Shown here: positions 1-64,000 of the stretch, one piece after another
Layout: each line of letters starts with the position of its first letter
Numbering within the stretch: the first letter of the stretch is position 1
Assembly: GCF_024170465.1 (NCBI RefSeq)
Contig: NZ_JALJYF010000001.1
Span: forward strand, 496,001-560,000
Source of the DNA: Natronospira proteinivora
Lineage (GTDB): Bacteria > Pseudomonadota > Gammaproteobacteria > Natronospirales > Natronospiraceae
Direction of reading: 5' to 3'
Length of the DNA stretch: 64,000 nt
Made by a program: the position numbers and the translations under genes
Notes under the pieces: model-generated
What the model was told of the DNA's origin: nothing
What the model saw: only the letters and a program-made list of their open reading frames with translations
Databases searched by the model: none

Positions 1-2
1 GC

Positions 3-31
3 GATCAAGGGCATCCAGGCCATGCCTGATC
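3..31. other. Imperfect inverted repeat at left edge
   Basis: The first 131 bases contain no supportable gene. GATCA-GGGCAT near bases 4-15 is mirrored by ATGCC-TGATC near 22-31, so the stretch can form a short imperfect hairpin. It lies downstream of the minus-strand lipoprotein stop at 132, but no T-run follows on that strand, so calling it a terminator would be a guess. Confidence 0.25.
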
Positions 32-131
32 GAGAAACTGGGTGGTGCATCCGCATCTTGTCTCCCTGGATGAAGGATGGCCATTATCTTTGGTATCCGA
101 CCACTGACAATACCATGGCCTGATTGTGCCA

Positions 132-677
132 TTACTGCAAGGGTTTACCGAGCCCCTGAAAGCCGAGGACCTGGACCTCCAAGATGGTGTGATTCCAGCG
201 TTTGCGAACACTTTCCCCCGGCGGAATCGGAGGCAGAGGTAGGGGGTGGAAGCGGTCCTCTCCGGCCACTAGCTGCTCCGCCTGCAGGAAGAGTGGCCGA
301 TCCAGGGGGTTTTGTAATCGAAGTTCGGAGAAGAATAGGCCTTCTTCATTCACTTGCTGCAGTTTAATGCGAAATCGTGCCTCAGAGGGGGCAACAGCCG
401 GTGCCCAACTGGGATGGATTCGCCCCGCCTTGTCTTCCATGAGTACAAGCGCATGTTGCTCCCCGCTAATCACGCTCAACCAGCCGCCGGCAAAGATGGG
501 GCCGGCTGGCACCTGGACTGGATGGGGTTCGCCCGATTGATCCTGAAGCTGGATGACGGTGGCCGGGCGACAGGGTTGCCGCTCGCAGACACTGGACAGC
601 ATTTCCTCCCGGGGCGGCATTTGCTGGCAGGCCCCGAGCAATGACAGGCAGATCAAAAGGAACAGCCAACGATTCAT
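132..677 (-). CDS. Small lipoprotein of unknown function
   Basis: This 181-residue protein starts with a short charged end, a hydrophobic stretch and the lipobox LLGAC, with Cys at about residue 17, so it should be a lipid-anchored envelope protein. The mature part has a predicted beta-rich look (many alternating hydrophobic residues, VQVPAGPIF, FRIKLQQV) and ends in a motif ESVRKRWNHTI, which resembles the middle of DUF1425/YcfL-like lipoproteins (R-W-x-x) only weakly. Its start codon overlaps the stop of the aldehyde dehydrogenase gene by four bases, so it is translated as the last gene of the SDR-ALDH operon. No function can be assigned. Confidence 0.75.
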   Translation of the reverse strand: MNRWLFLLICLSLLGACQQMPPREEMLSSVCERQPCRPATVIQLQDQSGEPHPVQVPAGPIFAGGWLSVISGEQHALVLMEDKAGRIHPSWAPAVAPSEARFRIKLQQVNEEGLFFSELRLQNPLDRPLFLQAEQLVAGEDRFHPLPLPPIPPGESVRKRWNHTILEVQVLGFQGLGKPLQ

Positions 678-2269
678 GAACGCTGAAACAAGCTGGGCAG
701 AAGTCGCAGGAAGCGGCCAAGGCCCTTGATGCGCGTTATCGGGCCCTGACCGTGGAAGCCGGTGACGGCCCCGGCCAGTCCTTGACGGGCGCGTTCACTG
801 TAGGGAAACCACCAGGGTGCCCGTTGAGCCATGATCAGTCGTTCATCCACCACATTCTGCTCCCGGCTCATGCTCATGAAGCCGCTATAGCCATGGGTCC
901 GTCCCAGTCCACTTTGACCGGGTCCCCCCCAGCTGATTTCCGGCATGCCGTGACTCATGAGGTGATCATTGAGAGTGACCGTGCCGGCCTTCAGACGTTG
1001 GGCAAGCTGACGGCCACGCCGGCGTTTGCCGGTCCAGATGGAGGCGGTCAGGGCGAAGGGGCCATGGTTGGCCTGGGAGATGGCTTCTTCCAGGCTGCTC
1101 ACTTTCTGCACGGCAATAATCGGCCCGAAGGTTTCTTCCCGCATCAGGGCCATATCATCGTCAACGTCCGTCACCAATGTGGCCGGAAACCAGAAGCCGT
1201 TTTCAGGCAGCTGGGAGGACAGGGGAGACTGGGCCATAATGCGCGCCCCCTGGGCCACCGCGGCATCCAGTTGGCCCTGTACCTTGTCCCGTTGCTGCGC
1301 CGTGCTCATGGGACCCAGGTCCACGTCCGGATCGTCCGGTCGACCAACACGAATCCGGCTGACCTTCTCTGCCAGCGCTGAGACAAAGTCGTCATGGATC
1401 TTGTCCTGCACATAGATCCGTTCAATGCCGGCGCAGGCCTGTCCGCTGTTCTGGAGGCTGCCCCACAGGGCCCCATTCACACTTCTCGCCAGGGGTGCGT
1501 CGTCACAGACGATCATGGGGTCCTTGCCACCCAACTCGGCGCTCATGGGAATCAGGCGATCGCCGGCTTCCCGGGCCAGCAGCCGCCCCACGGGCACCGA
1601 GCCGGTGAAACAGAGTTTGTCCACGCCATGCCTGTCGTCCAGCAGGGCCTCACCGGCCGCCGATCCCGGCAGGATCAGATGCTGGAAAAGCCCCTCCGGT
1701 AGATCCAATTCGGCCACACCACGGCTCAGCGCCTCACCCACGGGAACCGTTTCCGGGGCGGTTTTGAATATAACTGCATTCCCGGCAAGCAACGCCGCAC
1801 TGATTTCGTGCAGGGGGATGCCCAGGGGATAGTTCCAGGGCACGATAATCCCCACCAGCCCATGGGGCACATGGTGGATGCGGGTACGTTTGCCCAGATA
1901 GGCCGGATTGCTGAGCGCCGGCTTTGATTCGGCCAGCCAGCGGGGCGCCATTCGGGCGTAATAGCGAATGGCGTCGGCACCGGGCAGGATTTCGGTGGCG
2001 ATGGCATCCTGCAAGGGCTTGCCGTTGCAGCTGGAGATGATCCTTGCCAGATTCTCCTGTTCCCGGGCCAGCCAGGCGGACAGGGGGCGGATCCGTCGGC
2101 TGCGTTCCCTGGCTGTCAGGGCGGCCCATTCCGGCTGAGCGGCGCGGGCGGCGGCAAAGGCTTTGTCCACGGCCGGTTGGGTCATCCAGGGATGTCGGGA
2201 GAGCACGCTGCCGTCACTTGGATTAAAGACCACGGCTTCGGTTTCGGTCTCCGATACCTTGCTGTCCAT
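674..2269 (-). CDS. NAD(P)-dependent aldehyde dehydrogenase
   Basis: The 531-residue product is an aldehyde dehydrogenase superfamily member, oxidising an aldehyde to its acid with NAD(P)+. Family marks are PWNYPLGIPLHE, the cofactor-loop FTGSVPVG, the general-base region ELGGKDPM and the catalytic Cys279 in NSGQACAG; EETFGPI is also present. It is about 30 residues longer than many family members because of a basic, aromatic C-terminal tail (PWWFPYSERARQG onward) that could dock it at the membrane. The gene starts 5 bases after the SDR stop and overlaps the next gene, so the two enzymes could act in series: alcohol to aldehyde by the SDR, aldehyde to acid here. The substrate is unknown; a long-chain or aromatic aldehyde is plausible. 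Several ATG codons on both strands make shadow frames that are not genes. Confidence 0.93.
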   Translation of the reverse strand: MDSKVSETETEAVVFNPSDGSVLSRHPWMTQPAVDKAFAAARAAQPEWAALTARERSRRIRPLSAWLAREQENLARIISSCNGKPLQDAIATEILPGADAIRYYARMAPRWLAESKPALSNPAYLGKRTRIHHVPHGLVGIIVPWNYPLGIPLHEISAALLAGNAVIFKTAPETVPVGEALSRGVAELDLPEGLFQHLILPGSAAGEALLDDRHGVDKLCFTGSVPVGRLLAREAGDRLIPMSAELGGKDPMIVCDDAPLARSVNGALWGSLQNSGQACAGIERIYVQDKIHDDFVSALAEKVSRIRVGRPDDPDVDLGPMSTAQQRDKVQGQLDAAVAQGARIMAQSPLSSQLPENGFWFPATLVTDVDDDMALMREETFGPIIAVQKVSSLEEAISQANHGPFALTASIWTGKRRRGRQLAQRLKAGTVTLNDHLMSHGMPEISWGGPGQSGLGRTHGYSGFMSMSREQNVVDERLIMAQRAPWWFPYSERARQGLAGAVTGFHGQGPITRIKGLGRFLRLLPSLFQRS

Positions 2270-2274
2270 GGGGC

Positions 2275-3084
2275 TTACTCCCTGGGTTTACGGCCGGTGA
2301 ATGCGTCCATGGTTTGACTGACACCGAGAAAACGCATCAAGCGATCGAACCATGCAAGCGGCAGCAGGCGGGCCGGCCAGGCGGTGTAGACCAGCCAGGG
2401 CATGATCAGCCGGGTCCGGCTCTTTTCGATGGTTTTCAGGGTGCGGCGAATGACCACATCCGGCTTGAGGATGGGTAATAGCCAGGGCCAGCGGGTTTGG
2501 ACCCCTTCAAACATGCCGGTATCGATGAAAAAGGGGCAGATGATGGTGGTGCGGACCCGGCTGCCCCGGTGTTTCAGTTCCATCCGCAGGGCATCGTCAA
2601 AGCCCACGGCGGCGGCCTTGCTGGCGGAATAATCCACCAGGCGGGCTGTGCCGACAATGCCCGCCGCCGAAGCAACGGTCACCACATGCCCACGGTCCTG
2701 GGCCAGCATGCCGGGCAGTAGGCAGCGGGTGAGGTGAATGGGGGCCAAGGCATTGATCCGGAAGGTGGTTTCGATGGCTTGCCCCTCGGTTTCGTCCAGC
2801 CAGGTGCCGTTCACTACGCCGGCGTTGTTGATCAGGATATCCACGGGGCCCAGTGTGTCCTCCACCCAGGCGGCCAGGGCCTCGATGGCGGCCACATCGC
2901 TCAGGTCACAGACCCGGGGGTGGAATTCGCCGCTCATCTCAGCGGCCAGCTTGTTGAGTCCGACTTCGTCGCGGTCGACGCCGATTACCCGGGCACCGCG
3001 CTGCCCCATTTCCCGGCAAAGCCCGCGTCCGATACCGCTGGCCGCGCCGGTTACCAGCACCAGTGAGTTGTTGATCGCCGTCAT
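2275..3084 (-). CDS. Short-chain dehydrogenase/reductase (SDR)
   Basis: This 269-residue classical SDR has the nucleotide-binding glycine motif TGAASGIG at residues 12-19, the structural NNAG motif, and the catalytic YSASK motif with an upstream Ser in VASAAG. A C-terminal hydrophobic segment (PWLVYTAWPARLLPLAWF) resembles the membrane-proximal tail of SDR16C/retinol-dehydrogenase-like enzymes acting on lipidic alcohols. It is the first gene of the minus-strand SDR-ALDH-lipoprotein operon; its start is followed upstream by the 500-base gene-free stretch. An oxidoreductase role on an alcohol/carbonyl is well supported, the substrate is not. Confidence 0.92.
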   Translation of the reverse strand: MTAINNSLVLVTGAASGIGRGLCREMGQRGARVIGVDRDEVGLNKLAAEMSGEFHPRVCDLSDVAAIEALAAWVEDTLGPVDILINNAGVVNGTWLDETEGQAIETTFRINALAPIHLTRCLLPGMLAQDRGHVVTVASAAGIVGTARLVDYSASKAAAVGFDDALRMELKHRGSRVRTTIICPFFIDTGMFEGVQTRWPWLLPILKPDVVIRRTLKTIEKSRTRLIMPWLVYTAWPARLLPLAWFDRLMRFLGVSQTMDAFTGRKPRE

Positions 3085-3231
3085 GAGGGGGCTCTTTGTG
3101 TGAATGGCGGAGACGGTAGATTACACAGGCTGCCAGCCTTTTTGCCAGCAGCATAAGAAAGGGCTTCGCAGATTTCCGCAGGAAATAGCCGGGCCAGCAT
3201 TATTGGGGACTTTCTACTTGGGCAGTTCGAA

Positions 3232-3414
3232 CGAAACCGAAGCCAGCTCACCACCACGACTGCTTAAATTCAGGAGGATCGAGTGCAGGGTGGGACTGGC
3301 CAGGGCTGCGAGCGCGTAGGGATCTTGGCGAGTGGCCTAGCCCCGGAAAACCCCACCATGCGCTCGACCCTCCAGGCTGAAAGTGGTGGAGGAGGTGAGC
3401 TGACTTCGGCTTCG
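3232..3414. other. 183-base long-stem inverted-repeat element
   Basis: This lies in the only gene-free stretch over 300 bases (3085-3586). Four arm pairs nest around one axis: 3232-3242 with 3404-3414 (10 of 11 pair), 3244-3252 with 3394-3402 (9 of 9), 3253-3257 with 3383-3387, and 3273-3287 with 3359-3373 (14 of 15 including one G-U), continued by 3289-3294 with 3352-3357. About 44 base pairs enclose an apical region of some 57 bases with a further small GGGCT/AGCCC stem. No T-run follows on either strand, so it is not a simple terminator. It resembles neither tmRNA, RNase P RNA, SRP RNA nor 6S RNA. It could be a structured RNA or a MITE/REP-like remnant; the rest of the stretch shows nothing else except the ppsA terminator. 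Confidence 0.5.
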
Positions 3415-3502
3415 ATAGGCTCGCCAAGGTAGATCGCTAGTCGAATCTTGCTCTAGGGATTCATTGTGAGCATCGTCATGGTCTGAGACTTTAGGGGAAA
3501 CC

Positions 3503-3537
3503 AAAAAAACGCCGAACAGCTGAGTACTGTTCGGCGT
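3503..3537 (-). terminator. Rho-independent terminator of ppsA
   Basis: A perfect 11-base stem (ACGCCGAACAG at 3509-3519 with its complement at 3527-3537) closes a 7-base loop. On the minus strand it is followed by seven T residues (A-run 3503-3509 on the plus strand). A second GC-rich hairpin, GCCGGCCTT/AAGGCCGG type, sits at 3563-3586 directly behind the ppsA stop codon. Confidence 0.85.
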
Positions 3538-3586
3538 CTGGCTTTACAGTTATTTCCAGAAAGTCCGGCCTTTATGGAAGGCCGGC

Positions 3587-5959
3587 TTATTTTTCCAGGG
3601 TCTGACCGGCCAGGTGGAGCCAGGTCTCGATCACCGTGTCCGGGTTCAGGGACACGCTTTCGATTTCCTGCTCCAGCAGCCACTTGGCCAGGTCCGGATG
3701 ATCCGAGGGGCCCTGGCCGCAGATGCCGATGTACTTGCCCTGGTCCCGGCAAGCCTTGATGGCCATGGACAACAGTTTCTTCACCGCCGCATCCCGCTCA
3801 TCGAACAGGTGGGCGATGAGACCGGAATCCCGGTCCAGACCCAGGGTCAGCTGGGTGAGATCGTTGGAGCCGATGGAGAAGCCATCGAAATATTCCAGGA
3901 ACTCATCCGCCAGCAGGGCATTGGAGGGCAGCTCACACATCATGATGAGCTTGAGATTGTTGGTACCCCGCTTGAGGCCGTGTTCGGCCAGCAGCTCGGT
4001 TACCTGATGGGCTTCTTCCACGGTGCGGACGAAGGGAATCATGATCTGGACATTCTCCAGGCCCATGTCCTCGCGCACCTTCTTGAGTGCGGCCACTTCC
4101 AGATCGAAACAATCCCGGAAATCCTCAGAGATATAGCGGGAAGCGCCCCGGAAACCCAGCATGGGGTTTTCTTCATCCGGTTCGTACTGACTGCCACCCA
4201 CCAGGTTGGCGTACTCATTGGACTTGAAGTCCGACATACGCACGATCACCGGCTCCGGCGCGAAGGCCGCCGCCAGGGTGGAGATGCCCTCGGCCAGCTT
4301 GTCGATATAGAACTGCACCGGGTTGGCATAACCGGCGGTGAATTCGCGAATGGTTTCCTGGGTCGCTTCATCCTGCCGGTCGAAGTTCAGCAAGGCCTTG
4401 GGGTGGACCCCGATCATGCGGTTGATGATGAACTCCAGGCGGGCCAGGCCGATGCCCTTGTGGGGGATGCTGGAGAAATCGAAGGCCCGGTCCGGGTTGC
4501 CCACATTCATCATGATCTTCAGCGGAATGTCGGGCATGGATTCCAGATCGATTTCATTGCGATCGAAGTCCAGCTCACCCTCATAGATGTATCCGGTATC
4601 GCCTTCGGCGCAGGAAACGGTAACGCCCTTGCCATCCTGGATGGTGCGGGTGGCGTTGCCGCAGCCCACCACGGCGGGAATACCCAGTTCCCGGGCAATA
4701 ATGGCGGCATGGCAGGTACGGCCACCGCGATTGGTGACAATCGCTGCGGCCCGCTTCATGATCGGTTCCCAATCCGGGTCGGTCATGTCGGTGACCAGCA
4801 CATCGCCGGGCCGGACCTTGTCCATCTCACTGATATCGGAGACGACCCGGGCCTTGCCGGCACCGATCCGCTGGCCGATGGCCCGGCCTTCGCAGACCAC
4901 CCGGCCCTCGGCATTGAGCACATAACGCTCAATGGACTGGCCGGCCCGGCTTTTCACGGTCTCGGGGCGGGCCTGGAGGATGTAGATGCGACCGGTTTCC
5001 CCGTCCTTGCCCCACTCGATATCCATGGGGCGCTGGTAGTGCTTCTCGATGGTCACCGCCTGGCGGGCCAGTTCGTTCACATCCTCATCGCTGATGCAGA
5101 AGCGCTTGCGGTCGGCCTCACTCACATCCACCGTCTTGACGGACTTGCCGGTGCTGGCGGTATCGCCATAGACCATTTTTTCCATCTTGGTGCCCATCAT
5201 GCGGCGCAGGATGGGGTCTTTTTTCCGCTCCAGGGACTGCTTGTAGACGTAGAACTCGTCCGGGTTCACCGCGCCCTGGACCACCATCTCGCCCAGACCA
5301 TAGGAGGCGGTAATAAAGACCACGTCCGGGAAGCCGGATTCGGTATCCAGGGTGAACATCACGCCGCTGGCACCGGTGTCCGAGCGCACCATGCGCTGGA
5401 TGCCGGCGGACAGGGCCACGTCCTCATGGGCGAAGCCGTGATGGACCCGGTAGGCGATGGCGCGGTCATTGAACAGGGAGGCGAAGACCTCCTTCATGGC
5501 CGTGAGCACATTGTCGATGCCGCGGATATTGAGGAAGGTCTCCTGTTGACCGGCGAAGGAGGCATCCGGCAGGTCCTCGGCGGTGGCCGAAGAGCGCACC
5601 GCCACGGTGGCTTCCTGGCCATCCACGGCCATGGCCTCATAGGCTTGGCGTACCGCCTCTTCCAGCTGGGGCGGGAAGGGGACTTCCATCACCCACTGGC
5701 GGATCTCGCGACCCACCCGGGTCAGCTCGGCCACATCCTCGGTGTCCAGGTTTTTGAGGGCCGCATTGATCCGGTCAGCCAGGCCCTTGTGCTTGAGGAA
5801 TTCCCGGTAGGCCTCGGCGGTGGTGGCAAAGCCCCCCGGCACCGATACCCCCAGATCCGACAGGCTGCTGATCATTTCACCCAGGGAGGCGTTCTTGCCG
5901 CCCACCTGTTCCACATCGCCCATGCCGAGCGATTCCAGGCCGATAACGTACTCGTTCAC
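3587..5959 (-). CDS. ppsA: Phosphoenolpyruvate synthase
   Basis: The 790-residue protein makes PEP from pyruvate, ATP and water, giving AMP and phosphate, the entry step of gluconeogenesis from three-carbon substrates. In order it shows the N-terminal ATP-binding domain ([11 protein letters not shown] near residue 20, [19 protein letters not shown]), the swivelling phosphohistidine domain with catalytic His417 in GGRTCHAAI, and the C-terminal PEP/pyruvate barrel ([18 protein letters not shown], and the Cys of [11 protein letters not shown]). Length matches the E. coli enzyme (792). It is divergent from ppsR across about 170 bases, which is the usual regulator-target arrangement. Together with the GTP-type PEP carboxykinase in this window it gives two gluconeogenic routes to PEP. 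Confidence 0.97.
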
Positions 5960-6127
5960 TGGTCCTTAACCCCTTGTTACGAGATGGAAAGACTGGAAGA
6001 CTGGCGCATTCCGGGGATTCAAGCCCACCGTCACTGAGTGGGGCGGGGCGAATCCATTCACTGTATTCAGAAGCCTGGCGCCGGCCGCCTGTCGGGCCGC
6101 GCCCATGCGCCGGGTGGGAGACCTGTC

Positions 6128-6967
6128 GTGACCGATACCCGGGAAAATACCCGTCGTACCGTCTTTTTCGTCTCTGACCGCACCGGGATCACCGCCGAAA
6201 CCCTCGGTCACAGTCTGCTGACCCAGTTTGACGGCATTGATTTCAGGCCGGTGACTGTGCCATTTATCGGCAGTAAAGACAAGGCGGAAACCGTGGCCCA
6301 GCGGATCAATGAGACCGCCGCAGCCGAAGGGGTTCGGCCACTGGTATTCTCCACTCTGATTACCGACGAGTGCCGGGAAGTAATCCAGGCCGCCGACGGC
6401 ATGTATCTGGATTTTTTCGATGCCTTTATCGGGCCCCTGGAAAAAGAGCTGGATAAAAGCTCTTCACACGCTGCCGGCCGGGCCCACGGGGTCTTTGACG
6501 CCGAAACCTACACCCGCCGAATCGACGCCATGAACTATGCCCTGGCCAATGATGACGGGGTCAGCACCCGACACTATGACCGGGCGGAAGTCATTTTGGT
6601 GGGGGTGTCCCGATCCGGCAAAACCCCCACCTGCCTGTATCTGGCTCTGCATTACGGGGTCTATGCCGCCAATTATCCCCTCACCGAGGATGATCTGGAG
6701 GATGGCATGCTCCCCAAGAGCCTAAAGACCCACAAGGACAAGTTGTTTGGTCTCACGATCGACCCCAAGCGGCTGCAGGACATCCGCCAGGAGCGCCGAC
6801 CGGACAGCCACTACGCCTCGGTCCGTCAGGTTAATTACGAGGTGCGTGAAGCTGAAATCCTGTTCCGTCGCTATGGCATTCCCTTTCTCAATACCACCAC
6901 GTCTTCGGTGGAGGAGATTGCCACGACGGTGATCCATAGTGCCGGGCTGCAGCGTCGTTTCTACTGA
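6128..6967 (+). CDS. ppsR: PEP synthase regulatory protein (bifunctional kinase/pyrophosphorylase)
   Basis: This DUF299 family protein inactivates PEP synthase by ADP-dependent phosphorylation of a threonine and reactivates it by phosphate-dependent removal. The N-terminal RTVFFVSDRTGITAE and the nucleotide-binding loop GVSRSGKTPT at residues 159-168 are diagnostic. The GTG at 6128 was chosen as start: it gives 279 residues, the family's usual size, begins right before the conserved domain and has GGGAG about eight bases upstream. An in-frame ATG at 6038 would add 30 residues of low-complexity GC-rich sequence. It is divergently placed from its target ppsA. Confidence 0.94.
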   Translation: MTDTRENTRRTVFFVSDRTGITAETLGHSLLTQFDGIDFRPVTVPFIGSKDKAETVAQRINETAAAEGVRPLVFSTLITDECREVIQAADGMYLDFFDAFIGPLEKELDKSSSHAAGRAHGVFDAETYTRRIDAMNYALANDDGVSTRHYDRAEVILVGVSRSGKTPTCLYLALHYGVYAANYPLTEDDLEDGMLPKSLKTHKDKLFGLTIDPKRLQDIRQERRPDSHYASVRQVNYEVREAEILFRRYGIPFLNTTTSSVEEIATTVIHSAGLQRRFY

Positions 6968-7133
6968 CAACTCGATGATTCCCGCATAATGGGGGCCCTA
7001 TTTGGGGGGTTGCCGGGTGTACGCAGATGCCGACAATGGAAGTCGCTGATCGTTGATGGCGAAGTCGCCTATCCATGTCCATACTGATTGGTGTGTCCTT
7101 GAGATTAGAGTAGACAAAACGATTTTGGGACTT

Positions 7134-7148
7134 TTAACGCAACGTTAA
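7134..7148. promoter_or_regulatory. Short palindrome upstream of lipoprotein
   Basis: TTAACG, three bases, CGTTAA forms a perfect 6-base inverted repeat 31 bases before the start of the acidic lipoprotein gene. It could be an operator half-site pair or chance; no known consensus fits. Confidence 0.3.
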
Positions 7149-7179
7149 GGGCCGCTTGCACGGTCTTTTGGGAGGAACG

Positions 7180-8133
7180 ATGAAGATTCGATTGATTCTG
7201 GCCATGATGGCTGCACTGTTTCTGATGGTGGGCTGTTTCAGCAGCTCCGATGATGACGATAATGGTTCATCGGATTTGGGCGATCGGGATCGGGCTGAAG
7301 CGGCTGCGTCTGCCAGTGTCCTGTCTGGTGCGCTGAATGACCCGGAGGATGACGATGATGATGACGGAGAGGGCTATGGGCCCATGGGTCAAATGGCTGG
7401 TGCTGCTAACACCATGAACCAGCGCTGTGATAGTGGCACGCTGGATGAAGGCGAGACTCCCGGCAAGGATGTCGGTTCCCCCTACACCGAGGGTGGCACC
7501 GTGGACGTGAGCTGGACCTACTATGATTCCTGTGTTCAGGGAGAGGGTGAAGACTTTGAGATGACCACCGATGGTTACCAGGAGCAGAATGCTCAATTCG
7601 GTGATGTGGGTTACTTCCGCTGGGCCGCCACACCGGACGACCCCATGGGGGAGGAAGGCCCCTTCATGATGGATTCCGGTTTCGGCTCCTTCCAGTTCAG
7701 CGGTTATATGCACGATTGCGAACAGTGCAATGGAAACCAGTTTGGTTCCGTGGGTGCTGTTACCTGGGAAATTGAGTCAGAGGGTGAATCCGTGGTCTTC
7801 GAATTCGGCCGTTCGGATGATCCTTTCGAAGTGGAGGGTCAATGGCTCTCTGATAGCGATGCTGAGCAGAGTGTCAGTGGCTACTACGGATTGAACTGGG
7901 AAGGTACCCCCTGCAATCTGGATGTGGAGTATGAAACGGTGGAGCCCCTGTACTTCCAGGATTATCAGACCTCGTCGGAGCAGATCATCTCGGGGCAGAT
8001 GAACCTGAGCATCGGCGATAGCACCTTCCATGTGGAATATATTGATGGTCAGGCCTATATTGATGGCGACCTGGTGGAGCCGGATGTGGACAACCCCTGC
8101 GCCGGGGCCTTCCAGATCTCCATCGGCATGTAA
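7180..8133 (+). CDS. Acidic lipoprotein of unknown function
   Basis: The start at 7180 has GGGAGGA six bases upstream and begins directly with a lipoprotein signal (MKIRLILAMMAALFLMVGC), so the 317-residue protein is probably lipid-anchored. After the Cys come Ser/Asp runs (SSSDDDDNGSSD) and a second acidic run (DPEDDDDDDGEGYG at about residues 54-67), then a Gly/Tyr/Phe-rich, beta-like domain with Cys pairs (CEQCNG and a Cys near each end). The strong acidity suits a salt-adapted cell surface protein or cation binding, but no family is recognised. It stands as a single gene, closed by a strong terminator. Confidence 0.8.
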   Translation: MKIRLILAMMAALFLMVGCFSSSDDDDNGSSDLGDRDRAEAAASASVLSGALNDPEDDDDDDGEGYGPMGQMAGAANTMNQRCDSGTLDEGETPGKDVGSPYTEGGTVDVSWTYYDSCVQGEGEDFEMTTDGYQEQNAQFGDVGYFRWAATPDDPMGEEGPFMMDSGFGSFQFSGYMHDCEQCNGNQFGSVGAVTWEIESEGESVVFEFGRSDDPFEVEGQWLSDSDAEQSVSGYYGLNWEGTPCNLDVEYETVEPLYFQDYQTSSEQIISGQMNLSIGDSTFHVEYIDGQAYIDGDLVEPDVDNPCAGAFQISIGM

Positions 8134-8159
8134 GGATTATCCGGGCTTTTACGGCTCGA

Positions 8160-8180
8160 ATTGGCAACCCGCTTGCCAAT
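8160..8180. repeat. Inverted repeat behind lipoprotein gene
   Basis: ATTGGCAA at 8160-8167 is mirrored exactly by TTGCCAAT at 8173-8180 with a 5-base loop. It lies 27 bases after the lipoprotein stop and before the main terminator, and may protect the transcript end. Confidence 0.4.
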
Positions 8181-8185
8181 GATCG

Positions 8186-8230
8186 AAAAACAGCCCCCGT
8201 CACGGTGAATCCGGGACGGGGGCTGTTTTT
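8186..8230. terminator. Bidirectional rho-independent terminator
   Basis: A 16-base perfect stem (8186-8201 with 8215-8230), with AAAAA on one side and TTTTT on the other, separates the plus-strand lipoprotein gene from the convergent minus-strand hydrolase gene and can stop both. Confidence 0.9.
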
Positions 8231-8256
8231 GTGGGGTCATTTGATGGGTTTTTGGA

Positions 8257-9027
8257 TTACATCACTTGGTGCAGGGCGTCGCTCAGGGCCTGATTGAACA
8301 GCTCGGGGCATTCACGATGGATGAAGTGCCCGCTGTCGGGAATGATGGTCTCGCTCATGAGGGAAGCGAGGCGTTGGCGGGTACTGTCAGCCACCAATGG
8401 GCTATTGATGGCGTGAATAGGGGCTTGGCCGTGATGGAAAGCCGATCTTGGGTCCCACTGGACCATGGCTTTCCAGAGACGGCGGGCCCGGTCGGCATCC
8501 ATGGAACGCATCTTGTCCAGGATGGCTTTCTTTAGCGTAGCGGAGGCTCTCGCCCCACAGCTGCGTTCCACCATATTCTCCATGGCTTTGGAAAAATCCC
8601 CATCAAAGGCCGTGCCCAACCGTTCAATCGTGGATTTGCTCATGCCACCGTAATCAATCAGAAAACTATCCACCAGTACCACCGCCGCAACCCGGTCGGT
8701 TTGCCGGGCCGCCATTTCCAGAGCCACCGGTCCCCCCATGGAATGACCGATCAAAACAGCCTTGTGGCTTTTTGCTGCTGCCAGTACCGCCAGGGCCTGT
8801 TTTGCCAATTGCGGAATATTGTCTGCTTCCGGATGACCCGCCGGGGTCTGACCGTGCCCTGGCAGATCTGGCGCCAGGATCTCGTGTCGGCCTTTGAAAT
8901 GTGCGATCTGCTGCTCCCAGTCAGCACCGTCACAGCACCAGCCATGGAGAAAGATCAGGGCAGGGGCGGGACCGGGGTGATGTCTGAGGCTGTCTGCGGT
9001 ATTACTGCCTGTGGTGGAATTGTCCAT
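8257..9027 (-). CDS. Alpha/beta-fold hydrolase
   Basis: The protein has the alpha/beta hydrolase landmarks: an oxyanion HGWCCDG near residue 28, DLPGHGQTPAG, the nucleophile elbow GHSMGG, and a late Asp/His pair with SGHFIHRECP as the likely catalytic His. The chosen ATG at 9027 gives 256 residues; a longer frame to 9093 would add 22 residues entirely inside cydC. Even so the gene overlaps the cydC end by 26 bases, implying translational coupling to the cydDC transcript. The substrate is unknown: esterase, thioesterase or C-C hydrolase are all possible. Confidence 0.88.
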   Translation of the reverse strand: MDNSTTGSNTADSLRHHPGPAPALIFLHGWCCDGADWEQQIAHFKGRHEILAPDLPGHGQTPAGHPEADNIPQLAKQALAVLAAAKSHKAVLIGHSMGGPVALEMAARQTDRVAAVVLVDSFLIDYGGMSKSTIERLGTAFDGDFSKAMENMVERSCGARASATLKKAILDKMRSMDADRARRLWKAMVQWDPRSAFHHGQAPIHAINSPLVADSTRQRLASLMSETIIPDSGHFIHRECPELFNQALSDALHQVM

Positions 9028-10699
9028 TATGAATTTCCACGGTGCGATGAAGGAATGAAGTGGAGACCCAGCGGTCGGGTGCTTGGTGATCAAGCAGGAC
9101 TAGCCCCCGTCCCTTCAGCTGTTGTTCCAGCCAGAACAGAACCCGTTCTCGGGTGTTGGCATCCAGGCCACGGAAGGGCTCATCCAATATCAGGGTTCGA
9201 GCCGGTGAGAGCACGATGCGGATCAGGGCTACCCGGCGTGTTTCACCCCCGGAGAGCGGCCGGGTTTGCTCGCCGACCCAGTCATCCAGGCCCAGGCCAG
9301 CCTGGTCCAGGCCGGTGGCGGACATTGCCGCCAACAAGGTGCTATCCGACAATGTGGGGTTGGCCATGGACAGATTATGGCGAAGAGTGGCCTCCAATAA
9401 CGTACTGCGCTGCTCCAGCACTCCGATACGGGCAAATCGCTGCGCTTCGGGCCAATCCCCCACGGGACGGCCATTGAGATGGACCGAGCCGCCATCCGGC
9501 TCGATCAAGCCGGTCAGGAGTTGGGCAAAACGGGACTTTCCGCTGCCGCTGGGCCCCACCACGGCCAGTCTGCGTTCAGGCGGGATGGTCAGCGAGGCTT
9601 GGTCGAGAATAGGTCGGTCGGTCAGGCCACGGCGCAGGCTGACCGACGTCAGCGACCATTCTGCCGGTGGGGCTGACTCCTTGTCGGCCGTGCTCTGATC
9701 GGGCCCCCTATCGATAATCGGCATCTCATGACTGGCTGGGGAAAGGCGTCGGCAGGCAACCTGAATCCCTCCCCAGCGGCGCATGGCTGGTCCCAGGCCG
9801 CTGAACAGACCGCCAAGCGCCAACAGGCCCAGCACACTCATGGCCAGCCAGGCGGGTTCGCTGTTGTCCCGAAGCGCCAGTACCAACAAGCCCAGAAGGC
9901 CCAAGGCCGGAAGCAATTGCAGGGCCGCATCAAGCCGGGCGGCCTGCCTGGCCAGCCGGGACTCTCGCTGTTGAATCCGCTCTTCGCGCCGGATGACTTT
10001 TTGTAGCCAGCGTTCATCGGGATCGCTGAATTGCAGTTCCCGGTGAGCCGCCAGGACGTCACTGAGTTGACTGCGCTGATTGGCTTGATCCAGTGCCTGA
10101 CGGGCCTCGCCATCGCTCTGTCGGCGCAGAAAACGGCGGATGAGCCCCATGGCCAGCAGCAGGGTGGCCAAAATCAGCAGACCCGCTGTCGGTCGGTCCA
10201 GCAGGGCCACAAACACAGCAAGGATTAATCCTGTGGCCAAGACCGTCAAAAGCGGGATCAGCAGACTGGCATGGAAATGCTCCAGGCGCTGGACATCGCC
10301 CATCAAGCGGGCCAGCAAGGGACCATCCCGCAATTGCGACAGCTGTTGAAAGGGGAGGCGGGCATGACGGAGAAAGATGCCCTGGCGCAGACGCGCCAGA
10401 ATTCGGAATACGGCTTCGTGAACCAGCAATCTTTCCAGATAGCGGCCCACGGTCCGGCTCACGGCAAACAGGCGAATCAGGGCCCCGGGGGCGAAGATCT
10501 CCAGGGTGATAGCAGCGCCCAGCGCGGCCGCAGCGCCGGCCAGGCCACTGGCCGTGATCAGCCAGCCGGCGGTGGCCACCAGGCCCACCGAGGAGAGCCC
10601 GGCGATCAGCGCCAGGGCAAAGGCCGCCCATAACCAGCCTTGCCGGCCCCGGGGGAGGGTGCGGAGCAGGAAATCCAGTCTTGCCCGTTCAGTCCGCAT
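9002..10699 (-). CDS. cydC: ABC exporter subunit CydC (cytochrome bd assembly)
   Basis: CydDC is a heterodimeric inner-membrane ABC exporter linked to glutathione/cysteine and heme handling and needed for cytochrome bd assembly. The 565-residue product has an N-terminal six-helix membrane domain beginning after RTLPRGRQGW, the CydC-typical VGRYLERLLVHEAVFR region, and a C-terminal ATPase with Walker A GPSGSGKSR, signature LSGGETRR and Walker B LILDEPFRGLD. The start at 10699 was chosen because the 53 residues upstream are the antisense-like tail of cydD's frame. It overlaps cydD by 11 bases and the downstream hydrolase by 26. Confidence 0.93.
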   Translation of the reverse strand: MRTERARLDFLLRTLPRGRQGWLWAAFALALIAGLSSVGLVATAGWLITASGLAGAAAALGAAITLEIFAPGALIRLFAVSRTVGRYLERLLVHEAVFRILARLRQGIFLRHARLPFQQLSQLRDGPLLARLMGDVQRLEHFHASLLIPLLTVLATGLILAVFVALLDRPTAGLLILATLLLAMGLIRRFLRRQSDGEARQALDQANQRSQLSDVLAAHRELQFSDPDERWLQKVIRREERIQQRESRLARQAARLDAALQLLPALGLLGLLVLALRDNSEPAWLAMSVLGLLALGGLFSGLGPAMRRWGGIQVACRRLSPASHEMPIIDRGPDQSTADKESAPPAEWSLTSVSLRRGLTDRPILDQASLTIPPERRLAVVGPSGSGKSRFAQLLTGLIEPDGGSVHLNGRPVGDWPEAQRFARIGVLEQRSTLLEATLRHNLSMANPTLSDSTLLAAMSATGLDQAGLGLDDWVGEQTRPLSGGETRRVALIRIVLSPARTLILDEPFRGLDANTRERVLFWLEQQLKGRGLVLLDHQAPDRWVSTSFLHRTVEIHNGQFHHRQ

Positions 10700-12422
10700 G
10701 CCGCAGCCTCCCGTTCTCAAGCCACAGGCGACGGTGGGCGTGTTCGGCAGCGCGCGGGTCATGGCTGAACATGACCAGCGTGATTGAACCGGCGAGACGC
10801 TCCAGCTGCGACAGAATGGCCTCGGCATTGTCTGGATCCAGGCTGGCGGTCGGCTCATCCAGGATAATCAATCCGGCGCCACTGAGCAGAGCGCGGCCCA
10901 GGGCGATGCGTTGTGCCTCACCACCGGAGATGCCGGCGCCCCGTTCTCCCAGGACATGATCCAGACCGCCAGCGAGCTGTGCGGGCAGGCTTGCAAGCCC
11001 GAGTTGTGCCAGCACTTGCCGAAGCCGGTTTTCTTCGTGGTGCAGCCCGGGATCCAGGTTCCGGCGCAGACTGGTGGGTAGCAAATGCGGCTGCTGACCC
11101 AGCCAGGCAATGGCCGATTTGTGTTCGCCTTTGGTCCATTGGGCCAGCGGCTTTTTGCCAAGTGACAATGTGCCGCCTCGCGGCGGCAGCCAGCCCATCA
11201 GGCAGGCCGCCAGGGTACTTTTTCCGCTGCCCGAAGGCCCCTGAATGGCCAGCCACTCACCCGCCTGGACATTGAGCGAAAGCGATTGGAAGAGGGGGCG
11301 GGGCGCATTGGGCCAGGCAATTTCAGCCTCATCAAGCGCCAGGGAGAGTGGCGCAGGATTCCGGGGCTGCTGGATACGATCGGAGGCCGATTCAGCGGCC
11401 ATCTCCACCAGGCCACGAACACGCGGGGCGGCGGCCAATGCCGCGGCCCGCTGGTGGTAACCGGCTGCCAGGCGTCGTAGCGGCTGAAAGAAATCGGGGG
11501 CGAGCAATAGAATGCTTAATCCGGCGTGGAAGCTCAGGGCCGTGGCTGGGCCGAATTCGATATAGCCCAGCAGAGCCAGACCGACATAAACAGCCAGGCT
11601 GGCGATGGCAATGGCACTGAAAAACTCCAAGACCGCCGAAGACAGAAAGGCAATACGCAAGACCTGCATGCTGCTTTCACGATAGCGTTCAGCGGATTGT
11701 CCAACCGCCTGGCCCTGGTTTTCGGTCTGGCTCGCCAATCGCAAGGTGGGCAGGGCCCGGACCCGATCGAGAAATTGATGGCCCAGGCGACGCAGCGTTT
11801 CCTGCTGAGCCTCGGCCAGACTGGCCGTACCCAGGCCAATCAGTGCGCTGAACAGTGGGATCAGTGGCGCGGCCAGGAGCAATAGCAGGCCGGCCAGCCA
11901 GTCCAGGTAGAAGGTGATGGCCAAAATGACCGCAGGTTGAACCATGGCCTGCAGCCGGGCCGGACGATACTCCCGGTACCAGGGGCTGATGTCGGCCATG
12001 GATTCACTGACGTCCGCTCCCAGGTCCGCATCACTACGCCCAAGCGCCAGTCGACGGGCTGGGTCCATGGCTGTTTTCAGCGCTTGACGGTACAGGCGTT
12101 GGCTAATGCGCTCGGACTGGATGGCAGCCCGGTGATCGGCCACGCTGCGAAGGCCGGCTCGCAGACAAGCCAATAAGGCCAATGCCGATAGCATGGGCCA
12201 AAAGGCAGAGGTTCCGGCATTCTGCAGCTCGCCCAGGGCTATCTGGACCAGGGCATGGGCCAGTAGTACCAAAAAGGCAATATGTGCCAGGCTCTCCGCC
12301 ACGGTCAGGATCTGAACCGGCAGGGATTCCCTTGGCTCGGCCTGCTGGTTTAGCCAACGAGATTCCTGGCGTCTTTGTTCGCGGCTGGCCCGGTCCTGTT
12401 GTATTGCATCTGCCGCAATCAT
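10689..12422 (-). CDS. cydD: ABC exporter subunit CydD (cytochrome bd assembly)
   Basis: The 577-residue partner of CydC has the same layout, an N-terminal transmembrane domain and a C-terminal ATPase with Walker A GPSGSGKST, signature ISGGEAQR and Walker B LIILDEPTASLD. Order cydD then cydC, directly after cydAB, is the classic arrangement. The gene starts about 40 bases behind the cydB stop, so all four probably share one transcript. Length is close to the E. coli protein (588). Confidence 0.93.
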   Translation of the reverse strand: MIAADAIQQDRASREQRRQESRWLNQQAEPRESLPVQILTVAESLAHIAFLVLLAHALVQIALGELQNAGTSAFWPMLSALALLACLRAGLRSVADHRAAIQSERISQRLYRQALKTAMDPARRLALGRSDADLGADVSESMADISPWYREYRPARLQAMVQPAVILAITFYLDWLAGLLLLLAAPLIPLFSALIGLGTASLAEAQQETLRRLGHQFLDRVRALPTLRLASQTENQGQAVGQSAERYRESSMQVLRIAFLSSAVLEFFSAIAIASLAVYVGLALLGYIEFGPATALSFHAGLSILLLAPDFFQPLRRLAAGYHQRAAALAAAPRVRGLVEMAAESASDRIQQPRNPAPLSLALDEAEIAWPNAPRPLFQSLSLNVQAGEWLAIQGPSGSGKSTLAACLMGWLPPRGGTLSLGKKPLAQWTKGEHKSAIAWLGQQPHLLPTSLRRNLDPGLHHEENRLRQVLAQLGLASLPAQLAGGLDHVLGERGAGISGGEAQRIALGRALLSGAGLIILDEPTASLDPDNAEAILSQLERLAGSITLVMFSHDPRAAEHAHRRLWLENGRLRHAD

Positions 12423-12463
12423 GCCTGGTCTTGGCTCCCGGCCGGGCCGATCAATGAAGGGGC

Positions 12464-13468
12464 CTAATGACCGTAACCATTTTGTCCACTAACTTTGCCG
12501 CGGAAGACCCAGTAGGTCCAGGCGGTGTAGCCCAAAACCACCGGAATGACGAAGAGAAAGCCCAGCAGCAGAAAGAGTTGTGAGCCCGGGTCGGAGGCGG
12601 CATCCCAGAAGGTGTGTTCTGGGGGCACCGCATAGGGCCACATGCTGATCAGCAGGCCGATATAGAACAACACGAACAGAGCCATGGTGGCCACGAACGG
12701 GATTCCTTCCCGGCGTTTGCGGATACTGTTGTAAAGCCAGGCCGAGACCAGCAAGGTTGCTAGGGGGAACATCCAGAGTATTTGAATATTGCTCATCCAG
12801 CGGTCAAATACCCGTTCATGGCTGAGGGGGGTCCAGATACTGACCACTACAAAAAAACCGAGCATCCCGGCAAGCAACCAGGGCGTCACCCGCCAGGCCC
12901 AGCGCTGGGTTTCCCCTTCGGTCTTGAGAATCGTCCAGGTGGCGCCCAGCAGGGCATAGCCGGTGACCACGCCAAGCCCCGTCATCACCGTAAAGGGCGT
13001 CAGCCAGTCAAAGGGACCGCCCACGTATTGAAAGCCTTCCACCTCAAAGCCCTGGATATAGGCACCGACCACCGCGCCCTGGGCAAAGGCGGCCACCGTG
13101 GAGCCGATATTGAAGGAATGATCCCAGAGATAACGTGATTGCTGGGCCTTGAAGCGGAATTCGAAGGCGATGCCACGAAAGATGAGCCCGGCCAGCAGCA
13201 GGAACACGCCAATATAGAGAGCGGGCAGGAAGACGGCATAGACCATGGGGAAGGCAGCCAGCAGTCCGGCACCGCCCAGGATGAGCCATGTTTCATTGCC
13301 ATCCCAGACAGGGGCTACGGAATTCATCATGTCATCCCGGGCCTGGTCATTGGGGGCAAAGGGAAAAAGAATGCCCACACCCAGGTCGAAGCCGTCCATC
13401 AGCACGTACATGAGTACGCCGAAGCCCAGGATCACGATCCAGATCAATGTCAGGTCGATCAGTTCCAT
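12464..13468 (-). CDS. cydB: Cytochrome bd ubiquinol oxidase subunit II
   Basis: This 334-residue, eight- to nine-helix membrane protein begins MELIDLTLIWIVILG and carries the conserved LMDGFDLGVG and PVWDGNETWLI motifs of subunit II. It pairs with CydA to form the quinol:oxygen oxidoreductase. It is shorter than E. coli CydB (379) and closer to CioB proteins. The open frame continues upstream through the cydA end to 14125, but that extension is an out-of-frame reading of cydA; the ATG at 13468 is the real start. No CydX-like micro-ORF fits in the 40 bases before cydD. Confidence 0.95.
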   Translation of the reverse strand: MELIDLTLIWIVILGFGVLMYVLMDGFDLGVGILFPFAPNDQARDDMMNSVAPVWDGNETWLILGGAGLLAAFPMVYAVFLPALYIGVFLLLAGLIFRGIAFEFRFKAQQSRYLWDHSFNIGSTVAAFAQGAVVGAYIQGFEVEGFQYVGGPFDWLTPFTVMTGLGVVTGYALLGATWTILKTEGETQRWAWRVTPWLLAGMLGFFVVVSIWTPLSHERVFDRWMSNIQILWMFPLATLLVSAWLYNSIRKRREGIPFVATMALFVLFYIGLLISMWPYAVPPEHTFWDAASDPGSQLFLLLGFLFVIPVVLGYTAWTYWVFRGKVSGQNGYGH

Positions 13469-13500
13469 GTCGCTTGTCCTCTGCCAGAGGCCCCGGGGTA

Positions 13501-14898
13501 TTAGCGTCGGGGCGCATCGTCCAGGCTGGTGTGTACATTCGAGAAAGGCCGCTTGGCTGTACCTTCGTCCTCGTCTTTCTGCGTGAACGACTCCGGTCCC
13601 GCCTTCATGACCCGTGACAGGTAGTACACGCCAGCGATGAACACCACCGAGTAGACCAGTACGAAACCCACCAGGGTGAACAGGGCCATTCCACCGGTCA
13701 GAGAGGGAGTTACCCCATCCTCCACGCGCATCATGCCGTGGACCAGCCAGGGTTGGCGGCCCACCTCGGTGACGAACCAGCCTGCCAGCACGGCAATGAA
13801 GGGTGCCGGAATCATCCAGGTATAGAGTCTCAGCAGGCGGTTGGACTGAAACAGCTTGCCCCTGAGCAATTGAACCAGCCCGGCCACGGCCGCAATGATC
13901 ATCAGCAAACCCAGTCCCACCATGATTCGGAAGCTCCAGAACACCGTGGGCACATGGGGCCGGTCCTCCGGCGCCCATTCCTTGAGTCCCGGGACCTCGC
14001 CATCCAGTTCTTGGGTGAGGATCAGGCTGGCGCCCTTGGGAATGCCCACCTCCAGATAATTGCGTTCTTCGGTCTGGCTGGGAATGGCGAACAGCAGCAG
14101 AGGAGCGCCTTCCTGGGTTTCCCAAACCCCCTCCATGGCGGCGACTTTCTCGGGTTGATGTTCGAAAGTATCCAGGCCATGGAAGTCCCCCACCACCAGC
14201 TGGGTCGGAGCGATCAGGGCCATCAGCACCACGGTCATGGTCAGCGCCTTGCGGCTGGAAGTGAGTGCCTTGCCCTGGCGCAGGTACCAGGCGGAGATGC
14301 CCAGGACCACAAAACCGGCAGTGAGGAAGGCCGCCAGGGCGAAATGGGCAAAACGCCAGCCGAAGGAGGGATTGAAGATGGCCTCCAGCCAGGAAGTCAT
14401 CTGGAAGATACCGTCCTGCACTTCCACACCCGCCGGGGTTTGCATCCAGCTGTTGGCGGAGAGGATCCAGAAGGAGGAGATGAAGGTTCCGATGGCTACC
14501 ATGCAGGCTGCGAACAAATGGGTTCCGCGCGGTACCTTGTTACGACCGAACAGTAATACCCCCAGAAAGACTGCCTCCAGGAAAAAGGCCGTGACTACCT
14601 CGTAACTGAGGACAGGGCCCAGGAAATTGGCGGTGGCATAGGAAAAGACGCTCCAGTTGGTACCGAACTGGAAGGCCATGACGATGCCCGAGACCACGCC
14701 CATGCCGAAGACCACGGCGAAGACCTTGGTCCAGAAGCGGGATAGTTCCTCGTAGACCGGATTGCCAGTGCGATAAAGCAGGGCTTCCAGGGAGGCGATG
14801 AAAGCGGCAAGGCCGATGGTAAAGACCGGGAAAATGGCGTGGAAGCTCACCACAAAGGCGAACTGAATACGTGACAGGAAGACCGGATCAAGTTCCAT
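13501..14898 (-). CDS. cydA: Cytochrome bd ubiquinol oxidase subunit I (short Q-loop type)
   Basis: Subunit I carries the hemes and the quinol site. His20 in VVSFHAIFPVF matches the heme d/b595 ligand region; FGMGVVSGIVMAFQFGTNW, the quinol-loop start FEHQPEKVAAMEG and GRQPWLVHG are conserved. The loop between EGVWET and FWSFRIMVG is short, as in the cyanide-insensitive CioA group rather than E. coli CydA (522 residues; here 465). ATG 14898 is preferred because GGGAGAAG lies five bases ahead; a frame to 14952 is longer but lacks one. The gene heads a cydA-cydB-cydD-cydC transcript, giving oxygen respiration at low oxygen or under inhibitors. Confidence 0.95.
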   Translation of the reverse strand: MELDPVFLSRIQFAFVVSFHAIFPVFTIGLAAFIASLEALLYRTGNPVYEELSRFWTKVFAVVFGMGVVSGIVMAFQFGTNWSVFSYATANFLGPVLSYEVVTAFFLEAVFLGVLLFGRNKVPRGTHLFAACMVAIGTFISSFWILSANSWMQTPAGVEVQDGIFQMTSWLEAIFNPSFGWRFAHFALAAFLTAGFVVLGISAWYLRQGKALTSSRKALTMTVVLMALIAPTQLVVGDFHGLDTFEHQPEKVAAMEGVWETQEGAPLLLFAIPSQTEERNYLEVGIPKGASLILTQELDGEVPGLKEWAPEDRPHVPTVFWSFRIMVGLGLLMIIAAVAGLVQLLRGKLFQSNRLLRLYTWMIPAPFIAVLAGWFVTEVGRQPWLVHGMMRVEDGVTPSLTGGMALFTLVGFVLVYSVVFIAGVYYLSRVMKAGPESFTQKDEDEGTAKRPFSNVHTSLDDAPRR

Positions 14899-14917
14899 GG
14901 CATCTTCTCCCATCAGA

Positions 14918-14967
14918 CACTGGGCATCTTGCCATGACGCCCAGTGAGTCAATTAGTAATGGCTAAT
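14918..14967 (-). promoter_or_regulatory. cydA leader hairpin and upstream palindrome
   Basis: Ahead of cydA, CACTGGGC (14918-14925) pairs with GCCCAGTG (14939-14946) across a 13-base loop, a likely leader hairpin. Next to it ATTAG, six bases, CTAAT (14952-14967) forms a palindrome of the size bound by dimeric regulators. It does not match the FNR consensus TTGAT-N4-ATCAA. Both sit in the 75 bases between pgm and cydA. Confidence 0.4.
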
Positions 14968-14973
14968 ACTCTA

Positions 14974-16599
14974 TCAAATAATTACATCGGCTGTCTCGCG
15001 TCCGGCAAGCGATTTCAGGCCGGCCACTTCTGCCGCCTTTTGCGCCAGAGGTGCCAGCACGGTTTGGCGGTCGCGGCGCCAGTCACCGTCGGCGGGCACA
15101 GGCTGTTCCAGGTAGATCCTCAGTGTAGCGCCTTTCGTCCCCGTGCCGGAAAGACGGAATACCACCCGGGCCCCGTCCGGGCAAGACAGCCGGATGCCCT
15201 GGTTCTCCACCCGGTGGCCGCTCACCGGGTCGGTGTAGTGGAAGCGGTCCATAAGGTGGCCGGGAGATTCGGTGTCAGGATGGCCTTGGTCGGCCTGTTT
15301 GCCCAGGTACTGGATAACTGCCTCGCCCTGTTCACTGTTCAGGGCAAAATCATGGCGGACGAAATAATGCCGTCCAAAGCGGCGCCAATGGGCTTCCAGG
15401 AGCTCGTCCACGGACAGACCCCGAGCCGCCATCATCTGCATCCAGGCCAGCACGGCCCACAGGCCGTCCTTCTCGCGGACATGATCGCTGCTGGTGCCGA
15501 AGCTCTCTTCTCCACAAAGGCGGATATGTCCGCCCTCCAGCAGACTGGCGAAGAAGCGCCAGCCGGTGGGGGTCTCATGACAGGGAATCTCCAGGGACCG
15601 GGCCACCTCATCCAGGGCCCGGCTGGTGGGCATGGATCGGGCAACACCCTTGAGATTGCCGGCCAGCGCCGGGATGCAGTCATGATTGGCCGCGATCACG
15701 GCTAGGCTGTCACAGGGGGAGACCATGCGATGGGGGCCCAGGATCATGTTGCGGTCCCCGTCACCGTCGGAGGCCGCGCCCAATTCGGCACCAGAGGTCT
15801 TGCGGAAGCCTTGCACGAAACCCGCTGCATCATGGGGATTGGGGTCCGGGTGGCCCCCGCCAAAGTCGTCTTTGGGCTGGCTATTGAGTACCGAGGCCAT
15901 CGGCGCACCCAGGCGTCGGCAAAAAATTTCCCGGGCATAGGGGCCGGTGATCGCGTGCAGGGCGTCAAAAACAAATCGTTCCGGCTTTTCGGAAAGCCAT
16001 TGGCGAATCCGGGGAAAATCAAACTGGGCCTCCAGCAGATCGGCATGGGCGCTGACCGGGTCCACCACGTCCAGGACCATGCCATCGATTTCATGTTGCC
16101 CGGTCTCGTCCAGGGAGGGCAGGGATAGCTCACTGATCCAGTAGCGCTCAATGGCCTGGCTGATGGCATGGATGCGATCGGTGAGTTCGGCGGAGGCCTG
16201 ACCACCACCGGCCACATTGAACTTGATGCCGAAATCGCCATCAGGACCACCCGGGTTGTGGCTGGCGGTCAGTAGAAAACCGCCGGTGGCTTGCTCCTGG
16301 GCGATGAGGTGGGCGGCGGCGGGAGTGGAGAGAAGAGCACCTTGACCGACCACTACTCTCTGTACGCCATTGGCATGGGCCATGCGGATAATGCTGGCGG
16401 CCGCCTCCCGGTTGTAGAAACGGCCGTCTCCCCCCAATACCAGAGTGTCGCCCTTGAGTGCCGGGACGGCATCAAAGACGGATTGGACAAAGTTTTCCAG
16501 GTAATGGGGTGTTTGAAAGCGCTTGACTGATTTTCTCAGGCCCGCGGTACCCGGCTTCTGGTCATCGAATGCGATGGTGTCTACTTCCTTGAAAGACAA
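14974..16599 (-). CDS. pgm: Phosphoglucomutase (alpha-D-glucose phosphate-specific)
   Basis: Interconverts glucose 1-phosphate and glucose 6-phosphate, feeding glycogen and UDP-glucose synthesis. Motifs are the phosphoserine loop TASHNPGG, the metal loop DGDGDRNMIL, and the sugar-binding GEESFGTSSDH; a C-terminal phosphate-binding RLSGTGTKG is present. Start: TTG at 16599, giving 541 residues (E. coli 546) and beginning with SFKEVDTIAF; GGGGAG lies six to seven bases ahead. Longer in-frame ATG starts would run into the divergent DUF1249 gene and add non-family sequence. It lies upstream of cydA on the same strand. Confidence 0.95.
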   Translation of the reverse strand: MSFKEVDTIAFDDQKPGTAGLRKSVKRFQTPHYLENFVQSVFDAVPALKGDTLVLGGDGRFYNREAAASIIRMAHANGVQRVVVGQGALLSTPAAAHLIAQEQATGGFLLTASHNPGGPDGDFGIKFNVAGGGQASAELTDRIHAISQAIERYWISELSLPSLDETGQHEIDGMVLDVVDPVSAHADLLEAQFDFPRIRQWLSEKPERFVFDALHAITGPYAREIFCRRLGAPMASVLNSQPKDDFGGGHPDPNPHDAAGFVQGFRKTSGAELGAASDGDGDRNMILGPHRMVSPCDSLAVIAANHDCIPALAGNLKGVARSMPTSRALDEVARSLEIPCHETPTGWRFFASLLEGGHIRLCGEESFGTSSDHVREKDGLWAVLAWMQMMAARGLSVDELLEAHWRRFGRHYFVRHDFALNSEQGEAVIQYLGKQADQGHPDTESPGHLMDRFHYTDPVSGHRVENQGIRLSCPDGARVVFRLSGTGTKGATLRIYLEQPVPADGDWRRDRQTVLAPLAQKAAEVAGLKSLAGRETADVII

Positions 16600-16636
16600 A
16601 GGATTCTCCCCGTGATATTGCGATTTTGGCCTGTGG

Positions 16637-16642
16637 TATATT
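16637..16642 (+). promoter_or_regulatory. Putative -10 box for DUF1249 gene
   Basis: TATATT ends seven bases before the ATG at 16649 and no Shine-Dalgarno sequence is visible in between, so if this is the promoter the mRNA would be leaderless or nearly so. The -35 region is weak. Confidence 0.3.
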
Positions 16643-16648
16643 GACCCC

Positions 16649-17122
16649 ATGATCATCGAAAACGACAAGCAGGGTATCAAGCTCATCCCGCGCCGTAGCT
16701 TCGCCGGGCTAATGAGCCTGTATGAGGCCAATTATCGCAGATTGGGGATGCTGATTAAGCCCCTGGCCCGGGTTCCGGACTATGACCGCTCGCGAGTGGA
16801 CGGGGATATGGATCTGCACCTGGAGTGCCTGGAGCGCTGCCGCTATACCAGTACCCTGCGCCTGACCTACTGGTTTGAGCAGGAGCGCCAGTGGCTGCCG
16901 GATCCGGATGTGATTGTCCGGGTCTATCACGATGCCCGAATGGCGGAAGTCACCTCCTGCTGCGAATACCATCAGCATCAGTTATTGCGTCCCTGGATCA
17001 CGCCGGGTGGCGAAGAGATCCGTGAGCGCTGGGCGCGCAATCAGATGTTTCACAAATGGCTGGAGTTCTGCCTGGATAAAGGCCATGCCTTGGGTGAGAC
17101 GGAAGAGATCGTGATGGGATAG
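16649..17122 (+). CDS. DUF1249 family protein (YqiB-like)
   Basis: The 157-residue product matches the DUF1249/YqiB family: it opens with a short leader and then LMSLYEANYRRLGMLI, continues with DLHLECLERCRYTSTLRL and VRVYHDARMAEV, and ends with a helical NQMFHKWLEFCLDKGH. The family is widespread in gammaproteobacteria, often near nudF and cpdA, and its function is unknown. Here it sits between pgm (divergent) and a coiled-coil protein (64 bases downstream). It appears cytoplasmic: no signal peptide or membrane segment. Confidence 0.85.
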   Translation: MIIENDKQGIKLIPRRSFAGLMSLYEANYRRLGMLIKPLARVPDYDRSRVDGDMDLHLECLERCRYTSTLRLTYWFEQERQWLPDPDVIVRVYHDARMAEVTSCCEYHQHQLLRPWITPGGEEIRERWARNQMFHKWLEFCLDKGHALGETEEIVMG

Positions 17123-17186
17123 GTTGGTAATTCCCAATTCCCGTACGATAATGGAACATTGAGAGGACCTCACAAGGAATGAGCGG

Positions 17187-18269
17187 ATGCGGGATTGGTT
17201 GAGCAGTTTGCCCTGGGTCGGGTCTTGGTTTCAGCGCAAGGTTCCCGAGGAACGCCGAATCCAGGCGCCAAGCAATCCCCAGCTGACGGCGGAAAGACGA
17301 CGCAGTGAACAGCTGGAGGAAGAGCTTGGTGCATGCCGGGAACGGGAATCCGTGCTGCGCAAACAGCTGACGGTGCTGGAAGATAGCAGCCAGTCTGATC
17401 GCCAGACTCTGGCCGCCCTGGAAGATATGCTGCGGGACCCCAACCGTGCCCAGAATGCCATCGTCTACTACCAGCTGCGGGAAATCTGGTTTGCCTGCCA
17501 CCGGGAGTTGGTCAAGCTGGTTGAAGAGCTGGCCGGCAATATGGAGGAAGAGGAGCGTTATTTCCATCTTGAGCGCTTCCGTCAGGCCCAGGCGGATGAG
17601 CTGGGGCGTTTGGAGCGGACCTTGAGCGATGTTCAGGAAGAGTATCAGCTTCTGAATGAACGGCGCCGCAAGAAGCAGGAGGAACTCCACCGGTCCCAGC
17701 GCATCTGGCATTACTTCAAGCGAAAACGGCTGGAGGCGGTGGTCTCATCGCTTTCCGATGAGCTCAAGCCCATCCAGCAACAGATCAATGACACCCGTGA
17801 GCACATCAATGAAGTCCGGATGCGGGAAGCGCCACCCTATGCCGGTTTGAGTCTGGAGGGACGTCGTCGGGTGAATCTGGCGGCCATTGCCCTAGCCCAG
17901 TATCTCTACCTGCGATTTCGAAAGGATAATCTTGCCGATATGGCCCGTGGTGCCCGTATCAAGCCGGTGCATGAGGCTCATTTCGGCCCCCCCGAGGAAT
18001 GCCTGACCATCATGAGGCAGATTCGGGAGGTGGAAGGTCGTTGGCGGTCGGATAAGGACCGCTCCGGCAAGGTACGTCGCCGGGCCCGCTTTTTGGCCAA
18101 GAAGGCGGTTTACAGCCGCGAGGGGCAAACAGTGCCGGACTTGCGTTGCCTGGATGATATTCAGCCGAGCATTTCCCAGGAAGGGGGTGAGGTGGTGGGC
18201 GATGCTGCGCCCTTGCCGGTCAACGTATTGGACATGGATCTCTGGGATCTACGAGAAGCCATGCGCTGA
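17187..18269 (+). CDS. Coiled-coil protein of unknown function
   Basis: I do not recognise this 360-residue protein. An N-terminal stretch with Trp residues (DWLSSLPWVGSWFQ) could be amphipathic and peripheral to the membrane. Residues about 30-75 and 110-215 are rich in Glu, Arg, Leu and Gln in heptad-like order and should form coiled coils (ERRRSEQLEEELG, LLNERRRKKQEELH). The C-terminal third contains a basic block (DKDRSGKVRRRARFLAKKA) and ends acidic. It follows DUF1249 by 64 bases on the same strand and is closed by a strong terminator. A scaffold or membrane-associated structural role is possible but unproven. Confidence 0.75.
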   Translation: MRDWLSSLPWVGSWFQRKVPEERRIQAPSNPQLTAERRRSEQLEEELGACRERESVLRKQLTVLEDSSQSDRQTLAALEDMLRDPNRAQNAIVYYQLREIWFACHRELVKLVEELAGNMEEEERYFHLERFRQAQADELGRLERTLSDVQEEYQLLNERRRKKQEELHRSQRIWHYFKRKRLEAVVSSLSDELKPIQQQINDTREHINEVRMREAPPYAGLSLEGRRRVNLAAIALAQYLYLRFRKDNLADMARGARIKPVHEAHFGPPEECLTIMRQIREVEGRWRSDKDRSGKVRRRARFLAKKAVYSREGQTVPDLRCLDDIQPSISQEGGEVVGDAAPLPVNVLDMDLWDLREAMR

Positions 18270-18296
18270 TAAAAATGACTCAACGATGCTGGATAC

Positions 18297-18327
18297 AAAA
18301 AAGGCCGCCCCAAGGGCGGCCTTTTTT
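18297..18327. terminator. Bidirectional rho-independent terminator
   Basis: A perfect 14-base stem (18297-18310 with 18314-18327, loop CAA) with an A-run on the left and T-run on the right lies between the convergent coiled-coil gene and the tail-specific protease gene. Confidence 0.92.
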
Positions 18328-18348
18328 GATGCGCATTCGATCCTTGGG

Positions 18349-20526
18349 TTAGCGATCTTCCCGGCGGGCCGAGAAGCGACTTTCATGATCCGCGTACTCC
18401 GGGAGCAGGGCGGCAAAGTCGGCCAGGATCCGGGCACTCTCGGTGAGCAGGATGTCTGGGTCGCCCGTAGCTTCCTCATCGCCATCCAGCTCACTCAGGG
18501 CAGCTTCCCCCCGGGCTGCCCGACGCACATTTTCCTGGGCCAGTCGGCGTTCACGAGCATCCTCCTGTGACTCCCGGCGCTTATCCAGGTTGAGCGACAG
18601 GGTACGGCGCTCCTGGACTTCACGGTAACGGCGAATATCATCCAGAAGATTGTTGAAATCCAGATCCTCACTGACCCGCTCACTGTGCATCTCGGTCAAT
18701 TGCTCGACCAGGGAGCGGGGCAGGGGGTCACCGTCATATTCCAGGCTGGCGATTTCATCCCAGGCCAGGGCATTGGGTTTGGTGCTTTCACCAAAATCCT
18801 CCAGGGAAATAGCAGACGGCAATTCCAGATCGGGGATGACCCCACGATGCTGCATGCTGCCGCCGCTAACCCGGTAGAACTTGCCGATGGTGAATTTCAG
18901 CTGACCCACATCGTCGTCCTCGGAGAACCAGCGGTCCAGGTCCAGTAGATTCTGAATGGTCCCTTTGCCATAGGTGGGGGAGCCAATGATGACCCCGCGA
19001 CCATAGTCCTGAATGGCCCCGGCGAAGATTTCCGAGGCTGAAGCGCTGAAGCGGTTGACCATGACCCCCAGGGGGCCATCCCATTCGGCGCCGTTATCGG
19101 GGCCTTCAGCCACTTCCAGTTCACCCTGGGTGTCCAGCATTTGCACCACCGGGCCGCCGTCCAGGAAAACACCCGCCAACTCGGTGGCTTCGATCAGGGA
19201 GCCGCCACCGTTGTTGCGCAGGTCCACCAGGACCGCGTCCACACCTTCCTCCTGTAGTTCACCGAGAAGTCGACGAACATCGCGGGTGGTACTGCGGTAA
19301 TCCTCCCGGCCTTCCCGGCGCCCCTGGAAGTCCATATAAAAAGTGGGGATCTGGATCACGCCCACCCGGTAGCTCTGATCGCCCAGTGTCACATCCTTGA
19401 TCTCTTTCTTGGCGGCCTGTTCCTCCAACTGGACCTCACTGCGAACCAATTCGATGGTCTTTTCCGGATCCCCCGGGACAGCGTCACCCGGCAGGTAGCG
19501 CAGCCGAACCTTGCTGCCTTCCGGGCCTCGAATCAGCTGGACGGCATCATCGACCCGCCAGCCGACGATGTCTTCCATGTCGCAATCCTCATGGGCGGCG
19601 ACGCCGGTAATCCGGTCTTGAGGCCGGAGAGTACCGTCCTGGTCCGCCGGCCCGCCGGGCAGAATCTCGGTGATGGTGATGTATTCATCATCCGACTGCA
19701 GAGCCGCACCAATACCCTCCAGGCTGAGACTCATGCGAATCTCGAATTCCTCCACATTGCGGGGGGAGAAATAAGCTGTATGCGGGTCCAGGGCATTGGC
19801 ATGGGCATTAATGAAAAGTTCGAATACCTCGTTACGGTCACTGTGACTGATATTGCGGCGCAGGTTGTCGTAACGACGAAGCAGGGTTTCCCGGGCATCA
19901 TCCCAATCACGTTCAGCCATGATCAGGCCGATCACATCATTGGTGACCCGTTTTTCCCAGAGGGTGTCCAGTTCGGCCTCGTCTTTCGCCCAGGGTGCGT
20001 CTTCCCGGTCGACGGCCAGTTCATCCTCCCCTTCCAGGTCAGGCTTCTCATCCAGGTAGGACTGGGCAAAGCGAATTCTGTCCTCGCCCCGCTCACGGAA
20101 TCGCTGGAAGGTTTCGAAAGCCAGTTTGATTCGCTCACCGGTGCCGTGACCATCACTATTGGCTACCAATTCGCGATGACGCTCACGAAATGCTTCCACA
20201 TCCTCCGCCAGCAGGTAATGGCGGCCCGGGTCCAGGTTGTCGAGGAAATTATCGAAAACCTCCTCGGCCATTTCGGCATCGAATTCGTGGGTGTCCAGAT
20301 GATGCCGTTCCAGCAGCCCTGCAATCAGGCGATCCAGGAACAGCTGCCGGTCACTGGGCTCCAGCGGCGCCCCGTTGCCATTGTCGGCGTCATCCATGTC
20401 ATGGATGGAGCAGGGGCGTTCTTTAGCCTCCGAGCCACTGCTCTCGGCGAATGCAACCGGGGTGGCGGAAAGGGTGAGAAGGCCTAAAGCAATGAGGGTT
20501 GCAAAAAATCGCGTAAAGGTCAGCAT
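18349..20526 (-). CDS. prc: Carboxy-terminal processing (tail-specific) protease, S41 family
   Basis: The 725-residue preprotein has a signal peptide (FFATLIALGLLTLSATPVAFA) and would act in the periplasm, trimming or degrading proteins from their C-termini. Domains in order: an N-terminal helical region (residues about 40-230), a PDZ domain (LSLEGIGAALQSDDEYITI to PGDAVPGD, about 240-340), the S41 core with VDLRNNGGGSL and the catalytic Ser in SASASEIFAG plus Lys in TYGKGTIQ (near residues 495-525), and a C-terminal Tsp domain. The ATG at 20526 begins exactly at the signal peptide; a frame 19 codons longer would bury it. It is more acidic than the E. coli enzyme and slightly longer (682 there). 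Confidence 0.94.
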   Translation of the reverse strand: MLTFTRFFATLIALGLLTLSATPVAFAESSGSEAKERPCSIHDMDDADNGNGAPLEPSDRQLFLDRLIAGLLERHHLDTHEFDAEMAEEVFDNFLDNLDPGRHYLLAEDVEAFRERHRELVANSDGHGTGERIKLAFETFQRFRERGEDRIRFAQSYLDEKPDLEGEDELAVDREDAPWAKDEAELDTLWEKRVTNDVIGLIMAERDWDDARETLLRRYDNLRRNISHSDRNEVFELFINAHANALDPHTAYFSPRNVEEFEIRMSLSLEGIGAALQSDDEYITITEILPGGPADQDGTLRPQDRITGVAAHEDCDMEDIVGWRVDDAVQLIRGPEGSKVRLRYLPGDAVPGDPEKTIELVRSEVQLEEQAAKKEIKDVTLGDQSYRVGVIQIPTFYMDFQGRREGREDYRSTTRDVRRLLGELQEEGVDAVLVDLRNNGGGSLIEATELAGVFLDGGPVVQMLDTQGELEVAEGPDNGAEWDGPLGVMVNRFSASASEIFAGAIQDYGRGVIIGSPTYGKGTIQNLLDLDRWFSEDDDVGQLKFTIGKFYRVSGGSMQHRGVIPDLELPSAISLEDFGESTKPNALAWDEIASLEYDGDPLPRSLVEQLTEMHSERVSEDLDFNNLLDDIRRYREVQERRTLSLNLDKRRESQEDARERRLAQENVRRAARGEAALSELDGDEEATGDPDILLTESARILADFAALLPEYADHESRFSARREDR

Positions 20527-20728
20527 CAACGTGGGACTCCCGTCCTGTGTGCGTGAAGCAATGTTTTCCATTGTTCCCAGCATATTGGAACCTGACGGGG
20601 ATTTCGAGTTCCTTGGCTTTTCAGCTCCGCGCCAGGGCCGGCTTGGCAGCGGGGCGAGGAAGTCGGATAATGCGCAGCTGCTTCGCCGCTATTTCAAATC
20701 ACACAGCCGATCCAATTGAGGGTTTTTC

Positions 20729-21013
20729 ATGCGTCCGCTTGCCGTTTTGACCGGTATTATCCTGGGCTCCTGCTTTTCCATTTTCGTGGGCCTGTTGGTG
20801 GTGGTCTTGCTCTATTGGTTGAACGCGGAATACGACTACATTAGCCGGGACATCCCGCTTCTTCTGGGACATAGCGGCATCTTCTTCGGTTTGACGCTGC
20901 TGGCAGCGGCGGGTTTGTGGTCCCAGGTCAAGGATTCTGCCTGGCGTTGGTACGCCCAGGCCGCGTTGTGGGCCGCATTGGCGGCTACGGTGGTCTATTA
21001 TTGGCCGGACTGA
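20729..21013 (+). CDS. Small three-helix membrane protein of unknown function
   Basis: The 94-residue product has three hydrophobic segments at about residues 5-28, 43-63 and 74-90, separated by short polar loops (NAEYDYISRD, SQVKDSAWRW). It is probably an inner-membrane protein. The start has GAGGG seven bases upstream. It is divergent from prc and stands alone. No family is recognised. Confidence 0.65.
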   Translation: MRPLAVLTGIILGSCFSIFVGLLVVVLLYWLNAEYDYISRDIPLLLGHSGIFFGLTLLAAAGLWSQVKDSAWRWYAQAALWAALAATVVYYWPD

Positions 21014-21078
21014 GCCGTCGGAGGTCGGGGCCGGCTGTGAGTCAGGGGGTTGAGCCGGCGTCTGCCACCGTGGCTGCC

Positions 21079-21369
21079 TTAAAGACCCAAACGCTTTTCG
21101 TAGATCTCCGCTAATATGCCGGTAACCGCCAGCCCCAGTTCCTGCAATCGTTCATCATCCAGATACCAGCGTTGCTGAAAGGCGATCTGCTCGGCCAGTT
21201 TCCGAGCTCGGTTCGGCGGGTGTCCCATCCGTTGGTATGAGCGGTAATCTCGGGCCAGTTGCGCCAAGGCCTCCACATCGGAAAGATTCTCCTCCGTCAG
21301 GGCTTTGAGCACCTGCTCATGAAGCGCTTTGAGAATCTTTTCCTGTTCAGCGTCCAATTGATATGGCAT
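21079..21369 (-). CDS. Small helical protein of unknown function
   Basis: The 96-residue product is predicted to be all helical and charged, with no signal or membrane segment; SYQRMGHPPNRARKLAEQ is a possible functional loop. It starts 16 bases after the stop of the SLC13 carrier on the same strand, so it is probably co-transcribed and might be a cytoplasmic accessory of that gene. No family is recognised. Confidence 0.6.
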   Translation of the reverse strand: MPYQLDAEQEKILKALHEQVLKALTEENLSDVEALAQLARDYRSYQRMGHPPNRARKLAEQIAFQQRWYLDDERLQELGLAVTGILAEIYEKRLGL

Positions 21370-21385
21370 GGCGATGTTTGTCTTC

Positions 21386-22774
21386 TCAGAGTATGTAAGG
21401 CAGTAACACGGCGCAGAATGCCGTGATCAGTCCGGCGGCAATGAAATTGAGACCGAAGCCGCGTCGGGCCATCACCTGGATGGGGATGCGGCGGGTGCCG
21501 AAAACCACCGCATTGGGGGCCGTTGCCACTGGCAGCATAAAGGCGCAGCTGGCACTCATGGCGGCCGGAATCATCAGCAGGGCCGGTTCCAGTCCGGAGG
21601 CCAGGGCGGTGGCCCCGAGAATGGGCATCATCAGGGTCGCCGTGGCGGTATTGGAAGTGGTTTCGGTCATAAAGGTGATCAGGATACAGATGCCGAAAAT
21701 CAGGGCGAGCAGGGGCCAATGGGTATAGTTCGCCAGGGCTTCGCCCAGGCTGGTGCTCAGTCCGCTGCTTTCAAAAGCCATGGCGATGGCAATCCCGCCA
21801 CCAAACAGGATCAGCAATCCCCAGGGGATCTTTTCTGCGGTGGACCAGTCCAGCAGGCGACCACCGCGCCCGTCCGGTATCAGAAAACAGGCCAACACCG
21901 CGGACAGGGCGACGGTGGCATCTCCCGCATAACCATCACCGGGCAGCCAGGCGGACCAGCCGCCCAGGGGGGCGGATCGGGTCATCCAGGCTAATGCCGC
22001 CAGGGCAAATACCACCATCACTCGACGTTCGGCGATGGTCCAGGCGCCCAGGTGAGGAATCTCCACGTTCCGGCCAGGCCCCATGCGCCAGGTAAGGTAA
22101 ACCCAGGTGGTGAGGATCAGCGTGATGGACAGGGGCACGCCCAGCCTCATCCACTCCAGGAAAGAAATCTCCCGGCCGGTGATCTCGCTATAGACCCCCA
22201 TGAAGATCACATTGGGCGGTGTTCCGATGGGGGTACCAAGGCCGCCCACGCTGGCCGACCAGGCGGTTCCCAGCAACAGGGGGGTGGCCAGACCTTTCTC
22301 CTCGCTGGATTTGAGCACGGCCAGCACCACCGGTAACAGCATCAACAGAGTGGCAGTGTTGGATATCCACATGCTCAACAGGCCACTGGCCAGCATGAAG
22401 CCCAGCACCAGTCGAGGTCCGCCACGGCCCCCCACGGCATTGACCATGCCCAGGGCCAGGCGCCGGTGGGCATCATTCTTCTCCATGGCGGTGGACAGGA
22501 TGAAACCGCCCAGGAGCAAAATAATGAGGGTATGCCCGTAGGCACCGGCCACCTCTCCATGGGGGAGGACACCCAGCAGGGGAAAGGCGGCGAAGGGAAT
22601 CAGGGAGGTGGCCGGAATGGGCAGGGCCTCACTTATCCACCAGCTGGCGCAGAGCGCCGTTATGGCGGCGGTCCAGCAGGCCTCTATGGGTAGGCCCTGA
22701 CGGTGGGCCAGCAGAAAGGCAAGTGCGGCCAGTAGCGGCCCAATAAACAGTCCCAGCCTACGTCGATCCCACAT
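21386..22774 (-). CDS. SLC13/DASS family sodium-coupled anion transporter
   Basis: This 462-residue inner-membrane carrier has about 12 helices and the two repeated family signatures: SMWISNTATLLMLLP and TFMTETTSNTATATLMMP (SNT motifs that bind sodium and carboxylate), each with a hairpin, plus the C-terminal AFMLPVATAPNAVVFG. The family takes up di- or tricarboxylates or sulfate with sodium. ATG 22774 (WDRRRLGLFIGP follows) is chosen because the longer frame to 22852 runs up to the divergent gnnA promoter region and adds no family sequence. A second SLC13 gene occurs at 59477-60901. Confidence 0.9.
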   Translation of the reverse strand: MWDRRRLGLFIGPLLAALAFLLAHRQGLPIEACWTAAITALCASWWISEALPIPATSLIPFAAFPLLGVLPHGEVAGAYGHTLIILLLGGFILSTAMEKNDAHRRLALGMVNAVGGRGGPRLVLGFMLASGLLSMWISNTATLLMLLPVVLAVLKSSEEKGLATPLLLGTAWSASVGGLGTPIGTPPNVIFMGVYSEITGREISFLEWMRLGVPLSITLILTTWVYLTWRMGPGRNVEIPHLGAWTIAERRVMVVFALAALAWMTRSAPLGGWSAWLPGDGYAGDATVALSAVLACFLIPDGRGGRLLDWSTAEKIPWGLLILFGGGIAIAMAFESSGLSTSLGEALANYTHWPLLALIFGICILITFMTETTSNTATATLMMPILGATALASGLEPALLMIPAAMSASCAFMLPVATAPNAVVFGTRRIPIQVMARRGFGLNFIAAGLITAFCAVLLPYIL

Positions 22775-22821
22775 GACAGCCTGGCTCCTCCCAACCCCAT
22801 GTCTCTGATCAATCAGTCGCG

Positions 22822-22827
22822 TATAAT
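22822..22827 (+). promoter_or_regulatory. Putative -10 box for the GnnA/GnnB-like pair
   Basis: TATAAT, a perfect -10 hexamer, lies 42 bases before the ATG at 22870. A -35 match at 17 bases is weak, so strength is uncertain. GGAGCAGGC directly before the ATG is the ribosome site. Confidence 0.45.
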
Positions 22828-22869
22828 GCCGAGGTTTGGGTATGCAGCACAAACCGGGCCGGAGCAGGC

Positions 22870-23964
22870 ATGAGTGAAAGCAGTCAAAAAGTACTGAAAG
22901 CCGCCGTGGTGGGGGTGGGCTATTACGGCTCCTTCCACGCCGAGAAATACGCCACTCTGCCGGGGTGCGAGCTGGTGGCAGTATCCGATCATAATCCAGA
23001 TCATGGCGAGCGGGCCGCTACCGAGTATGAAGTCCCATATTTAAGTGACCACCGGGATCTGATCGGCAAGGTGGACGTGGTCAGTGTAGTGGTTCCGGCC
23101 AATGGTCATTATCAGGTGGCCCGAGACCTGCTTGAAGCCGGCATTCATGTGTTGGTGGAAAAACCCATTACCGAATCGGAGGACGAGGCCAAAGAGCTGA
23201 TTGAACTGGCCCGGGAGAAGGGCCTGGTATTGCAGGTAGGGCATCTGGAGCGCTTTAATCCCGCCTTTCAGGCCTTGCCGGAGAACCTGCGCGCCCCCGA
23301 TTATATTGAATCCCATCGACTCACTCCTTTTCCCAAGCGGAATGTGGATGTGAGCGTGGTGTTGGATTTGATGATCCATGATATCGATCTGGTACTGGCA
23401 CTCACCCGTTCACCGGTCACCCGGGTGGAAGCCAAGGGGGTCTCGGTTTTCTCTGACACCCTGGATCTGGTCAACGCCGTTTTGCATTTTGAAAGTGGTG
23501 CGGTGGCTAATCTGACGGCTAGCCGGGCCAGCACTCAGCCCCAGCGGACCTTGCACCTGTTCCAGCAGAACGCCTATACCGTGCTGGATCTGCACAGCAA
23601 GGATCTGGTGATGCAGCACCGCCGGGAAGGGGGGGATGACGGTATCGCGGTGGAAGAATTGCGTTGTGACAATGCCGATATACTGCGAACCGAGGTAGAT
23701 GCCTTTCTGTCTGCTGTTCGGCAAGGCAATGCACCAGTGGTGAGTGGCGAGGATGGCCTGGCGGCCCTGGCAACCGCCCACCGGATCATGGAGGTGGTGC
23801 GTCCGGATCAGGCCCCCATGGAGCCCCTGTCCATTACCAGGGTTAAGAATGGGGATGGCTACCAGAGCCATGTCACCCATGATGAGCACCCCGAGACCCG
23901 GGAAACCGTGTTTTCCCGAAGCTCCCTGGTCAAGGGGAAATCCGATTCCAGCAAGGAGTCCTGA
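22870..23964 (+). CDS. Gfo/Idh/MocA oxidoreductase, GnnA-like
   Basis: The 364-residue enzyme has the NAD(P)-binding glycine loop VGVGYYGSFHAEKY near residue 14, the catalytic-site EKPITESEDEA, GHLERFNPAF and the conserved LMIHDIDLVLAL. This set fits UDP-sugar 3-dehydrogenases such as WlbA and GnnA. GnnA oxidises UDP-GlcNAc at C3 so that an aminotransferase can make UDP-GlcNAc3N, the precursor of amide-linked lipid A. The next gene overlaps by one base (TGATG) and is a sugar aminotransferase, exactly such a partner. A different UDP-hexose or uronic-acid substrate cannot be excluded. No lpx gene is in the window. Confidence 0.85.
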   Translation: MSESSQKVLKAAVVGVGYYGSFHAEKYATLPGCELVAVSDHNPDHGERAATEYEVPYLSDHRDLIGKVDVVSVVVPANGHYQVARDLLEAGIHVLVEKPITESEDEAKELIELAREKGLVLQVGHLERFNPAFQALPENLRAPDYIESHRLTPFPKRNVDVSVVLDLMIHDIDLVLALTRSPVTRVEAKGVSVFSDTLDLVNAVLHFESGAVANLTASRASTQPQRTLHLFQQNAYTVLDLHSKDLVMQHRREGGDDGIAVEELRCDNADILRTEVDAFLSAVRQGNAPVVSGEDGLAALATAHRIMEVVRPDQAPMEPLSITRVKNGDGYQSHVTHDEHPETRETVFSRSSLVKGKSDSSKES

Positions 23965-25058
23965 TGGTTCCGCTTTTCGACCCTAAACCCCAGCACGCCC
24001 AGGTGGCGGATGAAGTCCATGCCCAGACCCGCGCGGTTCTGGATAGTGGCCAATTTATTCTTGGTCCCAATGTGCAGGCCTTCGAGGAGGAAGCCGCCCG
24101 CTTCCATGATCTGTCCCATGGTATTGGCGTGGCTTCCGGTACCGATGCATTGCACCTGGCCCTGCTGGCTGCCGGCATCGGGCCCGGGGACGAGGTGATT
24201 ACTTCGGCCTTTTCCTTTATTGCCGGGGTTGAAGCCATTTTCTATTGCGGGGCCAAGCCTGTTTTCGTGGATATCCGCGAAGACAGCATGAACCTGGATG
24301 AATCCACCATTGAAGCGGCCGTCACCGAGCGGACACGAGCCATCATGCCGGTCCACCTCTTCGGCCTGGCCTGTGACATGGACCAGATCATGTCGGTGGC
24401 CCAACGGCATGATCTGAAGGTCATTGAGGATTGTGCTCAGGCCTTTGGTGCCCGCTTCAAGGACAAGCCGGTGGGAGCCTTCGGCCATGCCGGCTGTTTT
24501 AGCTTCTTCCCCACCAAGAACCTGGGTGGCTATGGAGATGGCGGGCTGATTACCACGGCGGATGCGGTGTTGGATGAACAGGCCCGAGTACTGCGCAATC
24601 ACGGCAGCCGTGAGCGGTATCACCACCATTGCGTGGGCTTTAATAGCCGTCTCGACGAAGTGCAGGCGGCGGCATTACGGGTCAAGCTCCGTCATCTTGA
24701 GGATTTTAACCAGTCCCGCCGAGATATTGCCGCGATTTATGATCAGGGCCTGGACGGATTGCCGCTCCAGACGCCTGCTGTTCCCGAGGGTTGTTACGCT
24801 GTCTACGGCCAGTACACGGTTCAGCTGGATCAGCGGGACAAGGTGCGGGAGGCACTTCAGGAGAAGGGAATCGCTTCGGCTATCTATTACCCCATTCCCC
24901 TGCATCGCCAGGCGGTTTGCGGGGATGAATACGCGTCGATTTCCCTGCCGGTCACCGAGCGGGTCTCGGAGCGCTGCCTGTCACTGCCCATGTTCCCCGG
25001 CATGAGCAAGGATCAGGCAGAGGAAGTGATTGCGGCCTTGTGGACGATTCTCACCTAG
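23964..25058 (+). CDS. DegT/DnrJ/EryC1 sugar aminotransferase, GnnB-like
   Basis: A 364-residue PLP-dependent nucleotide-sugar aminotransferase. It shows QFILGPNVQAFEEE at the start, GVASGTDALHLAL, the cofactor-binding DCAQAFGARFKD and the PLP lysine in FSFFPTKNLGGYGDGG; NHGSRERYHHHCVGFNSRLDE is the conserved substrate region. It would transfer an amino group (usually from Glu) to the 3-oxo sugar made by the preceding oxidoreductase. The overlap TGATG couples their translation. Exact product is inferred from pairing, not proven. Confidence 0.9.
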   Translation: MVPLFDPKPQHAQVADEVHAQTRAVLDSGQFILGPNVQAFEEEAARFHDLSHGIGVASGTDALHLALLAAGIGPGDEVITSAFSFIAGVEAIFYCGAKPVFVDIREDSMNLDESTIEAAVTERTRAIMPVHLFGLACDMDQIMSVAQRHDLKVIEDCAQAFGARFKDKPVGAFGHAGCFSFFPTKNLGGYGDGGLITTADAVLDEQARVLRNHGSRERYHHHCVGFNSRLDEVQAAALRVKLRHLEDFNQSRRDIAAIYDQGLDGLPLQTPAVPEGCYAVYGQYTVQLDQRDKVREALQEKGIASAIYYPIPLHRQAVCGDEYASISLPVTERVSERCLSLPMFPGMSKDQAEEVIAALWTILT

Positions 25059-25064
25059 CCCGGG

Positions 25065-25111
25065 ATAAGGCTGTCGTCCCAGGCGGGGCCCGCCTGGAAC
25101 GACAGCCTTAT
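25065..25111. terminator. Long hairpin between convergent genes
   Basis: A 22-base stem with one G-U pair (25065-25086 with 25090-25111) closes a 3-base loop six bases after the aminotransferase stop. It runs into the last codons of the minus-strand gene. T-tracts are short, so termination may depend on stem strength. Confidence 0.65.
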
Positions 25112-25563
25112 TCGCTGGTCTTGCCCAGCCAGTGGGCATATTCCTTGATGAAGTCCCGGATAATGTCATCCATGCTCAGGGTGGCGGCGTCCTGACCCGC
25201 TGGCCCTTCCCGGTTGAGGGTGATTTCCGCCCGGCCAATTCGGGTATCCTTACCCGGGTCGCCGAATTCCGGGAAGGCAAAGAACATGCGGTGGTAGGCG
25301 CGGCCGCGGACCACATAGGAAAATTCCTCCCGGTCCCCGTGATAGACAGTCATGCTCACCTGATAGTCGCGGCGCTCAATCTCGCAGCGGCGATCATACT
25401 GCTCCAGCTCGCCTTTCAGGGCCTCAAGCGCGGGCAGGGCCGTGCGACTGATGAAGCGGGAGATGTCCCGGCGAGCCTTCTCCACAGAAGCATGGGACAT
25501 CTCCGGCGGTGTGCTCATTTCCTTCTGGATTACCTGTTTCAGCTTCTCGCGCCAGTTGCTCAT
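25108..25563 (-). CDS. Conserved-looking cytoplasmic protein of unknown function
   Basis: ATG 25563 has an excellent AAGGAG seven bases upstream and gives a 151-residue protein; the frame extends 52 codons further upstream without family sequence. The N-terminal half is helical with EKARRDISRFISR and a coiled EALKGELEQYDRRCEIE; the second half looks beta-rich (YQVSMTVYHGDREEFSYVVRGRAY) and ends in a helix (IIRDFIKEYAHWL). No signal or membrane segment. No family was recognised with confidence. It stands alone, divergent from the AbgT gene. Confidence 0.7.
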   Translation of the reverse strand: MSNWREKLKQVIQKEMSTPPEMSHASVEKARRDISRFISRTALPALEALKGELEQYDRRCEIERRDYQVSMTVYHGDREEFSYVVRGRAYHRMFFAFPEFGDPGKDTRIGRAEITLNREGPAGQDAATLSMDDIIRDFIKEYAHWLGKTSE

Positions 25564-25736
25564 TGTTATCTCCTTTTTCCAGGCGTCGGAACAGTTCAGG
25601 AATCCGCTTGGCGTCGGACGCCCTTTGCATTCCATTCTAACCGCCCGACCCAATCCCGACCAGCGGGGCAGCGCTTGCCGAGAAGGGCCCCCGCCGGTAG
25701 CATCCCGCTTTTGGTCCAAAGCGCGGAAAAGGCCCC

Positions 25737-27341
25737 ATGAGCAAGCAAGGCAGTGATTCCCCCGAGCCGTCCCGTCAACGCATGGAGGAGCGGGGCTGGT
25801 TTACCCGCTTTCTGGATACCGTGGAGTGGCTGGGCAATCTGCTACCCCACCCGGTGACCCTGTTCGCCATCCTCTGCGTGATCATGATTTTCATCAGCGG
25901 CGTGGCGGGCTTCTTTGACCTGTCTGTGCAGGATCCGCGACCCGGTGAGGACGGGGAAATCCGCACCAACAGCCTCCTGAACGGGGACGGCCTGCGCTGG
26001 TTGGTGGAGAACCTGGTTTCCAACTTTGTCGGCTTTGCGCCCCTGGGCGTGGTGCTGGTGGCCCTGCTGGGGGTTGGGGTGGCCGACAAGTCCGGCTTGC
26101 TGAGCGCAGTGATTCGCTCCATCGTTATCAAGGCCCCGCCGAAGCTGATCGTGGCGGCCCTGGTGTTCTCCGGGATTATTTCCAATACCGCCTCGGAGAT
26201 GGGCTATGTGGTGCTCATTCCCTTGGCCGGGCTGATCTTTCTGGGCCTGGGGCGGCATCCCCTGGCGGGTATGGCGGCCGCCTTTGCGGGTGTCTCCGGT
26301 GGTTACAGCGCCAATCTGCTGTTGGGCACCATCGATCCCTTGCTGGCCGGTATTACGCAGGAAGCCGCCCAGCTCATTGATCCCAGCTACCGGGTGGATG
26401 CCACCGCCAACTATTTCTTCATGATTATCTCCACCTTCGTGATCACGGCGGTGGGGACCTTTGTCACTACCAAGATTGTGGAGCCGAAGCTGGGTAGCTA
26501 TGACCCCTCGGTGGCCTCCGAGGACCTAAGCGACGAGACCAGCCTGGATCCCATTTCCGACACCGAGCGCCGGGGCATGAAATGGGCCGGGATCGCGGCG
26601 TTGGGCATGATTTTCCTCTTTGCCCTGTCGGTGGTGCCCGAATGGGGGGTGCTGCGGCATCCGGAAACCGGCGAAGTGGCCCATTCTCCCTTCCTCAACG
26701 GGATTGTGGCGCTGATCTTCATCTTCTTCCTGGTGCCCGGGGTGGTGTTCGGCGTGGTCACCGGGGAGATGCGCAATGACCAGGATGTGGTCAATGCCAT
26801 GGCCAGTGCCATGAGTACCCTCGGGCTGTATATCGTGCTGGTCTTTTTTGCCGCCCAGTTTGTCTCCATCTTCGGGGAAACCAATCTGGGCCGGATTCTG
26901 GCGGTGTTGGGCGCCAATGGCCTTCAGAATATCGGTCTCACCGGGCCGTTGGTCTTCCTGTTCTTTATCCTGATGTGCGGCATGGTGAATCTCAGCCTGG
27001 GCAGTGCGTCCGCCCAATGGGCCGTCACCGCACCTATTTTCGTGCCCATGCTGATGCTCATTGGCTACAGCCCCGAAGTGATTCAGGCCGCTTACCGGAT
27101 TGGCGACTCCACCACCAATATCATCACGCCGATGATGAGTTACTTCGGGCTTATCATGGCCTTCATGGTGAAATACGACCGCAATACCGGTATCGGCACC
27201 ATCATTGCCATGATGTTGCCATTCAGTATTTTCTTCCTGATTACCTGGATCTGCCTGTTCTTTATCTGGGTATTCTTGCTGGGTATGCCGGTGGGGCCGG
27301 GGGCACCCACCTATTACGATATCGGTGGAGCCACGCCCTAA
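25737..27341 (+). CDS. AbgT family transporter
   Basis: The 534-residue membrane protein belongs to the AbgT family (AbgT, MtrF, YdaH), which move p-aminobenzoyl-glutamate or export antifolate sulfonamides. It shows the family entry FLDTVEWLGNLLPHPVTLFA, the conserved VENLVSNFVGFAPLGVVLVALLG area, SGIISNTASEMGYVVLIPL, and near the C-terminus GSASAQWAVTAPIFVPMLM and DSTTNIITPMMSYF. About nine to eleven helices and two re-entrant hairpins are expected. It is a single gene with its own terminator, and direction (uptake or export) is not shown by sequence. Confidence 0.92.
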   Translation: MSKQGSDSPEPSRQRMEERGWFTRFLDTVEWLGNLLPHPVTLFAILCVIMIFISGVAGFFDLSVQDPRPGEDGEIRTNSLLNGDGLRWLVENLVSNFVGFAPLGVVLVALLGVGVADKSGLLSAVIRSIVIKAPPKLIVAALVFSGIISNTASEMGYVVLIPLAGLIFLGLGRHPLAGMAAAFAGVSGGYSANLLLGTIDPLLAGITQEAAQLIDPSYRVDATANYFFMIISTFVITAVGTFVTTKIVEPKLGSYDPSVASEDLSDETSLDPISDTERRGMKWAGIAALGMIFLFALSVVPEWGVLRHPETGEVAHSPFLNGIVALIFIFFLVPGVVFGVVTGEMRNDQDVVNAMASAMSTLGLYIVLVFFAAQFVSIFGETNLGRILAVLGANGLQNIGLTGPLVFLFFILMCGMVNLSLGSASAQWAVTAPIFVPMLMLIGYSPEVIQAAYRIGDSTTNIITPMMSYFGLIMAFMVKYDRNTGIGTIIAMMLPFSIFFLITWICLFFIWVFLLGMPVGPGAPTYYDIGGATP

Positions 27342-27370
27342 GCGTCAGGGATAGTCCGAGTGGCAGAAAT

Positions 27371-27402
27371 AAAGCGGAGCCTGATGGGCTCCGCTTTTTT
27401 TT
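27371..27402 (+). terminator. Rho-independent terminator of the AbgT gene
   Basis: An 11-base GC-rich stem (27371-27381 with 27387-27397, loop TGATG) is followed by a run of eight T, 30 bases after the AbgT stop. The opposite strand also has an A/T tail, so the convergent lipoprotein gene may use it too. Confidence 0.9.
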
Positions 27403-27424
27403 GGGGGGTGAGGAGAGCCTTGGC

Positions 27425-28039
27425 CTAGCGAATTGCGTCCCAACCCCAGGGGGCTTCGGGGGGCTCTACTGACTCACTCAGGTCAAAGGTAAGATGGAAC
27501 ACGCCTTCCCGACCTTCACGCTCTACCTGATAGTGGAGCGTATCGTCCTCCGTCGAGAGGGTCCAGAACCCGCCCACACTATTGGGTAGCATGGCGAGAG
27601 TTTCATCATCCACCGGGAATCTCAGGGTGTATCCGTCGGCCGGGGGGCGTGCCAGCCCACCGTAGCGGGATACCGTTTGTGGCGAACCGTCAGGGTCGCG
27701 GTGCTCATGCTTGAGACTAACCCCCCAGGCGTGGCGCTCCAGCACCCAGGTGCGGGAATGGTCATCCCCCACATGCAAGGGGATCAGCAAGCGGCTGTCT
27801 TCACAATGTTTGATATGCACAATCACGGTTTGATCCCTGAAGCCGTCATCTCCCTCCCGTCCAGATACCAGTTGACCCTCGTAGGCTTGGCCGCAATGGG
27901 GTTGAATGGCGGACCAGAAGGCCTGACCGGGTGCTTGAACCGGGGCAATGGCATCCTCACTCTGGGTTGGCGGGGCCCCGCCGCAGGCTGACAGGGCGAT
28001 GCCGATGGATGCAGCAAGGGGGAGCAATCTCAGGGTCAT
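27425..28039 (-). CDS. Lipoprotein with heat-shock/META-like fold possibility
   Basis: The 204-residue protein has a lipoprotein signal (LPLAASIGIALSAC, lipobox LSAC at about residue 19) and a perfect AAGGAGG ribosome site. The mature part carries FWSAIQPHCGQAYEGQLVSG, HIKHCEDSRLLIPLHVG and HAWGVSLKHEHRDPDGSP, with a Cys pair likely forming a disulfide; the end EAPWGWDAI is conserved-looking. I recognise similar secreted proteins annotated only as hypothetical. A lipid-anchored periplasmic or outer-membrane location is well supported, function is not. Confidence 0.75.
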   Translation of the reverse strand: MTLRLLPLAASIGIALSACGGAPPTQSEDAIAPVQAPGQAFWSAIQPHCGQAYEGQLVSGREGDDGFRDQTVIVHIKHCEDSRLLIPLHVGDDHSRTWVLERHAWGVSLKHEHRDPDGSPQTVSRYGGLARPPADGYTLRFPVDDETLAMLPNSVGGFWTLSTEDDTLHYQVEREGREGVFHLTFDLSESVEPPEAPWGWDAIR

Positions 28040-28108
28040 AGGACCTCCTTATGGCTAAAATATGCCCTCATTGGGGCAGGGGGCTGTGGAGTCAGCTATC
28101 TTGACGGG

Positions 28109-28114
28109 TATAAT
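28109..28114 (+). promoter_or_regulatory. Putative -10 box upstream of nuclease gene
   Basis: A perfect TATAAT lies in the 186 bases between the lipoprotein gene and the nuclease gene. A clear -35 is missing (TGTGGA at 18-base spacing is the best). It is 112 bases ahead of the chosen ATG, leaving a long leader. Confidence 0.35.
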
Positions 28115-28225
28115 AGAGACTCTTGGAACACCATGCATTATCAAGAACGGCACCACGGTGCGCCGTCGGCGCCGTTTGGCCTTTTCTGAATCCGCTTGTT
28201 CCACCGAATACAGGAACTCTTCCAA

Positions 28226-29200
28226 ATGACCAAAATCGCATTCCAGTCCGCTGCCGATTCCGATTCCCGAGAGAATCTGGAAAAGACGCTACTGAACCCA
28301 GTGGTTCTGTCGGAGCTTGAATCCATTCGCGGAACGGGTATTGCCGAAGAGCTGGCCAACATCTATCCCGGTGACATGGCTCGGGTGGGAGCGGTCAAGC
28401 AGGGCAAGGAAGGCGAGCAGAAGGCCGAATGGGAAAAGCTCCAGCGCGGCGATGTGGTTCTGTTCATGCGCGATGACATGGTCTTTCTTTCCGGGATTGT
28501 CACCTATCTGGTGAAAAATCCGGATTTGGCCCGGGAACTTTGGGGCGACGATGAGCGCGGCCATACCCCCGAGTGCGTTTATTTCGTGGACGAGGTCAAG
28601 GATCAATTTATTCCCTGCAGTACGATCAATCGCATGATGGGGTTGGAGGAGACTTACCCGTGGCCGGGCTTCCAGGTACACCTGGAAGACGTCTCGGCGC
28701 CGGTGGTGTATGGCTATCAGCTGGAAAGCCATGTCTACTTTCCCATCGTCAGCGAGGATGAGTACAAGGAGATTGTTCAGGAGATCGACCGCACCCGTCC
28801 GCTGGACACGAAAGGCTGGAGCCGCCTGAGAAAGGAGGATGGTTTTCTCCGGGATCAGCTTTTCCGGGGCAAGGTGGTGGAAGAGTGTGGTATTTGCGGC
28901 AACAAGTATCCCACCCAGTTTCTAATTGCGGCCCATATCAAGGATCGCTGGCACTGCACCACGGAAGATCGCCTGGATTATCAAAACATTGCCATGCCGA
29001 TTTGCAAGCTGGGTTGTGAGGAACTCTATCGGCGAAACTATGTAACGGTGATTGATGAGCGTGTGGCCGTTACCAAGGCACGGGTGGACAGTAAGGATCT
29101 GAAGTCCATTCTGGTCCGGCTACAGGGGCGGGTCTGCCCCTGGTTCAAGGGCAGCCGCAAATACTTCGATTGGCACACTCGCCTGGGTAAATACTTCTGA
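28226..29200 (+). CDS. Putative EVE-HNH endonuclease (modification-dependent restriction)
   Basis: The C-terminal part carries an HNH nuclease: paired Cys221 and Cys224 (CGICG), AAHI with His237 as the metal/base histidine, Asn254, and Cys260/Cys264 (PICKLGCEELYRRNY). The N-terminal half has a PUA/EVE-like strand pattern (KLQRGDVVLFMRDDMVFLSG at residues 71-90, then TPECVYFVDEV). EVE domains read modified cytosines; EVE-HNH enzymes of the VcaM4I kind cut hydroxymethylcytosine DNA and act as type IV restriction. ATG 28226 has CAGGA ten bases upstream and gives 324 residues; a TTG at 28196 would add ten. No methylase or partner gene is adjacent, as expected of a type IV enzyme. The HNH call is firm, the EVE call is moderate. 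Confidence 0.75.
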   Translation: MTKIAFQSAADSDSRENLEKTLLNPVVLSELESIRGTGIAEELANIYPGDMARVGAVKQGKEGEQKAEWEKLQRGDVVLFMRDDMVFLSGIVTYLVKNPDLARELWGDDERGHTPECVYFVDEVKDQFIPCSTINRMMGLEETYPWPGFQVHLEDVSAPVVYGYQLESHVYFPIVSEDEYKEIVQEIDRTRPLDTKGWSRLRKEDGFLRDQLFRGKVVEECGICGNKYPTQFLIAAHIKDRWHCTTEDRLDYQNIAMPICKLGCEELYRRNYVTVIDERVAVTKARVDSKDLKSILVRLQGRVCPWFKGSRKYFDWHTRLGKYF

Positions 29201-29227
29201 AGCAAGTCTGAATGGTGGGCCTGGTGT

Positions 29228-29698
29228 CTATTCCAGGCCCACATCACTGCGATAACCCCGCCACCAACGGAATTCATGCTGATTGGAGTAAAACCAGTCG
29301 GTAAATTCCGCCAGTGTCTCCCTGGGGTCCTCCCTCCCTTCGATTTCACCGGTTTGGTAATAGCTTCGCAGGCCCCTGAGTGAGCGCATATAGTCCAGCC
29401 GGAAACGACTACCTAAATCAGGGTGTGCCTTGGTCAGCACCGTATTCTGGACCTGGCTTGCCTTGATAAGGGCATCGTCCAGCGCATCGATTACAGGGGC
29501 TACAGCGTCGCCGTCGGGGTCCCAATCCGCGGGTAGCTGATTGGCCGCATCGGCGGCTCGCCGGGCATCTTCGAGCGATTCGAAGATCAGTTGGGCATTG
29601 GCCTTTTCACTGCCGCTCCAGGATACGCCCAGTTCGCAGGCTGTCAGCATCAAGGCCATGACCAACGCAACGCTCAGACCAGGCAGGGAGGGTTTCAT
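29228..29698 (-). CDS. Small lipoprotein of unknown function
   Basis: ATG 29698 begins directly at a lipoprotein signal (LSVALVMALMLTAC, lipobox LTAC near residue 21) and has GAGGA six bases upstream; the longer frame to 29779 would bury the signal. The mature 135 residues are mostly helical and acidic (EDARRAADAANQ, RLDYMRSLRGLRSYYQTGE). It overlaps the stop of the upstream membrane-anchored gene by four bases, so the two are translated together. No family is recognised. Confidence 0.72.
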   Translation of the reverse strand: MKPSLPGLSVALVMALMLTACELGVSWSGSEKANAQLIFESLEDARRAADAANQLPADWDPDGDAVAPVIDALDDALIKASQVQNTVLTKAHPDLGSRFRLDYMRSLRGLRSYYQTGEIEGREDPRETLAEFTDWFYSNQHEFRWWRGYRSDVGLE

Positions 29699-30234
29699 GG
29701 GGATTCCTCGCAGTCGATGGTCGCCCGGGCAGTGATGCGGGCACCGCCTAGAGGCAGACTTTGGACACGGATCAGCCATTCTCCGTTGATACTGTCGGTT
29801 TCCAGGTTCGGATCACCGAATACCTGCCCCTGAATCTCTTCGATTTCCACCTCAATCACTGGACGACCTGATGGGCAATCCGGTTGTTCCACCCGATCAC
29901 CCGATCGTTCATACCGGGCGTCCTCCACCCGGTCATCCACTTCCACCGCCACCACCCGGGGGGCTTCGGTTAAGCGGCCATCACTTTCACGGTCCATGTA
30001 ATTGAACAGCTGATACCCCACCACGAACAGCAGCATGATGCCGTAGAGGAAGATCTCAAAGCTGCCACGGCCCTTGCTGATGGGGTCTTCGCTTTCTCCC
30101 TCGGCACGCTTGCGGCTGGGACGTAAGGTCTTGTCGGCTGTCTCCGGCGTCAGGTCACCTTGCTTGGGCGCCGACAGGTGACGGTTTTTGCCGTCCTTCG
30201 GAACCAGATCCCGGGGCTTTTGGCTGGGGTCCAT
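29695..30234 (-). CDS. Single-pass membrane protein of unknown function
   Basis: The 179-residue product has a charged N-terminal tail of about 58 residues, one transmembrane helix (IFLYGIMLLFVVGYQLFNYM at about 60-79), and a periplasmic domain beginning with an acidic VEVDDRVEDARYERSG and ending with a beta-like VIEVEIEEIQGQVFG. Orientation is inferred from the basic cytoplasmic flank. It is the first gene of a pair with a lipoprotein (ATGA overlap), suggesting an envelope complex of unknown role. Confidence 0.68.
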   Translation of the reverse strand: MDPSQKPRDLVPKDGKNRHLSAPKQGDLTPETADKTLRPSRKRAEGESEDPISKGRGSFEIFLYGIMLLFVVGYQLFNYMDRESDGRLTEAPRVVAVEVDDRVEDARYERSGDRVEQPDCPSGRPVIEVEIEEIQGQVFGDPNLETDSINGEWLIRVQSLPLGGARITARATIDCEESP

Positions 30235-30325
30235 CGGCGTCCTCTCATTATGACCATTAGAGTGCTATCTCATAACAGATGGTGGGTGTATGGCAAGGGC
30301 AATGCAAGCCCTTCCGTTTAGGGGC

Positions 30326-31012
30326 TCACGGACGCAGGATTCTCAGCCAGATACCCAAGTTGAGCAGGGCCCCGAGCGACTGGGCAACGTAGGTCAATGC
30401 TGCCGCCTGGAGGATTTGTCGCGCGGACGACTGGTCCTCCGGATGAAGGTAGTCACCTTTTTCCAGCAGGGGGAGTGCCCGCCCGAAGCTGGCATCCACT
30501 TCTACCGGGAGGGTGATCAAGTGGGTAAGCGCCAGAATCAGCATGCATCCCAGGCCCGCCACCACGCCCCAAAGCATGATACCCGGGCTACGAAGTAGCA
30601 TGGCGAGGATGGGGGCCACCATGATCAGGCCGACGCCGAGGCGTTGAAAGGGCTGGGCCAGGCGAACCAGGCGCTGACGCCACTGAAACAAAGCCATGCC
30701 GTCCGCATGCTGAATGGCATGGCCCAGTTCATGGGCGGCTACAGTGATTGCGGTCAGGGAGCGGCCGTCATGGTTGTCCGGGCTCAATCGAATGGTGGCG
30801 GAGCTTGGGTCGTAGTGGTCCTGGCCGGGCCCGGTCCGTTCGACTTTCAGAGCCTCCAGGCCCAGCCGCTCGGAGAGGTGGTGGATCAGTTCGGCTCCGG
30901 TGCCGGGGTAGCGCTCCTTCGGTTCATGGTGACGCGCCATCACTCGTCTGACCCACCAGCTAGGCAGATAGGCGATGGCAAGGAATAGTAGTAGCAGGAT
31001 AGGAACGATCAT
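30326..31012 (-). CDS. Membrane zinc metallopeptidase, YugP family
   Basis: A 228-residue membrane protein of the neutral zinc metallopeptidase family (Zn_peptidase_2, YugP). The zinc site HELGH is in VAAHELGHAIQHADG, with a hydrophobic N-terminal helix (IVPILLLLFLAIAYLPSW) and two more helices around residues 135-180. The substrate is unknown; the family is common and uncharacterised. It is divergent from lipA across 75 bases. Ribosome site is weak. Confidence 0.9.
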   Translation of the reverse strand: MIVPILLLLFLAIAYLPSWWVRRVMARHHEPKERYPGTGAELIHHLSERLGLEALKVERTGPGQDHYDPSSATIRLSPDNHDGRSLTAITVAAHELGHAIQHADGMALFQWRQRLVRLAQPFQRLGVGLIMVAPILAMLLRSPGIMLWGVVAGLGCMLILALTHLITLPVEVDASFGRALPLLEKGDYLHPEDQSSARQILQAAALTYVAQSLGALLNLGIWLRILRP

Positions 31013-31087
31013 GTGGGTGGCAAGTTACCGCTGTGAATGAGAAAATACGAGTCCCGCAAAATCATCAAGACGCTATTGGAGCTCCCC

Positions 31088-32092
31088 ATGAGCGATTTCA
31101 AGGGCATCCCGATTGTTCGCAGTGGTGAAAAAGTCCGTAAACCACAGGGCTTTACCGCGATCAAGGACGGCATGAAGGCGCGCAAGGAAAGCAAGCCTCT
31201 GCCCCGGGGTGGCAAACCCAGCTGGCTGCGTGCCCGGATTCCGGGCGGTGAAAAATACCAGGAAGTGCGCCGCAACGTGAAGGAAAATCGCCTGGCCACG
31301 GTCTGCGAGGAATCCAAGTGTCCGAATGTGGGTGAGTGCTGGAACAACGGCACCGCCACCATCATGCTCATGGGGGATGTCTGCACCCGGGCCTGTCGCT
31401 TCTGTTCGGTGGATACCGGCAATCCCCGCGGCTGGCTGGACCCGGAAGAGCCTGCCAATGCCGCCCGTTCGGTCAAGATCATGGACCTCAAATACGTGGT
31501 TCTGACCTCCGTGGACCGGGATGATCTGGATGACGGCGGTGCCCAGCACTACGCCGATTGTGTCCGGGAGATCAAAAAGATCAACCCCAAAACCGCCGTG
31601 GAGGCCCTGACGCCGGACTTCCAGGGCCGCAAGCATGACGTGGAAACGGTGGTGGATTCCGGCATCGAGGTCTTTGCCCAGAATGTGGAGACCGTCGAGC
31701 GCCTGACGCATCCGGTTCGGGACCGCCGGGCCGGCTATCGTCAGACCCTGGACATGCTGGCCCATGCCAAGCAATACAATCCCAAGGTGCTCACCAAGAC
31801 CAGCCTCATGTTGGGCCTGGGCGAGACCGAGGAAGAAATCGATCAGGCCATGGAGGATCTGCGGGCCGTGGGCGTGGATATCGTCACCTTTGGCCAGTAT
31901 CTGCAGCCCACCGCCAACCATCTGCCGGTGGAGCGTTTTGTCCCGCCGGCGGATTTCAAGAAATACCGCGAGTGGGGCTTGGCCAAGGGCTTTCTGGAAG
32001 TGGTTTCTGGTCCCCTGGTCCGTTCCAGCTATCGCGCCGACCGGGTCCTTGAGAAGAATAACGTGGGCATGGACGACGAGTCCGTGGCCTAA
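31088..32092 (+). CDS. lipA: Lipoyl synthase
   Basis: A radical SAM enzyme that inserts two sulfurs into octanoyl groups on E2 and H proteins. The auxiliary iron-sulfur cluster Cys73, Cys78 and Cys84 ([12 protein letters not shown]) and the SAM cluster Cys99, Cys103 and Cys106 (CTRACRFC) are intact, and the C-terminal Ser ligand region RSSYRAD is present. ATG 31088 has GGAG six bases upstream and gives 334 residues; the frame extends 17 codons further to 31037. No lipB is adjacent. crcB begins 12 bases downstream. Confidence 0.97.
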
Positions 32093-32104
32093 GGGCTTCG
32101 GCAG

Positions 32105-32506
32105 ATGGGATTCTGGCTTTCCATCGCCCTTGGGGGCGCACTGGGTGCTATTAGCCGCTATTGGCTCGGTCACTGGTTCAATCATTTTCTGGGGCGGCGG
32201 CTTCCCTGGGGCACATTGAGCGTGAATGTCCTGGGGGCGGGCCTGCTGGGGTTTTTTGCTGCCTGGCTTCTGGGGCATCCGGGCGAGACACTGCTGATTC
32301 ACTCCGAGAGCCCGCTCTGGGCCGGACTGGGCGTGGGTTTCTGTGGCAGCCTGACCACCATCTCCTCCTGGAGTCTCGAAAGCCTTCGATTGGCGCTTGA
32401 TCGGCGCGCCGGGGCACTTTTCACTTACATCGCCCTGACACTCATTCTCTGCCTCATGGCCGTCACGGTGGGCTTCATGCTGGGAGGGCAACTTGTCCCG
32501 GATTAA
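32105..32506 (+). CDS. crcB: Fluoride channel CrcB, copy 1
   Basis: The 133-residue, four-helix protein has the Fluc family marks GGALGAISRYW, the Asn-containing GTLSVNVLG and GFCGSLTTISSWSLE, which line the twin fluoride pores. CrcB dimers expel fluoride by channel. It starts 12 bases after lipA and overlaps the next crcB by 14 bases. No fluoride riboswitch is seen ahead of it, so expression presumably follows lipA. Confidence 0.93.
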   Translation: MGFWLSIALGGALGAISRYWLGHWFNHFLGRRLPWGTLSVNVLGAGLLGFFAAWLLGHPGETLLIHSESPLWAGLGVGFCGSLTTISSWSLESLRLALDRRAGALFTYIALTLILCLMAVTVGFMLGGQLVPD

Positions 32507-32963
32507 GCGCCAAGCACCATTATCGCTCTGGATTGGTCTCGGCGGTGCCCTGGGGGCCTTGAGCCGCTTTTCGGTGGACCAGTTGTTGCATGACTGGGTG
32601 CTTGCCGGCTGGCTACCTGCATTTTCGGCCACGCTGGCGGTGAACCTGCTGGGCAGTTTTCTCATTGGTCTGGTGGCGGTGCTGACAGCCGAGCAACGCC
32701 GCGGTGGCCCGTCCATTCACCGGGCCCAATGGCGAGCCTTCCTCATGACCGGCTTTCTCGGTGGCATGACCACGGCATCACTTTTCAGCCTGGAACTGCT
32801 CTGGCATCTGCAGGCCGGCCTGTATCTGTTTGCCGGTGGCTATGCTCTGGCAACCATTCTGCTTTGTCCCACAATGGCCTGGCTGGGCTATCGCCTTGGC
32901 CGTCGCTGGCATCTTCGGCATCTTCGCCGCACCCGCGGCGCGCTGCCGGAGGCGCCGGAATGA
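32493..32963 (+). CDS. crcB: Fluoride channel CrcB, copy 2
   Basis: A second CrcB of 156 residues with a longer C-terminal tail. It has GGALGALSRFSVDQ, TLAVNLLGSF and TGFLGGMTTASLFSLE, so all pore motifs are present though the GTTS element is altered to MTTAS. The start is TTG (SRIKR follows) with GGGAGG five bases ahead, overlapping copy 1. Tandem crcB pairs usually build heterodimeric channels. The stop overlaps the MATE start (ATGA). Confidence 0.9.
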   Translation: MSRIKRQAPLSLWIGLGGALGALSRFSVDQLLHDWVLAGWLPAFSATLAVNLLGSFLIGLVAVLTAEQRRGGPSIHRAQWRAFLMTGFLGGMTTASLFSLELLWHLQAGLYLFAGGYALATILLCPTMAWLGYRLGRRWHLRHLRRTRGALPEAPE

Positions 32964-34291
32964 ATGCCAGCCTGTATTGGCGCTGCCGACATGCTCTGAT
33001 TCTGGCGCTACCCGTGCTGGCGGCCATGGTGTCCCAGAACATCATGAACCTGGTGGATACCGCCATGGTGGGGACCCTGGGGGATACCGCGCTGGCCGCC
33101 GTGGGGCTGGGCGGGTTTGCCATCTTCATGTTTCAGGCCTTGGTGCTGGGGGTGGGGACCGGCGTCCAGGCCATGGCGGCCCGTCGCATGGGGGCCGGTG
33201 AGCAGACAGGCATGGCTGAACCACTCAACGCCGGATTGTTGTTCTGCCTGTTTGCCGGTCCGCTGTTGTCACTGCCGCTGTTTTTCGCCGTCCCGGCAAT
33301 CTATCCCTGGTTGAACCCGGATCCTGCCGTGATAGAGGAGGGGAGCCCCTATCTTCAGTGGCGGGTTCTGGCGATTACCTTTATGGGGATGAACTGGGCC
33401 TTTCGCGGCTACTGGAATGCCGTGGACCGGGCAAAGATGTATCTGTTCACCCTGGTCACCATGCATGTCCTGAACATCATCCTGAATTTCCTGCTGATTT
33501 TCGGGAAGTTCGGTTTTCCGGAACTGGGCGTGACCGGGGCTGGCATGGGGACGGCGATTGCCACCGCCTTTGGCACCCTGATGCATTTTTATCTCGCTTA
33601 CCGCCATGCCTTTCATGCGGGATTTGCCCGAATCTGGCCAAGGCCGGCGGTGATGAGCCGTCTGTTTCGGATATCCGCTCCCAGTGGCATTCAGCAGCTT
33701 TCCTTTTCCACCAGTTTCGTGGTCCTTTTCTGGATTATTGGCCAGATCGGTACCCGGGAGGTGGCGGCCGCCAGTGTGCTTATCAATATCATGCTGCTGG
33801 CCATCCTGCCGGCTATGGCCCTGGGACTGACCACGGCCAGCCTGGTGGGGCAATCACTGGGCCAGGGCTCGGTTCGATTCGCCCACCGATGGGGATGGGA
33901 TGTGGTGCGTCTGGCACTGGTCATGCTGGGGGTATTGGCTTTACCCATGTGGCTGGTGCCTGAGTGGCTGTTATCCGGTTTCATTCATGATGAACAGACC
34001 CGGGCACTGGCCGTGACGCCTATGCGCCTGGTGGGTGTGTTCATGGTGGTGGAGGCCTTTGGGATGATTCTCATGCATGCCCTGCTGGGGGCCGGGGATG
34101 CCAAACGAACCATGATCACGGCGGTTTCCCTGCAATGGTTGGGATTTTTGCCGCTGGCCTGGCTGGTGGGGCCGGGTCTGGGTGGTGGCTTGCTGGCGGT
34201 CTGGTTGACTCAGGGAGGCTATCGCTTGGTGCAGGCGGTGGTCTTTGTCGGGCTCTGGCAGCGATTAAAGTGGGCCAGGGCAAAGGCCTAG
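32960..34291 (+). CDS. MATE family efflux transporter
   Basis: A 443-residue, twelve-helix multidrug/toxin efflux carrier of the DinF-like MATE branch, with LALPVLAAMVSQNIMNLVDTAMVG near the start and RLFRISAPSGIQQLSF opening the second half. The ATG at 32960 overlaps the crcB stop by four bases; a frame upstream to 32729 is an out-of-frame reading of crcB. Fourth gene of the lipA-crcB-crcB-MATE chain; exporter and channel pairing suggests a detoxification theme, although lipA is probably there by chance. Confidence 0.92.
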   Translation: MNASLYWRCRHALILALPVLAAMVSQNIMNLVDTAMVGTLGDTALAAVGLGGFAIFMFQALVLGVGTGVQAMAARRMGAGEQTGMAEPLNAGLLFCLFAGPLLSLPLFFAVPAIYPWLNPDPAVIEEGSPYLQWRVLAITFMGMNWAFRGYWNAVDRAKMYLFTLVTMHVLNIILNFLLIFGKFGFPELGVTGAGMGTAIATAFGTLMHFYLAYRHAFHAGFARIWPRPAVMSRLFRISAPSGIQQLSFSTSFVVLFWIIGQIGTREVAAASVLINIMLLAILPAMALGLTTASLVGQSLGQGSVRFAHRWGWDVVRLALVMLGVLALPMWLVPEWLLSGFIHDEQTRALAVTPMRLVGVFMVVEAFGMILMHALLGAGDAKRTMITAVSLQWLGFLPLAWLVGPGLGGGLLAVWLTQGGYRLVQAVVFVGLWQRLKWARAKA

Positions 34292-34334
34292 TCCGGTGGT
34301 CTGCTTGCTGACGGAGAATCTGGAGTGGGTCGGT

Positions 34335-34592
34335 TCAGGCCCGGGTATCAATCAGTTGTCCAAGCGCTTCCTGGCTTTCACTGGCTGATTCCACCACGCG
34401 TACACCGGCCGCGGCCTGGGCTTCGTAACTGATATTGCCAACCAGGGCATCCGTGATTTCCTGGGGCTGGGACTGGCTCGCCTGGGTGCTACTGGTACTG
34501 GCGCTGGCAATGGTCCGGGCCGAAGCTGTCATACCAACTTCGGCTCGTTGAATGGCTTGCGCCCCGTTGCTGAAACTGTTGCCGATTTCCAT
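34335..34592 (-). CDS. Small flagellar rod-like protein
   Basis: The 85-residue protein has an N-terminal SNGAQAIQRAEVGM-TASARTIA and a C-terminal NISYEAQAAAGVRVVESASESQEALGQLID, which recall the paired terminal helices of flagellar rod/hook proteins (FlgB, FlgC, FlgG) with a short spacer between. ATG 34592 is preferred over GTG 34598 as GAGG lies five bases ahead. It lies 73 bases after the FapA gene on the same strand, probably one transcript. The likeness is from reading only. Confidence 0.6.
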   Translation of the reverse strand: MEIGNSFSNGAQAIQRAEVGMTASARTIASASTSSTQASQSQPQEITDALVGNISYEAQAAAGVRVVESASESQEALGQLIDTRA

Positions 34593-34665
34593 ACGCACCT
34601 CATCCGCCGGAAGCGGTTTACGCCCTCAGTATAGACCAAAATGTCAGCGGACAAGGGTTTCCTTC

Positions 34666-36201
34666 TCAGGCATTGGGATCGATTTCGATGCGGTTCAGCT
34701 TGCGTCGATAGGTGCCACCGCCGGCATCTGTGGTGAACTGCCGGGAAGCGGTCTCAATATGCATGAAAACCCTTGTGCAGACGGCTTCCTTGGCGATGAT
34801 GGCGGCCTTTTCCTGCAGTCGGCGACGGATCATGTTCAGTCTTGCCTGTCGTTCCCGGTAATCTTCCGTTTCCTCGGGGGAAAGTTTGCCACTGGCCAGA
34901 TGGGTTTCAATGGCCCGGATCGTCTTTTTCAGTCGGAACTGGTTGGCGACTTTCAGCTGGGTTTCGGCCCCGGAGGGGCTTCCCAGCTGGATGGCGCTGA
35001 TGATTTCAAACGCTTCGTAGGTGCCCCCCAGAATGTGGCCTTTGCGGGTTCCCTGGGCGCCGACGATGATCCTTTCTCCGGCTTCCACATCACAATGAGC
35101 GAGCAAATCCTTCACCATCAGGTCGCCGCCACAGCGGACTTCCACATGCTCCAGAAAACGAGCTTCCACCGAGCCCTCGCAGTGGATGCAGGCGTTGTAA
35201 CTGCTTCTTCCCGCTCGTCGCTGACCGATGACTCCACCCCGGATGGTGACATCACCACCCGCTTCCAGGGTGGCACCATCCACCATGCCGTTGACCTGGA
35301 TATCGTCCCGGGCCCGGACCCGCATGCCCTGTTTGACTTCACCCCGAATGCGAACTGTGCCGTTGAAATCAATGTTGCCCGTGGACAAATCTACAGCGTC
35401 CAGGTCCAGCGTTGGGCTGACCATGACGGTGTCCTGCTTCCAGATCGGTTGTCCGTCGATGCTGGCCCGGAGAATATCTGGATCCGAGTCATCCAATTCC
35501 ACGCCCTTGGCGTGGCTTTTGAATCGCTTGTCCTTACCTGGCTTGGGCGGAATGGGAAGGCCGTGTATGTCGGTACCGGGGGTACCTTCAGTGGGTGAGT
35601 GACGACGGATCAGATTCTGGCCCGCGGTGACGGTAATCACCCCGCCAAGATCCCGGAAGTCGGCTCGCTCGGTATCGTCAATACGTGGCCGTCGGTCTAT
35701 CATGTCGGGCACCAGAGGCTCGAAGAAGGCCTCAGCGCCATCCTCCGGGGCCGTCCCTTCCGCCACCAAATGTTCCTTGTCGTCGGCATTACGAACGATG
35801 GTGGCGACTCGATCCATGTTCAGTCCATGATGAATATCTCTTTCTTTGAGTGCTTCCTTGACCGATTCAAGCGAGACGGGGTCTCCACCTGCCGATGGTG
35901 TCACTCGCAAATAGGCCTTGAGTCCATCGTCCTCCACACGCAGTTTGAACTCGCCATCCTGAGTATCACAAAGGGGGAAGTTTTCCACCGGGCCTTCAAG
36001 CACCTTGGTCAGGAAGGCCTTGACTCGGGATTCCGGCAAGGCGCAGTGACGAAAGCGACCGGTCTTGATGACCTCGTATAGTTGAGCCAGGGTCATTGTG
36101 GGCAAGGCCTGGCTGGTGCTGGCAAGCAGTTCTTTTTTCTCTGTATCCACTGTCAGATGGATATCTCCCGCTTCTGTATTTCTGTCCGATGGTGATTCCA
36201 T
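34666..36201 (-). CDS. FapA family (DUF342) protein
   Basis: The 511-residue product is a DUF342/FapA protein, a family linked to flagellar assembly and polar localisation in Vibrio and related genera. It has an N-terminal helical/PilZ-like region, then the beta-helix repeat part (GNIDFNGTVRIRGEVKQGM, DIQVNGMVDGATLEAGGDVTI) that builds a right-handed beta-solenoid, and a C-terminal coiled coil (LASGKLSPEETEDYRERQARLN). ATG 36201 begins MESPSDR; the frame is open to 36270. Divergent from the EAL/HDOD gene across about 180 bases. No flagellar operon is in the window. Confidence 0.9.
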   Translation of the reverse strand: MESPSDRNTEAGDIHLTVDTEKKELLASTSQALPTMTLAQLYEVIKTGRFRHCALPESRVKAFLTKVLEGPVENFPLCDTQDGEFKLRVEDDGLKAYLRVTPSAGGDPVSLESVKEALKERDIHHGLNMDRVATIVRNADDKEHLVAEGTAPEDGAEAFFEPLVPDMIDRRPRIDDTERADFRDLGGVITVTAGQNLIRRHSPTEGTPGTDIHGLPIPPKPGKDKRFKSHAKGVELDDSDPDILRASIDGQPIWKQDTVMVSPTLDLDAVDLSTGNIDFNGTVRIRGEVKQGMRVRARDDIQVNGMVDGATLEAGGDVTIRGGVIGQRRAGRSSYNACIHCEGSVEARFLEHVEVRCGGDLMVKDLLAHCDVEAGERIIVGAQGTRKGHILGGTYEAFEIISAIQLGSPSGAETQLKVANQFRLKKTIRAIETHLASGKLSPEETEDYRERQARLNMIRRRLQEKAAIIAKEAVCTRVFMHIETASRQFTTDAGGGTYRRKLNRIEIDPNA

Positions 36202-36381
36202 AATGTCCCCGGTCTGATTGGGTGGCTTTCCCCAAAATGCGACAATCAAGGCAAGCTTCCTCACACGCAAGTTTAGGAGAAATACTACATATTGCAGCTA
36301 TTTAAGCTACACTACGTTTGTCATAAGGAAGTAGTATCGCTGGTCTGGCAGGTTGTGAAAACCTGAAACCAAGGAGGGCTT

Positions 36382-37725
36382 ATGATACGTGCACTGGTCG
36401 CCCGTTTTCGATCTGTTGGCAGGTCCGAAGTGCCCAAATCAGTTGACTCGTCAGGCCATGCTTCGAGGGAAGTTGCGCCACCGCGTCGTGGTGTTCCCGA
36501 ATTGTTTGTAGGTCGCCAGCCCATCGTGAACAATCGACGGGAGATCGTCGCCTATCAATTGCTGTTCCGCTCTGATCTCGCAACCGACGTTGCCAATGTC
36601 CATGATGATATGGCGGCAACCGGTGATGTCCTGCTCAACACCCTGAACAACATCGGTCTGGAAAGGGTGCTGGGAAATGCGGTGGCCTTCGTCAAGGTCC
36701 CCGTGGACATGCTCGAGCATACGTTGTTGGAGATTCTGCCTCAGCGGAAAATCGTCTTGGAATTACCCCCCGATATTCGAATTGATGAGCCACTACTGAA
36801 TCGTATGGTGGAATTGAAGCGCATGGGTTATCGATTTGCCATGGCGCACTTCCGCTTTGATCGCAACAAGAAAGCCTTTCTTGATCTGCTGGATTTCGCC
36901 AAGCTCAGCGTGGGAGAGTTGAGTGAAGCGGAACTGAAGCAAGAAGTAAAAGCGCTACGGGGGTATGGTCTGCGTTTGATTGCGGAAATGGTGGAGAGCG
37001 AAGAAGCCTTTGGCCGGGCCCGCTCCCTGTTCATGAATTATTACCAGGGCTATTTCTTTGCCCGTCCGGAAACCCTCCACATGAGGCGGGTGGATCCCCA
37101 GGCTCAGCGGGTGGCGCGACTGTTCAACCTGGTGCTGTCCGATGCCCCACGGGATGTTATCGAGATGGAGTTCAAGCAGGATGTTGCCTTGAGCTTCAAT
37201 ATTCTTCGCTACATCAACAGTCCCGGCATGGGTGTCCCCGAGGAAGTCCAGACCCTGCAGCATGCTCTGGTGATGCTAGGGCGGAATCGTCTCGCTCGCT
37301 GGTTGAGCATGATGATGATCCGTGACAACAAACAGTCCATGGCGCCCAAGGCCTTGTTGCGGACCGCCCTGATTCGTGCCCGGGCCACCGAGCTCATGGG
37401 CGCCCCGCAGGTTGGGGCCGCTTATCGAGACCACCTGTTCATGACCGGCATGTTTTCCATGCTGGATGTACTGTTCGGCATGAGTCTGGAAGAGGCGGTG
37501 GGGACACTCAATCTGCCGGGACCCATCCGGCAGGCCTTGGTGGAGAAATCAGGTCCCTATTACCCTTACCTTGAGCTGGCCCGGGCCTGTGATCATTTTG
37601 ATGTGGAAGCCATCCGCGCCGGCTCCCGTCGTCTGGGTATTCCCTTGAGGCAGATCAACCGCATGCAGTCGGAGGCCATGAGCTGGGCCTGGCGAATGGA
37701 TGAGGATATCAAGGCCGATGAATGA
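36382..37725 (+). CDS. EAL/HDOD signalling protein (degenerate EAL)
   Basis: The 447-residue protein is of the YuxH type: an N-terminal EAL-like domain (FVGRQPIVNNRREIVAYQLLFRS at about 42-64) followed by an HDOD domain (SFNILRYINSPGMG, LQHALVMLGRNRLARWLSMM). The EAL sequence itself is replaced (AYQLL), so cyclic-di-GMP cleavage is unlikely and it probably signals by binding. The family acts in motility and chemotaxis control. It is divergent from FapA; GGAGGG is the ribosome site. A bidirectional terminator follows. Confidence 0.9.
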   Translation: MIRALVARFRSVGRSEVPKSVDSSGHASREVAPPRRGVPELFVGRQPIVNNRREIVAYQLLFRSDLATDVANVHDDMAATGDVLLNTLNNIGLERVLGNAVAFVKVPVDMLEHTLLEILPQRKIVLELPPDIRIDEPLLNRMVELKRMGYRFAMAHFRFDRNKKAFLDLLDFAKLSVGELSEAELKQEVKALRGYGLRLIAEMVESEEAFGRARSLFMNYYQGYFFARPETLHMRRVDPQAQRVARLFNLVLSDAPRDVIEMEFKQDVALSFNILRYINSPGMGVPEEVQTLQHALVMLGRNRLARWLSMMMIRDNKQSMAPKALLRTALIRARATELMGAPQVGAAYRDHLFMTGMFSMLDVLFGMSLEEAVGTLNLPGPIRQALVEKSGPYYPYLELARACDHFDVEAIRAGSRRLGIPLRQINRMQSEAMSWAWRMDEDIKADE

Positions 37726-37741
37726 CCGGGCCGGGAGGCAC

Positions 37742-37772
37742 AAAAAAGGCCGGCGTTATGCCGGCCTTTTTT
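37742..37772. terminator. Bidirectional rho-independent terminator
   Basis: A perfect 13-base stem (37742-37754 with 37760-37772, loop GTTAT) with A-run left and T-run right lies between the HDOD gene and the convergent PEP carboxykinase gene. Confidence 0.93.
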
Positions 37773-37794
37773 ATGGGGAGAGCATTTCAGCGGG

Positions 37795-39561
37795 TCATGA
37801 ACCGGACGCGGCTTTCCTGGCTTCCAGGGCGTCCACCACCTTGCGGAATTCCTTCATCAGCTGCTCCGGGGTCCGCTCTCCGAATTGACCCATGAAATCA
37901 CCGATCTCGGCCATTTCCGCCCGCCACATGCCTTCATCAATGCTGAGCAACTCCTCCATGGCCTCGCGGCTCATGTCCAGTTCGGTCTGGTCGATGCCTT
38001 CCAGCGTGGGCAGGTAGCCAATGGGGCTGTCCACCGCCTCGGCATCACCATGGCATCGGTCCAGCACCCAGCGGAGCACCCTCAGGTTCTCGCCAAAGCC
38101 CGGCCAGATAAAGCCCCCATCGGCATCCTGGCGGAACCAGTTCACATGGAAGATGCGTGGCGGCTGACTGAGCTTCTGGCCGATGTTCAACCAGTGGGCA
38201 AAATAATCGGCGAAGTTGTAGCCGCAGAAGGGTTTCATGGCCATGGGGTCCCGGCGAACCACACCCTGGGCACCGGTAGCGGCGGCGGTGGTCTCGGAGG
38301 CCATGCCGGCACCCACCAATACGCCGTGGTTCCAGTCATGGGCCTCGAAAATCAAGGGAGCCACATCCTTGCGTCGGCCACCGAAGAGGATGGCCGAGAT
38401 GGGCACACCGCCGGCGGCTTCGGCCTCCGGGCTCTGGCTGGGATTGCGGCTGGCGGATACGGTGAAGCGGGAATTGGGGTGGGCCGCTGCGCCCCGATTG
38501 GCGTCGAAGGGCCGGCCTTGCCAGTCAATGGCCGGTTTTCCTTCTTTCTTGCCTTCCCACCAGGGTTGATTGTCCTCGGTCACCGCCACATTGGTGAACA
38601 GGGTGTCCTCGGTAATCATGTCGTAGGCATTGGGATTGGTCTTTGGGCTGGTGCCCGGCACCACCCCAAAGTAACCGGCCTCCGGGTTGATCGCCCAGAG
38701 ACGGCCGTCCTTGCCCGGGTGTAGCCAGGCAATGTCGTCGCCCACGGTCCAGATCTTCCAGCCCTTGTGGGAGGTGGGCGGGATTAGCATGGCCAGGTTG
38801 GTCTTGCCGCAGGCTGAGGGGAAGGCCGCGGCCACGTAATGGGTTTCACCCTGAGGGTTCTCGATCCCCACGATCAACATGTGCTCGGCCAGCCAGCCTT
38901 CGCTGCGGGCCTGGTGGCTGGCAATCCGCAGGGCGTGGCACTTCTTGCCGAGCAGGGCATTGCCCCCATAACCCGAGCCGTAACTCATGATCTCCAGGTC
39001 TTCCGGGAAGTGCATGATGAAGCGGCGTTCCGGGTCCAGTTCGCCGGTGGAGTGCAGGCCCTTGACGAAGCTGCCCTCCCGTTCAATCCGCTCCAGGGCC
39101 GCCTTGCCCATGCGGGTCATGCGGCGCATGTTCACCACCACATAGGGGCTGTCGGTAATCTCCACCCCACAGCGGGACAGGGGGGAGTTCACCGGGCCCA
39201 TGCAGTAGGGCACCACGTAGAGGGTGCGGCCTTCCATGCAGCCTTCGAACAGGCCCAGCATTTTCTTGCGCGCCTCACCCGGTTCCATCCAGTGATTGTT
39301 GGGGCCGGCATCATCTTCCTGCCGGGTGCAGACGAAGGTCAGGTGTTCCACCCGGGCCACATCAGCCGGGTCGGAACGGTGCAGGTAGCAGCCGGGATGG
39401 CTGTCCTGATTCAGTTCCAGAAGATCGCCGCTTTCCAGCATTTGATCAATCAGTTGGCGATCCTCGGCTTCACTGCCGTCACACCAGTGAATGCGGTCGG
39501 GGCGTGTCAGGCGGGCGACCTCGTCTACCCATTGGGCGAGCTGGGGGTTGGATGTTGACAT
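37795..39561 (-). CDS. pckG: Phosphoenolpyruvate carboxykinase (GTP)
   Basis: Converts oxaloacetate to PEP with GTP. The 588-residue protein shows the PEPCK-G signatures: RCGVEITDSPYVVVNMRRM, the P-loop FPSACGKTN, the metal-binding WTVGDDIAW, SASRNPSQSPEA with the substrate Arg, and the guanine-binding FIWPGFGENLRVL. Start ATG 39561 with GAGG six bases ahead; the frame is open to 39942 but those extra 127 residues overlap the divergent helicase gene and are not PEPCK. The GTP-using type is less common than ATP-PEPCK in gammaproteobacteria, but known. Confidence 0.97.
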   Translation of the reverse strand: MSTSNPQLAQWVDEVARLTRPDRIHWCDGSEAEDRQLIDQMLESGDLLELNQDSHPGCYLHRSDPADVARVEHLTFVCTRQEDDAGPNNHWMEPGEARKKMLGLFEGCMEGRTLYVVPYCMGPVNSPLSRCGVEITDSPYVVVNMRRMTRMGKAALERIEREGSFVKGLHSTGELDPERRFIMHFPEDLEIMSYGSGYGGNALLGKKCHALRIASHQARSEGWLAEHMLIVGIENPQGETHYVAAAFPSACGKTNLAMLIPPTSHKGWKIWTVGDDIAWLHPGKDGRLWAINPEAGYFGVVPGTSPKTNPNAYDMITEDTLFTNVAVTEDNQPWWEGKKEGKPAIDWQGRPFDANRGAAAHPNSRFTVSASRNPSQSPEAEAAGGVPISAILFGGRRKDVAPLIFEAHDWNHGVLVGAGMASETTAAATGAQGVVRRDPMAMKPFCGYNFADYFAHWLNIGQKLSQPPRIFHVNWFRQDADGGFIWPGFGENLRVLRWVLDRCHGDAEAVDSPIGYLPTLEGIDQTELDMSREAMEELLSIDEGMWRAEMAEIGDFMGQFGERTPEQLMKEFRKVVDALEARKAASGS

Positions 39562-39700
39562 GGAGACCTCTGAATTCCTTGGTGACTTCCAAAAGACGCG
39601 AGGCTGCCGAGTATAGCGGGCCGGGGGGTGACCTAGCCAGTCTGTGTGACAACTCTGTGACAACCATGCGACGAGCGGTGAAGGGGGGCGGCCTGTTAGA

Positions 39701-41689
39701 ATGCCGGATATGAGTGAGCAGCCCGCCCAAACCATCACCGGCCTGCTGGGGGAGCAAGGGCCCCTGGCCCGGGCCATCCCCGATTTTCGCGTTCGCGAGG
39801 AGCAGCAGATCCTGGCCGATGCCGTCGCCGAGGTTCTGCGGGACAGCGGGCATTTGCTGGCCGAGGCGGGCACCGGCGTGGGCAAGACCTTTGCGTATCT
39901 GGCTCCCGCCCTGGCCAGCCGTAAGCGCACCATTATCTCCACCGGTACCCGCCACCTTCAGGATCAGCTATTCCACCGGGACCTGCCGCTGGTCATGGAG
40001 GCCCTGGGCCAGGAAGGGGAGGCCGACCAGGTGGCCCTGCTCAAGGGCCGCAGCAATTATCTCTGCCTGCATCGTCTGGAGACCGCCCGGGAACGGGCGG
40101 ATCTGGGGCGGCGTGAACACGAAACGCTGGGTGACTTGGCGATTTGGGGTCGGCAAAGCCGTAGTGGCGATCTCGCCGAGGGCCCGGAGATCAGCGAGCG
40201 CTCCCGGCTCTGGCCCATGGTCACCTCCACCGTGGACAACTGCCTGGGTCAGGATTGCCCCCAATACGAGAACTGCTTTGTGCTCAAGGCCCGGCAACGG
40301 GCCATGCAGCGGCGGGTGGTGGTGGTCAATCATCATCTGCTGCTGGCCGATTTTGCTCTGCGGGAAGACGGTTTCGGAGAGTTGCTGCCCGATGCCGAAG
40401 TGGTGGTGGTGGACGAAGCCCACCAGCTGCCCGAGACCGCCGCCCGCCATTTCGGCACCGGAGTCAGTGCCCGGCAACTGCGGGACTTCGCCGGTGATAC
40501 CCTGGCCGAGGCCCTCAAGGCCGGGGCCGGTGTTGGGGGCTTTCGTGACGCCCTGGATCGCTTCAATACCCGGATCATGGCGGTACGCACCGCCTTGCCC
40601 AGTGGTGAGTTTCGCGCCCGCTGGAATCCGGCCGAGCAAAGCGTGGCGGTGGAAGCCATGCAGGATCTGGACGCGGCTCTGTCCACGGTCAATGAACAAC
40701 TGGAGACCATCGGCAGCCATTCCAAGGGCCTGGACAATTGCCGGCGCCGTGGCTTGAATCTGCGCGAGCGCCTGGCCCTGTTCATGGTTTCCGATGAGGA
40801 AGCCGAAGAGGCCCTGGTCCGCTGGATGGAAGTCAGTGAGCGGGGGTTCATTCTCCATGCCACGCCCCTGTCCAGCGCCGATCGCCTGGGTCAGTGGATC
40901 GGTCAGGTGCCGGCCAGCTGGGTATTCACCTCTGCCACCCTGGCGGTGCGGGGTGAGCTCAGCCATTTTCGCCAGCGTCTGGGCCTCACCGAGGCCGAAG
41001 AGCTGGTGGTGGGCAGTCCCTTTGATTACGCCCGCAATGCGGTGCTCTATCATCCCAATGATTTGCCCTCCACCCAGTCTCCAGACTATACCCGGGCCCT
41101 GGTGGAAGCCGTGCTGCCGTTGGTGGAAGCCGCGCCCGGGGGGAGTTTTCTTCTGTTCACCAGCCACCGCGCCCTGCGGGAAGCGGCGGAGCTGATCGAG
41201 GATAAGACCGATCGAACCCTGCTGGTGCAGGGAGAAGGCCCCCGGGCCCGCTTGCTGGAGGCCTTTCGGGAAGATGGGCAAGCGGTGCTGCTGGGTACCC
41301 AGAGTTTCTGGGAAGGGGTGGACGTGAAGGGCGATGCCCTGAGTCTGGTGGTGATCGATAAATTGCCTTTCCAGTCCCCCGGCGATCCAGTCATCGAGGC
41401 TCGGATTGAAGCTATCAAGGAGCAGGGTGGCTCCCCCTTCATGGAGTGGCAGCTGCCCCAGGCAGTGATTACCCTCAAGCAGGGTGTGGGGCGATTGATT
41501 CGGGATACTGCCGACCGGGGCGTAATGGTGATCGGCGATCCCCGCTTGTTACAGAAAGGTTATGGGCGAATCTTTATCGACAGCCTACCGCCCATGGCCA
41601 AGACCCGGGACGACGAAAAGGTGCAGCGTTTTCTGCAAAGCCTGGCACCACCCCCCCAATCCCCCTCGGAAGGAGTGAAAGAAGCGTGA
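39701..41689 (+). CDS. yoaA: DinG-family iron-sulfur DNA helicase (YoaA-like)
   Basis: The 662-residue superfamily 2 helicase has Walker A AEAGTGVGKT (residues 55-63), the four cluster cysteines at 122, 181, 186 and 192 (CLGQDCPQYENC), DEAH at about 238-241 and a C-terminal SATLAVRGE and GVGRLIRDTADRG. It unwinds 5'-tailed DNA in replication repair, E. coli YoaA with HolC. The downstream tsaB overlap (GTGA) matches the E. coli yoaA-tsaB neighbourhood. Start could also be ATG 39710; both are weakly supported by the G-run upstream. Confidence 0.93.
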   Translation: MPDMSEQPAQTITGLLGEQGPLARAIPDFRVREEQQILADAVAEVLRDSGHLLAEAGTGVGKTFAYLAPALASRKRTIISTGTRHLQDQLFHRDLPLVMEALGQEGEADQVALLKGRSNYLCLHRLETARERADLGRREHETLGDLAIWGRQSRSGDLAEGPEISERSRLWPMVTSTVDNCLGQDCPQYENCFVLKARQRAMQRRVVVVNHHLLLADFALREDGFGELLPDAEVVVVDEAHQLPETAARHFGTGVSARQLRDFAGDTLAEALKAGAGVGGFRDALDRFNTRIMAVRTALPSGEFRARWNPAEQSVAVEAMQDLDAALSTVNEQLETIGSHSKGLDNCRRRGLNLRERLALFMVSDEEAEEALVRWMEVSERGFILHATPLSSADRLGQWIGQVPASWVFTSATLAVRGELSHFRQRLGLTEAEELVVGSPFDYARNAVLYHPNDLPSTQSPDYTRALVEAVLPLVEAAPGGSFLLFTSHRALREAAELIEDKTDRTLLVQGEGPRARLLEAFREDGQAVLLGTQSFWEGVDVKGDALSLVVIDKLPFQSPGDPVIEARIEAIKEQGGSPFMEWQLPQAVITLKQGVGRLIRDTADRGVMVIGDPRLLQKGYGRIFIDSLPPMAKTRDDEKVQRFLQSLAPPPQSPSEGVKEA

Positions 41690-42369
41690 CGGCCCTGGCC
41701 ATTGATACTGCCACCGAGGCCTGTTCGGCAGCCCTGCTCCACGATGAGCAGGTCTATCGGCGTTTTGAAATGGCCCCCCGCCAGCACGCCCGCCTCTTGC
41801 TGCCCATGCTGGAATCCTTGCTGGATGAAGCAGACTGCCAAAGACAGGATATCGAATGGATTGCCTTCGGCCAGGGCCCGGGAGCCTTCACCGGAGTGCG
41901 AATTGCCGCCGGGATTGCCCATGGTCTGGCCCAGGGACTGGGTTGTGGCCTGTTCCCGGTATCCACCCTGGCGGCATTGGCGGCCCGGGCCCAGGACGAG
42001 GCGACGGCGCCGGTTCTGGCTTGCCTGGATGCCCGCATGGGCGAGGTGTATTGGGGGTGCTATGAGGCCAGCGGCAATGGGCCACATTTGTTGGGACAGG
42101 AGCGAGTCTGTGCGCCGGAATCGGTGACCGCTAATGGTCTGGCGGTTGAGCAGTGCATCGGTATTGGCCCCGGCTGGGCCAGCTATGGCGAGGCATTGCC
42201 CGCCGCACTCGGCCAGGCACCGGCCCGGGTGCTGCCCGAGGTTTTTCCGGATGCGGCTGATATGCTGGCTATTGCTAGCCGTCGTCTGGCGGCGGGCGAG
42301 CCGCTGAAAACCGCCCGCGAGGCCCAACCGGTTTACTTGCGAGATAATGTGGCAGTGCCCGGCAAGTAG
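41686..42369 (+). CDS. tsaB: tRNA threonylcarbamoyladenosine biosynthesis protein TsaB
   Basis: TsaB dimerises with TsaD to make t6A at tRNA position 37. The 227-residue protein starts at GTG 41686 (TALAIDTATEACSAAL follows) and overlaps the helicase stop by four bases; GGAAGGAG is ten bases ahead. Family motifs are IDTATEACS, GQGPGAFTGVRI and LDARMGEVYWG. The frame extends to 41446 but that part is helicase read out of frame. Confidence 0.93.
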   Translation: MTALAIDTATEACSAALLHDEQVYRRFEMAPRQHARLLLPMLESLLDEADCQRQDIEWIAFGQGPGAFTGVRIAAGIAHGLAQGLGCGLFPVSTLAALAARAQDEATAPVLACLDARMGEVYWGCYEASGNGPHLLGQERVCAPESVTANGLAVEQCIGIGPGWASYGEALPAALGQAPARVLPEVFPDAADMLAIASRRLAAGEPLKTAREAQPVYLRDNVAVPGK

Positions 42370-42396
42370 GGCCTGTGTCATCGTTTCGGCATTAAA

Positions 42397-42430
42397 TTGT
42401 CATGGGAATGTCATATTGTCCTGTTGTAAT
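42397..42430 (+). promoter_or_regulatory. Pho box and -10 of phoB
   Basis: TTGTCAT (42397-42403), four bases, ATGTCAT (42408-42414) form the two 7-base direct repeats with 11-base period that PhoB binds. TGTAAT at 42425-42430 is 10 bases behind, the spacing of PhoB-activated -10 boxes. phoB is thus autoactivated. Confidence 0.8.
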
Positions 42431-42465
42431 CGCGGCCAATTGAAGCAGACAGGATTGTCCAGCCC

Positions 42466-43167
42466 ATGAGTGAAAAGCGGATATTGGTGGTGGAAGATGA
42501 CGCGGCCATTCGAGAGATGGTGGCCTTTGCATTAAGGCGGGCAGAATTCGAGGTGGTAGAGGCCGAGGATGTGGCCGAAGCCCGAATCAAGGTGGCCGAG
42601 CAACCCCCCGATCTGCTGGTACTGGACTGGATGCTGCCGGATATGAGCGGCCTGGAATATGCCCGCACCCTGAAACGCGACGAGGCCACCCGCGAATTGC
42701 CCATCATCATGCTCACCGCCCGCGCCGAGGAAGAGGACAAGCTGCGCGGCTTTGAAAGCGGCGTGGATGACTATGTCACCAAACCCTTTTCCTCGCGGGA
42801 GATGATTGCCCGGATCCAGGCCGTGCTTCGACGAGCCGCCCCTGACAGTGAGCAAGAGCGGGTGAGCGCCAATGGCCTGGAAGTGAATCTCGCCAGTCAT
42901 CGCGTGCTGGCCAATGGCCAAGCCGTGGACCTTGGCCCCACCGAGTATCGCTTATTGACCTTCTTCATGACCCATCCCGACCGGGTCTATACTCGAACCC
43001 AGTTGCTCGATCGGGTCTGGGGCAACAATGTCTATGTGGAAGAGCGCACGGTGGATGTGCATATTCGCCGCTTGAGGAAAGCGCTGGCGCCCAGCGGCCA
43101 TGATGATTTTGTCCAGACCGTCCGGGGTGCGGGGTATCGCTTCACCCCCGCCGAGGGAGGCGCGTGA
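42466..43167 (+). CDS. phoB: Phosphate response regulator PhoB
   Basis: A 233-residue OmpR/PhoB-type regulator: a receiver domain with acidic pocket Asp11/Asp12, phospho-acceptor Asp54 in VLDWMLPDM and Lys near 106 in YVTKPF, then a winged-helix domain (TEYRLLTFFMTHPDRVYTR, RTVDVHIRRLRKAL, GYRF). Activates Pho regulon genes under low phosphate. Its stop overlaps the phoR GTG, and a Pho box lies ahead. Confidence 0.97.
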   Translation: MSEKRILVVEDDAAIREMVAFALRRAEFEVVEAEDVAEARIKVAEQPPDLLVLDWMLPDMSGLEYARTLKRDEATRELPIIMLTARAEEEDKLRGFESGVDDYVTKPFSSREMIARIQAVLRRAAPDSEQERVSANGLEVNLASHRVLANGQAVDLGPTEYRLLTFFMTHPDRVYTRTQLLDRVWGNNVYVEERTVDVHIRRLRKALAPSGHDDFVQTVRGAGYRFTPAEGGA

Positions 43168-44453
43168 AGTCCATCTGGCCCCTGGAAGCCCTCCGACTGA
43201 TCCTGTCGGTACTGCCGGCCACGTTGCTGGGCTGGCTGACGGTAGGCGCCGGGGTCGGTTTCACTATTGGTTTGATGGCCTACACGGCCTGGCATCTATG
43301 GCAACTCTATCGCCTGGAACGCTGGTTTCGCCTGGATCGCAAGCGTAATCCGCCGGAAGGCTCGGGTGCCTGGGGCGAAGTCTTTGACCACTATTACCGC
43401 CTTCAGCAACGACACTTGAATCGTAAACGTCGATTGGCCCGGGTCTTGCGGGAATTTCGCAACTCCACCGAAGCCATGCCGGATGGGACCGTGGTGCTGG
43501 ATCGGGAAGCCCGCATTATCTGGTTCAATCAATCCGCCCAGACCTTGATAGGCCTTCAGGGCAATCAGGATCTGGGCCAGCCCATCGGCAATCTGCTCCG
43601 ATTGCCCGAGCTGGGTGAATCCCTGGAATCAGAGGGATATCCCGAACCCATGGAGGTTACTTCTCCGCTCCACCCGGATCGTTATCTCAATCTCAACCTG
43701 ATTCCTTATGGGGAAGGGCAGCGGCTCTTGCTGATTCGGGATGTGACCCGCTTGCGGCGCCTGGAAAGGATGCGACGGGATTTTGTGGCTAATGCTTCCC
43801 ACGAACTCCGTTCTCCCCTCACCGTGGTCCAGGGCTATCTGGAGGCCCTCTCGGAAGACCGTAAGATCACCGAAGAATGGCAGCGGCCCATTGATGAAAT
43901 GCAACGCCAGACCCAGAAGATGACCGCCATCATCAACGACATGCTCGAGCTTTCCCGGCTGGAGACTGAAGCCCCGGATGCTGACCGTGAGCGAGTGGAT
44001 GTATCCGGTATCAGCGCCAGAATCCGGGAAGAGGCCCTCGCGCTGGGCTATGGCCCGCGGGATGTCAGGATCGATGTGCCGGCGGGCAGTTGCATTTTAG
44101 GAGCCGAAGCCGAGCTTTACAGTGCTTTTTCCAACCTGGTTTTCAATGCCATGCGCTATACTCGTGCTGACGGCACTGTCTGGATTAGCTGGACCCAGGG
44201 AAGGAATGGTGGTCTGTTTTCAGTCAGAGACAATGGAGTTGGCATCGAGCCCAAGCATATCCCCCGCTTGACCCAGCGTTTCTATCGGGTGGATTCGGCA
44301 CGCGCCCGCAAGAGTGGCGGAACGGGGCTGGGTTTGGCCATCGTCAAGCATGTCATGCAGCGCCACGGAGGCCGGCTGGAGATCGAAAGTAGCCCGGGGC
44401 AGGGAAGCTGTTTCAGCTGTAGGCTGCCGGTGAACCGTCTCGTAACTGAATGA
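43164..44453 (+). CDS. phoR: Phosphate sensor histidine kinase PhoR
   Basis: The 429-residue kinase has two N-terminal membrane helices (about residues 8-48), no large periplasmic part, a PAS domain (EAMPDGTVVLDREARIIWFNQSA), the phospho-acceptor His213 in ASHELRSPLT, and the ATPase with N, G1 (DNGVGIEP) and G2 (GTGLGLAIV) boxes. GTG 43164 with GAGGGAGG just ahead overlaps phoB. It phosphorylates PhoB when PstSCAB-PhoU reports low phosphate. Confidence 0.96.
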   Translation: MKSIWPLEALRLILSVLPATLLGWLTVGAGVGFTIGLMAYTAWHLWQLYRLERWFRLDRKRNPPEGSGAWGEVFDHYYRLQQRHLNRKRRLARVLREFRNSTEAMPDGTVVLDREARIIWFNQSAQTLIGLQGNQDLGQPIGNLLRLPELGESLESEGYPEPMEVTSPLHPDRYLNLNLIPYGEGQRLLLIRDVTRLRRLERMRRDFVANASHELRSPLTVVQGYLEALSEDRKITEEWQRPIDEMQRQTQKMTAIINDMLELSRLETEAPDADRERVDVSGISARIREEALALGYGPRDVRIDVPAGSCILGAEAELYSAFSNLVFNAMRYTRADGTVWISWTQGRNGGLFSVRDNGVGIEPKHIPRLTQRFYRVDSARARKSGGTGLGLAIVKHVMQRHGGRLEIESSPGQGSCFSCRLPVNRLVTE

Positions 44454-44481
44454 TTTGTCTATTTGGCGTTGGAGTGTGTGA

Positions 44482-45585
44482 ATGAAAGGATATATTGTCG
44501 GTTTTCTTGCTGCCTTCCTGGGAATAGCTGCAAGCCAACTCATGGCGGACCCAGACCCCAGGGGACGTATCCACCTGGATTATGTATTTCATGATGAAGA
44601 TAATGCGAACTTGCCCGATGGGCACCGAATTCGCCGTGCTTGGCTGGGTTTGACGGGCGAGGTTGACGAAGATTGGTCCTACATACTGGAAGCGGATATC
44701 ACCGAAGGCAACCTTGGTTTTGTGGATACCTACCTCCGTTATAGCGGCTTGGATGCAGGTGATCTGACCCTCGGTCATTTCAAAGTGCCATTCGGCATGG
44801 ATTTCATTACCGCCGCCGACCATCTCCTGTTCCCGGAGCGACCGCTGGCCAATGCCTTCGTGCCGGGACGCCGGGTTGGCCTTGGTTTCAGTCATAGCGC
44901 TCAAAACTACGGTTTTGATGCCATGCTCTACGGTCAGTCAGCGGGCAGCCATGACCAGAGGGCCGCAGAGCAGGGTGACGAGGGTTTTGGTATTGCAGCC
45001 CGAGTCTATACGGATCTTCTGAACGACGGGGAGCAACTGGTCCATCTTGGCGGCGCCTTTACCAGCGAAGATTCCCCCAGCAGTGAGAATGAGACCGCAC
45101 GTTTTAGCAGCTTCCCCGAGTCCCGAGCCACCGGGGTCCGCCTGGTGGATACCGGAACCATCGAACAAGTTGACCGTATTCATCGTGCCGGCCTGGAAGC
45201 GGCCTATCAACGTGGTCCGCTGGTGGTCCAAGGGGAATACCTGGCCTCCAGTCTGAACCGCCATTCCGGTGCCGAAAATCTGGATTTCGACGGTTACTAT
45301 GGTCAGGTCAGCTATGTAATGAATGGCGGGCAGCGAAGTTATCAGGGCGGCACTTTCCGAAATCCTGCGCCGGGTTCCTGGGAGCTGGCCTTCCGTTTTA
45401 GTGAAATCAATCTGAATGATGGTGATATAGAGGGCGGTGACCAGACCAATGTCAGCCTGGGCGTAAACTATTATCCGGTGGATCGGGTGCGTTTCATGCT
45501 GAGTCTGATCAATGTGGACAGTGAAAGGGCAGGGGTGAGCGACGATCCGACCTTGCTTCTTTTCAGGACGCAAGTCTCATTCTAA
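44482..45585 (+). CDS. Phosphate-selective porin (OprO/OprP family), copy 1
   Basis: A 367-residue outer-membrane beta-barrel of the Porin_O_P family. It has a signal peptide (VGFLAAFLGIAASQLMA), an early RGRIHLDYVFHDED, the FKVPFGMDFIT loop characteristic of the family, and the terminal Phe (RTQVSF) used by the Bam machinery. The start is 28 bases behind phoR, so it may be read from the phoB promoter. With its neighbour copy 2 it is probably a tandem duplication. Confidence 0.9.
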   Translation: MKGYIVGFLAAFLGIAASQLMADPDPRGRIHLDYVFHDEDNANLPDGHRIRRAWLGLTGEVDEDWSYILEADITEGNLGFVDTYLRYSGLDAGDLTLGHFKVPFGMDFITAADHLLFPERPLANAFVPGRRVGLGFSHSAQNYGFDAMLYGQSAGSHDQRAAEQGDEGFGIAARVYTDLLNDGEQLVHLGGAFTSEDSPSSENETARFSSFPESRATGVRLVDTGTIEQVDRIHRAGLEAAYQRGPLVVQGEYLASSLNRHSGAENLDFDGYYGQVSYVMNGGQRSYQGGTFRNPAPGSWELAFRFSEINLNDGDIEGGDQTNVSLGVNYYPVDRVRFMLSLINVDSERAGVSDDPTLLLFRTQVSF

Positions 45586-45605
45586 AGCTCGACCAGATTG
45601 ATTTG

Positions 45606-45639
45606 AAAAATGCCCTGCGAAAAAGCGGGGCATTTTTTT
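45606..45639 (+). terminator. Rho-independent terminator of porin 1
   Basis: A 13-base stem with one G-U pair (45606-45618 with 45625-45637), loop of about six bases, ends in a run of seven T, 20 bases after the porin stop. Confidence 0.88.
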
Positions 45640-45737
45640 ATGCGTTTCATGAAACTGCAATATAGCCTTCACGTATGTGACATGACCGCGCCGTAGTATT
45701 CCTCTTGTATTCCAATAACCATCCAGGAGTGAATGAA

Positions 45738-46847
45738 ATGCGAGTACGAAGCTATGGTGTTGTAGCCCTTGCGGCAATTGCAGGAATGGCAGTCAGTGTG
45801 GATGCGTTTGCCAAGCCAGAGCCCCGCGGACGGATTCATCTGGATTATGCTTTTCATGATGAAGATAATGTGGAAATGGCCGATGGTCACCGTCTCCGTC
45901 GGGCCCGCCTGGGTGTCAGCGGTTCCATTGATGACGATTGGTCCTATCAGTCCGAAATAGACTTTGCCGAAAATGGCGTCGGTTTTCGAGATGCCTATCT
46001 GCGCTACAATGGTCTGGATAACGGTGCCATTACCATCGGTAATTTTAAAGTACCGTTTGGCATGGATGAGCTGACCAGCTCCAATCATCTTGCCTTCATC
46101 GAGCGGTCCCTGCCCACCAGCTTTGCCCAGTCCCGCCGTGTGGGTGTTGGCTACTCTACGGGTGGCGATAACTTCGGTTTCTCAACCATGCTTTTTGGTC
46201 AGGGTGTCGGTACCAACAATGACCGAGTCGCTGAAGGGGCTGATGAAGGTTTTGGTTTTGGTGCCAGATTCTACGGGACCCCGATCCGGACCGGGGACAA
46301 TGTCTTGCACTTGGGGGCGGCATTGACCACCGAAGACACGGCATCCAGCGAAGACGAGACTGCCCGATTCCGGGCTCGACCGGAGTCTCGCGTTACGGGC
46401 ATACGGCTTGTGGATACGGGTACTATTGAAAATGTAGACCGGATTAATCGTTTTGGTCTGGAAGCGGGCTATCAGGCCGGCCCTCTCACCCTGCAGGGTG
46501 AATATTTGTCTGTTAATGCAGACCGCCAGAGTGGTTTCAGTAGTTATGATTTTGATGGTTACTATGCTCAGGCCAGCTATGTTTTCGGCAGCCAGCGGAA
46601 CTATCGTGGCGGAGCCTTTCGGAATCCGGAACCGGGCTCTTGGGAAATGGCCCTGCGGTTCAGCAGCATCAATCTGGATGATGCCGATATCCTCGGCGGT
46701 GAGGAGGACAATGTCACCTTGGGCCTGAACTACTATGCGGCTCCCAATGTGCGCTTTATGTGGAACTACATCAGCGTGGACAGCGAGCGCGCTGGTGTAT
46801 CGGAAGACCCGAACATCTTCCTGTTCCGTACCCAGGTCTCTTTCTAA
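45738..46847 (+). CDS. Phosphate-selective porin (OprO/OprP family), copy 2
   Basis: Paralog of the preceding porin, 369 residues, sharing RGRIHLDYAFHDEDN, FKVPFGMDEL, TGIRLVDTGTIE and the terminal RTQVSF. ATG 45738 begins the signal peptide (VVALAAIAGMAVSVDAFA) and has AGGAG eight bases ahead; an in-frame ATG at 45705 would add 11 residues. It has its own leader and terminator, so it is regulated separately from copy 1. No Pho box was found just upstream. Confidence 0.9.
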   Translation: MRVRSYGVVALAAIAGMAVSVDAFAKPEPRGRIHLDYAFHDEDNVEMADGHRLRRARLGVSGSIDDDWSYQSEIDFAENGVGFRDAYLRYNGLDNGAITIGNFKVPFGMDELTSSNHLAFIERSLPTSFAQSRRVGVGYSTGGDNFGFSTMLFGQGVGTNNDRVAEGADEGFGFGARFYGTPIRTGDNVLHLGAALTTEDTASSEDETARFRARPESRVTGIRLVDTGTIENVDRINRFGLEAGYQAGPLTLQGEYLSVNADRQSGFSSYDFDGYYAQASYVFGSQRNYRGGAFRNPEPGSWEMALRFSSINLDDADILGGEEDNVTLGLNYYAAPNVRFMWNYISVDSERAGVSEDPNIFLFRTQVSF

Positions 46848-46911
46848 AACCAGAGCTTGAGCGTTTCGTCAGTACAACGAGGCCGAAGCATAAAAACCAG
46901 AACGGTAACTC

Positions 46912-46941
46912 AAGGCCCCGCCAAGCGGGGCCTTTTTTTTT
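46912..46941 (+). terminator. Rho-independent terminator of porin 2
   Basis: A 10-base stem (46912-46921 with 46925-46934, loop CAA) is followed by nine T residues, 65 bases behind the porin stop. Confidence 0.9.
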
Positions 46942-46985
46942 GTGTCAGGGCGTTTCCCGGAACATGGCAGCAGTTCTCGGTGGTT

Positions 46986-47025
46986 TTGTCACAGAACCGT
47001 CAAGAATGGTTCGCACTCTTGTCAT
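46986..47025 (+). promoter_or_regulatory. Tandem Pho boxes upstream of pstS
   Basis: Repeats at 46986 (TTGTCAC), 46997 (CCGTCAA), 47008 (GGTTCGC, degenerate) and 47019 (TTGTCAT) are all 11 bases apart. AACAAT at 47036-47041 could be the -10. Two PhoB dimers could bind. Confidence 0.78.
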
Positions 47026-47111
47026 CCTGAGATTCAACAATAGGTCTGCCATTTAGGGGAAGGTACGTTCCCCATGAGCATTTCCACTAGCCGATTCGCG
47101 AGGAAATAGAC

Positions 47112-48083
47112 ATGTTGAAGAAATTGATGACAACCAGCCTGGCCGCCAGTTTGGTGATGAGTGGCTCAGCCATCGCTTCGGGTGCCGAAGTGGATCCCGA
47201 TATGCCCAAGTATGAGGCTGTTTCCGGTATCTCCGGGAATCTCTCTTCCCAGGGTTCAGACACACTGAATAACCTGATGACGCTGTGGGCGGAGGAGTTT
47301 CAGGATTTCTATCCCAATGTGAATATCCAGATTCAGGGGGCCGGTACTTCCACTGCACCGCCCGCCTTGGCCGAGGGTACTGCCAATTTTGGCCCCATGA
47401 GCCGGACCATGCGTGACAGTGAAGAGGCCGACTTTGAAGATGCCCACGGTTATGCACCGACTCTGGTGCCGGTGGCCATTGATGTCCTGGCCGTTTATGT
47501 GAATCGAGACAACCCCATTGAGGGTCTGAGTATTCCCCAGGTGGATGCCATTTTCTCTGATACCCGCCGTTGCGGTTACGACAGCGATATCAATCGCTGG
47601 GGCCAGCTGGGCCTCGACGGTGCCTGGGAAAATCGGGATTTTACGCTGTACAGCCGTAACGCAGTATCCGGCACCTATGGCTATTTCCGCCAACATGCCC
47701 TTTGTGACGGTGATTTCCGCGATGAGATCAATGAGCAGCCGGGGTCGGCTTCCGTGGTACAGGGTGTGACTGAGTCCCGCAATGGGATCGGCTATTCCGG
47801 TATTGGCTATCTGACGTCCGGTGTGAAGGCCATCAAGATTGGCCGTGAAGATGGCGAACTGTATGAGCCCAATGCGGCGAATGCGGCTTCAGGGGACTAT
47901 CCGCTCGCACGGTTTCTCTACCTGGCCATCAACAAGCATCCCAATGAAGAGCTTCCGCCGCTGGACCGTGAGTTTCTGAAGATGGTCTTGTCGGCTGAAG
48001 GGCAGGATGTGACGGTTCGCGATGGGTTTATTCCGCTGCCCGAGCAAGTGGCCGCCCAATGGCGTGAACGCCTCGGCCTCTGA
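47112..48083 (+). CDS. pstS: Phosphate ABC transporter substrate-binding protein PstS
   Basis: A 323-residue periplasmic binding protein. A signal peptide (LMTTSLAASLVMSGSAIAS) precedes SGNLSSQGSDTLNNLM, and the phosphate loops QGAGTSTAPPAL and the Ser/Arg region FTLYSRNAVSGTYGYF are present. It hands phosphate to PstCA. It has its own strong promoter region with Pho boxes and its own terminator, so it is likely made in large excess over the permease. Confidence 0.96.
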   Translation: MLKKLMTTSLAASLVMSGSAIASGAEVDPDMPKYEAVSGISGNLSSQGSDTLNNLMTLWAEEFQDFYPNVNIQIQGAGTSTAPPALAEGTANFGPMSRTMRDSEEADFEDAHGYAPTLVPVAIDVLAVYVNRDNPIEGLSIPQVDAIFSDTRRCGYDSDINRWGQLGLDGAWENRDFTLYSRNAVSGTYGYFRQHALCDGDFRDEINEQPGSASVVQGVTESRNGIGYSGIGYLTSGVKAIKIGREDGELYEPNAANAASGDYPLARFLYLAINKHPNEELPPLDREFLKMVLSAEGQDVTVRDGFIPLPEQVAAQWRERLGL

Positions 48084-48110
48084 AGTAATCTTGGTAAGCG
48101 TTTGGCATGC

Positions 48111-48140
48111 ACGCCCGGTCACCATGACCGGGCGTTTTTT
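48111..48140 (+). terminator. Rho-independent terminator of pstS
   Basis: An 11-base stem (48111-48121 with 48125-48135, loop CCA) is followed by six T. It separates pstS from the pstC promoter. Confidence 0.9.
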
Positions 48141-48193
48141 ATGCACAGGCATTTAGTTGTGTCCAGAAAATGTAATTCGATCAGTGGTTTGAA

Positions 48194-48250
48194 ATTGTCA
48201 AAGGTCTGTCTTTGAACTGTCACGGGACTGTCATATGCGCCGCTTACCAT
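48194..48250 (+). promoter_or_regulatory. Four-repeat Pho box array upstream of pstC
   Basis: TTGTCAA (48195), CTGTCTT (48206), CTGTCAC (48217) and CTGTCAT (48228-48234) are exactly 11 bases apart, the best Pho boxes in the window. TACCAT at 48245-48250 is 10 bases behind as -10. The array is 50-95 bases before the pstC ATG. Confidence 0.85.
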
Positions 48251-48287
48251 TCGCCTCGTCTTCCAGCACTTACGGGCTAATCGTGCA

Positions 48288-50594
48288 ATGAGCGAAAAAC
48301 AGCATATCAGTGGGGCGGGATCAGGCCGTTCAGGGAATGACAGTCTCATGCCGGGGCCGGAGGCCCGGAAGCGATTGCGGCGCTGGCGCCGGATCAAGGA
48401 TATGTCGGCGAAGGGCTTTGTGGCCACCGCCGGTGTCGGTGTCATTATTTCCCTGGCCACCATCTTTGTCTATCTCTTCAGTGAAGTCACTCCCCTGTTC
48501 ACGGGGGCGGATATGGAAGAACCCGTTCAGTACGAGATGCCGGGTTTTGATCAGGCTGAGACGCTCTATCTGGTGACCGAACGATACAACGCGGTCAGCG
48601 CTCGCTTCACCAGTGATGGACAAGTCATCTTCTTTAGCCCGGAGAGTGGCGAGGTCGTCAAGACCGTGATGCTGGACATTCCCCTGGGTGTGGAAGTCAC
48701 CAGCTTTGCCACTGGGGAGCCCCGGTCCGGATTTGCCGCGTTCGGCTTGTCAGACGGCACAGCCCTGGTGGTTAAACACGAATATGAGATTTCATACCCG
48801 GACGATCAGCGGCAGGTGAGCCCCAAGGTTAGCTTCCCGCTTGGCGAAGAGCCAATTCGGGTCGCCGAAGAGCGCATGCCTGTCCGTAACATTGCCGTTC
48901 AGGACGGTCGCCGTGGGGTTGGACTGGTCACGGAAACCACCGACGGAACCCTGACCTATGCACGCTATGAGGGGGAGCGTCACTTCATGACCGGGGAGCT
49001 TGAGCTCACCCGGAGTATTCATCGACTGCCGACCCCTGAATTCGAGATCAGCCGGATGCTGGTGGACATCACCCTCCGGAACCTGGTTATCGGTGACACG
49101 GAGGGGAATCTTCATTACTACAATATCCACCGTCCAGAGCAAGCCCGTTTGGTGGATTCAGTCAGCGTGGTGGAGGGTGTTGAAGGTGGCGTCACCGAAC
49201 TGGAGTACCTCCTGGGTACGGTTTCCATCATTGTTGGTGGTGCGGATGGCTCCCTGACTCAATGGTTTTTGGTCCGGGATGATGAAAATCAGCGTCGTTT
49301 GACCGAGATCCGCAGTTTCGATTCACACCCGGGTGCCATCACCCACATTTTCCCCGAGCATGCCCGGAAGGGTTTCATGGTGGCTGACGACGCCGGCCAT
49401 GTGGGTCTTCATTATGCAACCTCGGCGCGAACGCTCAAGATTGAGAAGAAATCCGATAAGCCCATTAATCGGGTTTCCCTTTCACCTCGGAATAATGCTT
49501 ATTTGTTCACTGATTCTCCGGATACCCTGAGTTTTGGGCGGATGAGCAATCCCCACCCGGAAATTTCATTCAACGCGCTGTGGAATCGGGTTTGGTATGA
49601 GGGAAGAGACCGCCCGGAGTACGTCTGGCAGTCATCGTCGGCCACCGATGAGTTCGAACCCAAGTTCAGCTTCGTGCCCCTGTCGGTTGGAACTTTGAAA
49701 GCGGCATTCTACGCCATGCTCTTTGCCATGCCGTTGGCGATCATGGGTGCGATATACAGCGCCTACTTCATGACCCCGAAACTGAGAGGCGTGGTAAAGC
49801 CCACCATCGAAGTGATGGAAGCCTTACCGACAGTCATCCTGGGTTTTCTGGCAGGTCTCTGGATGGCGCCTTTTGTGGAAAACCATCTTCCGGCGGTATT
49901 CAGCATTTTGATCCTGATGCCTTTTCTGATGCTGCTCATGGCCGTTTTCTGGACCCGGATTATGCCTGCTGAGCTGCGCGATAAAGTCCCGCCTGGTTGG
50001 GAAGTGGTGATTCTGATCCCGGTGGTGCTTTTTGTGGGCTGGGTGTCGGTGCAAAGCAGCCCCTGGATTGAGCTGGCCTTGTTCGATGGAGACATGCGCC
50101 AATGGTTTACCAATCAAGGCATTGCCTATGATCAGCGCAATGCCTTGGTGGTCGGCATGGCCATGGGTTTCGCCGTGATACCCACCATTTTCTCGATCGC
50201 CGAAGATGCCATTTTCAATGTGCCCAAGCATCTGACCCAGGGGTCACTGGCACTGGGGGCTACGCCCTGGCAGACCATGGTGGGGGTTGTGTTGTTGACT
50301 GCCAGTCCCGGTATTTTCTCGGCCGTGATGATCGGATTTGGCCGGGCCGTGGGCGAAACCATGATTGTTCTGATGGCTACGGGGAACAGTCCGGTGGTTA
50401 ATTTCAATATCTTCGAGGGCATGCGCACCTTGTCCGCCAATATCGCGGTGGAGATGGGCGAGGCCGCACGGGGAGGTAGTCATTATCGAATCCTCTTCCT
50501 CGCGGCACTGGTGCTGTTCATGGCGACCTTTGTTCTCAACACCATTGCTGAAATCATTCGCCAGCGGCTGCGTCGCAAGTACAGCTCGCTATAA
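48288..50594 (+). CDS. pstC: Phosphate ABC transporter permease PstC, long form
   Basis: The 768-residue permease is of the long type. After a first helix (GVIISLATIFVYLFSE at about 44-60) comes a large periplasmic region of about 390 residues (60-450) with repeated beta-rich units, for example SHPGAITHIF and ADDAGHVGLHYA, resembling a propeller; then the C-terminal permease with six helices, the EAA loop (SLALGATPWQTM) and GRAVGETMIVLMATG. It joins PstA to form the phosphate channel. Short PstC proteins are about 320 residues. Confidence 0.94.
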   Translation: MSEKQHISGAGSGRSGNDSLMPGPEARKRLRRWRRIKDMSAKGFVATAGVGVIISLATIFVYLFSEVTPLFTGADMEEPVQYEMPGFDQAETLYLVTERYNAVSARFTSDGQVIFFSPESGEVVKTVMLDIPLGVEVTSFATGEPRSGFAAFGLSDGTALVVKHEYEISYPDDQRQVSPKVSFPLGEEPIRVAEERMPVRNIAVQDGRRGVGLVTETTDGTLTYARYEGERHFMTGELELTRSIHRLPTPEFEISRMLVDITLRNLVIGDTEGNLHYYNIHRPEQARLVDSVSVVEGVEGGVTELEYLLGTVSIIVGGADGSLTQWFLVRDDENQRRLTEIRSFDSHPGAITHIFPEHARKGFMVADDAGHVGLHYATSARTLKIEKKSDKPINRVSLSPRNNAYLFTDSPDTLSFGRMSNPHPEISFNALWNRVWYEGRDRPEYVWQSSSATDEFEPKFSFVPLSVGTLKAAFYAMLFAMPLAIMGAIYSAYFMTPKLRGVVKPTIEVMEALPTVILGFLAGLWMAPFVENHLPAVFSILILMPFLMLLMAVFWTRIMPAELRDKVPPGWEVVILIPVVLFVGWVSVQSSPWIELALFDGDMRQWFTNQGIAYDQRNALVVGMAMGFAVIPTIFSIAEDAIFNVPKHLTQGSLALGATPWQTMVGVVLLTASPGIFSAVMIGFGRAVGETMIVLMATGNSPVVNFNIFEGMRTLSANIAVEMGEAARGGSHYRILFLAALVLFMATFVLNTIAEIIRQRLRRKYSSL

Positions 50595-50629
50595 GGCTTC
50601 AGGACAGAGATGCATTCAGAGGCTCAAGC

Positions 50630-52294
50630 ATGAATAACTGGTTTAAAAGTGGCACACCCTGGATCTGGCTGAACGCCGGTGCAGTCGCCATATCCATGGT
50701 CATGGTCATCGGTTTGATCGGGCTGATTGCGGTTCGGGGTCTTGGCCACTTCTGGCCTTCTCCAATCGTGGAAATAAGCTATACCGACGAAATGGGAGAG
50801 GAAAAGCGGCTGCTGGGTGAAATCCGGCAAAGCGAAACGCTGACTGCTGCCGCCATGCGGGAAACCGGACTTGAGGTTCCCGAAGAGCAGGAATTGGTTA
50901 CCCGCCATCTATTGAAGCAGGGTAACCGGGATATATTTACCCGGGACTTCCAGTGGTACCTGGACGACAACATGGGTGAGTGGGATTACCCGGCGGAAGC
51001 CGTGATGCTGGAACGTCAAGAGTGGGGTGATTTCTACGGCTACCTCAGGGAGGTTCGGGAAGGGGGAATTACCGTAGCCACCGGTAAAGGTGCCTTGGAT
51101 ACGCTGCAGGAACTGGCCGCCGATAGTGCTGCCTTGATGGCTGAAGTGGCCCAAATGGATCGCTATGACATCGGGGCCATTAATCGTCAGATCGAGCAAT
51201 TGCGGCTGGAAAGGCGTCGGGTGGACATGAATGACCGGCTTAGTGACGAGGAAAAGCAGGCCCGTTTTGATGATATCCAGAGTCAGCGCGAGGCCCTGGA
51301 GGACGAATACGAAGAACTCCGATCCCTGCGTAATGAGAAACGACAACAGGCGGCCAATGCCTCGGCAATTTTCGAAGTCATGGACGGACGGATGGTCGAG
51401 ATCAATTTTTCCAATCTGGTTCGGGCCACAACCCCCAATGTGATGTCCGCCCGGGAAAAATTTGCTGAGTATTTTTCACGCTTCTGGAGTTTTCTCTCAG
51501 ACTATCCCCGGGAGGCGAATACAGAAGGCGGCATTTTCCCGGCCATATTCGGTACGGTGACCATGGTCATCATCATGTCTATATTCGTGACGCCATTCGG
51601 GGTGCTGGCGGCCATCTATCTGCGCGAATATGCCAAGCAGGGCCCGTTGACTCGCGCCATCCGAATTTCAGTAAATAACCTGGCGGGTGTGCCATCCATC
51701 GTCTTCGGTGTGTTTGGGCTTGGTTTCTTTGTTTATTTCATCGGCGGAAATATTGACCAGATCTTTTATCCGGAATCTCTACCATCGCCCACCTTCGGTA
51801 CACCTGGCTTGATCTGGGTATCGCTGACCCTGGCGCTTTTGACCCTGCCGGTAGTGATTGTCTCCACCGAAGAGGGCTTGTCCCGGATTCCAAAAACAGT
51901 TCGGGAAGGCAGCTTGGCCCTGGGGGCCACCAAGGCGGAAACCCTGTGGCGCACGGTGGTGCCACTGGCATCCCCGGCCATGATGACGGGGTTGATTCTG
52001 GCGGTGGCCCGGGCCGCCGGCGAAGTGGCCCCCTTGATGCTGGTGGGTGTGGTCAAGCTGGCACCCAATCTGCCGGTGGATGGCCAGTTCCCCTATGTGC
52101 ACTTGGAACGCAGCATCATGCATCTTGGTTTCCATATCTATGACGTCGGTTTTCAAAGTCCCAATGTAGAAGCCGCCCGACCGCTGGTTTATGCCACCTC
52201 GCTGGTTCTGGTAACCATCATCATCATTCTGAATCTCACTGCCATCGGCATCCGAAACCATCTGCGCGAGAAGTACAAGAGTGAAAGCGATTAG
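50630..52294 (+). CDS. pstA: Phosphate ABC transporter permease PstA, long form
   Basis: The 554-residue partner of PstC has a first helix (VAISMVMVIGLIGLIAVRGL), a large periplasmic insert including a coiled coil at about 170-240 (DAIINRQIEQLRLERRRV-like heptads), then the permease part with the EAA loop SLALGATKAETLWRTV and ARAAGEVAPLMLVG. It lies 36 bases after pstC, so the two are co-transcribed. Confidence 0.93.
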   Translation: MNNWFKSGTPWIWLNAGAVAISMVMVIGLIGLIAVRGLGHFWPSPIVEISYTDEMGEEKRLLGEIRQSETLTAAAMRETGLEVPEEQELVTRHLLKQGNRDIFTRDFQWYLDDNMGEWDYPAEAVMLERQEWGDFYGYLREVREGGITVATGKGALDTLQELAADSAALMAEVAQMDRYDIGAINRQIEQLRLERRRVDMNDRLSDEEKQARFDDIQSQREALEDEYEELRSLRNEKRQQAANASAIFEVMDGRMVEINFSNLVRATTPNVMSAREKFAEYFSRFWSFLSDYPREANTEGGIFPAIFGTVTMVIIMSIFVTPFGVLAAIYLREYAKQGPLTRAIRISVNNLAGVPSIVFGVFGLGFFVYFIGGNIDQIFYPESLPSPTFGTPGLIWVSLTLALLTLPVVIVSTEEGLSRIPKTVREGSLALGATKAETLWRTVVPLASPAMMTGLILAVARAAGEVAPLMLVGVVKLAPNLPVDGQFPYVHLERSIMHLGFHIYDVGFQSPNVEAARPLVYATSLVLVTIIIILNLTAIGIRNHLREKYKSESD

Positions 52295-52349
52295 TATTCG
52301 CTGAGTCCCTCGCGCTGACATTGAATCTGAACAACGTAGGTAACGCGTC

Positions 52350-53204
52350 ATGACCGAACAAAATCAATCCCGTGAGAGCATCACCCAGGCGATGGACCCA
52401 AGAAGCTTTGTCCAGCCAGAGGGCAGCAAGCGACTTAACCTGAAAAATGAAACAGCAGGCATTGAGGTCCAGGACCTGAATCTCTGGTATGGCCAGGATC
52501 ATGCCCTTAAGGGAATCAATTTGACCATTCCGGCACGGCGAGTCACGGCCTTCATCGGGCCCAGTGGCTGTGGGAAGTCCACCCTCTTGCGTTGCATGAA
52601 TCGAATGAATGATCTGATCGATATCTGTCGGATTGAAGGAAAGGTGGAAGTGGAGGGCAAGGACATCTATGCCCCGGGGGTGGACGTGCCGGAATTGCGC
52701 CGTCAGGTGGGCATGGTATTCCAGAAACCCAATCCCTTCCCCAAGAGCATCTATGAAAATGTGGCCTACGGCCTGCGTCTGCAGGGTGTAAAAAGCCGGC
52801 GCAAGCTTGACGAGGTGGTGGAGCATTCATTGAAGCGGGCCGCCCTTTGGGATGAGGTCAAGGGGCGACTCCATGAAAATGCATTTGGTCTCTCCGGCGG
52901 TCAGCAACAACGCCTGGTGATTGCCCGGGCCATTGCCATTGAACCAGAAGTCTTGCTGCTGGATGAGCCGGCCTCGGCCCTGGATCCCATTTCCACCGCC
53001 AAGATCGAAGAACTTATCTATCAGCTCAAGAATGATTACACCATCGTCATTGTGACTCACAACATGCAGCAGGCGGCCCGGGTCTCCGATTTTACGGCCT
53101 ATCTCTACATGGGTGAGCTGGTGGAGTATGACGATACGGTGAGCATCTTCACCAACCCGAAAAAGAAAGCTACTGAAGACTACATTACCGGGCGCTATGG
53201 CTAA
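52350..53204 (+). CDS. pstB: Phosphate ABC transporter ATPase PstB
   Basis: The 284-residue ATPase has Walker [11 protein letters not shown] (70-78), signature LSGGQQQRL and Walker [14 protein letters not shown], plus the PstB-typical [17 protein letters not shown]. It energises PstCA. An N-terminal tail of about 35 residues precedes the domain, longer than in E. coli (257). Confidence 0.97.
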
Positions 53205-53229
53205 TGGGCGCCGACCTGAGAGGTGAACT

Positions 53230-53949
53230 ATGGATAAATTGAATCTCGATCAACATATTTCCGGGCAGTTCAACCGTGAGCTGGATGATGTTCGTCATCG
53301 TGTTCTGACCATGGGCGGTCTGGTGGAACAGCAGGTGGGGAAAGCCGTTAAGGCCCTGGTTGATAATGACATGGAGCTTGCGGAATCGGTAATTGAGGGG
53401 GATCGCAAGGTTAATCACATGGAAAAGGCCATCGATGAGGAGTGCAACCTCATTCTGGCCCGCCGCCAGCCGGCCGCCAGTGACCTGCGGCTGGTGATTT
53501 CCATTCTTAAAACCATCACGGATCTGGAGCGAATTGGCGACGAGGCCGAGCGGATTGCCCGCTTGGCGGTGCGCCTTGGGGACAGCGACCGGGGGGGCAG
53601 GAATTACCGGGAGATCGAGAGCCTGGGTCGGCATGTGCAGGCCATGGTAAGAGATGGCCTGGACGGATTTGCCCGCATGGCACCGGAAATCGCGGTGAAG
53701 CTGGCCCGGGAGGACGAAACCGTGGACAGCGAGTATGACGCCATCCTGCGTCAGAACATCACCTATATGATGGAAGATCCGCGCAATGTCCGCCGGACCC
53801 TGGATGTGAGCTTCGCGGCCCGCTCCCTGGAGCGTATTGGTGACCACGCCAAGAATATTGGCGAGTATGTGGTGTACCTGGTGGAAGGCAAGGATCTCCG
53901 CCATGCCCCCATTGAGGAAATGGAAAAAGAACTCAACAAGCCGGAATGA
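53230..53949 (+). CDS. phoU: Phosphate signalling regulator PhoU
   Basis: The 239-residue all-helical protein has two three-helix bundles with the family metal motifs EAERIARLAVRLG and ERIGDHAKNIGEYVVYL. It keeps PhoR inactive when phosphate is plentiful and links PhoR to PstB. It starts 26 bases after pstB, last gene of the pst operon. Confidence 0.96.
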   Translation: MDKLNLDQHISGQFNRELDDVRHRVLTMGGLVEQQVGKAVKALVDNDMELAESVIEGDRKVNHMEKAIDEECNLILARRQPAASDLRLVISILKTITDLERIGDEAERIARLAVRLGDSDRGGRNYREIESLGRHVQAMVRDGLDGFARMAPEIAVKLAREDETVDSEYDAILRQNITYMMEDPRNVRRTLDVSFAARSLERIGDHAKNIGEYVVYLVEGKDLRHAPIEEMEKELNKPE

Positions 53950-53956
53950 GTTCTAG

Positions 53957-54048
53957 GGTCGGGGCTGGAAAGCCCCTCCCACAGCCAGGCCTTAATCAAG
54001 CCATCGGGTGATTACACCTACTGTGGGAGGGCCATTTCTGGCCCGACC
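53957..54048. repeat. REP-like inverted pair
   Basis: GTCGGGGCTGGAAAGCCCCT (53958-53977) plus CCCACAG is mirrored at 54021-54048 by CTGTGGGAGGGCCATTTCTG plus GCCCGACC. Each half is itself a small hairpin. This is the shape of a REP/BIME doublet, in the gap between phoU and the convergent BASS gene, where it may also stop transcription. Confidence 0.6.
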
Positions 54049-54061
54049 TGAAATAAGGCAC

Positions 54062-54964
54062 TTATTTTGCAGGCTCCACCTTGGCCCTGTCCCGAGCGAT
54101 TTCTTCCCGATTACTCCGGGCCCGATAATAGAGGGTGATGAAGGTGGAATTGATCACAATGAACAGGGAATACATCACGGGAATCAGCATTACTTCCTGC
54201 TGCAGGACTTCTTCGTCGAAGGTCAGGGCCACGATCAGAATCGCCAGGGGACCATTCTGAATGCCGGTTTCCAGTGAGACGGTTCGGGCCTTGCGGCGGT
54301 CCAGGCGAAAGGTTCGGCTGAAGAAGTAGCCGATGATAAAGCCGCAAAGCCCCAGGAAGATGGCAGCCCCGTAGACGCTGAAGCTGGTTTCCAGTAGCAG
54401 GTCCCAGTTACGGGGAATCCAGGTGACCAGCAGGAATATGATTACAATCACCCCCAGCAGCCCGCCGATCAGTTCCGTCACCGCCCCGAAATTGGGATTT
54501 TTCTTTCGTACCCACATCCCGATCAGGGTGGGGATCAGCAGCACGAAAAGAATCCGGGCAATATTATCCGGCGGAATCCGCAGGGCCTCGTCAATACCCC
54601 GGGTATAGACTTCCATCACCAATGGCACCATCAAAAACGCCGCGATGGTAGAGCAGATGGTCATGAGAATACTCAGGCTGAGCATGCTCTTGGAAAAGTA
54701 GGCAAAGATGTTGGAGGTGGTGCCCCCGGGTACACAGCCCATCAGCACCAGACCAATGGTCTGGGGCCCGCTGAGATTGAAGGCCTGGGCCAGCATGAAG
54801 GCAATCAGGGGCATGAAGAGATACTGGGAGGCGAAGCCGATGCCGATGGCCTGGGGATTGCGCAGGGCCATGCGGAAATCCTTGAAGGTCAGCGAGGCTC
54901 CCATGCCCAGCATGATGACCACCATCATGATGGCAAGTAGTTGTTCCTCGAGTGGTGTCAGCAT
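54062..54964 (-). CDS. BASS family sodium-dependent transporter
   Basis: A 300-residue carrier with about nine helices in the bile acid:sodium symporter family (YocS/PanS-like). Motifs are MGCVPGGTTSNIFAYFSKS, the sodium site, and SLETGIQNGPLAILI. It starts 12 bases behind the acyl-CoA ligase, one transcript, which would suit uptake of a carboxylate later joined to CoA. The actual substrate is unknown. Confidence 0.9.
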   Translation of the reverse strand: MLTPLEEQLLAIMMVVIMLGMGASLTFKDFRMALRNPQAIGIGFASQYLFMPLIAFMLAQAFNLSGPQTIGLVLMGCVPGGTTSNIFAYFSKSMLSLSILMTICSTIAAFLMVPLVMEVYTRGIDEALRIPPDNIARILFVLLIPTLIGMWVRKKNPNFGAVTELIGGLLGVIVIIFLLVTWIPRNWDLLLETSFSVYGAAIFLGLCGFIIGYFFSRTFRLDRRKARTVSLETGIQNGPLAILIVALTFDEEVLQQEVMLIPVMYSLFIVINSTFITLYYRARSNREEIARDRAKVEPAK

Positions 54965-54976
54965 GTTTTAAGCCCC

Positions 54977-56722
54977 TCAGGCCGCCTGTTGTTTTTTCTG
55001 TTGGGATTTCAGTTCCGCCCGCAACTCCTTGCGAAGTACCTTGCCGACGGGGGTCTTGGGGAGCTCATCCCGAAAGATGAATTTCCTGGGTCGCTTGTAG
55101 CCAGCGAGATTGGTCTTGCAATGGGCGGCCAGCTCCGATTCGGTCAGGCTGTCATCCCGCTTGACCACAAAGGCCCAGACTGCCTCACCCGATTGTTCAT
55201 CCTCCACGCCTACCACCGCGGATTCATGAACCTTGTCCAGCTGGGCCAGGCAGTCCTCTACTTCATTGGGATACACATTGAAGCCACTCACCAGAATCAT
55301 GTCCTTCTTGCGGTCCACAATCCGGAAAAAGCCGTCTTCTTCCATCTCCGCCACATCCCCGGTGTAAAGCCAGCCGTCCCGGAGAGTATTGGCGGTCTCC
55401 TCCGGCCTATGCCAGTAGCCTTGCATGATCTGTGGCCCTCGGGCGATCAATTCCCCCGGCTCGCCCAATGGCACACATTGACCCTCATCATCCACCAGGC
55501 GAACTTCGGTGCCCGGCGCGGGAATGCCGATGCTATCCTTTCGAGGCCGGCTGATGGGATTGAAGCAGAGCAGGGGAGAGCTCTCAGTCAAGCCATAGCC
55601 TTCCACAATGGGGCAGCCCACCACCTTCTGCCAGCGCTCGGCCACCGATTGGTGCAGGGCGGTGCCACCGGCCAGGGCCACTTTCATGGTCTTGGGCGGG
55701 TAGACGTTGAACCACTCCTCATTGAGCAGGGCGTTATAAAGGGTATTGACCCCGGTGATCCAGTTGACCGGGTAATTCTCCAGCGCCCGCTGGCAGTTCT
55801 GGATGGGCCGGGGGCTGGGTACCAGCACATTACGACCGCCATGGTGGTAGAACAGCAGCAAATTCACCGTGAAGGCGAAGATGTGATACATGGGCAGGGC
55901 GGTGACCACGCAATCCTTGCCGGCCTCCACATAGCCCAGGGAGATGAGATCCAGCTGGCGCATGTTCACCAGCAGGTTGCCATGGCTGAGCAGGGCTCCT
56001 TTGGCCACCCCGGTTGTGCCGCCGGTGTATTGGAGCACTGCCCCTTCATCCAGACCCAGGTCTGCCGTGTAATCGGCCACCTTGATGTCCTGTTCGGCTT
56101 GGCGACGGCGGCCCATCTCCACCGCCCGGACAATGGGGGTGGCGGCCATTTCATAATCGGGAATGGCCCGGTTCCAGTAACGCAATACGAATTTCATGAT
56201 CCCCCGTACCACCGTGGGGAACCACTGGGCCACGCTGGCCACCACCACATGCTCCACCGGGGTCTCGGTAATCACCGATTCCAGCTTGTCCATGAACATG
56301 TCCATGATGACCACGGCTTCCACCCCGGCATCATTGAACTGATGTTTCATTTCCGGGGCGGTATAGAGGGGATTGGTATTGACCAGAACGCAGCCGGCCT
56401 TGAGCACTCCGAAGGCGGCTACCGGAAAAGACAGGCAGTTGGGCATCTGTACCGCCACCCGGGCCCCGCGTTCCAGGCCCAGCTCTTCGCGCAGATACAC
56501 GGCAAAGGCGTCGGACATGGCTTCCACTTCCGAATAACGCAGGGAGCCGTTCATGCCATTGGCCATGCAGGCGGTGAAAGCGATGTGATCGGGGTACTTT
56601 TCGGCGGCTTCACGAATCAGTCCAGGGAGATTGTCGTAGCCGGCCACCACATCCGAGGGTTCAAACGGTTTTTCATACTGATCGGACCAGGGCGCCTTGT
56701 CATAGGCCTGGCAATCACTCAT
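54977..56722 (-). CDS. fadD: Long-chain fatty-acid-CoA ligase (FadD-like)
   Basis: The 581-residue enzyme of the ANL family activates a fatty acid with ATP and CoA. It shows LQYTGGTTGVAKGALLSHGN (P-loop), EGYGLTESSPLL, the hinge DRKKDMILVSGFNVYP and the C-terminal catalytic Lys in LPKTPVGKVLRKEL. Start ATG 56722. It leads the pair with the BASS carrier. A long frame on the opposite strand (54941-56878) is a GC-bias shadow. Confidence 0.93.
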   Translation of the reverse strand: MSDCQAYDKAPWSDQYEKPFEPSDVVAGYDNLPGLIREAAEKYPDHIAFTACMANGMNGSLRYSEVEAMSDAFAVYLREELGLERGARVAVQMPNCLSFPVAAFGVLKAGCVLVNTNPLYTAPEMKHQFNDAGVEAVVIMDMFMDKLESVITETPVEHVVVASVAQWFPTVVRGIMKFVLRYWNRAIPDYEMAATPIVRAVEMGRRRQAEQDIKVADYTADLGLDEGAVLQYTGGTTGVAKGALLSHGNLLVNMRQLDLISLGYVEAGKDCVVTALPMYHIFAFTVNLLLFYHHGGRNVLVPSPRPIQNCQRALENYPVNWITGVNTLYNALLNEEWFNVYPPKTMKVALAGGTALHQSVAERWQKVVGCPIVEGYGLTESSPLLCFNPISRPRKDSIGIPAPGTEVRLVDDEGQCVPLGEPGELIARGPQIMQGYWHRPEETANTLRDGWLYTGDVAEMEEDGFFRIVDRKKDMILVSGFNVYPNEVEDCLAQLDKVHESAVVGVEDEQSGEAVWAFVVKRDDSLTESELAAHCKTNLAGYKRPRKFIFRDELPKTPVGKVLRKELRAELKSQQKKQQAA

Positions 56723-56874
56723 CGGATTTCCCCTTCATTCAAACGATCGTTCCAGCGTACCACCGGAATGGAAAAATGGGGATACCCCAAGCCCCCTGGA
56801 TTGCTTTTCCCTGAGGGAACCCCGGCTTTGCTAGAATGCCCAAGTTCAGGAATCTGCCAAGAGACTCAAGCATC

Positions 56875-57384
56875 GTGATCAACCGTCTGCTGGAAGCCCG
56901 ACCCTTCAATGCTGCCGCCGCCGCCGTCTGCGCGGTGTTGCTGGCCTATGCCTACTACAGCCAGTTTGTGGTGGGCCTGGAGCCCTGTCCCCTGTGCATC
57001 TTTCAGCGGGTGGCGATGATTCTCTTGATGCTGCTGTTCATTGCCGGGGCCATTGTCGGCGGGGGCCAGATCCGTTCCCGGATCATCGCCGGGTTGACGG
57101 GGCTGACCGCCCTGGGCGGGGCCAGCATCTCCGCCTGGCATATCTATCAGCAAAACCAGCCGGCGGAAGAATGGGCCAGCTGCGGCGGTGACCTGAGCTA
57201 CATGTTTGAGGTCTTTTCCTTCTGGGAGGCCCTGGAAATGGCCTTTACCGGCACCGGGGACTGTGCCGAGGTGGACTGGGCCTTTCTGGGTGTCTCCATG
57301 CCTGCCTGGGTGGGGCTCTGGTTCCTGGCCCTGGGCGCGGTGGGCGTCTGGGCCAACTGGCGGGCCGCCCGGCCACCATTCTAG
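56875..57384 (+). CDS. dsbB: Disulfide bond formation protein B
   Basis: A four-helix inner-membrane protein that reoxidises DsbA with quinone. CPLC (EPCPLCIFQRV) is the first redox pair and the second periplasmic Cys pair is Cys in WASCGGD and GDCAEVD. GTG 56875 gives 169 residues with CPLC at 38, as in Pseudomonas DsbB; ATG 56836 would add 13 residues and would overlap a likely -10, TAGAAT at 56832-56837. Confidence 0.9.
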   Translation: MINRLLEARPFNAAAAAVCAVLLAYAYYSQFVVGLEPCPLCIFQRVAMILLMLLFIAGAIVGGGQIRSRIIAGLTGLTALGGASISAWHIYQQNQPAEEWASCGGDLSYMFEVFSFWEALEMAFTGTGDCAEVDWAFLGVSMPAWVGLWFLALGAVGVWANWRAARPPF

Positions 57385-57411
57385 CGGTAGCCGGACGTCG
57401 CTTTTGCCCCA

Positions 57412-58287
57412 TTAACCGGCCGTGGGCGGCACCCGGCCAAAGCGGCCACTACGAAAATCCTCGATGGTTTGCTGGATCTCCGCCTGGCTGTTCATCACGA
57501 AGGGCCCGTAACCCACGATGGGCTCGTCGATGGGCTCCCCGCCAAGGACCAATACCAAGGCCTCATTATTGGCCTCCACCAGGGCGCCTTCGCCCTCCGT
57601 GCCCAGCACCGCCAGTTCGCCCTCGCGGACCACGGTGTCCCCATTAACTTGAACCGTGCCCTTGAGCACCACCACCAGTCCGGACCAGCCTTCCGGCATG
57701 GGCAGGCGGGTGCCGGCGTTGGGTTTTAGCCGCAGGTCCCAGACATTCATGGGCGTGAAGGTCTTGGCCGGGCCCTGGTGACCCTCGTAGTCCCCGGCAA
57801 TTACCCGCAGCTGACCGGCCTCATCGGCCAGGTCCACCCGGGGAAAGTCGGCGTCCAGCAGGGTCTGGTAGCCGGGCTGGGTCATCTTGTCCTTGGCCGG
57901 CAGATTGACCCAGAGCTGGACCATTTCCAGCCGCCCGCCATTGCGGGTGAAGGTTTCGGAATGAAACTCCTGGTGCTGGATGCCGCCACCACTGGTCATC
58001 CACTGCACATCCCCGGGCCCGATCTTGCCGCCGGCCCCGGTGGAATCCAGGTGCTCCACCTCGCCGTCATACACCAGGGTGACCGTCTCGATGCCCCGGT
58101 GGGGGTGTTCGCCCACGCCCCGCGGGGTGTCGGCGGGCTCGAAATCCATGGGCCCGGCATGGTCCAGCAGCAGAAAGGGGCTGATGTCATGCCCGTGGCG
58201 GTCATAGGAGAACAGCGAACGAACGGGGAAGCCGTTGCCCACCCAATGCCGGGGCGGTGCGCTGTAGGTTGCTTGAATCTGTTTCAT
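57412..58287 (-). CDS. Pirin family protein
   Basis: The 291-residue bicupin has the pirin iron site HPHRGIETVTLV and the conserved DVQWMTSGGGIQHQE. Pirins vary in role, from quercetinase activity to redox-linked regulation. ATG 58287 has GGGAGGA four to five bases ahead; the longer frame to 58413 would cross the LysR operator. Divergent from a LysR gene, a very common pairing. Confidence 0.92.
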   Translation of the reverse strand: MKQIQATYSAPPRHWVGNGFPVRSLFSYDRHGHDISPFLLLDHAGPMDFEPADTPRGVGEHPHRGIETVTLVYDGEVEHLDSTGAGGKIGPGDVQWMTSGGGIQHQEFHSETFTRNGGRLEMVQLWVNLPAKDKMTQPGYQTLLDADFPRVDLADEAGQLRVIAGDYEGHQGPAKTFTPMNVWDLRLKPNAGTRLPMPEGWSGLVVVLKGTVQVNGDTVVREGELAVLGTEGEGALVEANNEALVLVLGGEPIDEPIVGYGPFVMNSQAEIQQTIEDFRSGRFGRVPPTAG

Positions 58288-58414
58288 GATGTCCTCCCGG
58301 CCCGTCGGCGGCTGCCGTTTACAGCTCGCCTGGGGCCTACGTCGGTTGCCAAATGTCACGGACAGTGTGGGCCTGGAACGCTGGCAGCGGTAGGGGTCAG
58401 AATCTATACTCACC

Positions 58415-58430
58415 GTTCCATTTATGGAAC
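58415..58430. promoter_or_regulatory. Palindromic operator between pirin and LysR genes
   Basis: GTTCCAT, TT, ATGGAAC is a perfect 16-base palindrome ending ten bases before the LysR start and 127 bases before the pirin start. It is the likely LysR self-regulation site and overlaps its promoter. Confidence 0.65.
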
Positions 58431-58439
58431 GATAGAGCC

Positions 58440-59345
58440 ATGCAAGACCTTAACGACCTCTATTACTACGCCCAGGTGGTGGACCACGGCGGCTTCGCCC
58501 CGGCGGCCCGGGCCCTGGGGGAAGCCAAGTCCAAGCTCAGCCGCCGCGTGGCCGCGCTGGAGGCCCATCTGGGCGTGCGTTTGCTGCAGCGCTCCACCCG
58601 CCATGTCACCGTCACCGAGATCGGCCGCGTCTATTATGACCATTGCAAGGCCATGCTGCTCCAGGCCGACGCCGCCCAGGAAGCCATCGACAGCCGCCGC
58701 TCGGCGCCTTGCGGGGTGGTGCGCCTGAGCTGCCCGGTGGCCCTGCTGGACACCCGCATCAGCCCCATGCTGGCCGAGTTCCTGGATCGTTACCCCCAGG
58801 TAACCCTGCATGTGGATGCCACCGACCGCCGGGTGGACCTGGTGGAGGAGGGTTTTGATTTGGCCCTTCGGGTACGGCCCCTGCCCCTGGAGGACAGTGA
58901 TCTGGCCCTGCGCCGGCTCTCGGAAAGCGAGCAATGCATCCTGGCCAGCCCGAAATTGCTTCGTGAGCGTGGCCGGCCCCGCGCGCCCACGGATCTCTCC
59001 GAATACCCCAGCCTGGCCCTGGGTGTGGCCCGGGAACGTTATGTCTGGCATCTTCAGGGCCCGGACGGCGACGCGGTTCGGGTGCCGCATCAGCCCCGCC
59101 TGGTCACCCAAAGCATGCCGGCGCTTCAGGCCGCGGCCGAAGCGGGGCAGGGCGTGGTCCAGCTACCCCGCATGATGGTCGCGGATGCCCTGGCCGAGGG
59201 GCGCTTGCTGAGCGTGCTGGGCGAGTGGGCACCGCCCCGGGAAATGCTGCATGTGGTTTTCCCCTCCCGCCGCGGCCAGCTGCCCGCCGTGCGCACACTA
59301 ATCGACTTCCTGGCAAAGGGCTTTGCTCGCCTGGATGAGGCGTGA
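58440..59345 (+). CDS. LysR-type transcriptional regulator
   Basis: A 301-residue regulator: N-terminal helix-turn-helix (FAPAARALGEAKSKLSRRVAALE at about 19-41) and a substrate-binding domain from about 90 (GVVRLSCPVALLDTRI, EEGFDLALRVRPL). ATG 58440 is the natural start; the frame to 58353 is longer but would cover the palindrome. It probably controls the divergent pirin gene. Confidence 0.93.
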   Translation: MQDLNDLYYYAQVVDHGGFAPAARALGEAKSKLSRRVAALEAHLGVRLLQRSTRHVTVTEIGRVYYDHCKAMLLQADAAQEAIDSRRSAPCGVVRLSCPVALLDTRISPMLAEFLDRYPQVTLHVDATDRRVDLVEEGFDLALRVRPLPLEDSDLALRRLSESEQCILASPKLLRERGRPRAPTDLSEYPSLALGVARERYVWHLQGPDGDAVRVPHQPRLVTQSMPALQAAAEAGQGVVQLPRMMVADALAEGRLLSVLGEWAPPREMLHVVFPSRRGQLPAVRTLIDFLAKGFARLDEA

Positions 59346-59382
59346 ATACCAATCGATAAACACTTAACCGGGAGTGTATTGA

Positions 59383-59454
59383 ATGATCCTGACCCACCAA
59401 CGGCTCGTACTGATCCCGCCGGTCCAGCCCAAGGGCCCGGGCTATCTCTACTGA
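59383..59454 (+). CDS. Possible 23-residue leader peptide
   Basis: ATG 59383 follows GGGAG at eight bases and opens a 23-codon frame with Pro-Pro and Pro-Lys-Gly-Pro-Gly, ending in TGA 22 bases before the carrier's ATG. The strong ribosome site is the only support. It could be a leader peptide or a chance frame. Confidence 0.3.
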   Translation: MILTHQRLVLIPPVQPKGPGYLY

Positions 59455-59476
59455 GGCATCGAACAAGGGAAGCACC

Positions 59477-60901
59477 ATGGCCAAGCGATTCCGCCGGGCG
59501 CTGAAACTCGCTCTGGGCCCGGCGGCCTTTCTCATTACCCTGCTGACGCCGGCTCCCCTGGGGCTGGATACCGCCGCCTGGCTGGTCTGCGGCCTGGCCG
59601 CCTGGATGATGATCTGGTGGATTGGAGAAGTCCTGCCCCTGGCGGTGACCGCCTTGTTGCCGGTGCTGGTTTTGCCGCTGAGCGGGGTGGTGTCTCTCAG
59701 CGCGGCCACCGCGCCCTATGCCAACCCCGTGGTTTTTCTGTTCCTGGGGGGCTTTCTGTTGGCCCTGGCCATTCAGTCCAGCGGCCTGCACCGGCGCATG
59801 GCCCACAAGGTGGTCGCCCTGGGCGGCGCTCGGCTGGATTACCTGGTGGCCGCCGTCATGGCGGCTACTGCCGTGCTCAGCATGTGGATCAGCAATACCG
59901 CGGCCGCCGCCATTCTGCTGCCCATTGCCCTGTCCATTCTGGCCCTGGCCCGGCAGGGGGAGGCCAGCCAGCCTAAAGACCCGCTGGCCCCGGCCCTGCT
60001 CATCGGCGTGGCCTTTGCGGCCAATATCGGCGGCATGGCCACGCTCATCGGTACCCCGCCCAATGCCATTCTGGCCGCCTATCTGGGCGAGCAATACGAC
60101 ATCCATGTCAGTTTCGCCGGATGGATGATGGTGGCCCTGCCCATCAGCCTGGTCTTGCTGGCCCTGGCCTGGTGGACCCTGGTGCGCGTCTGCTTCCCCG
60201 TGGGCCAGATTCCAGTGGCCGGCCTGGCCGAACGTTTCGCCGAGCAACGCCGTGAACTGGGCCCCTGGCGTGTGTCCGAAAAACGGGTGGCGGGGGTCTT
60301 TCTCCTGGCGGTGCTGGCCTGGATGTTTCGTCCGCTGTTGGAAGGGCTTCTGCCGGGGATCGACGATGCCATCATTGCCCTGGCCGCCGCCATGTTGCTG
60401 TTTATCCTCCCCAGCGGTGATGCGGCAATGCCCCGGCTGCTGGATTGGGAACAGACCCGCAATCTACCCTGGGGGGTGTTGATCCTGATCGGTGGCGGTT
60501 TGAGTCTGGGGATTGCGGTGCAGGAAACCGGCCTGGCCGATGCCATTGCCGAAGGCCTCAAAGACCTCAGCGATCAACCCTTGGTCATCCTGGTGGTGCT
60601 GGTGGCAGTGATTGCCATGCTGGTGAGTCATGTCACCTCCAACACCGCCGCCGCGGCCACGCTCATTCCCGTGGTGGCCGCCGTGGCTGCCAGCATTGAA
60701 GTGTCACCGTTGATCCTGGCCATGCCCGTGGCCCTGGCCGCTTCCTGCGCCTTCATGCTGCCCAACGCCACCCCACCCAATGCCATTGTCTTCGGCAGCA
60801 ATCGCCTGCGCGTACCCCAGATGCTCAAGGCCGGGGCCGTGCTGAGCGGATTGAGTATTGCGCTGATGCTGCTGGTGGGGCTTATCCTTTACCAATTCTA
60901 A
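59477..60901 (+). CDS. SLC13/DASS family sodium-coupled anion transporter
   Basis: The 474-residue carrier has the two SNT hairpin signatures (SMWISNTAAAAILLPIA and SHVTSNTAAAATLIPVV) and AFMLPNATPPNAIVFG. It shares the family, not close identity, with the carrier at 21386-22774. Preceded by a possible leader peptide, followed by sixA 22 bases on. A di/tricarboxylate is the likely cargo. Confidence 0.9.
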   Translation: MAKRFRRALKLALGPAAFLITLLTPAPLGLDTAAWLVCGLAAWMMIWWIGEVLPLAVTALLPVLVLPLSGVVSLSAATAPYANPVVFLFLGGFLLALAIQSSGLHRRMAHKVVALGGARLDYLVAAVMAATAVLSMWISNTAAAAILLPIALSILALARQGEASQPKDPLAPALLIGVAFAANIGGMATLIGTPPNAILAAYLGEQYDIHVSFAGWMMVALPISLVLLALAWWTLVRVCFPVGQIPVAGLAERFAEQRRELGPWRVSEKRVAGVFLLAVLAWMFRPLLEGLLPGIDDAIIALAAAMLLFILPSGDAAMPRLLDWEQTRNLPWGVLILIGGGLSLGIAVQETGLADAIAEGLKDLSDQPLVILVVLVAVIAMLVSHVTSNTAAAATLIPVVAAVAASIEVSPLILAMPVALAASCAFMLPNATPPNAIVFGSNRLRVPQMLKAGAVLSGLSIALMLLVGLILYQF

Positions 60902-60923
60902 AGACAGGAGCCCAACCGCCGCC

Positions 60924-61433
60924 ATGCAAAGCCAAGCCACAGCCAGACGATTGATCCTCATGCGCCACGGCGAGGCCGGCACCGCCTCGGCCATGGGTGT
61001 GGCCGGGGATTATGAACGCCCCTTGACCCAGCGTGGCGCAGTGGATGTACAGCAAATGGCTGGGTGGCTGAAAGCCCAGCAATGGGCCCCGGAAGCCATC
61101 CTCTGCTCCCCGGCACGGCGCACCCGGGAGACGGCCCGATTGATTCGGGAGGGCTTGTCACTGCCGGAACACAGCGAGCAGGTGGATGAACAACTCTACC
61201 TGGCCGAGGAAAGTACCCTGCTGTCGGTGCTGGCCGAGCAATCCGCCAAGATCCAAACCCTGATGCTGGTGGGGCATAACCCGGGCCTGGCCGACCTGAT
61301 CGCCCGCCTGAGCGGGCAGGCCCATCCCGTTCCACCCGCCACCATGGCATTGCTCGAAGCCCACACCCCGGACTGGCAACTCTCAGGCCAAATCCTCCAG
61401 GTCCATGCCGTGCAACAGCCGGGGCTGGAATAG
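60924..61433 (+). CDS. sixA: Phosphohistidine phosphatase SixA
   Basis: A 169-residue histidine phosphatase with the RHG motif LILMRHGEAG, CSPARRTRETARLI and VGHNPGLADLI. SixA removes phosphate from the His of phosphotransfer domains and NPr. It lies 22 bases after the carrier. No histidine kinase is adjacent. Confidence 0.9.
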   Translation: MQSQATARRLILMRHGEAGTASAMGVAGDYERPLTQRGAVDVQQMAGWLKAQQWAPEAILCSPARRTRETARLIREGLSLPEHSEQVDEQLYLAEESTLLSVLAEQSAKIQTLMLVGHNPGLADLIARLSGQAHPVPPATMALLEAHTPDWQLSGQILQVHAVQQPGLE

Positions 61434-61438
61434 GCGAT

Positions 61439-62896
61439 TTATTGCCCGGCGCTGCGATACCGCCGTCCCGGCATCCGAATCGCCAGGGCGGCCAGCAGGG
61501 CAATGCCGGTGGAGACGGCGGCGAGCAGGAAGGTATCGGAGTAGGGCGCGGCAGCCTCGCTGGCGGTATAAAGCGGGTTCAGGCCCGAGCCGGCGGCGGC
61601 CTTTCGAAAGGCCAGAAAGGCCCCCACCGTGGCTGCCCCCATGCCCGCGCCCAGAAAGAAGAACAGCTGATAAATCCCCGAACCAATCCCGGCGATATCC
61701 TTGGACAGGGCGGTGGAAGCCGCATTGGCATTGGGCGACATCACCCCCGCAAAGCCAATCCCCATGACAAGCAGGCCCGCTGCAATCACCACTGGCGAGG
61801 CATCCGCCTGTGCGGAGAGAAACACCAGCCCGGCCAGTACCGCCACCAGACAGCTCATCAACAACCGCCGGGCGCCGAAGCGATCCGACAGCCGGCCCGC
61901 CAGCGGCGAAAAAAGGAAAATCGCAAAGGCACTGGGTGCCAAGACCAGCCCGGCTCCCAGGGCCGTGAGTCCGTGCTGCTCAATCATCAACAGGGGAATC
62001 AGAAACAGTCCCCCGCCCAGGAAAGCCGCCTGGGCGAACAGCGCCAGAACACAAGCCGCCACAAAGGTCCGGTTTCGAAACAGGGCCGGCGGCGCAAAGG
62101 GCCGGGGGGAATAGCGAACATGCCGGGCAAAGGCCAGACCGCTTAACACGGCAATCAATAACGGCCCCCAGGTTTTCGGCGAGGCCAGGCCCGATTGCTC
62201 AATACCGGTCACCCCCAGCAAAAACGAACCGGCACTCAGTGAGATGAACAGCCCACCGGCCAAGCCGAAATCCCGCAGCGTGCCCTTGGCCCGTTCACTG
62301 GGGTCGGTATCCGGCATATGCCGATAGGCCGCCCCCGCCAGTATCACCAACAGGCCCAGCGTGCCCAGAAACAGCCATTGCCAGCCCCCCAGGCTCACCA
62401 CCACGCCACCAATAATGGGCCCGGCCGCCGCCCCGATCCCTACACTGGAGACCACCGTGCCAAAGGCCTGCCCGCGCTGTCCTGCTGGAAACAGCCGAGT
62501 CACCGAGCCCAGGGCCAGAGCCGGAATCGCCGCCGCCCCCGATGCCTGCAATACCCGTCCGCTCACCAGCACTCCGAAATTGGGGGCCAGGGCGCACAGC
62601 AGGGAACCGCAGGCAAACACCGCCAGGGCCACCAGAAACGTCAGCCGCAGGCTCACAAAATCCGTAATCCGCCCGTACAGGGCTGTACCCACCGCAAAGA
62701 CCAGGGCATAGGCGGTAATAATCCAGCCAATGGCACTGGCCGAGACCCCCAGATCTACCCGGATCTCGGGAATGGCCACATTGATCATGCTGTTATTGAG
62801 CACACTGACAAACACCGCCAGCGCCATAATGACCAGCAACGCCTTTCCCCTGGCCCGGCTCGCACCGGCCCCCTGTGTCTGATCATCGCCCGTCAT
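61439..62896 (-). CDS. MFS multidrug exporter, DHA2-type
   Basis: The 485-residue protein has about 14 helices, VLNNSMINVAIPEI, ALYGRITDFVSLR (motif A), GRVLQASGAAAIPALALG and SVGIGAAAGPIIGGVV (motif C, drug/H+ antiport). It resembles EmrB and TetA(K) exporters. Convergent with sixA, five bases apart. Confidence 0.9.
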   Translation of the reverse strand: MTGDDQTQGAGASRARGKALLVIMALAVFVSVLNNSMINVAIPEIRVDLGVSASAIGWIITAYALVFAVGTALYGRITDFVSLRLTFLVALAVFACGSLLCALAPNFGVLVSGRVLQASGAAAIPALALGSVTRLFPAGQRGQAFGTVVSSVGIGAAAGPIIGGVVVSLGGWQWLFLGTLGLLVILAGAAYRHMPDTDPSERAKGTLRDFGLAGGLFISLSAGSFLLGVTGIEQSGLASPKTWGPLLIAVLSGLAFARHVRYSPRPFAPPALFRNRTFVAACVLALFAQAAFLGGGLFLIPLLMIEQHGLTALGAGLVLAPSAFAIFLFSPLAGRLSDRFGARRLLMSCLVAVLAGLVFLSAQADASPVVIAAGLLVMGIGFAGVMSPNANAASTALSKDIAGIGSGIYQLFFFLGAGMGAATVGAFLAFRKAAAGSGLNPLYTASEAAAPYSDTFLLAAVSTGIALLAALAIRMPGRRYRSAGQ

Positions 62897-63108
62897 GAAG
62901 GCCTCGGCTTGATGGGGCAGAAGACCAAAAGCAGGAAACCATGGCCCGGGCCCCGAAGGATGGAATGCGGTAAAACAAACCCATTTTAGCAGCCAGCTCC
63001 CGTAACTCGAAATTCCACCCCAAAACGACTAGGCTTGAACAAGCGCCAAAGAATCACCGCACAAGGAGCCGTGCCATCCAGCCCCAGCCCCCCATACCCG
63101 GCCAGCAC

Positions 63109-64000
63109 TCAGCCACCTCCCAAGGGGCTGCGCACCCCGGCAAAACCGCTGCCCAGCACATGGGTGTAAATCTGGGTGGTCTTCACATCCGAGTGCCCCA
63201 GCAGCTCCTGAACGGTGCGCAGGTCCGATCCCCGGCGCAGCAACTCCGTGGCAAAGCTATGCCGAAAGGTATGACAACTTGCCGGTTTGCTAATACCGAC
63301 GGATCGGATCGCTTGCTTCACCACCCGCTGAATCGCACTGGGATGGATGTGGTACCTCACCGCGCAACCATCGTCATCACTGCAGATGGAGCTGGAGGGG
63401 AAAAGCCACTGCCACGCAAAGCTGGTGCCCGCATTCGGATATTTTCTCGCCAAGGCAAAAGGAAGGCTGACCGGGATCCGCTTCTCTTGGGGTACCGCTT
63501 GGAAGTGCTGGCGCAGATCGGTGATTCGGCACTCGAGCGATATAATCAAGGGTTCCGGCATCAGGGTCGTGCGATCCTTACCCCCCTTACCGTCCCGGAC
63601 AGTGATAACCCGTCGGGAAAAGTCGAGATCCTTAACGCGGAGCCGGGCACATTCGGTAACCCGCAACCCGGCGCCATACAGCAAGGAAACCATCAAGCGG
63701 TAAGGATCCGGTACCTCCCGAATGATGGCCATCGCCTCCTCATGACTCAGCACCACTGGCAGCCGGGCCTGGCGCTTGGCCCGTGTCACGGCGCCAATAT
63801 CGCCCAATGGCCGATCCAGGACCTTGGCATAAAGAAAGACCAAAGCATTCAGTGCCTGGTTTTGGGTGGCTCCCGCAACATTTCGCTCCGTTGCAAGCCA
63901 GGAAAGAAAGGCCCGAACCTCCGGCTCCGCCATCTCATTGGGGTGCCGCATATTGTGAAAACGAATGAAAAAGCGGATCCAGTACCAGTAAGTTTTCTCG
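63109..64000 (-). CDS. intI: Integron integrase IntI, 5' part beyond window edge
   Basis: A tyrosine recombinase of the IntI kind. Active residues: Arg in AGLRVTECARL, His-x-x-Arg in CHTFRHSFATELL, His in LGHSDVKTT and the nucleophile Tyr in QIYTHVL. The IntI-specific insert ARKYPNAGTSFAWQWLFPS and the C-terminus GFAGVRSPL mark it as integron, not phage. The frame is open through base 64000 with WIRFFIRFHNMRHP at the edge, so about 30 N-terminal residues are missing. Its 5' end points to the right, so attI and any cassettes lie outside. No attC-like site was found in the window. Confidence 0.93.
   Translation of the reverse strand, partial: EKTYWYWIRFFIRFHNMRHPNEMAEPEVRAFLSWLATERNVAGATQNQALNALVFLYAKVLDRPLGDIGAVTRAKRQARLPVVLSHEEAMAIIREVPDPYRLMVSLLYGAGLRVTECARLRVKDLDFSRRVITVRDGKGGKDRTTLMPEPLIISLECRITDLRQHFQAVPQEKRIPVSLPFALARKYPNAGTSFAWQWLFPSSSICSDDDGCAVRYHIHPSAIQRVVKQAIRSVGISKPASCHTFRHSFATELLRRGSDLRTVQELLGHSDVKTTQIYTHVLGSGFAGVRSPLGGG

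Follow-up and report, generated by a model that had tools for sequence, protein, structure and literature searches.

The 64,000-nt window, the whole stretch of DNA analyzed here, contains a gene for which the original prediction proposed a lone restriction enzyme joining a modified-base reader to an HNH nuclease. Type IV restriction enzymes are usually seen as patchy, fast-moving defense genes. We asked whether this gene encodes such an enzyme or a relative that has been turned to another job, using structure prediction, family profiles, and comparisons with orthologues and mobile relatives.

Domain architecture of the gene product

The open reading frame is intact, from the ATG at 28,226 to a stop codon ending at 29,200 on the forward strand, and encodes 324 amino acids (Table 1). 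A longer form initiated from a TTG at 28,196 was rejected as unsupported, because every orthologue aligns from the ATG start (MTKIA...). The upstream DNA showed no conservation except a TATAAT-like box common to one relative, and a conserved 5' UTR element was rejected on these grounds. Searches of Pfam, NCBIfam, PADLOC, and the PDB with the single 324-aa sequence returned no significant match. The protein also fell below the cut-off for the generic Pfam HNH families PF01844 and PF13391; a generic Pfam HNH identity was therefore dropped and the link to the type IV enzyme VcaM4I was made via a family profile instead. The best matches in a viral structure library were unnamed viral or giant-virus proteins, which are uninformative on function. 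PHROG 14240, a phage-protein family without an assigned function, matched residues 44–319 and thus covered both domains.

Table 1. Positions of the gene, its domains, and key residues in the window
Feature	Coordinates	Strand	Basis
Whole gene, EVE/YTH-type reader + HNH domain	28226..29200	+	PHROG 14240 match E 2.4e-50; orthologues 77–87%; AF2 mean pLDDT 85
Reader domain, residues 1–170, PUA superfamily, EVE/YTH type	28226..28735	+	Fold and profile matches
G55 ('TWG' position)	28388..28390	+	Trp in 18/18 relatives
W106, retained	28541..28543	+	Aligned with VcaM4I base-stacking W82
P115 ('TWEY' position; A in one orthologue)	28568..28570	+	Trp in 17/18 relatives
W146, Trp fixed in the Natronospiraceae clade only	28661..28663	+	Loop aligned with VcaM4I Q128/Y130
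HNH (beta-beta-alpha-Me) domain, residues 190–324	28793..29197	+	VcaM4I 6yex Z 8.6; TagI Z 7.5; profile E 2.7e-10
Cys221/Cys224, first pair of putative zinc-binding Cys4 (with Cys260/Cys264)	28886..28897	+	Invariant in 22 aligned members
His237, predicted general base (= VcaM4I H224)	28934..28936	+	Profile alignment
Metal-ligand helix: E265 (= VcaM4I D250), R269 (= VcaM4I D254)	29018..29032	+	Relatives 18/18 D, 18/18 E

We built an AlphaFold2 model with 19 family members (mean pLDDT 85). The two domains were judged separately because the full-length Foldseek match to VcaM4I had a high rmsd (14.9), presumably reflecting a differing domain orientation. The closest fold to residues 1–169 was the N-domain of Thermococcus gammatolerans McrB (TgMcrB; 6p0g, Z 14.7, rmsd 2.7 over 153 residues), followed by archaeal EVE proteins (Z ~10.9) and YTH domains (Z ~9–10). 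A profile of 24 reader domains likewise had the TgMcrB N-domain (6p0f) as its top PDB match (E 5.5e-4). These matches bear out the PUA/EVE-like character predicted for the N-terminal half, and the fold search of residues 1–170 returned a base-reader fold.

For the C-terminal part of the model, VcaM4I (130 residues aligned) and TagI were the best structural matches, with the next at Z 4.6. The HNH family profile matched the VcaM4I HNH domain with E-values of 2.7e-10 and 1.5e-9, indicating homology, and the proposed architecture of reader plus HNH is upheld by fold and profile alike. The active site of VcaM4I consists of H224, D250, and D254, with N241 being structural, and cleavage is drastically impaired by either D250A or D254A (PMC7897488). 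In the profile alignment, these three residues correspond to H237, E265, and R269, respectively. Judged by this alignment, the general-base histidine of the VcaM4I set is present and the pair of acidic helix ligands is absent in all four orthologues; another ligand may substitute at the metal site. All six residues named in the original prediction (Cys221, Cys224, His237, Asn254, Cys260, and Cys264) lie at the exact positions given, but its description of the HNH domain as complete does not stand, having left out the acidic ligands, whose positions are occupied by E265 and R269 here. Because these ligands are not found by alignment, the protein should not yet be classed with the standard VcaM4I-type enzymes. 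Elsewhere, an Acetobacter plasmid protein (L013:4864-6438) has this Cys4-HNH domain behind a long N-terminal region that is unrelated.

By sequence, the reader was also recognized in an Archaeoglobus provirus, on a McrB-type AAA ATPase next to a PD-(D/E)XK (McrC-like) gene, and in haloarchaeal plasmids, where it is joined to Mrr_cat nucleases. Given that it occurs on McrB and Mrr_cat effectors too, the domain, as far as sequence tells, serves type IV restriction systems as a modular specificity domain. The reported target of the TgMcrB N-domain is 6mA (PMC7680126) and that of the VcaM4I EVE domain is 5mC/5hmC (PMC7897488). A modified-cytosine target, the default in the original prediction, does not follow, since the nearest reader fold is the one reported on 6mA rather than that of VcaM4I; moreover, invariant reader residues are replaced. 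The 6mA preference reported for TgMcrB is not transferable either, because the Trp of the family 'WG' motif is Gly here. Leaving the modified-base preference open, as the original prediction did, was justified. By alignment, the candidate flipped-base pocket has retained W106, lost W55 and W115, and gained W146. The VcaM4I residues facing the W146 loop in the profile alignment are the wedge Q128 and the stacking Y130.

Several other carriers of the reader were observed. The Archaeoglobus provirus (Pleolipoviridae; L008:5842-8960) encodes the reader-bearing McrB together with the PD-(D/E)XK McrC-like gene. One Halorussus plasmid encodes two reader proteins, one with HNH and one with Mrr_cat, ~15 kb apart and near methylases (L097:2968-3930 and L098:3001-4323). 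On a viral contig (L059:1-996), the reader is followed by another kind of C-terminus, whose EAK-type motif hints at a PD-(D/E)XK nuclease.

Residue replacement and inheritance in the Natronospiraceae

We aligned the four Natronospiraceae proteins with 18 diverse full-length relatives. Fifteen columns that are at least 80% conserved among the relatives hold other residues in each of the four Natronospiraceae proteins. In the reader, W55 (18/18 relatives) is replaced by G, W115 (17/18) by P or A, and Y117 by C; in the HNH domain, D265 is replaced by E, E269 by R, and G271 by N, each of the three being present in 18/18 relatives. Two acids are gained and fixed in 4/4 orthologues (Q205 to D and K240 to D). 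W106, His237, the four cysteines, N254, and D251 are kept. Nearly all derived residues are fixed among orthologues with up to 23% protein divergence, and the replacements are therefore not drift in one genome. The joint change of K240/E269 to D240/R269 was considered as a harmless salt-bridge exchange; this was weakened by the retention of E269 where residue 240 is Pro (L014, L016, and L060), VcaM4I having Asp there.

The Natronospiraceae are a family of soda-lake bacteria. The gene was present in 4/4 Natronospiraceae genomes searched, representing two genera, with orthologues at 86% identity in a Natronospira MAG, 77% in a Natronospiraceae MAG, and 87% in another Natronospira genome. No full-length copy was detected in 91 other relatives covered by the same search nor in a sample of 398 Pseudomonadota genomes. 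The gene has the corresponding neighbors on both sides in two orthologous contigs (L002 and L003). Protein identity (86/77%) exceeded that of most neighbors (62–78/54–70%), with two neighbors being comparable or higher. With dN of 0.09–0.16 and dS of 1.3–2.0, dN/dS was about 0.04–0.1, which indicates purifying selection, the ratios being rough because dS is near saturation. In the tree, the Natronospiraceae clade was monophyletic (100/100), with a stem of 1.61 changes per site and tips of 0.05–0.08; it grouped with provirus proteins, with no settled attachment point among the provirus lineages. This pattern is that of a single old acquisition followed by a burst of change and later constraint, and the 'core' status refers to a small clade, since only four genomes from two genera carry the gene. 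The proposal of a recently acquired single-gene defense is contradicted by the presence in every family genome searched, the synteny where checked, and the slow divergence, with conservation equal to or above that of most flanking genes; recent horizontal acquisition was accordingly rejected.

As originally predicted, no methylase partner lies beside the gene. Elsewhere in the same genome are a D12-type adenine methylase and a match to N6_Mtase. Two of the relatives had no match above cut-off to any of the four methylase families searched; host DNA methylation therefore cannot explain a change common to all four, and was rejected as the cause of the altered pocket.

Mobile relatives and their MazG-like neighbors

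The mobile relatives came from two overlapping scans of IMG/VR proviruses, which yielded 33 and 35 loci, and from actinobacterial and Bacillus-group plasmids. Directly upstream of reader-HNH genes in these elements there is usually a MazG-like gene (significant PF12643 match) that overlaps them or lies within ~33 bp. Clustering placed an upstream MazG in 25 of the 33 provirus loci of the first scan, and tblastn added L054 and L056; when near-copies were removed by eye, this amounted to about 16 of 22 distinct members. Pair loci comprise L028-L053 (mostly ~5.6–7.0 kb), L066-L069, L009, L011, L054, L056, and L099. The MazG motif ExxE...ExxD was intact in the one MazG examined. In Rhodococcus, similarity to MazG also precedes a reader fused to another C-terminus. 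There was no MazG match beside the gene in the window or in the Natronospiraceae loci (L002-L007), nor any PF12643 match anywhere in the genome that carries it.

The pairing looks like an undescribed two-gene module. PADLOC has no model for a MazG plus reader-HNH pair, DefensePredictor lists MazG only as a predicted defense domain, and no description of a MazG plus EVE-HNH pair was found in the literature searched. MazG is a nucleotide pyrophosphohydrolase, from which we hypothesize that it would remove modified dNTPs and so leave host DNA unmarked. The pairing suggests that a modification-dependent nuclease may avoid self-damage through policing of the nucleotide pool, within a defined two-gene system.

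On a Rhodococcus qingshengii plasmid (L100:2387-4077), the gene for a reader with a C-terminus lacking a Pfam match is overlapped by an upstream MazG-similar gene, with an AbiGi antitoxin-family gene close by. A Peribacillus plasmid (L099:2730-6546) carries MazG and reader-HNH genes near two DNA cytosine methyltransferase genes. In an Arthrobacter plasmid (L016:2641-5067), an EVE-like-HNH gene adjoins a queuosine precursor transporter gene and tgt; a link to deazaguanine DNA is possible, or the arrangement may be mere chance.

Interpretation and comparison with known systems

The gene product joins an EVE/YTH reader to an HNH domain, belongs to a restriction-enzyme family, and has been kept vertically, with family-invariant residues of the reader and metal site replaced. 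This description is well supported; loss of standard phage restriction is likely. As an overall explanation, we give about an even chance to a vertically kept, rewired protein that is probably no longer a standard phage-restriction enzyme. Its ancestor would have been a modification-dependent nuclease with reader and HNH domains, borne on mobile elements (PHROG 14240) and acquired by the ancestor of the Natronospiraceae, none of whose genomes has an adjoining MazG partner. The gene would then have been fixed and passed on vertically as a core gene. The changes would fall on the stem leading to the clade: in the reader, replacement of W55 by G, of W115 by P/A, and of Y117 by C, together with the new W146; in the HNH metal helix, D265E, E269R, and G271N, along with new acidic residues at positions 205 and 240. 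The new state would have been strongly conserved afterwards. Standard Mg-dependent, modification-triggered phage restriction would thereby have been lost, and the protein would have a housekeeping function, either binding nucleic acid or acting as a reprogrammed nuclease.

The retention of His237, the four cysteines, N254, D251, and W106 speaks against such repurposing, since a fully abandoned nuclease need not keep them. Metal binding by E265 is still conceivable, with D240 or D205, both newly fixed, as a possible substitute ligand, and W146 may reshape the pocket to accept a different base, such that a working reader-nuclease could persist. An active single-gene type IV restriction enzyme, with a changed pocket for another modified base and a metal site rewired around E265 with D240 or D205, is accordingly a serious if tentative contender. 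Its architecture and fold resemble those of VcaM4I and TgMcrB-N, the predicted general base and Cys4 set are kept, and the new D205, D240, and W146 are fixed in 4/4 orthologues. The HNH domain also remains basic (about +6 to +10), and the same reader serves McrB and Mrr_cat effectors elsewhere. However, the charge is reversed at a position where alanine substitution drastically impairs VcaM4I, and the slow, vertical, syntenic evolution is unlike that of most defense genes. The reader (−13 to −16) carries more negative charge than its counterparts in relatives, though halophily could explain this acidity.

YTH and EVE domains are often directed at modified RNA, and the structural matches include YTH RNA readers (Z ~9–10). 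A nuclease or binder for modified RNA rather than DNA, with an HNH domain altered to suit, would also fit the core-gene behavior, which is suited to a housekeeping RNA function. We nevertheless consider this improbable: a DNA reader (TgMcrB-N) far outscores every other fold match, the relatives of the HNH domain are endonucleases acting on DNA, and no RNA-related neighbor gene was seen. A decaying remnant devoid of function, suggested by the loss of several family-invariant residues, is already contradicted by an intact frame in four genomes, the low dN/dS, and the fixation of the derived residues themselves across 23% protein divergence, and we give it almost no credence.

Returning to the rewired, vertically kept protein, its wider implication can be put more boldly, and we regard this extended version as speculative. 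A whole bacterial family would have domesticated a restriction enzyme that phages carry and that targets modified bases, making it a housekeeping factor, with the pocket changed and the metal site rewritten; the mobile relatives would constitute an undescribed two-gene system of MazG and reader-nuclease that, for example, keeps modified nucleotides out of host DNA and thereby confines cutting to phage DNA. If true, a slow-evolving core gene with exchanged catalytic acids and reader tryptophans would show how a base reader is turned to another job, and the exact replaced residues make this repurposing testable.

Among known systems, VcaM4I (EVE-HNH type IV enzyme, 6yex) has the same order of N-terminal PUA-superfamily reader and C-terminal HNH and a similar length, with a homologous HNH domain, H224 equivalent to H237, and the base-stacking W82 aligned with W106. 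It differs in that the reader studied here is nearer to TgMcrB-N, the HNH here has a Cys4 set, and D250/D254 are E265/R269. VcaM4I targets 5mC/5hmC. The TgMcrB N-domain (6p0f/6p0g) is the closest fold of residues 1–169, with WG and GD motifs common to the family; there, however, its fusion partner is an AAA+ GTPase that acts together with McrC, and the family 'WG' Trp is Gly in our protein. The provirus proteins of PHROG 14240 (e.g., L033 and L028) are full-length homologues with ~28–39% identity across both domains. Unlike the present gene, they are borne on mobile elements, usually with a MazG-like gene upstream (typical, not universal), and retain W55, W115, D265, E269, and G271, all of which are replaced here. 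A precedent for the proposed repurposing is the EVE-McrB protein PcdA, which was co-opted for cell division (PMC10602043). PcdA of Staphylococcus has an AAA+ effector domain, in contrast to the HNH domain here, and a cellular role is established for PcdA only; like the Natronospiraceae protein, it is an EVE protein of a restriction family whose catalytic motifs have degraded and which has been kept in one lineage.
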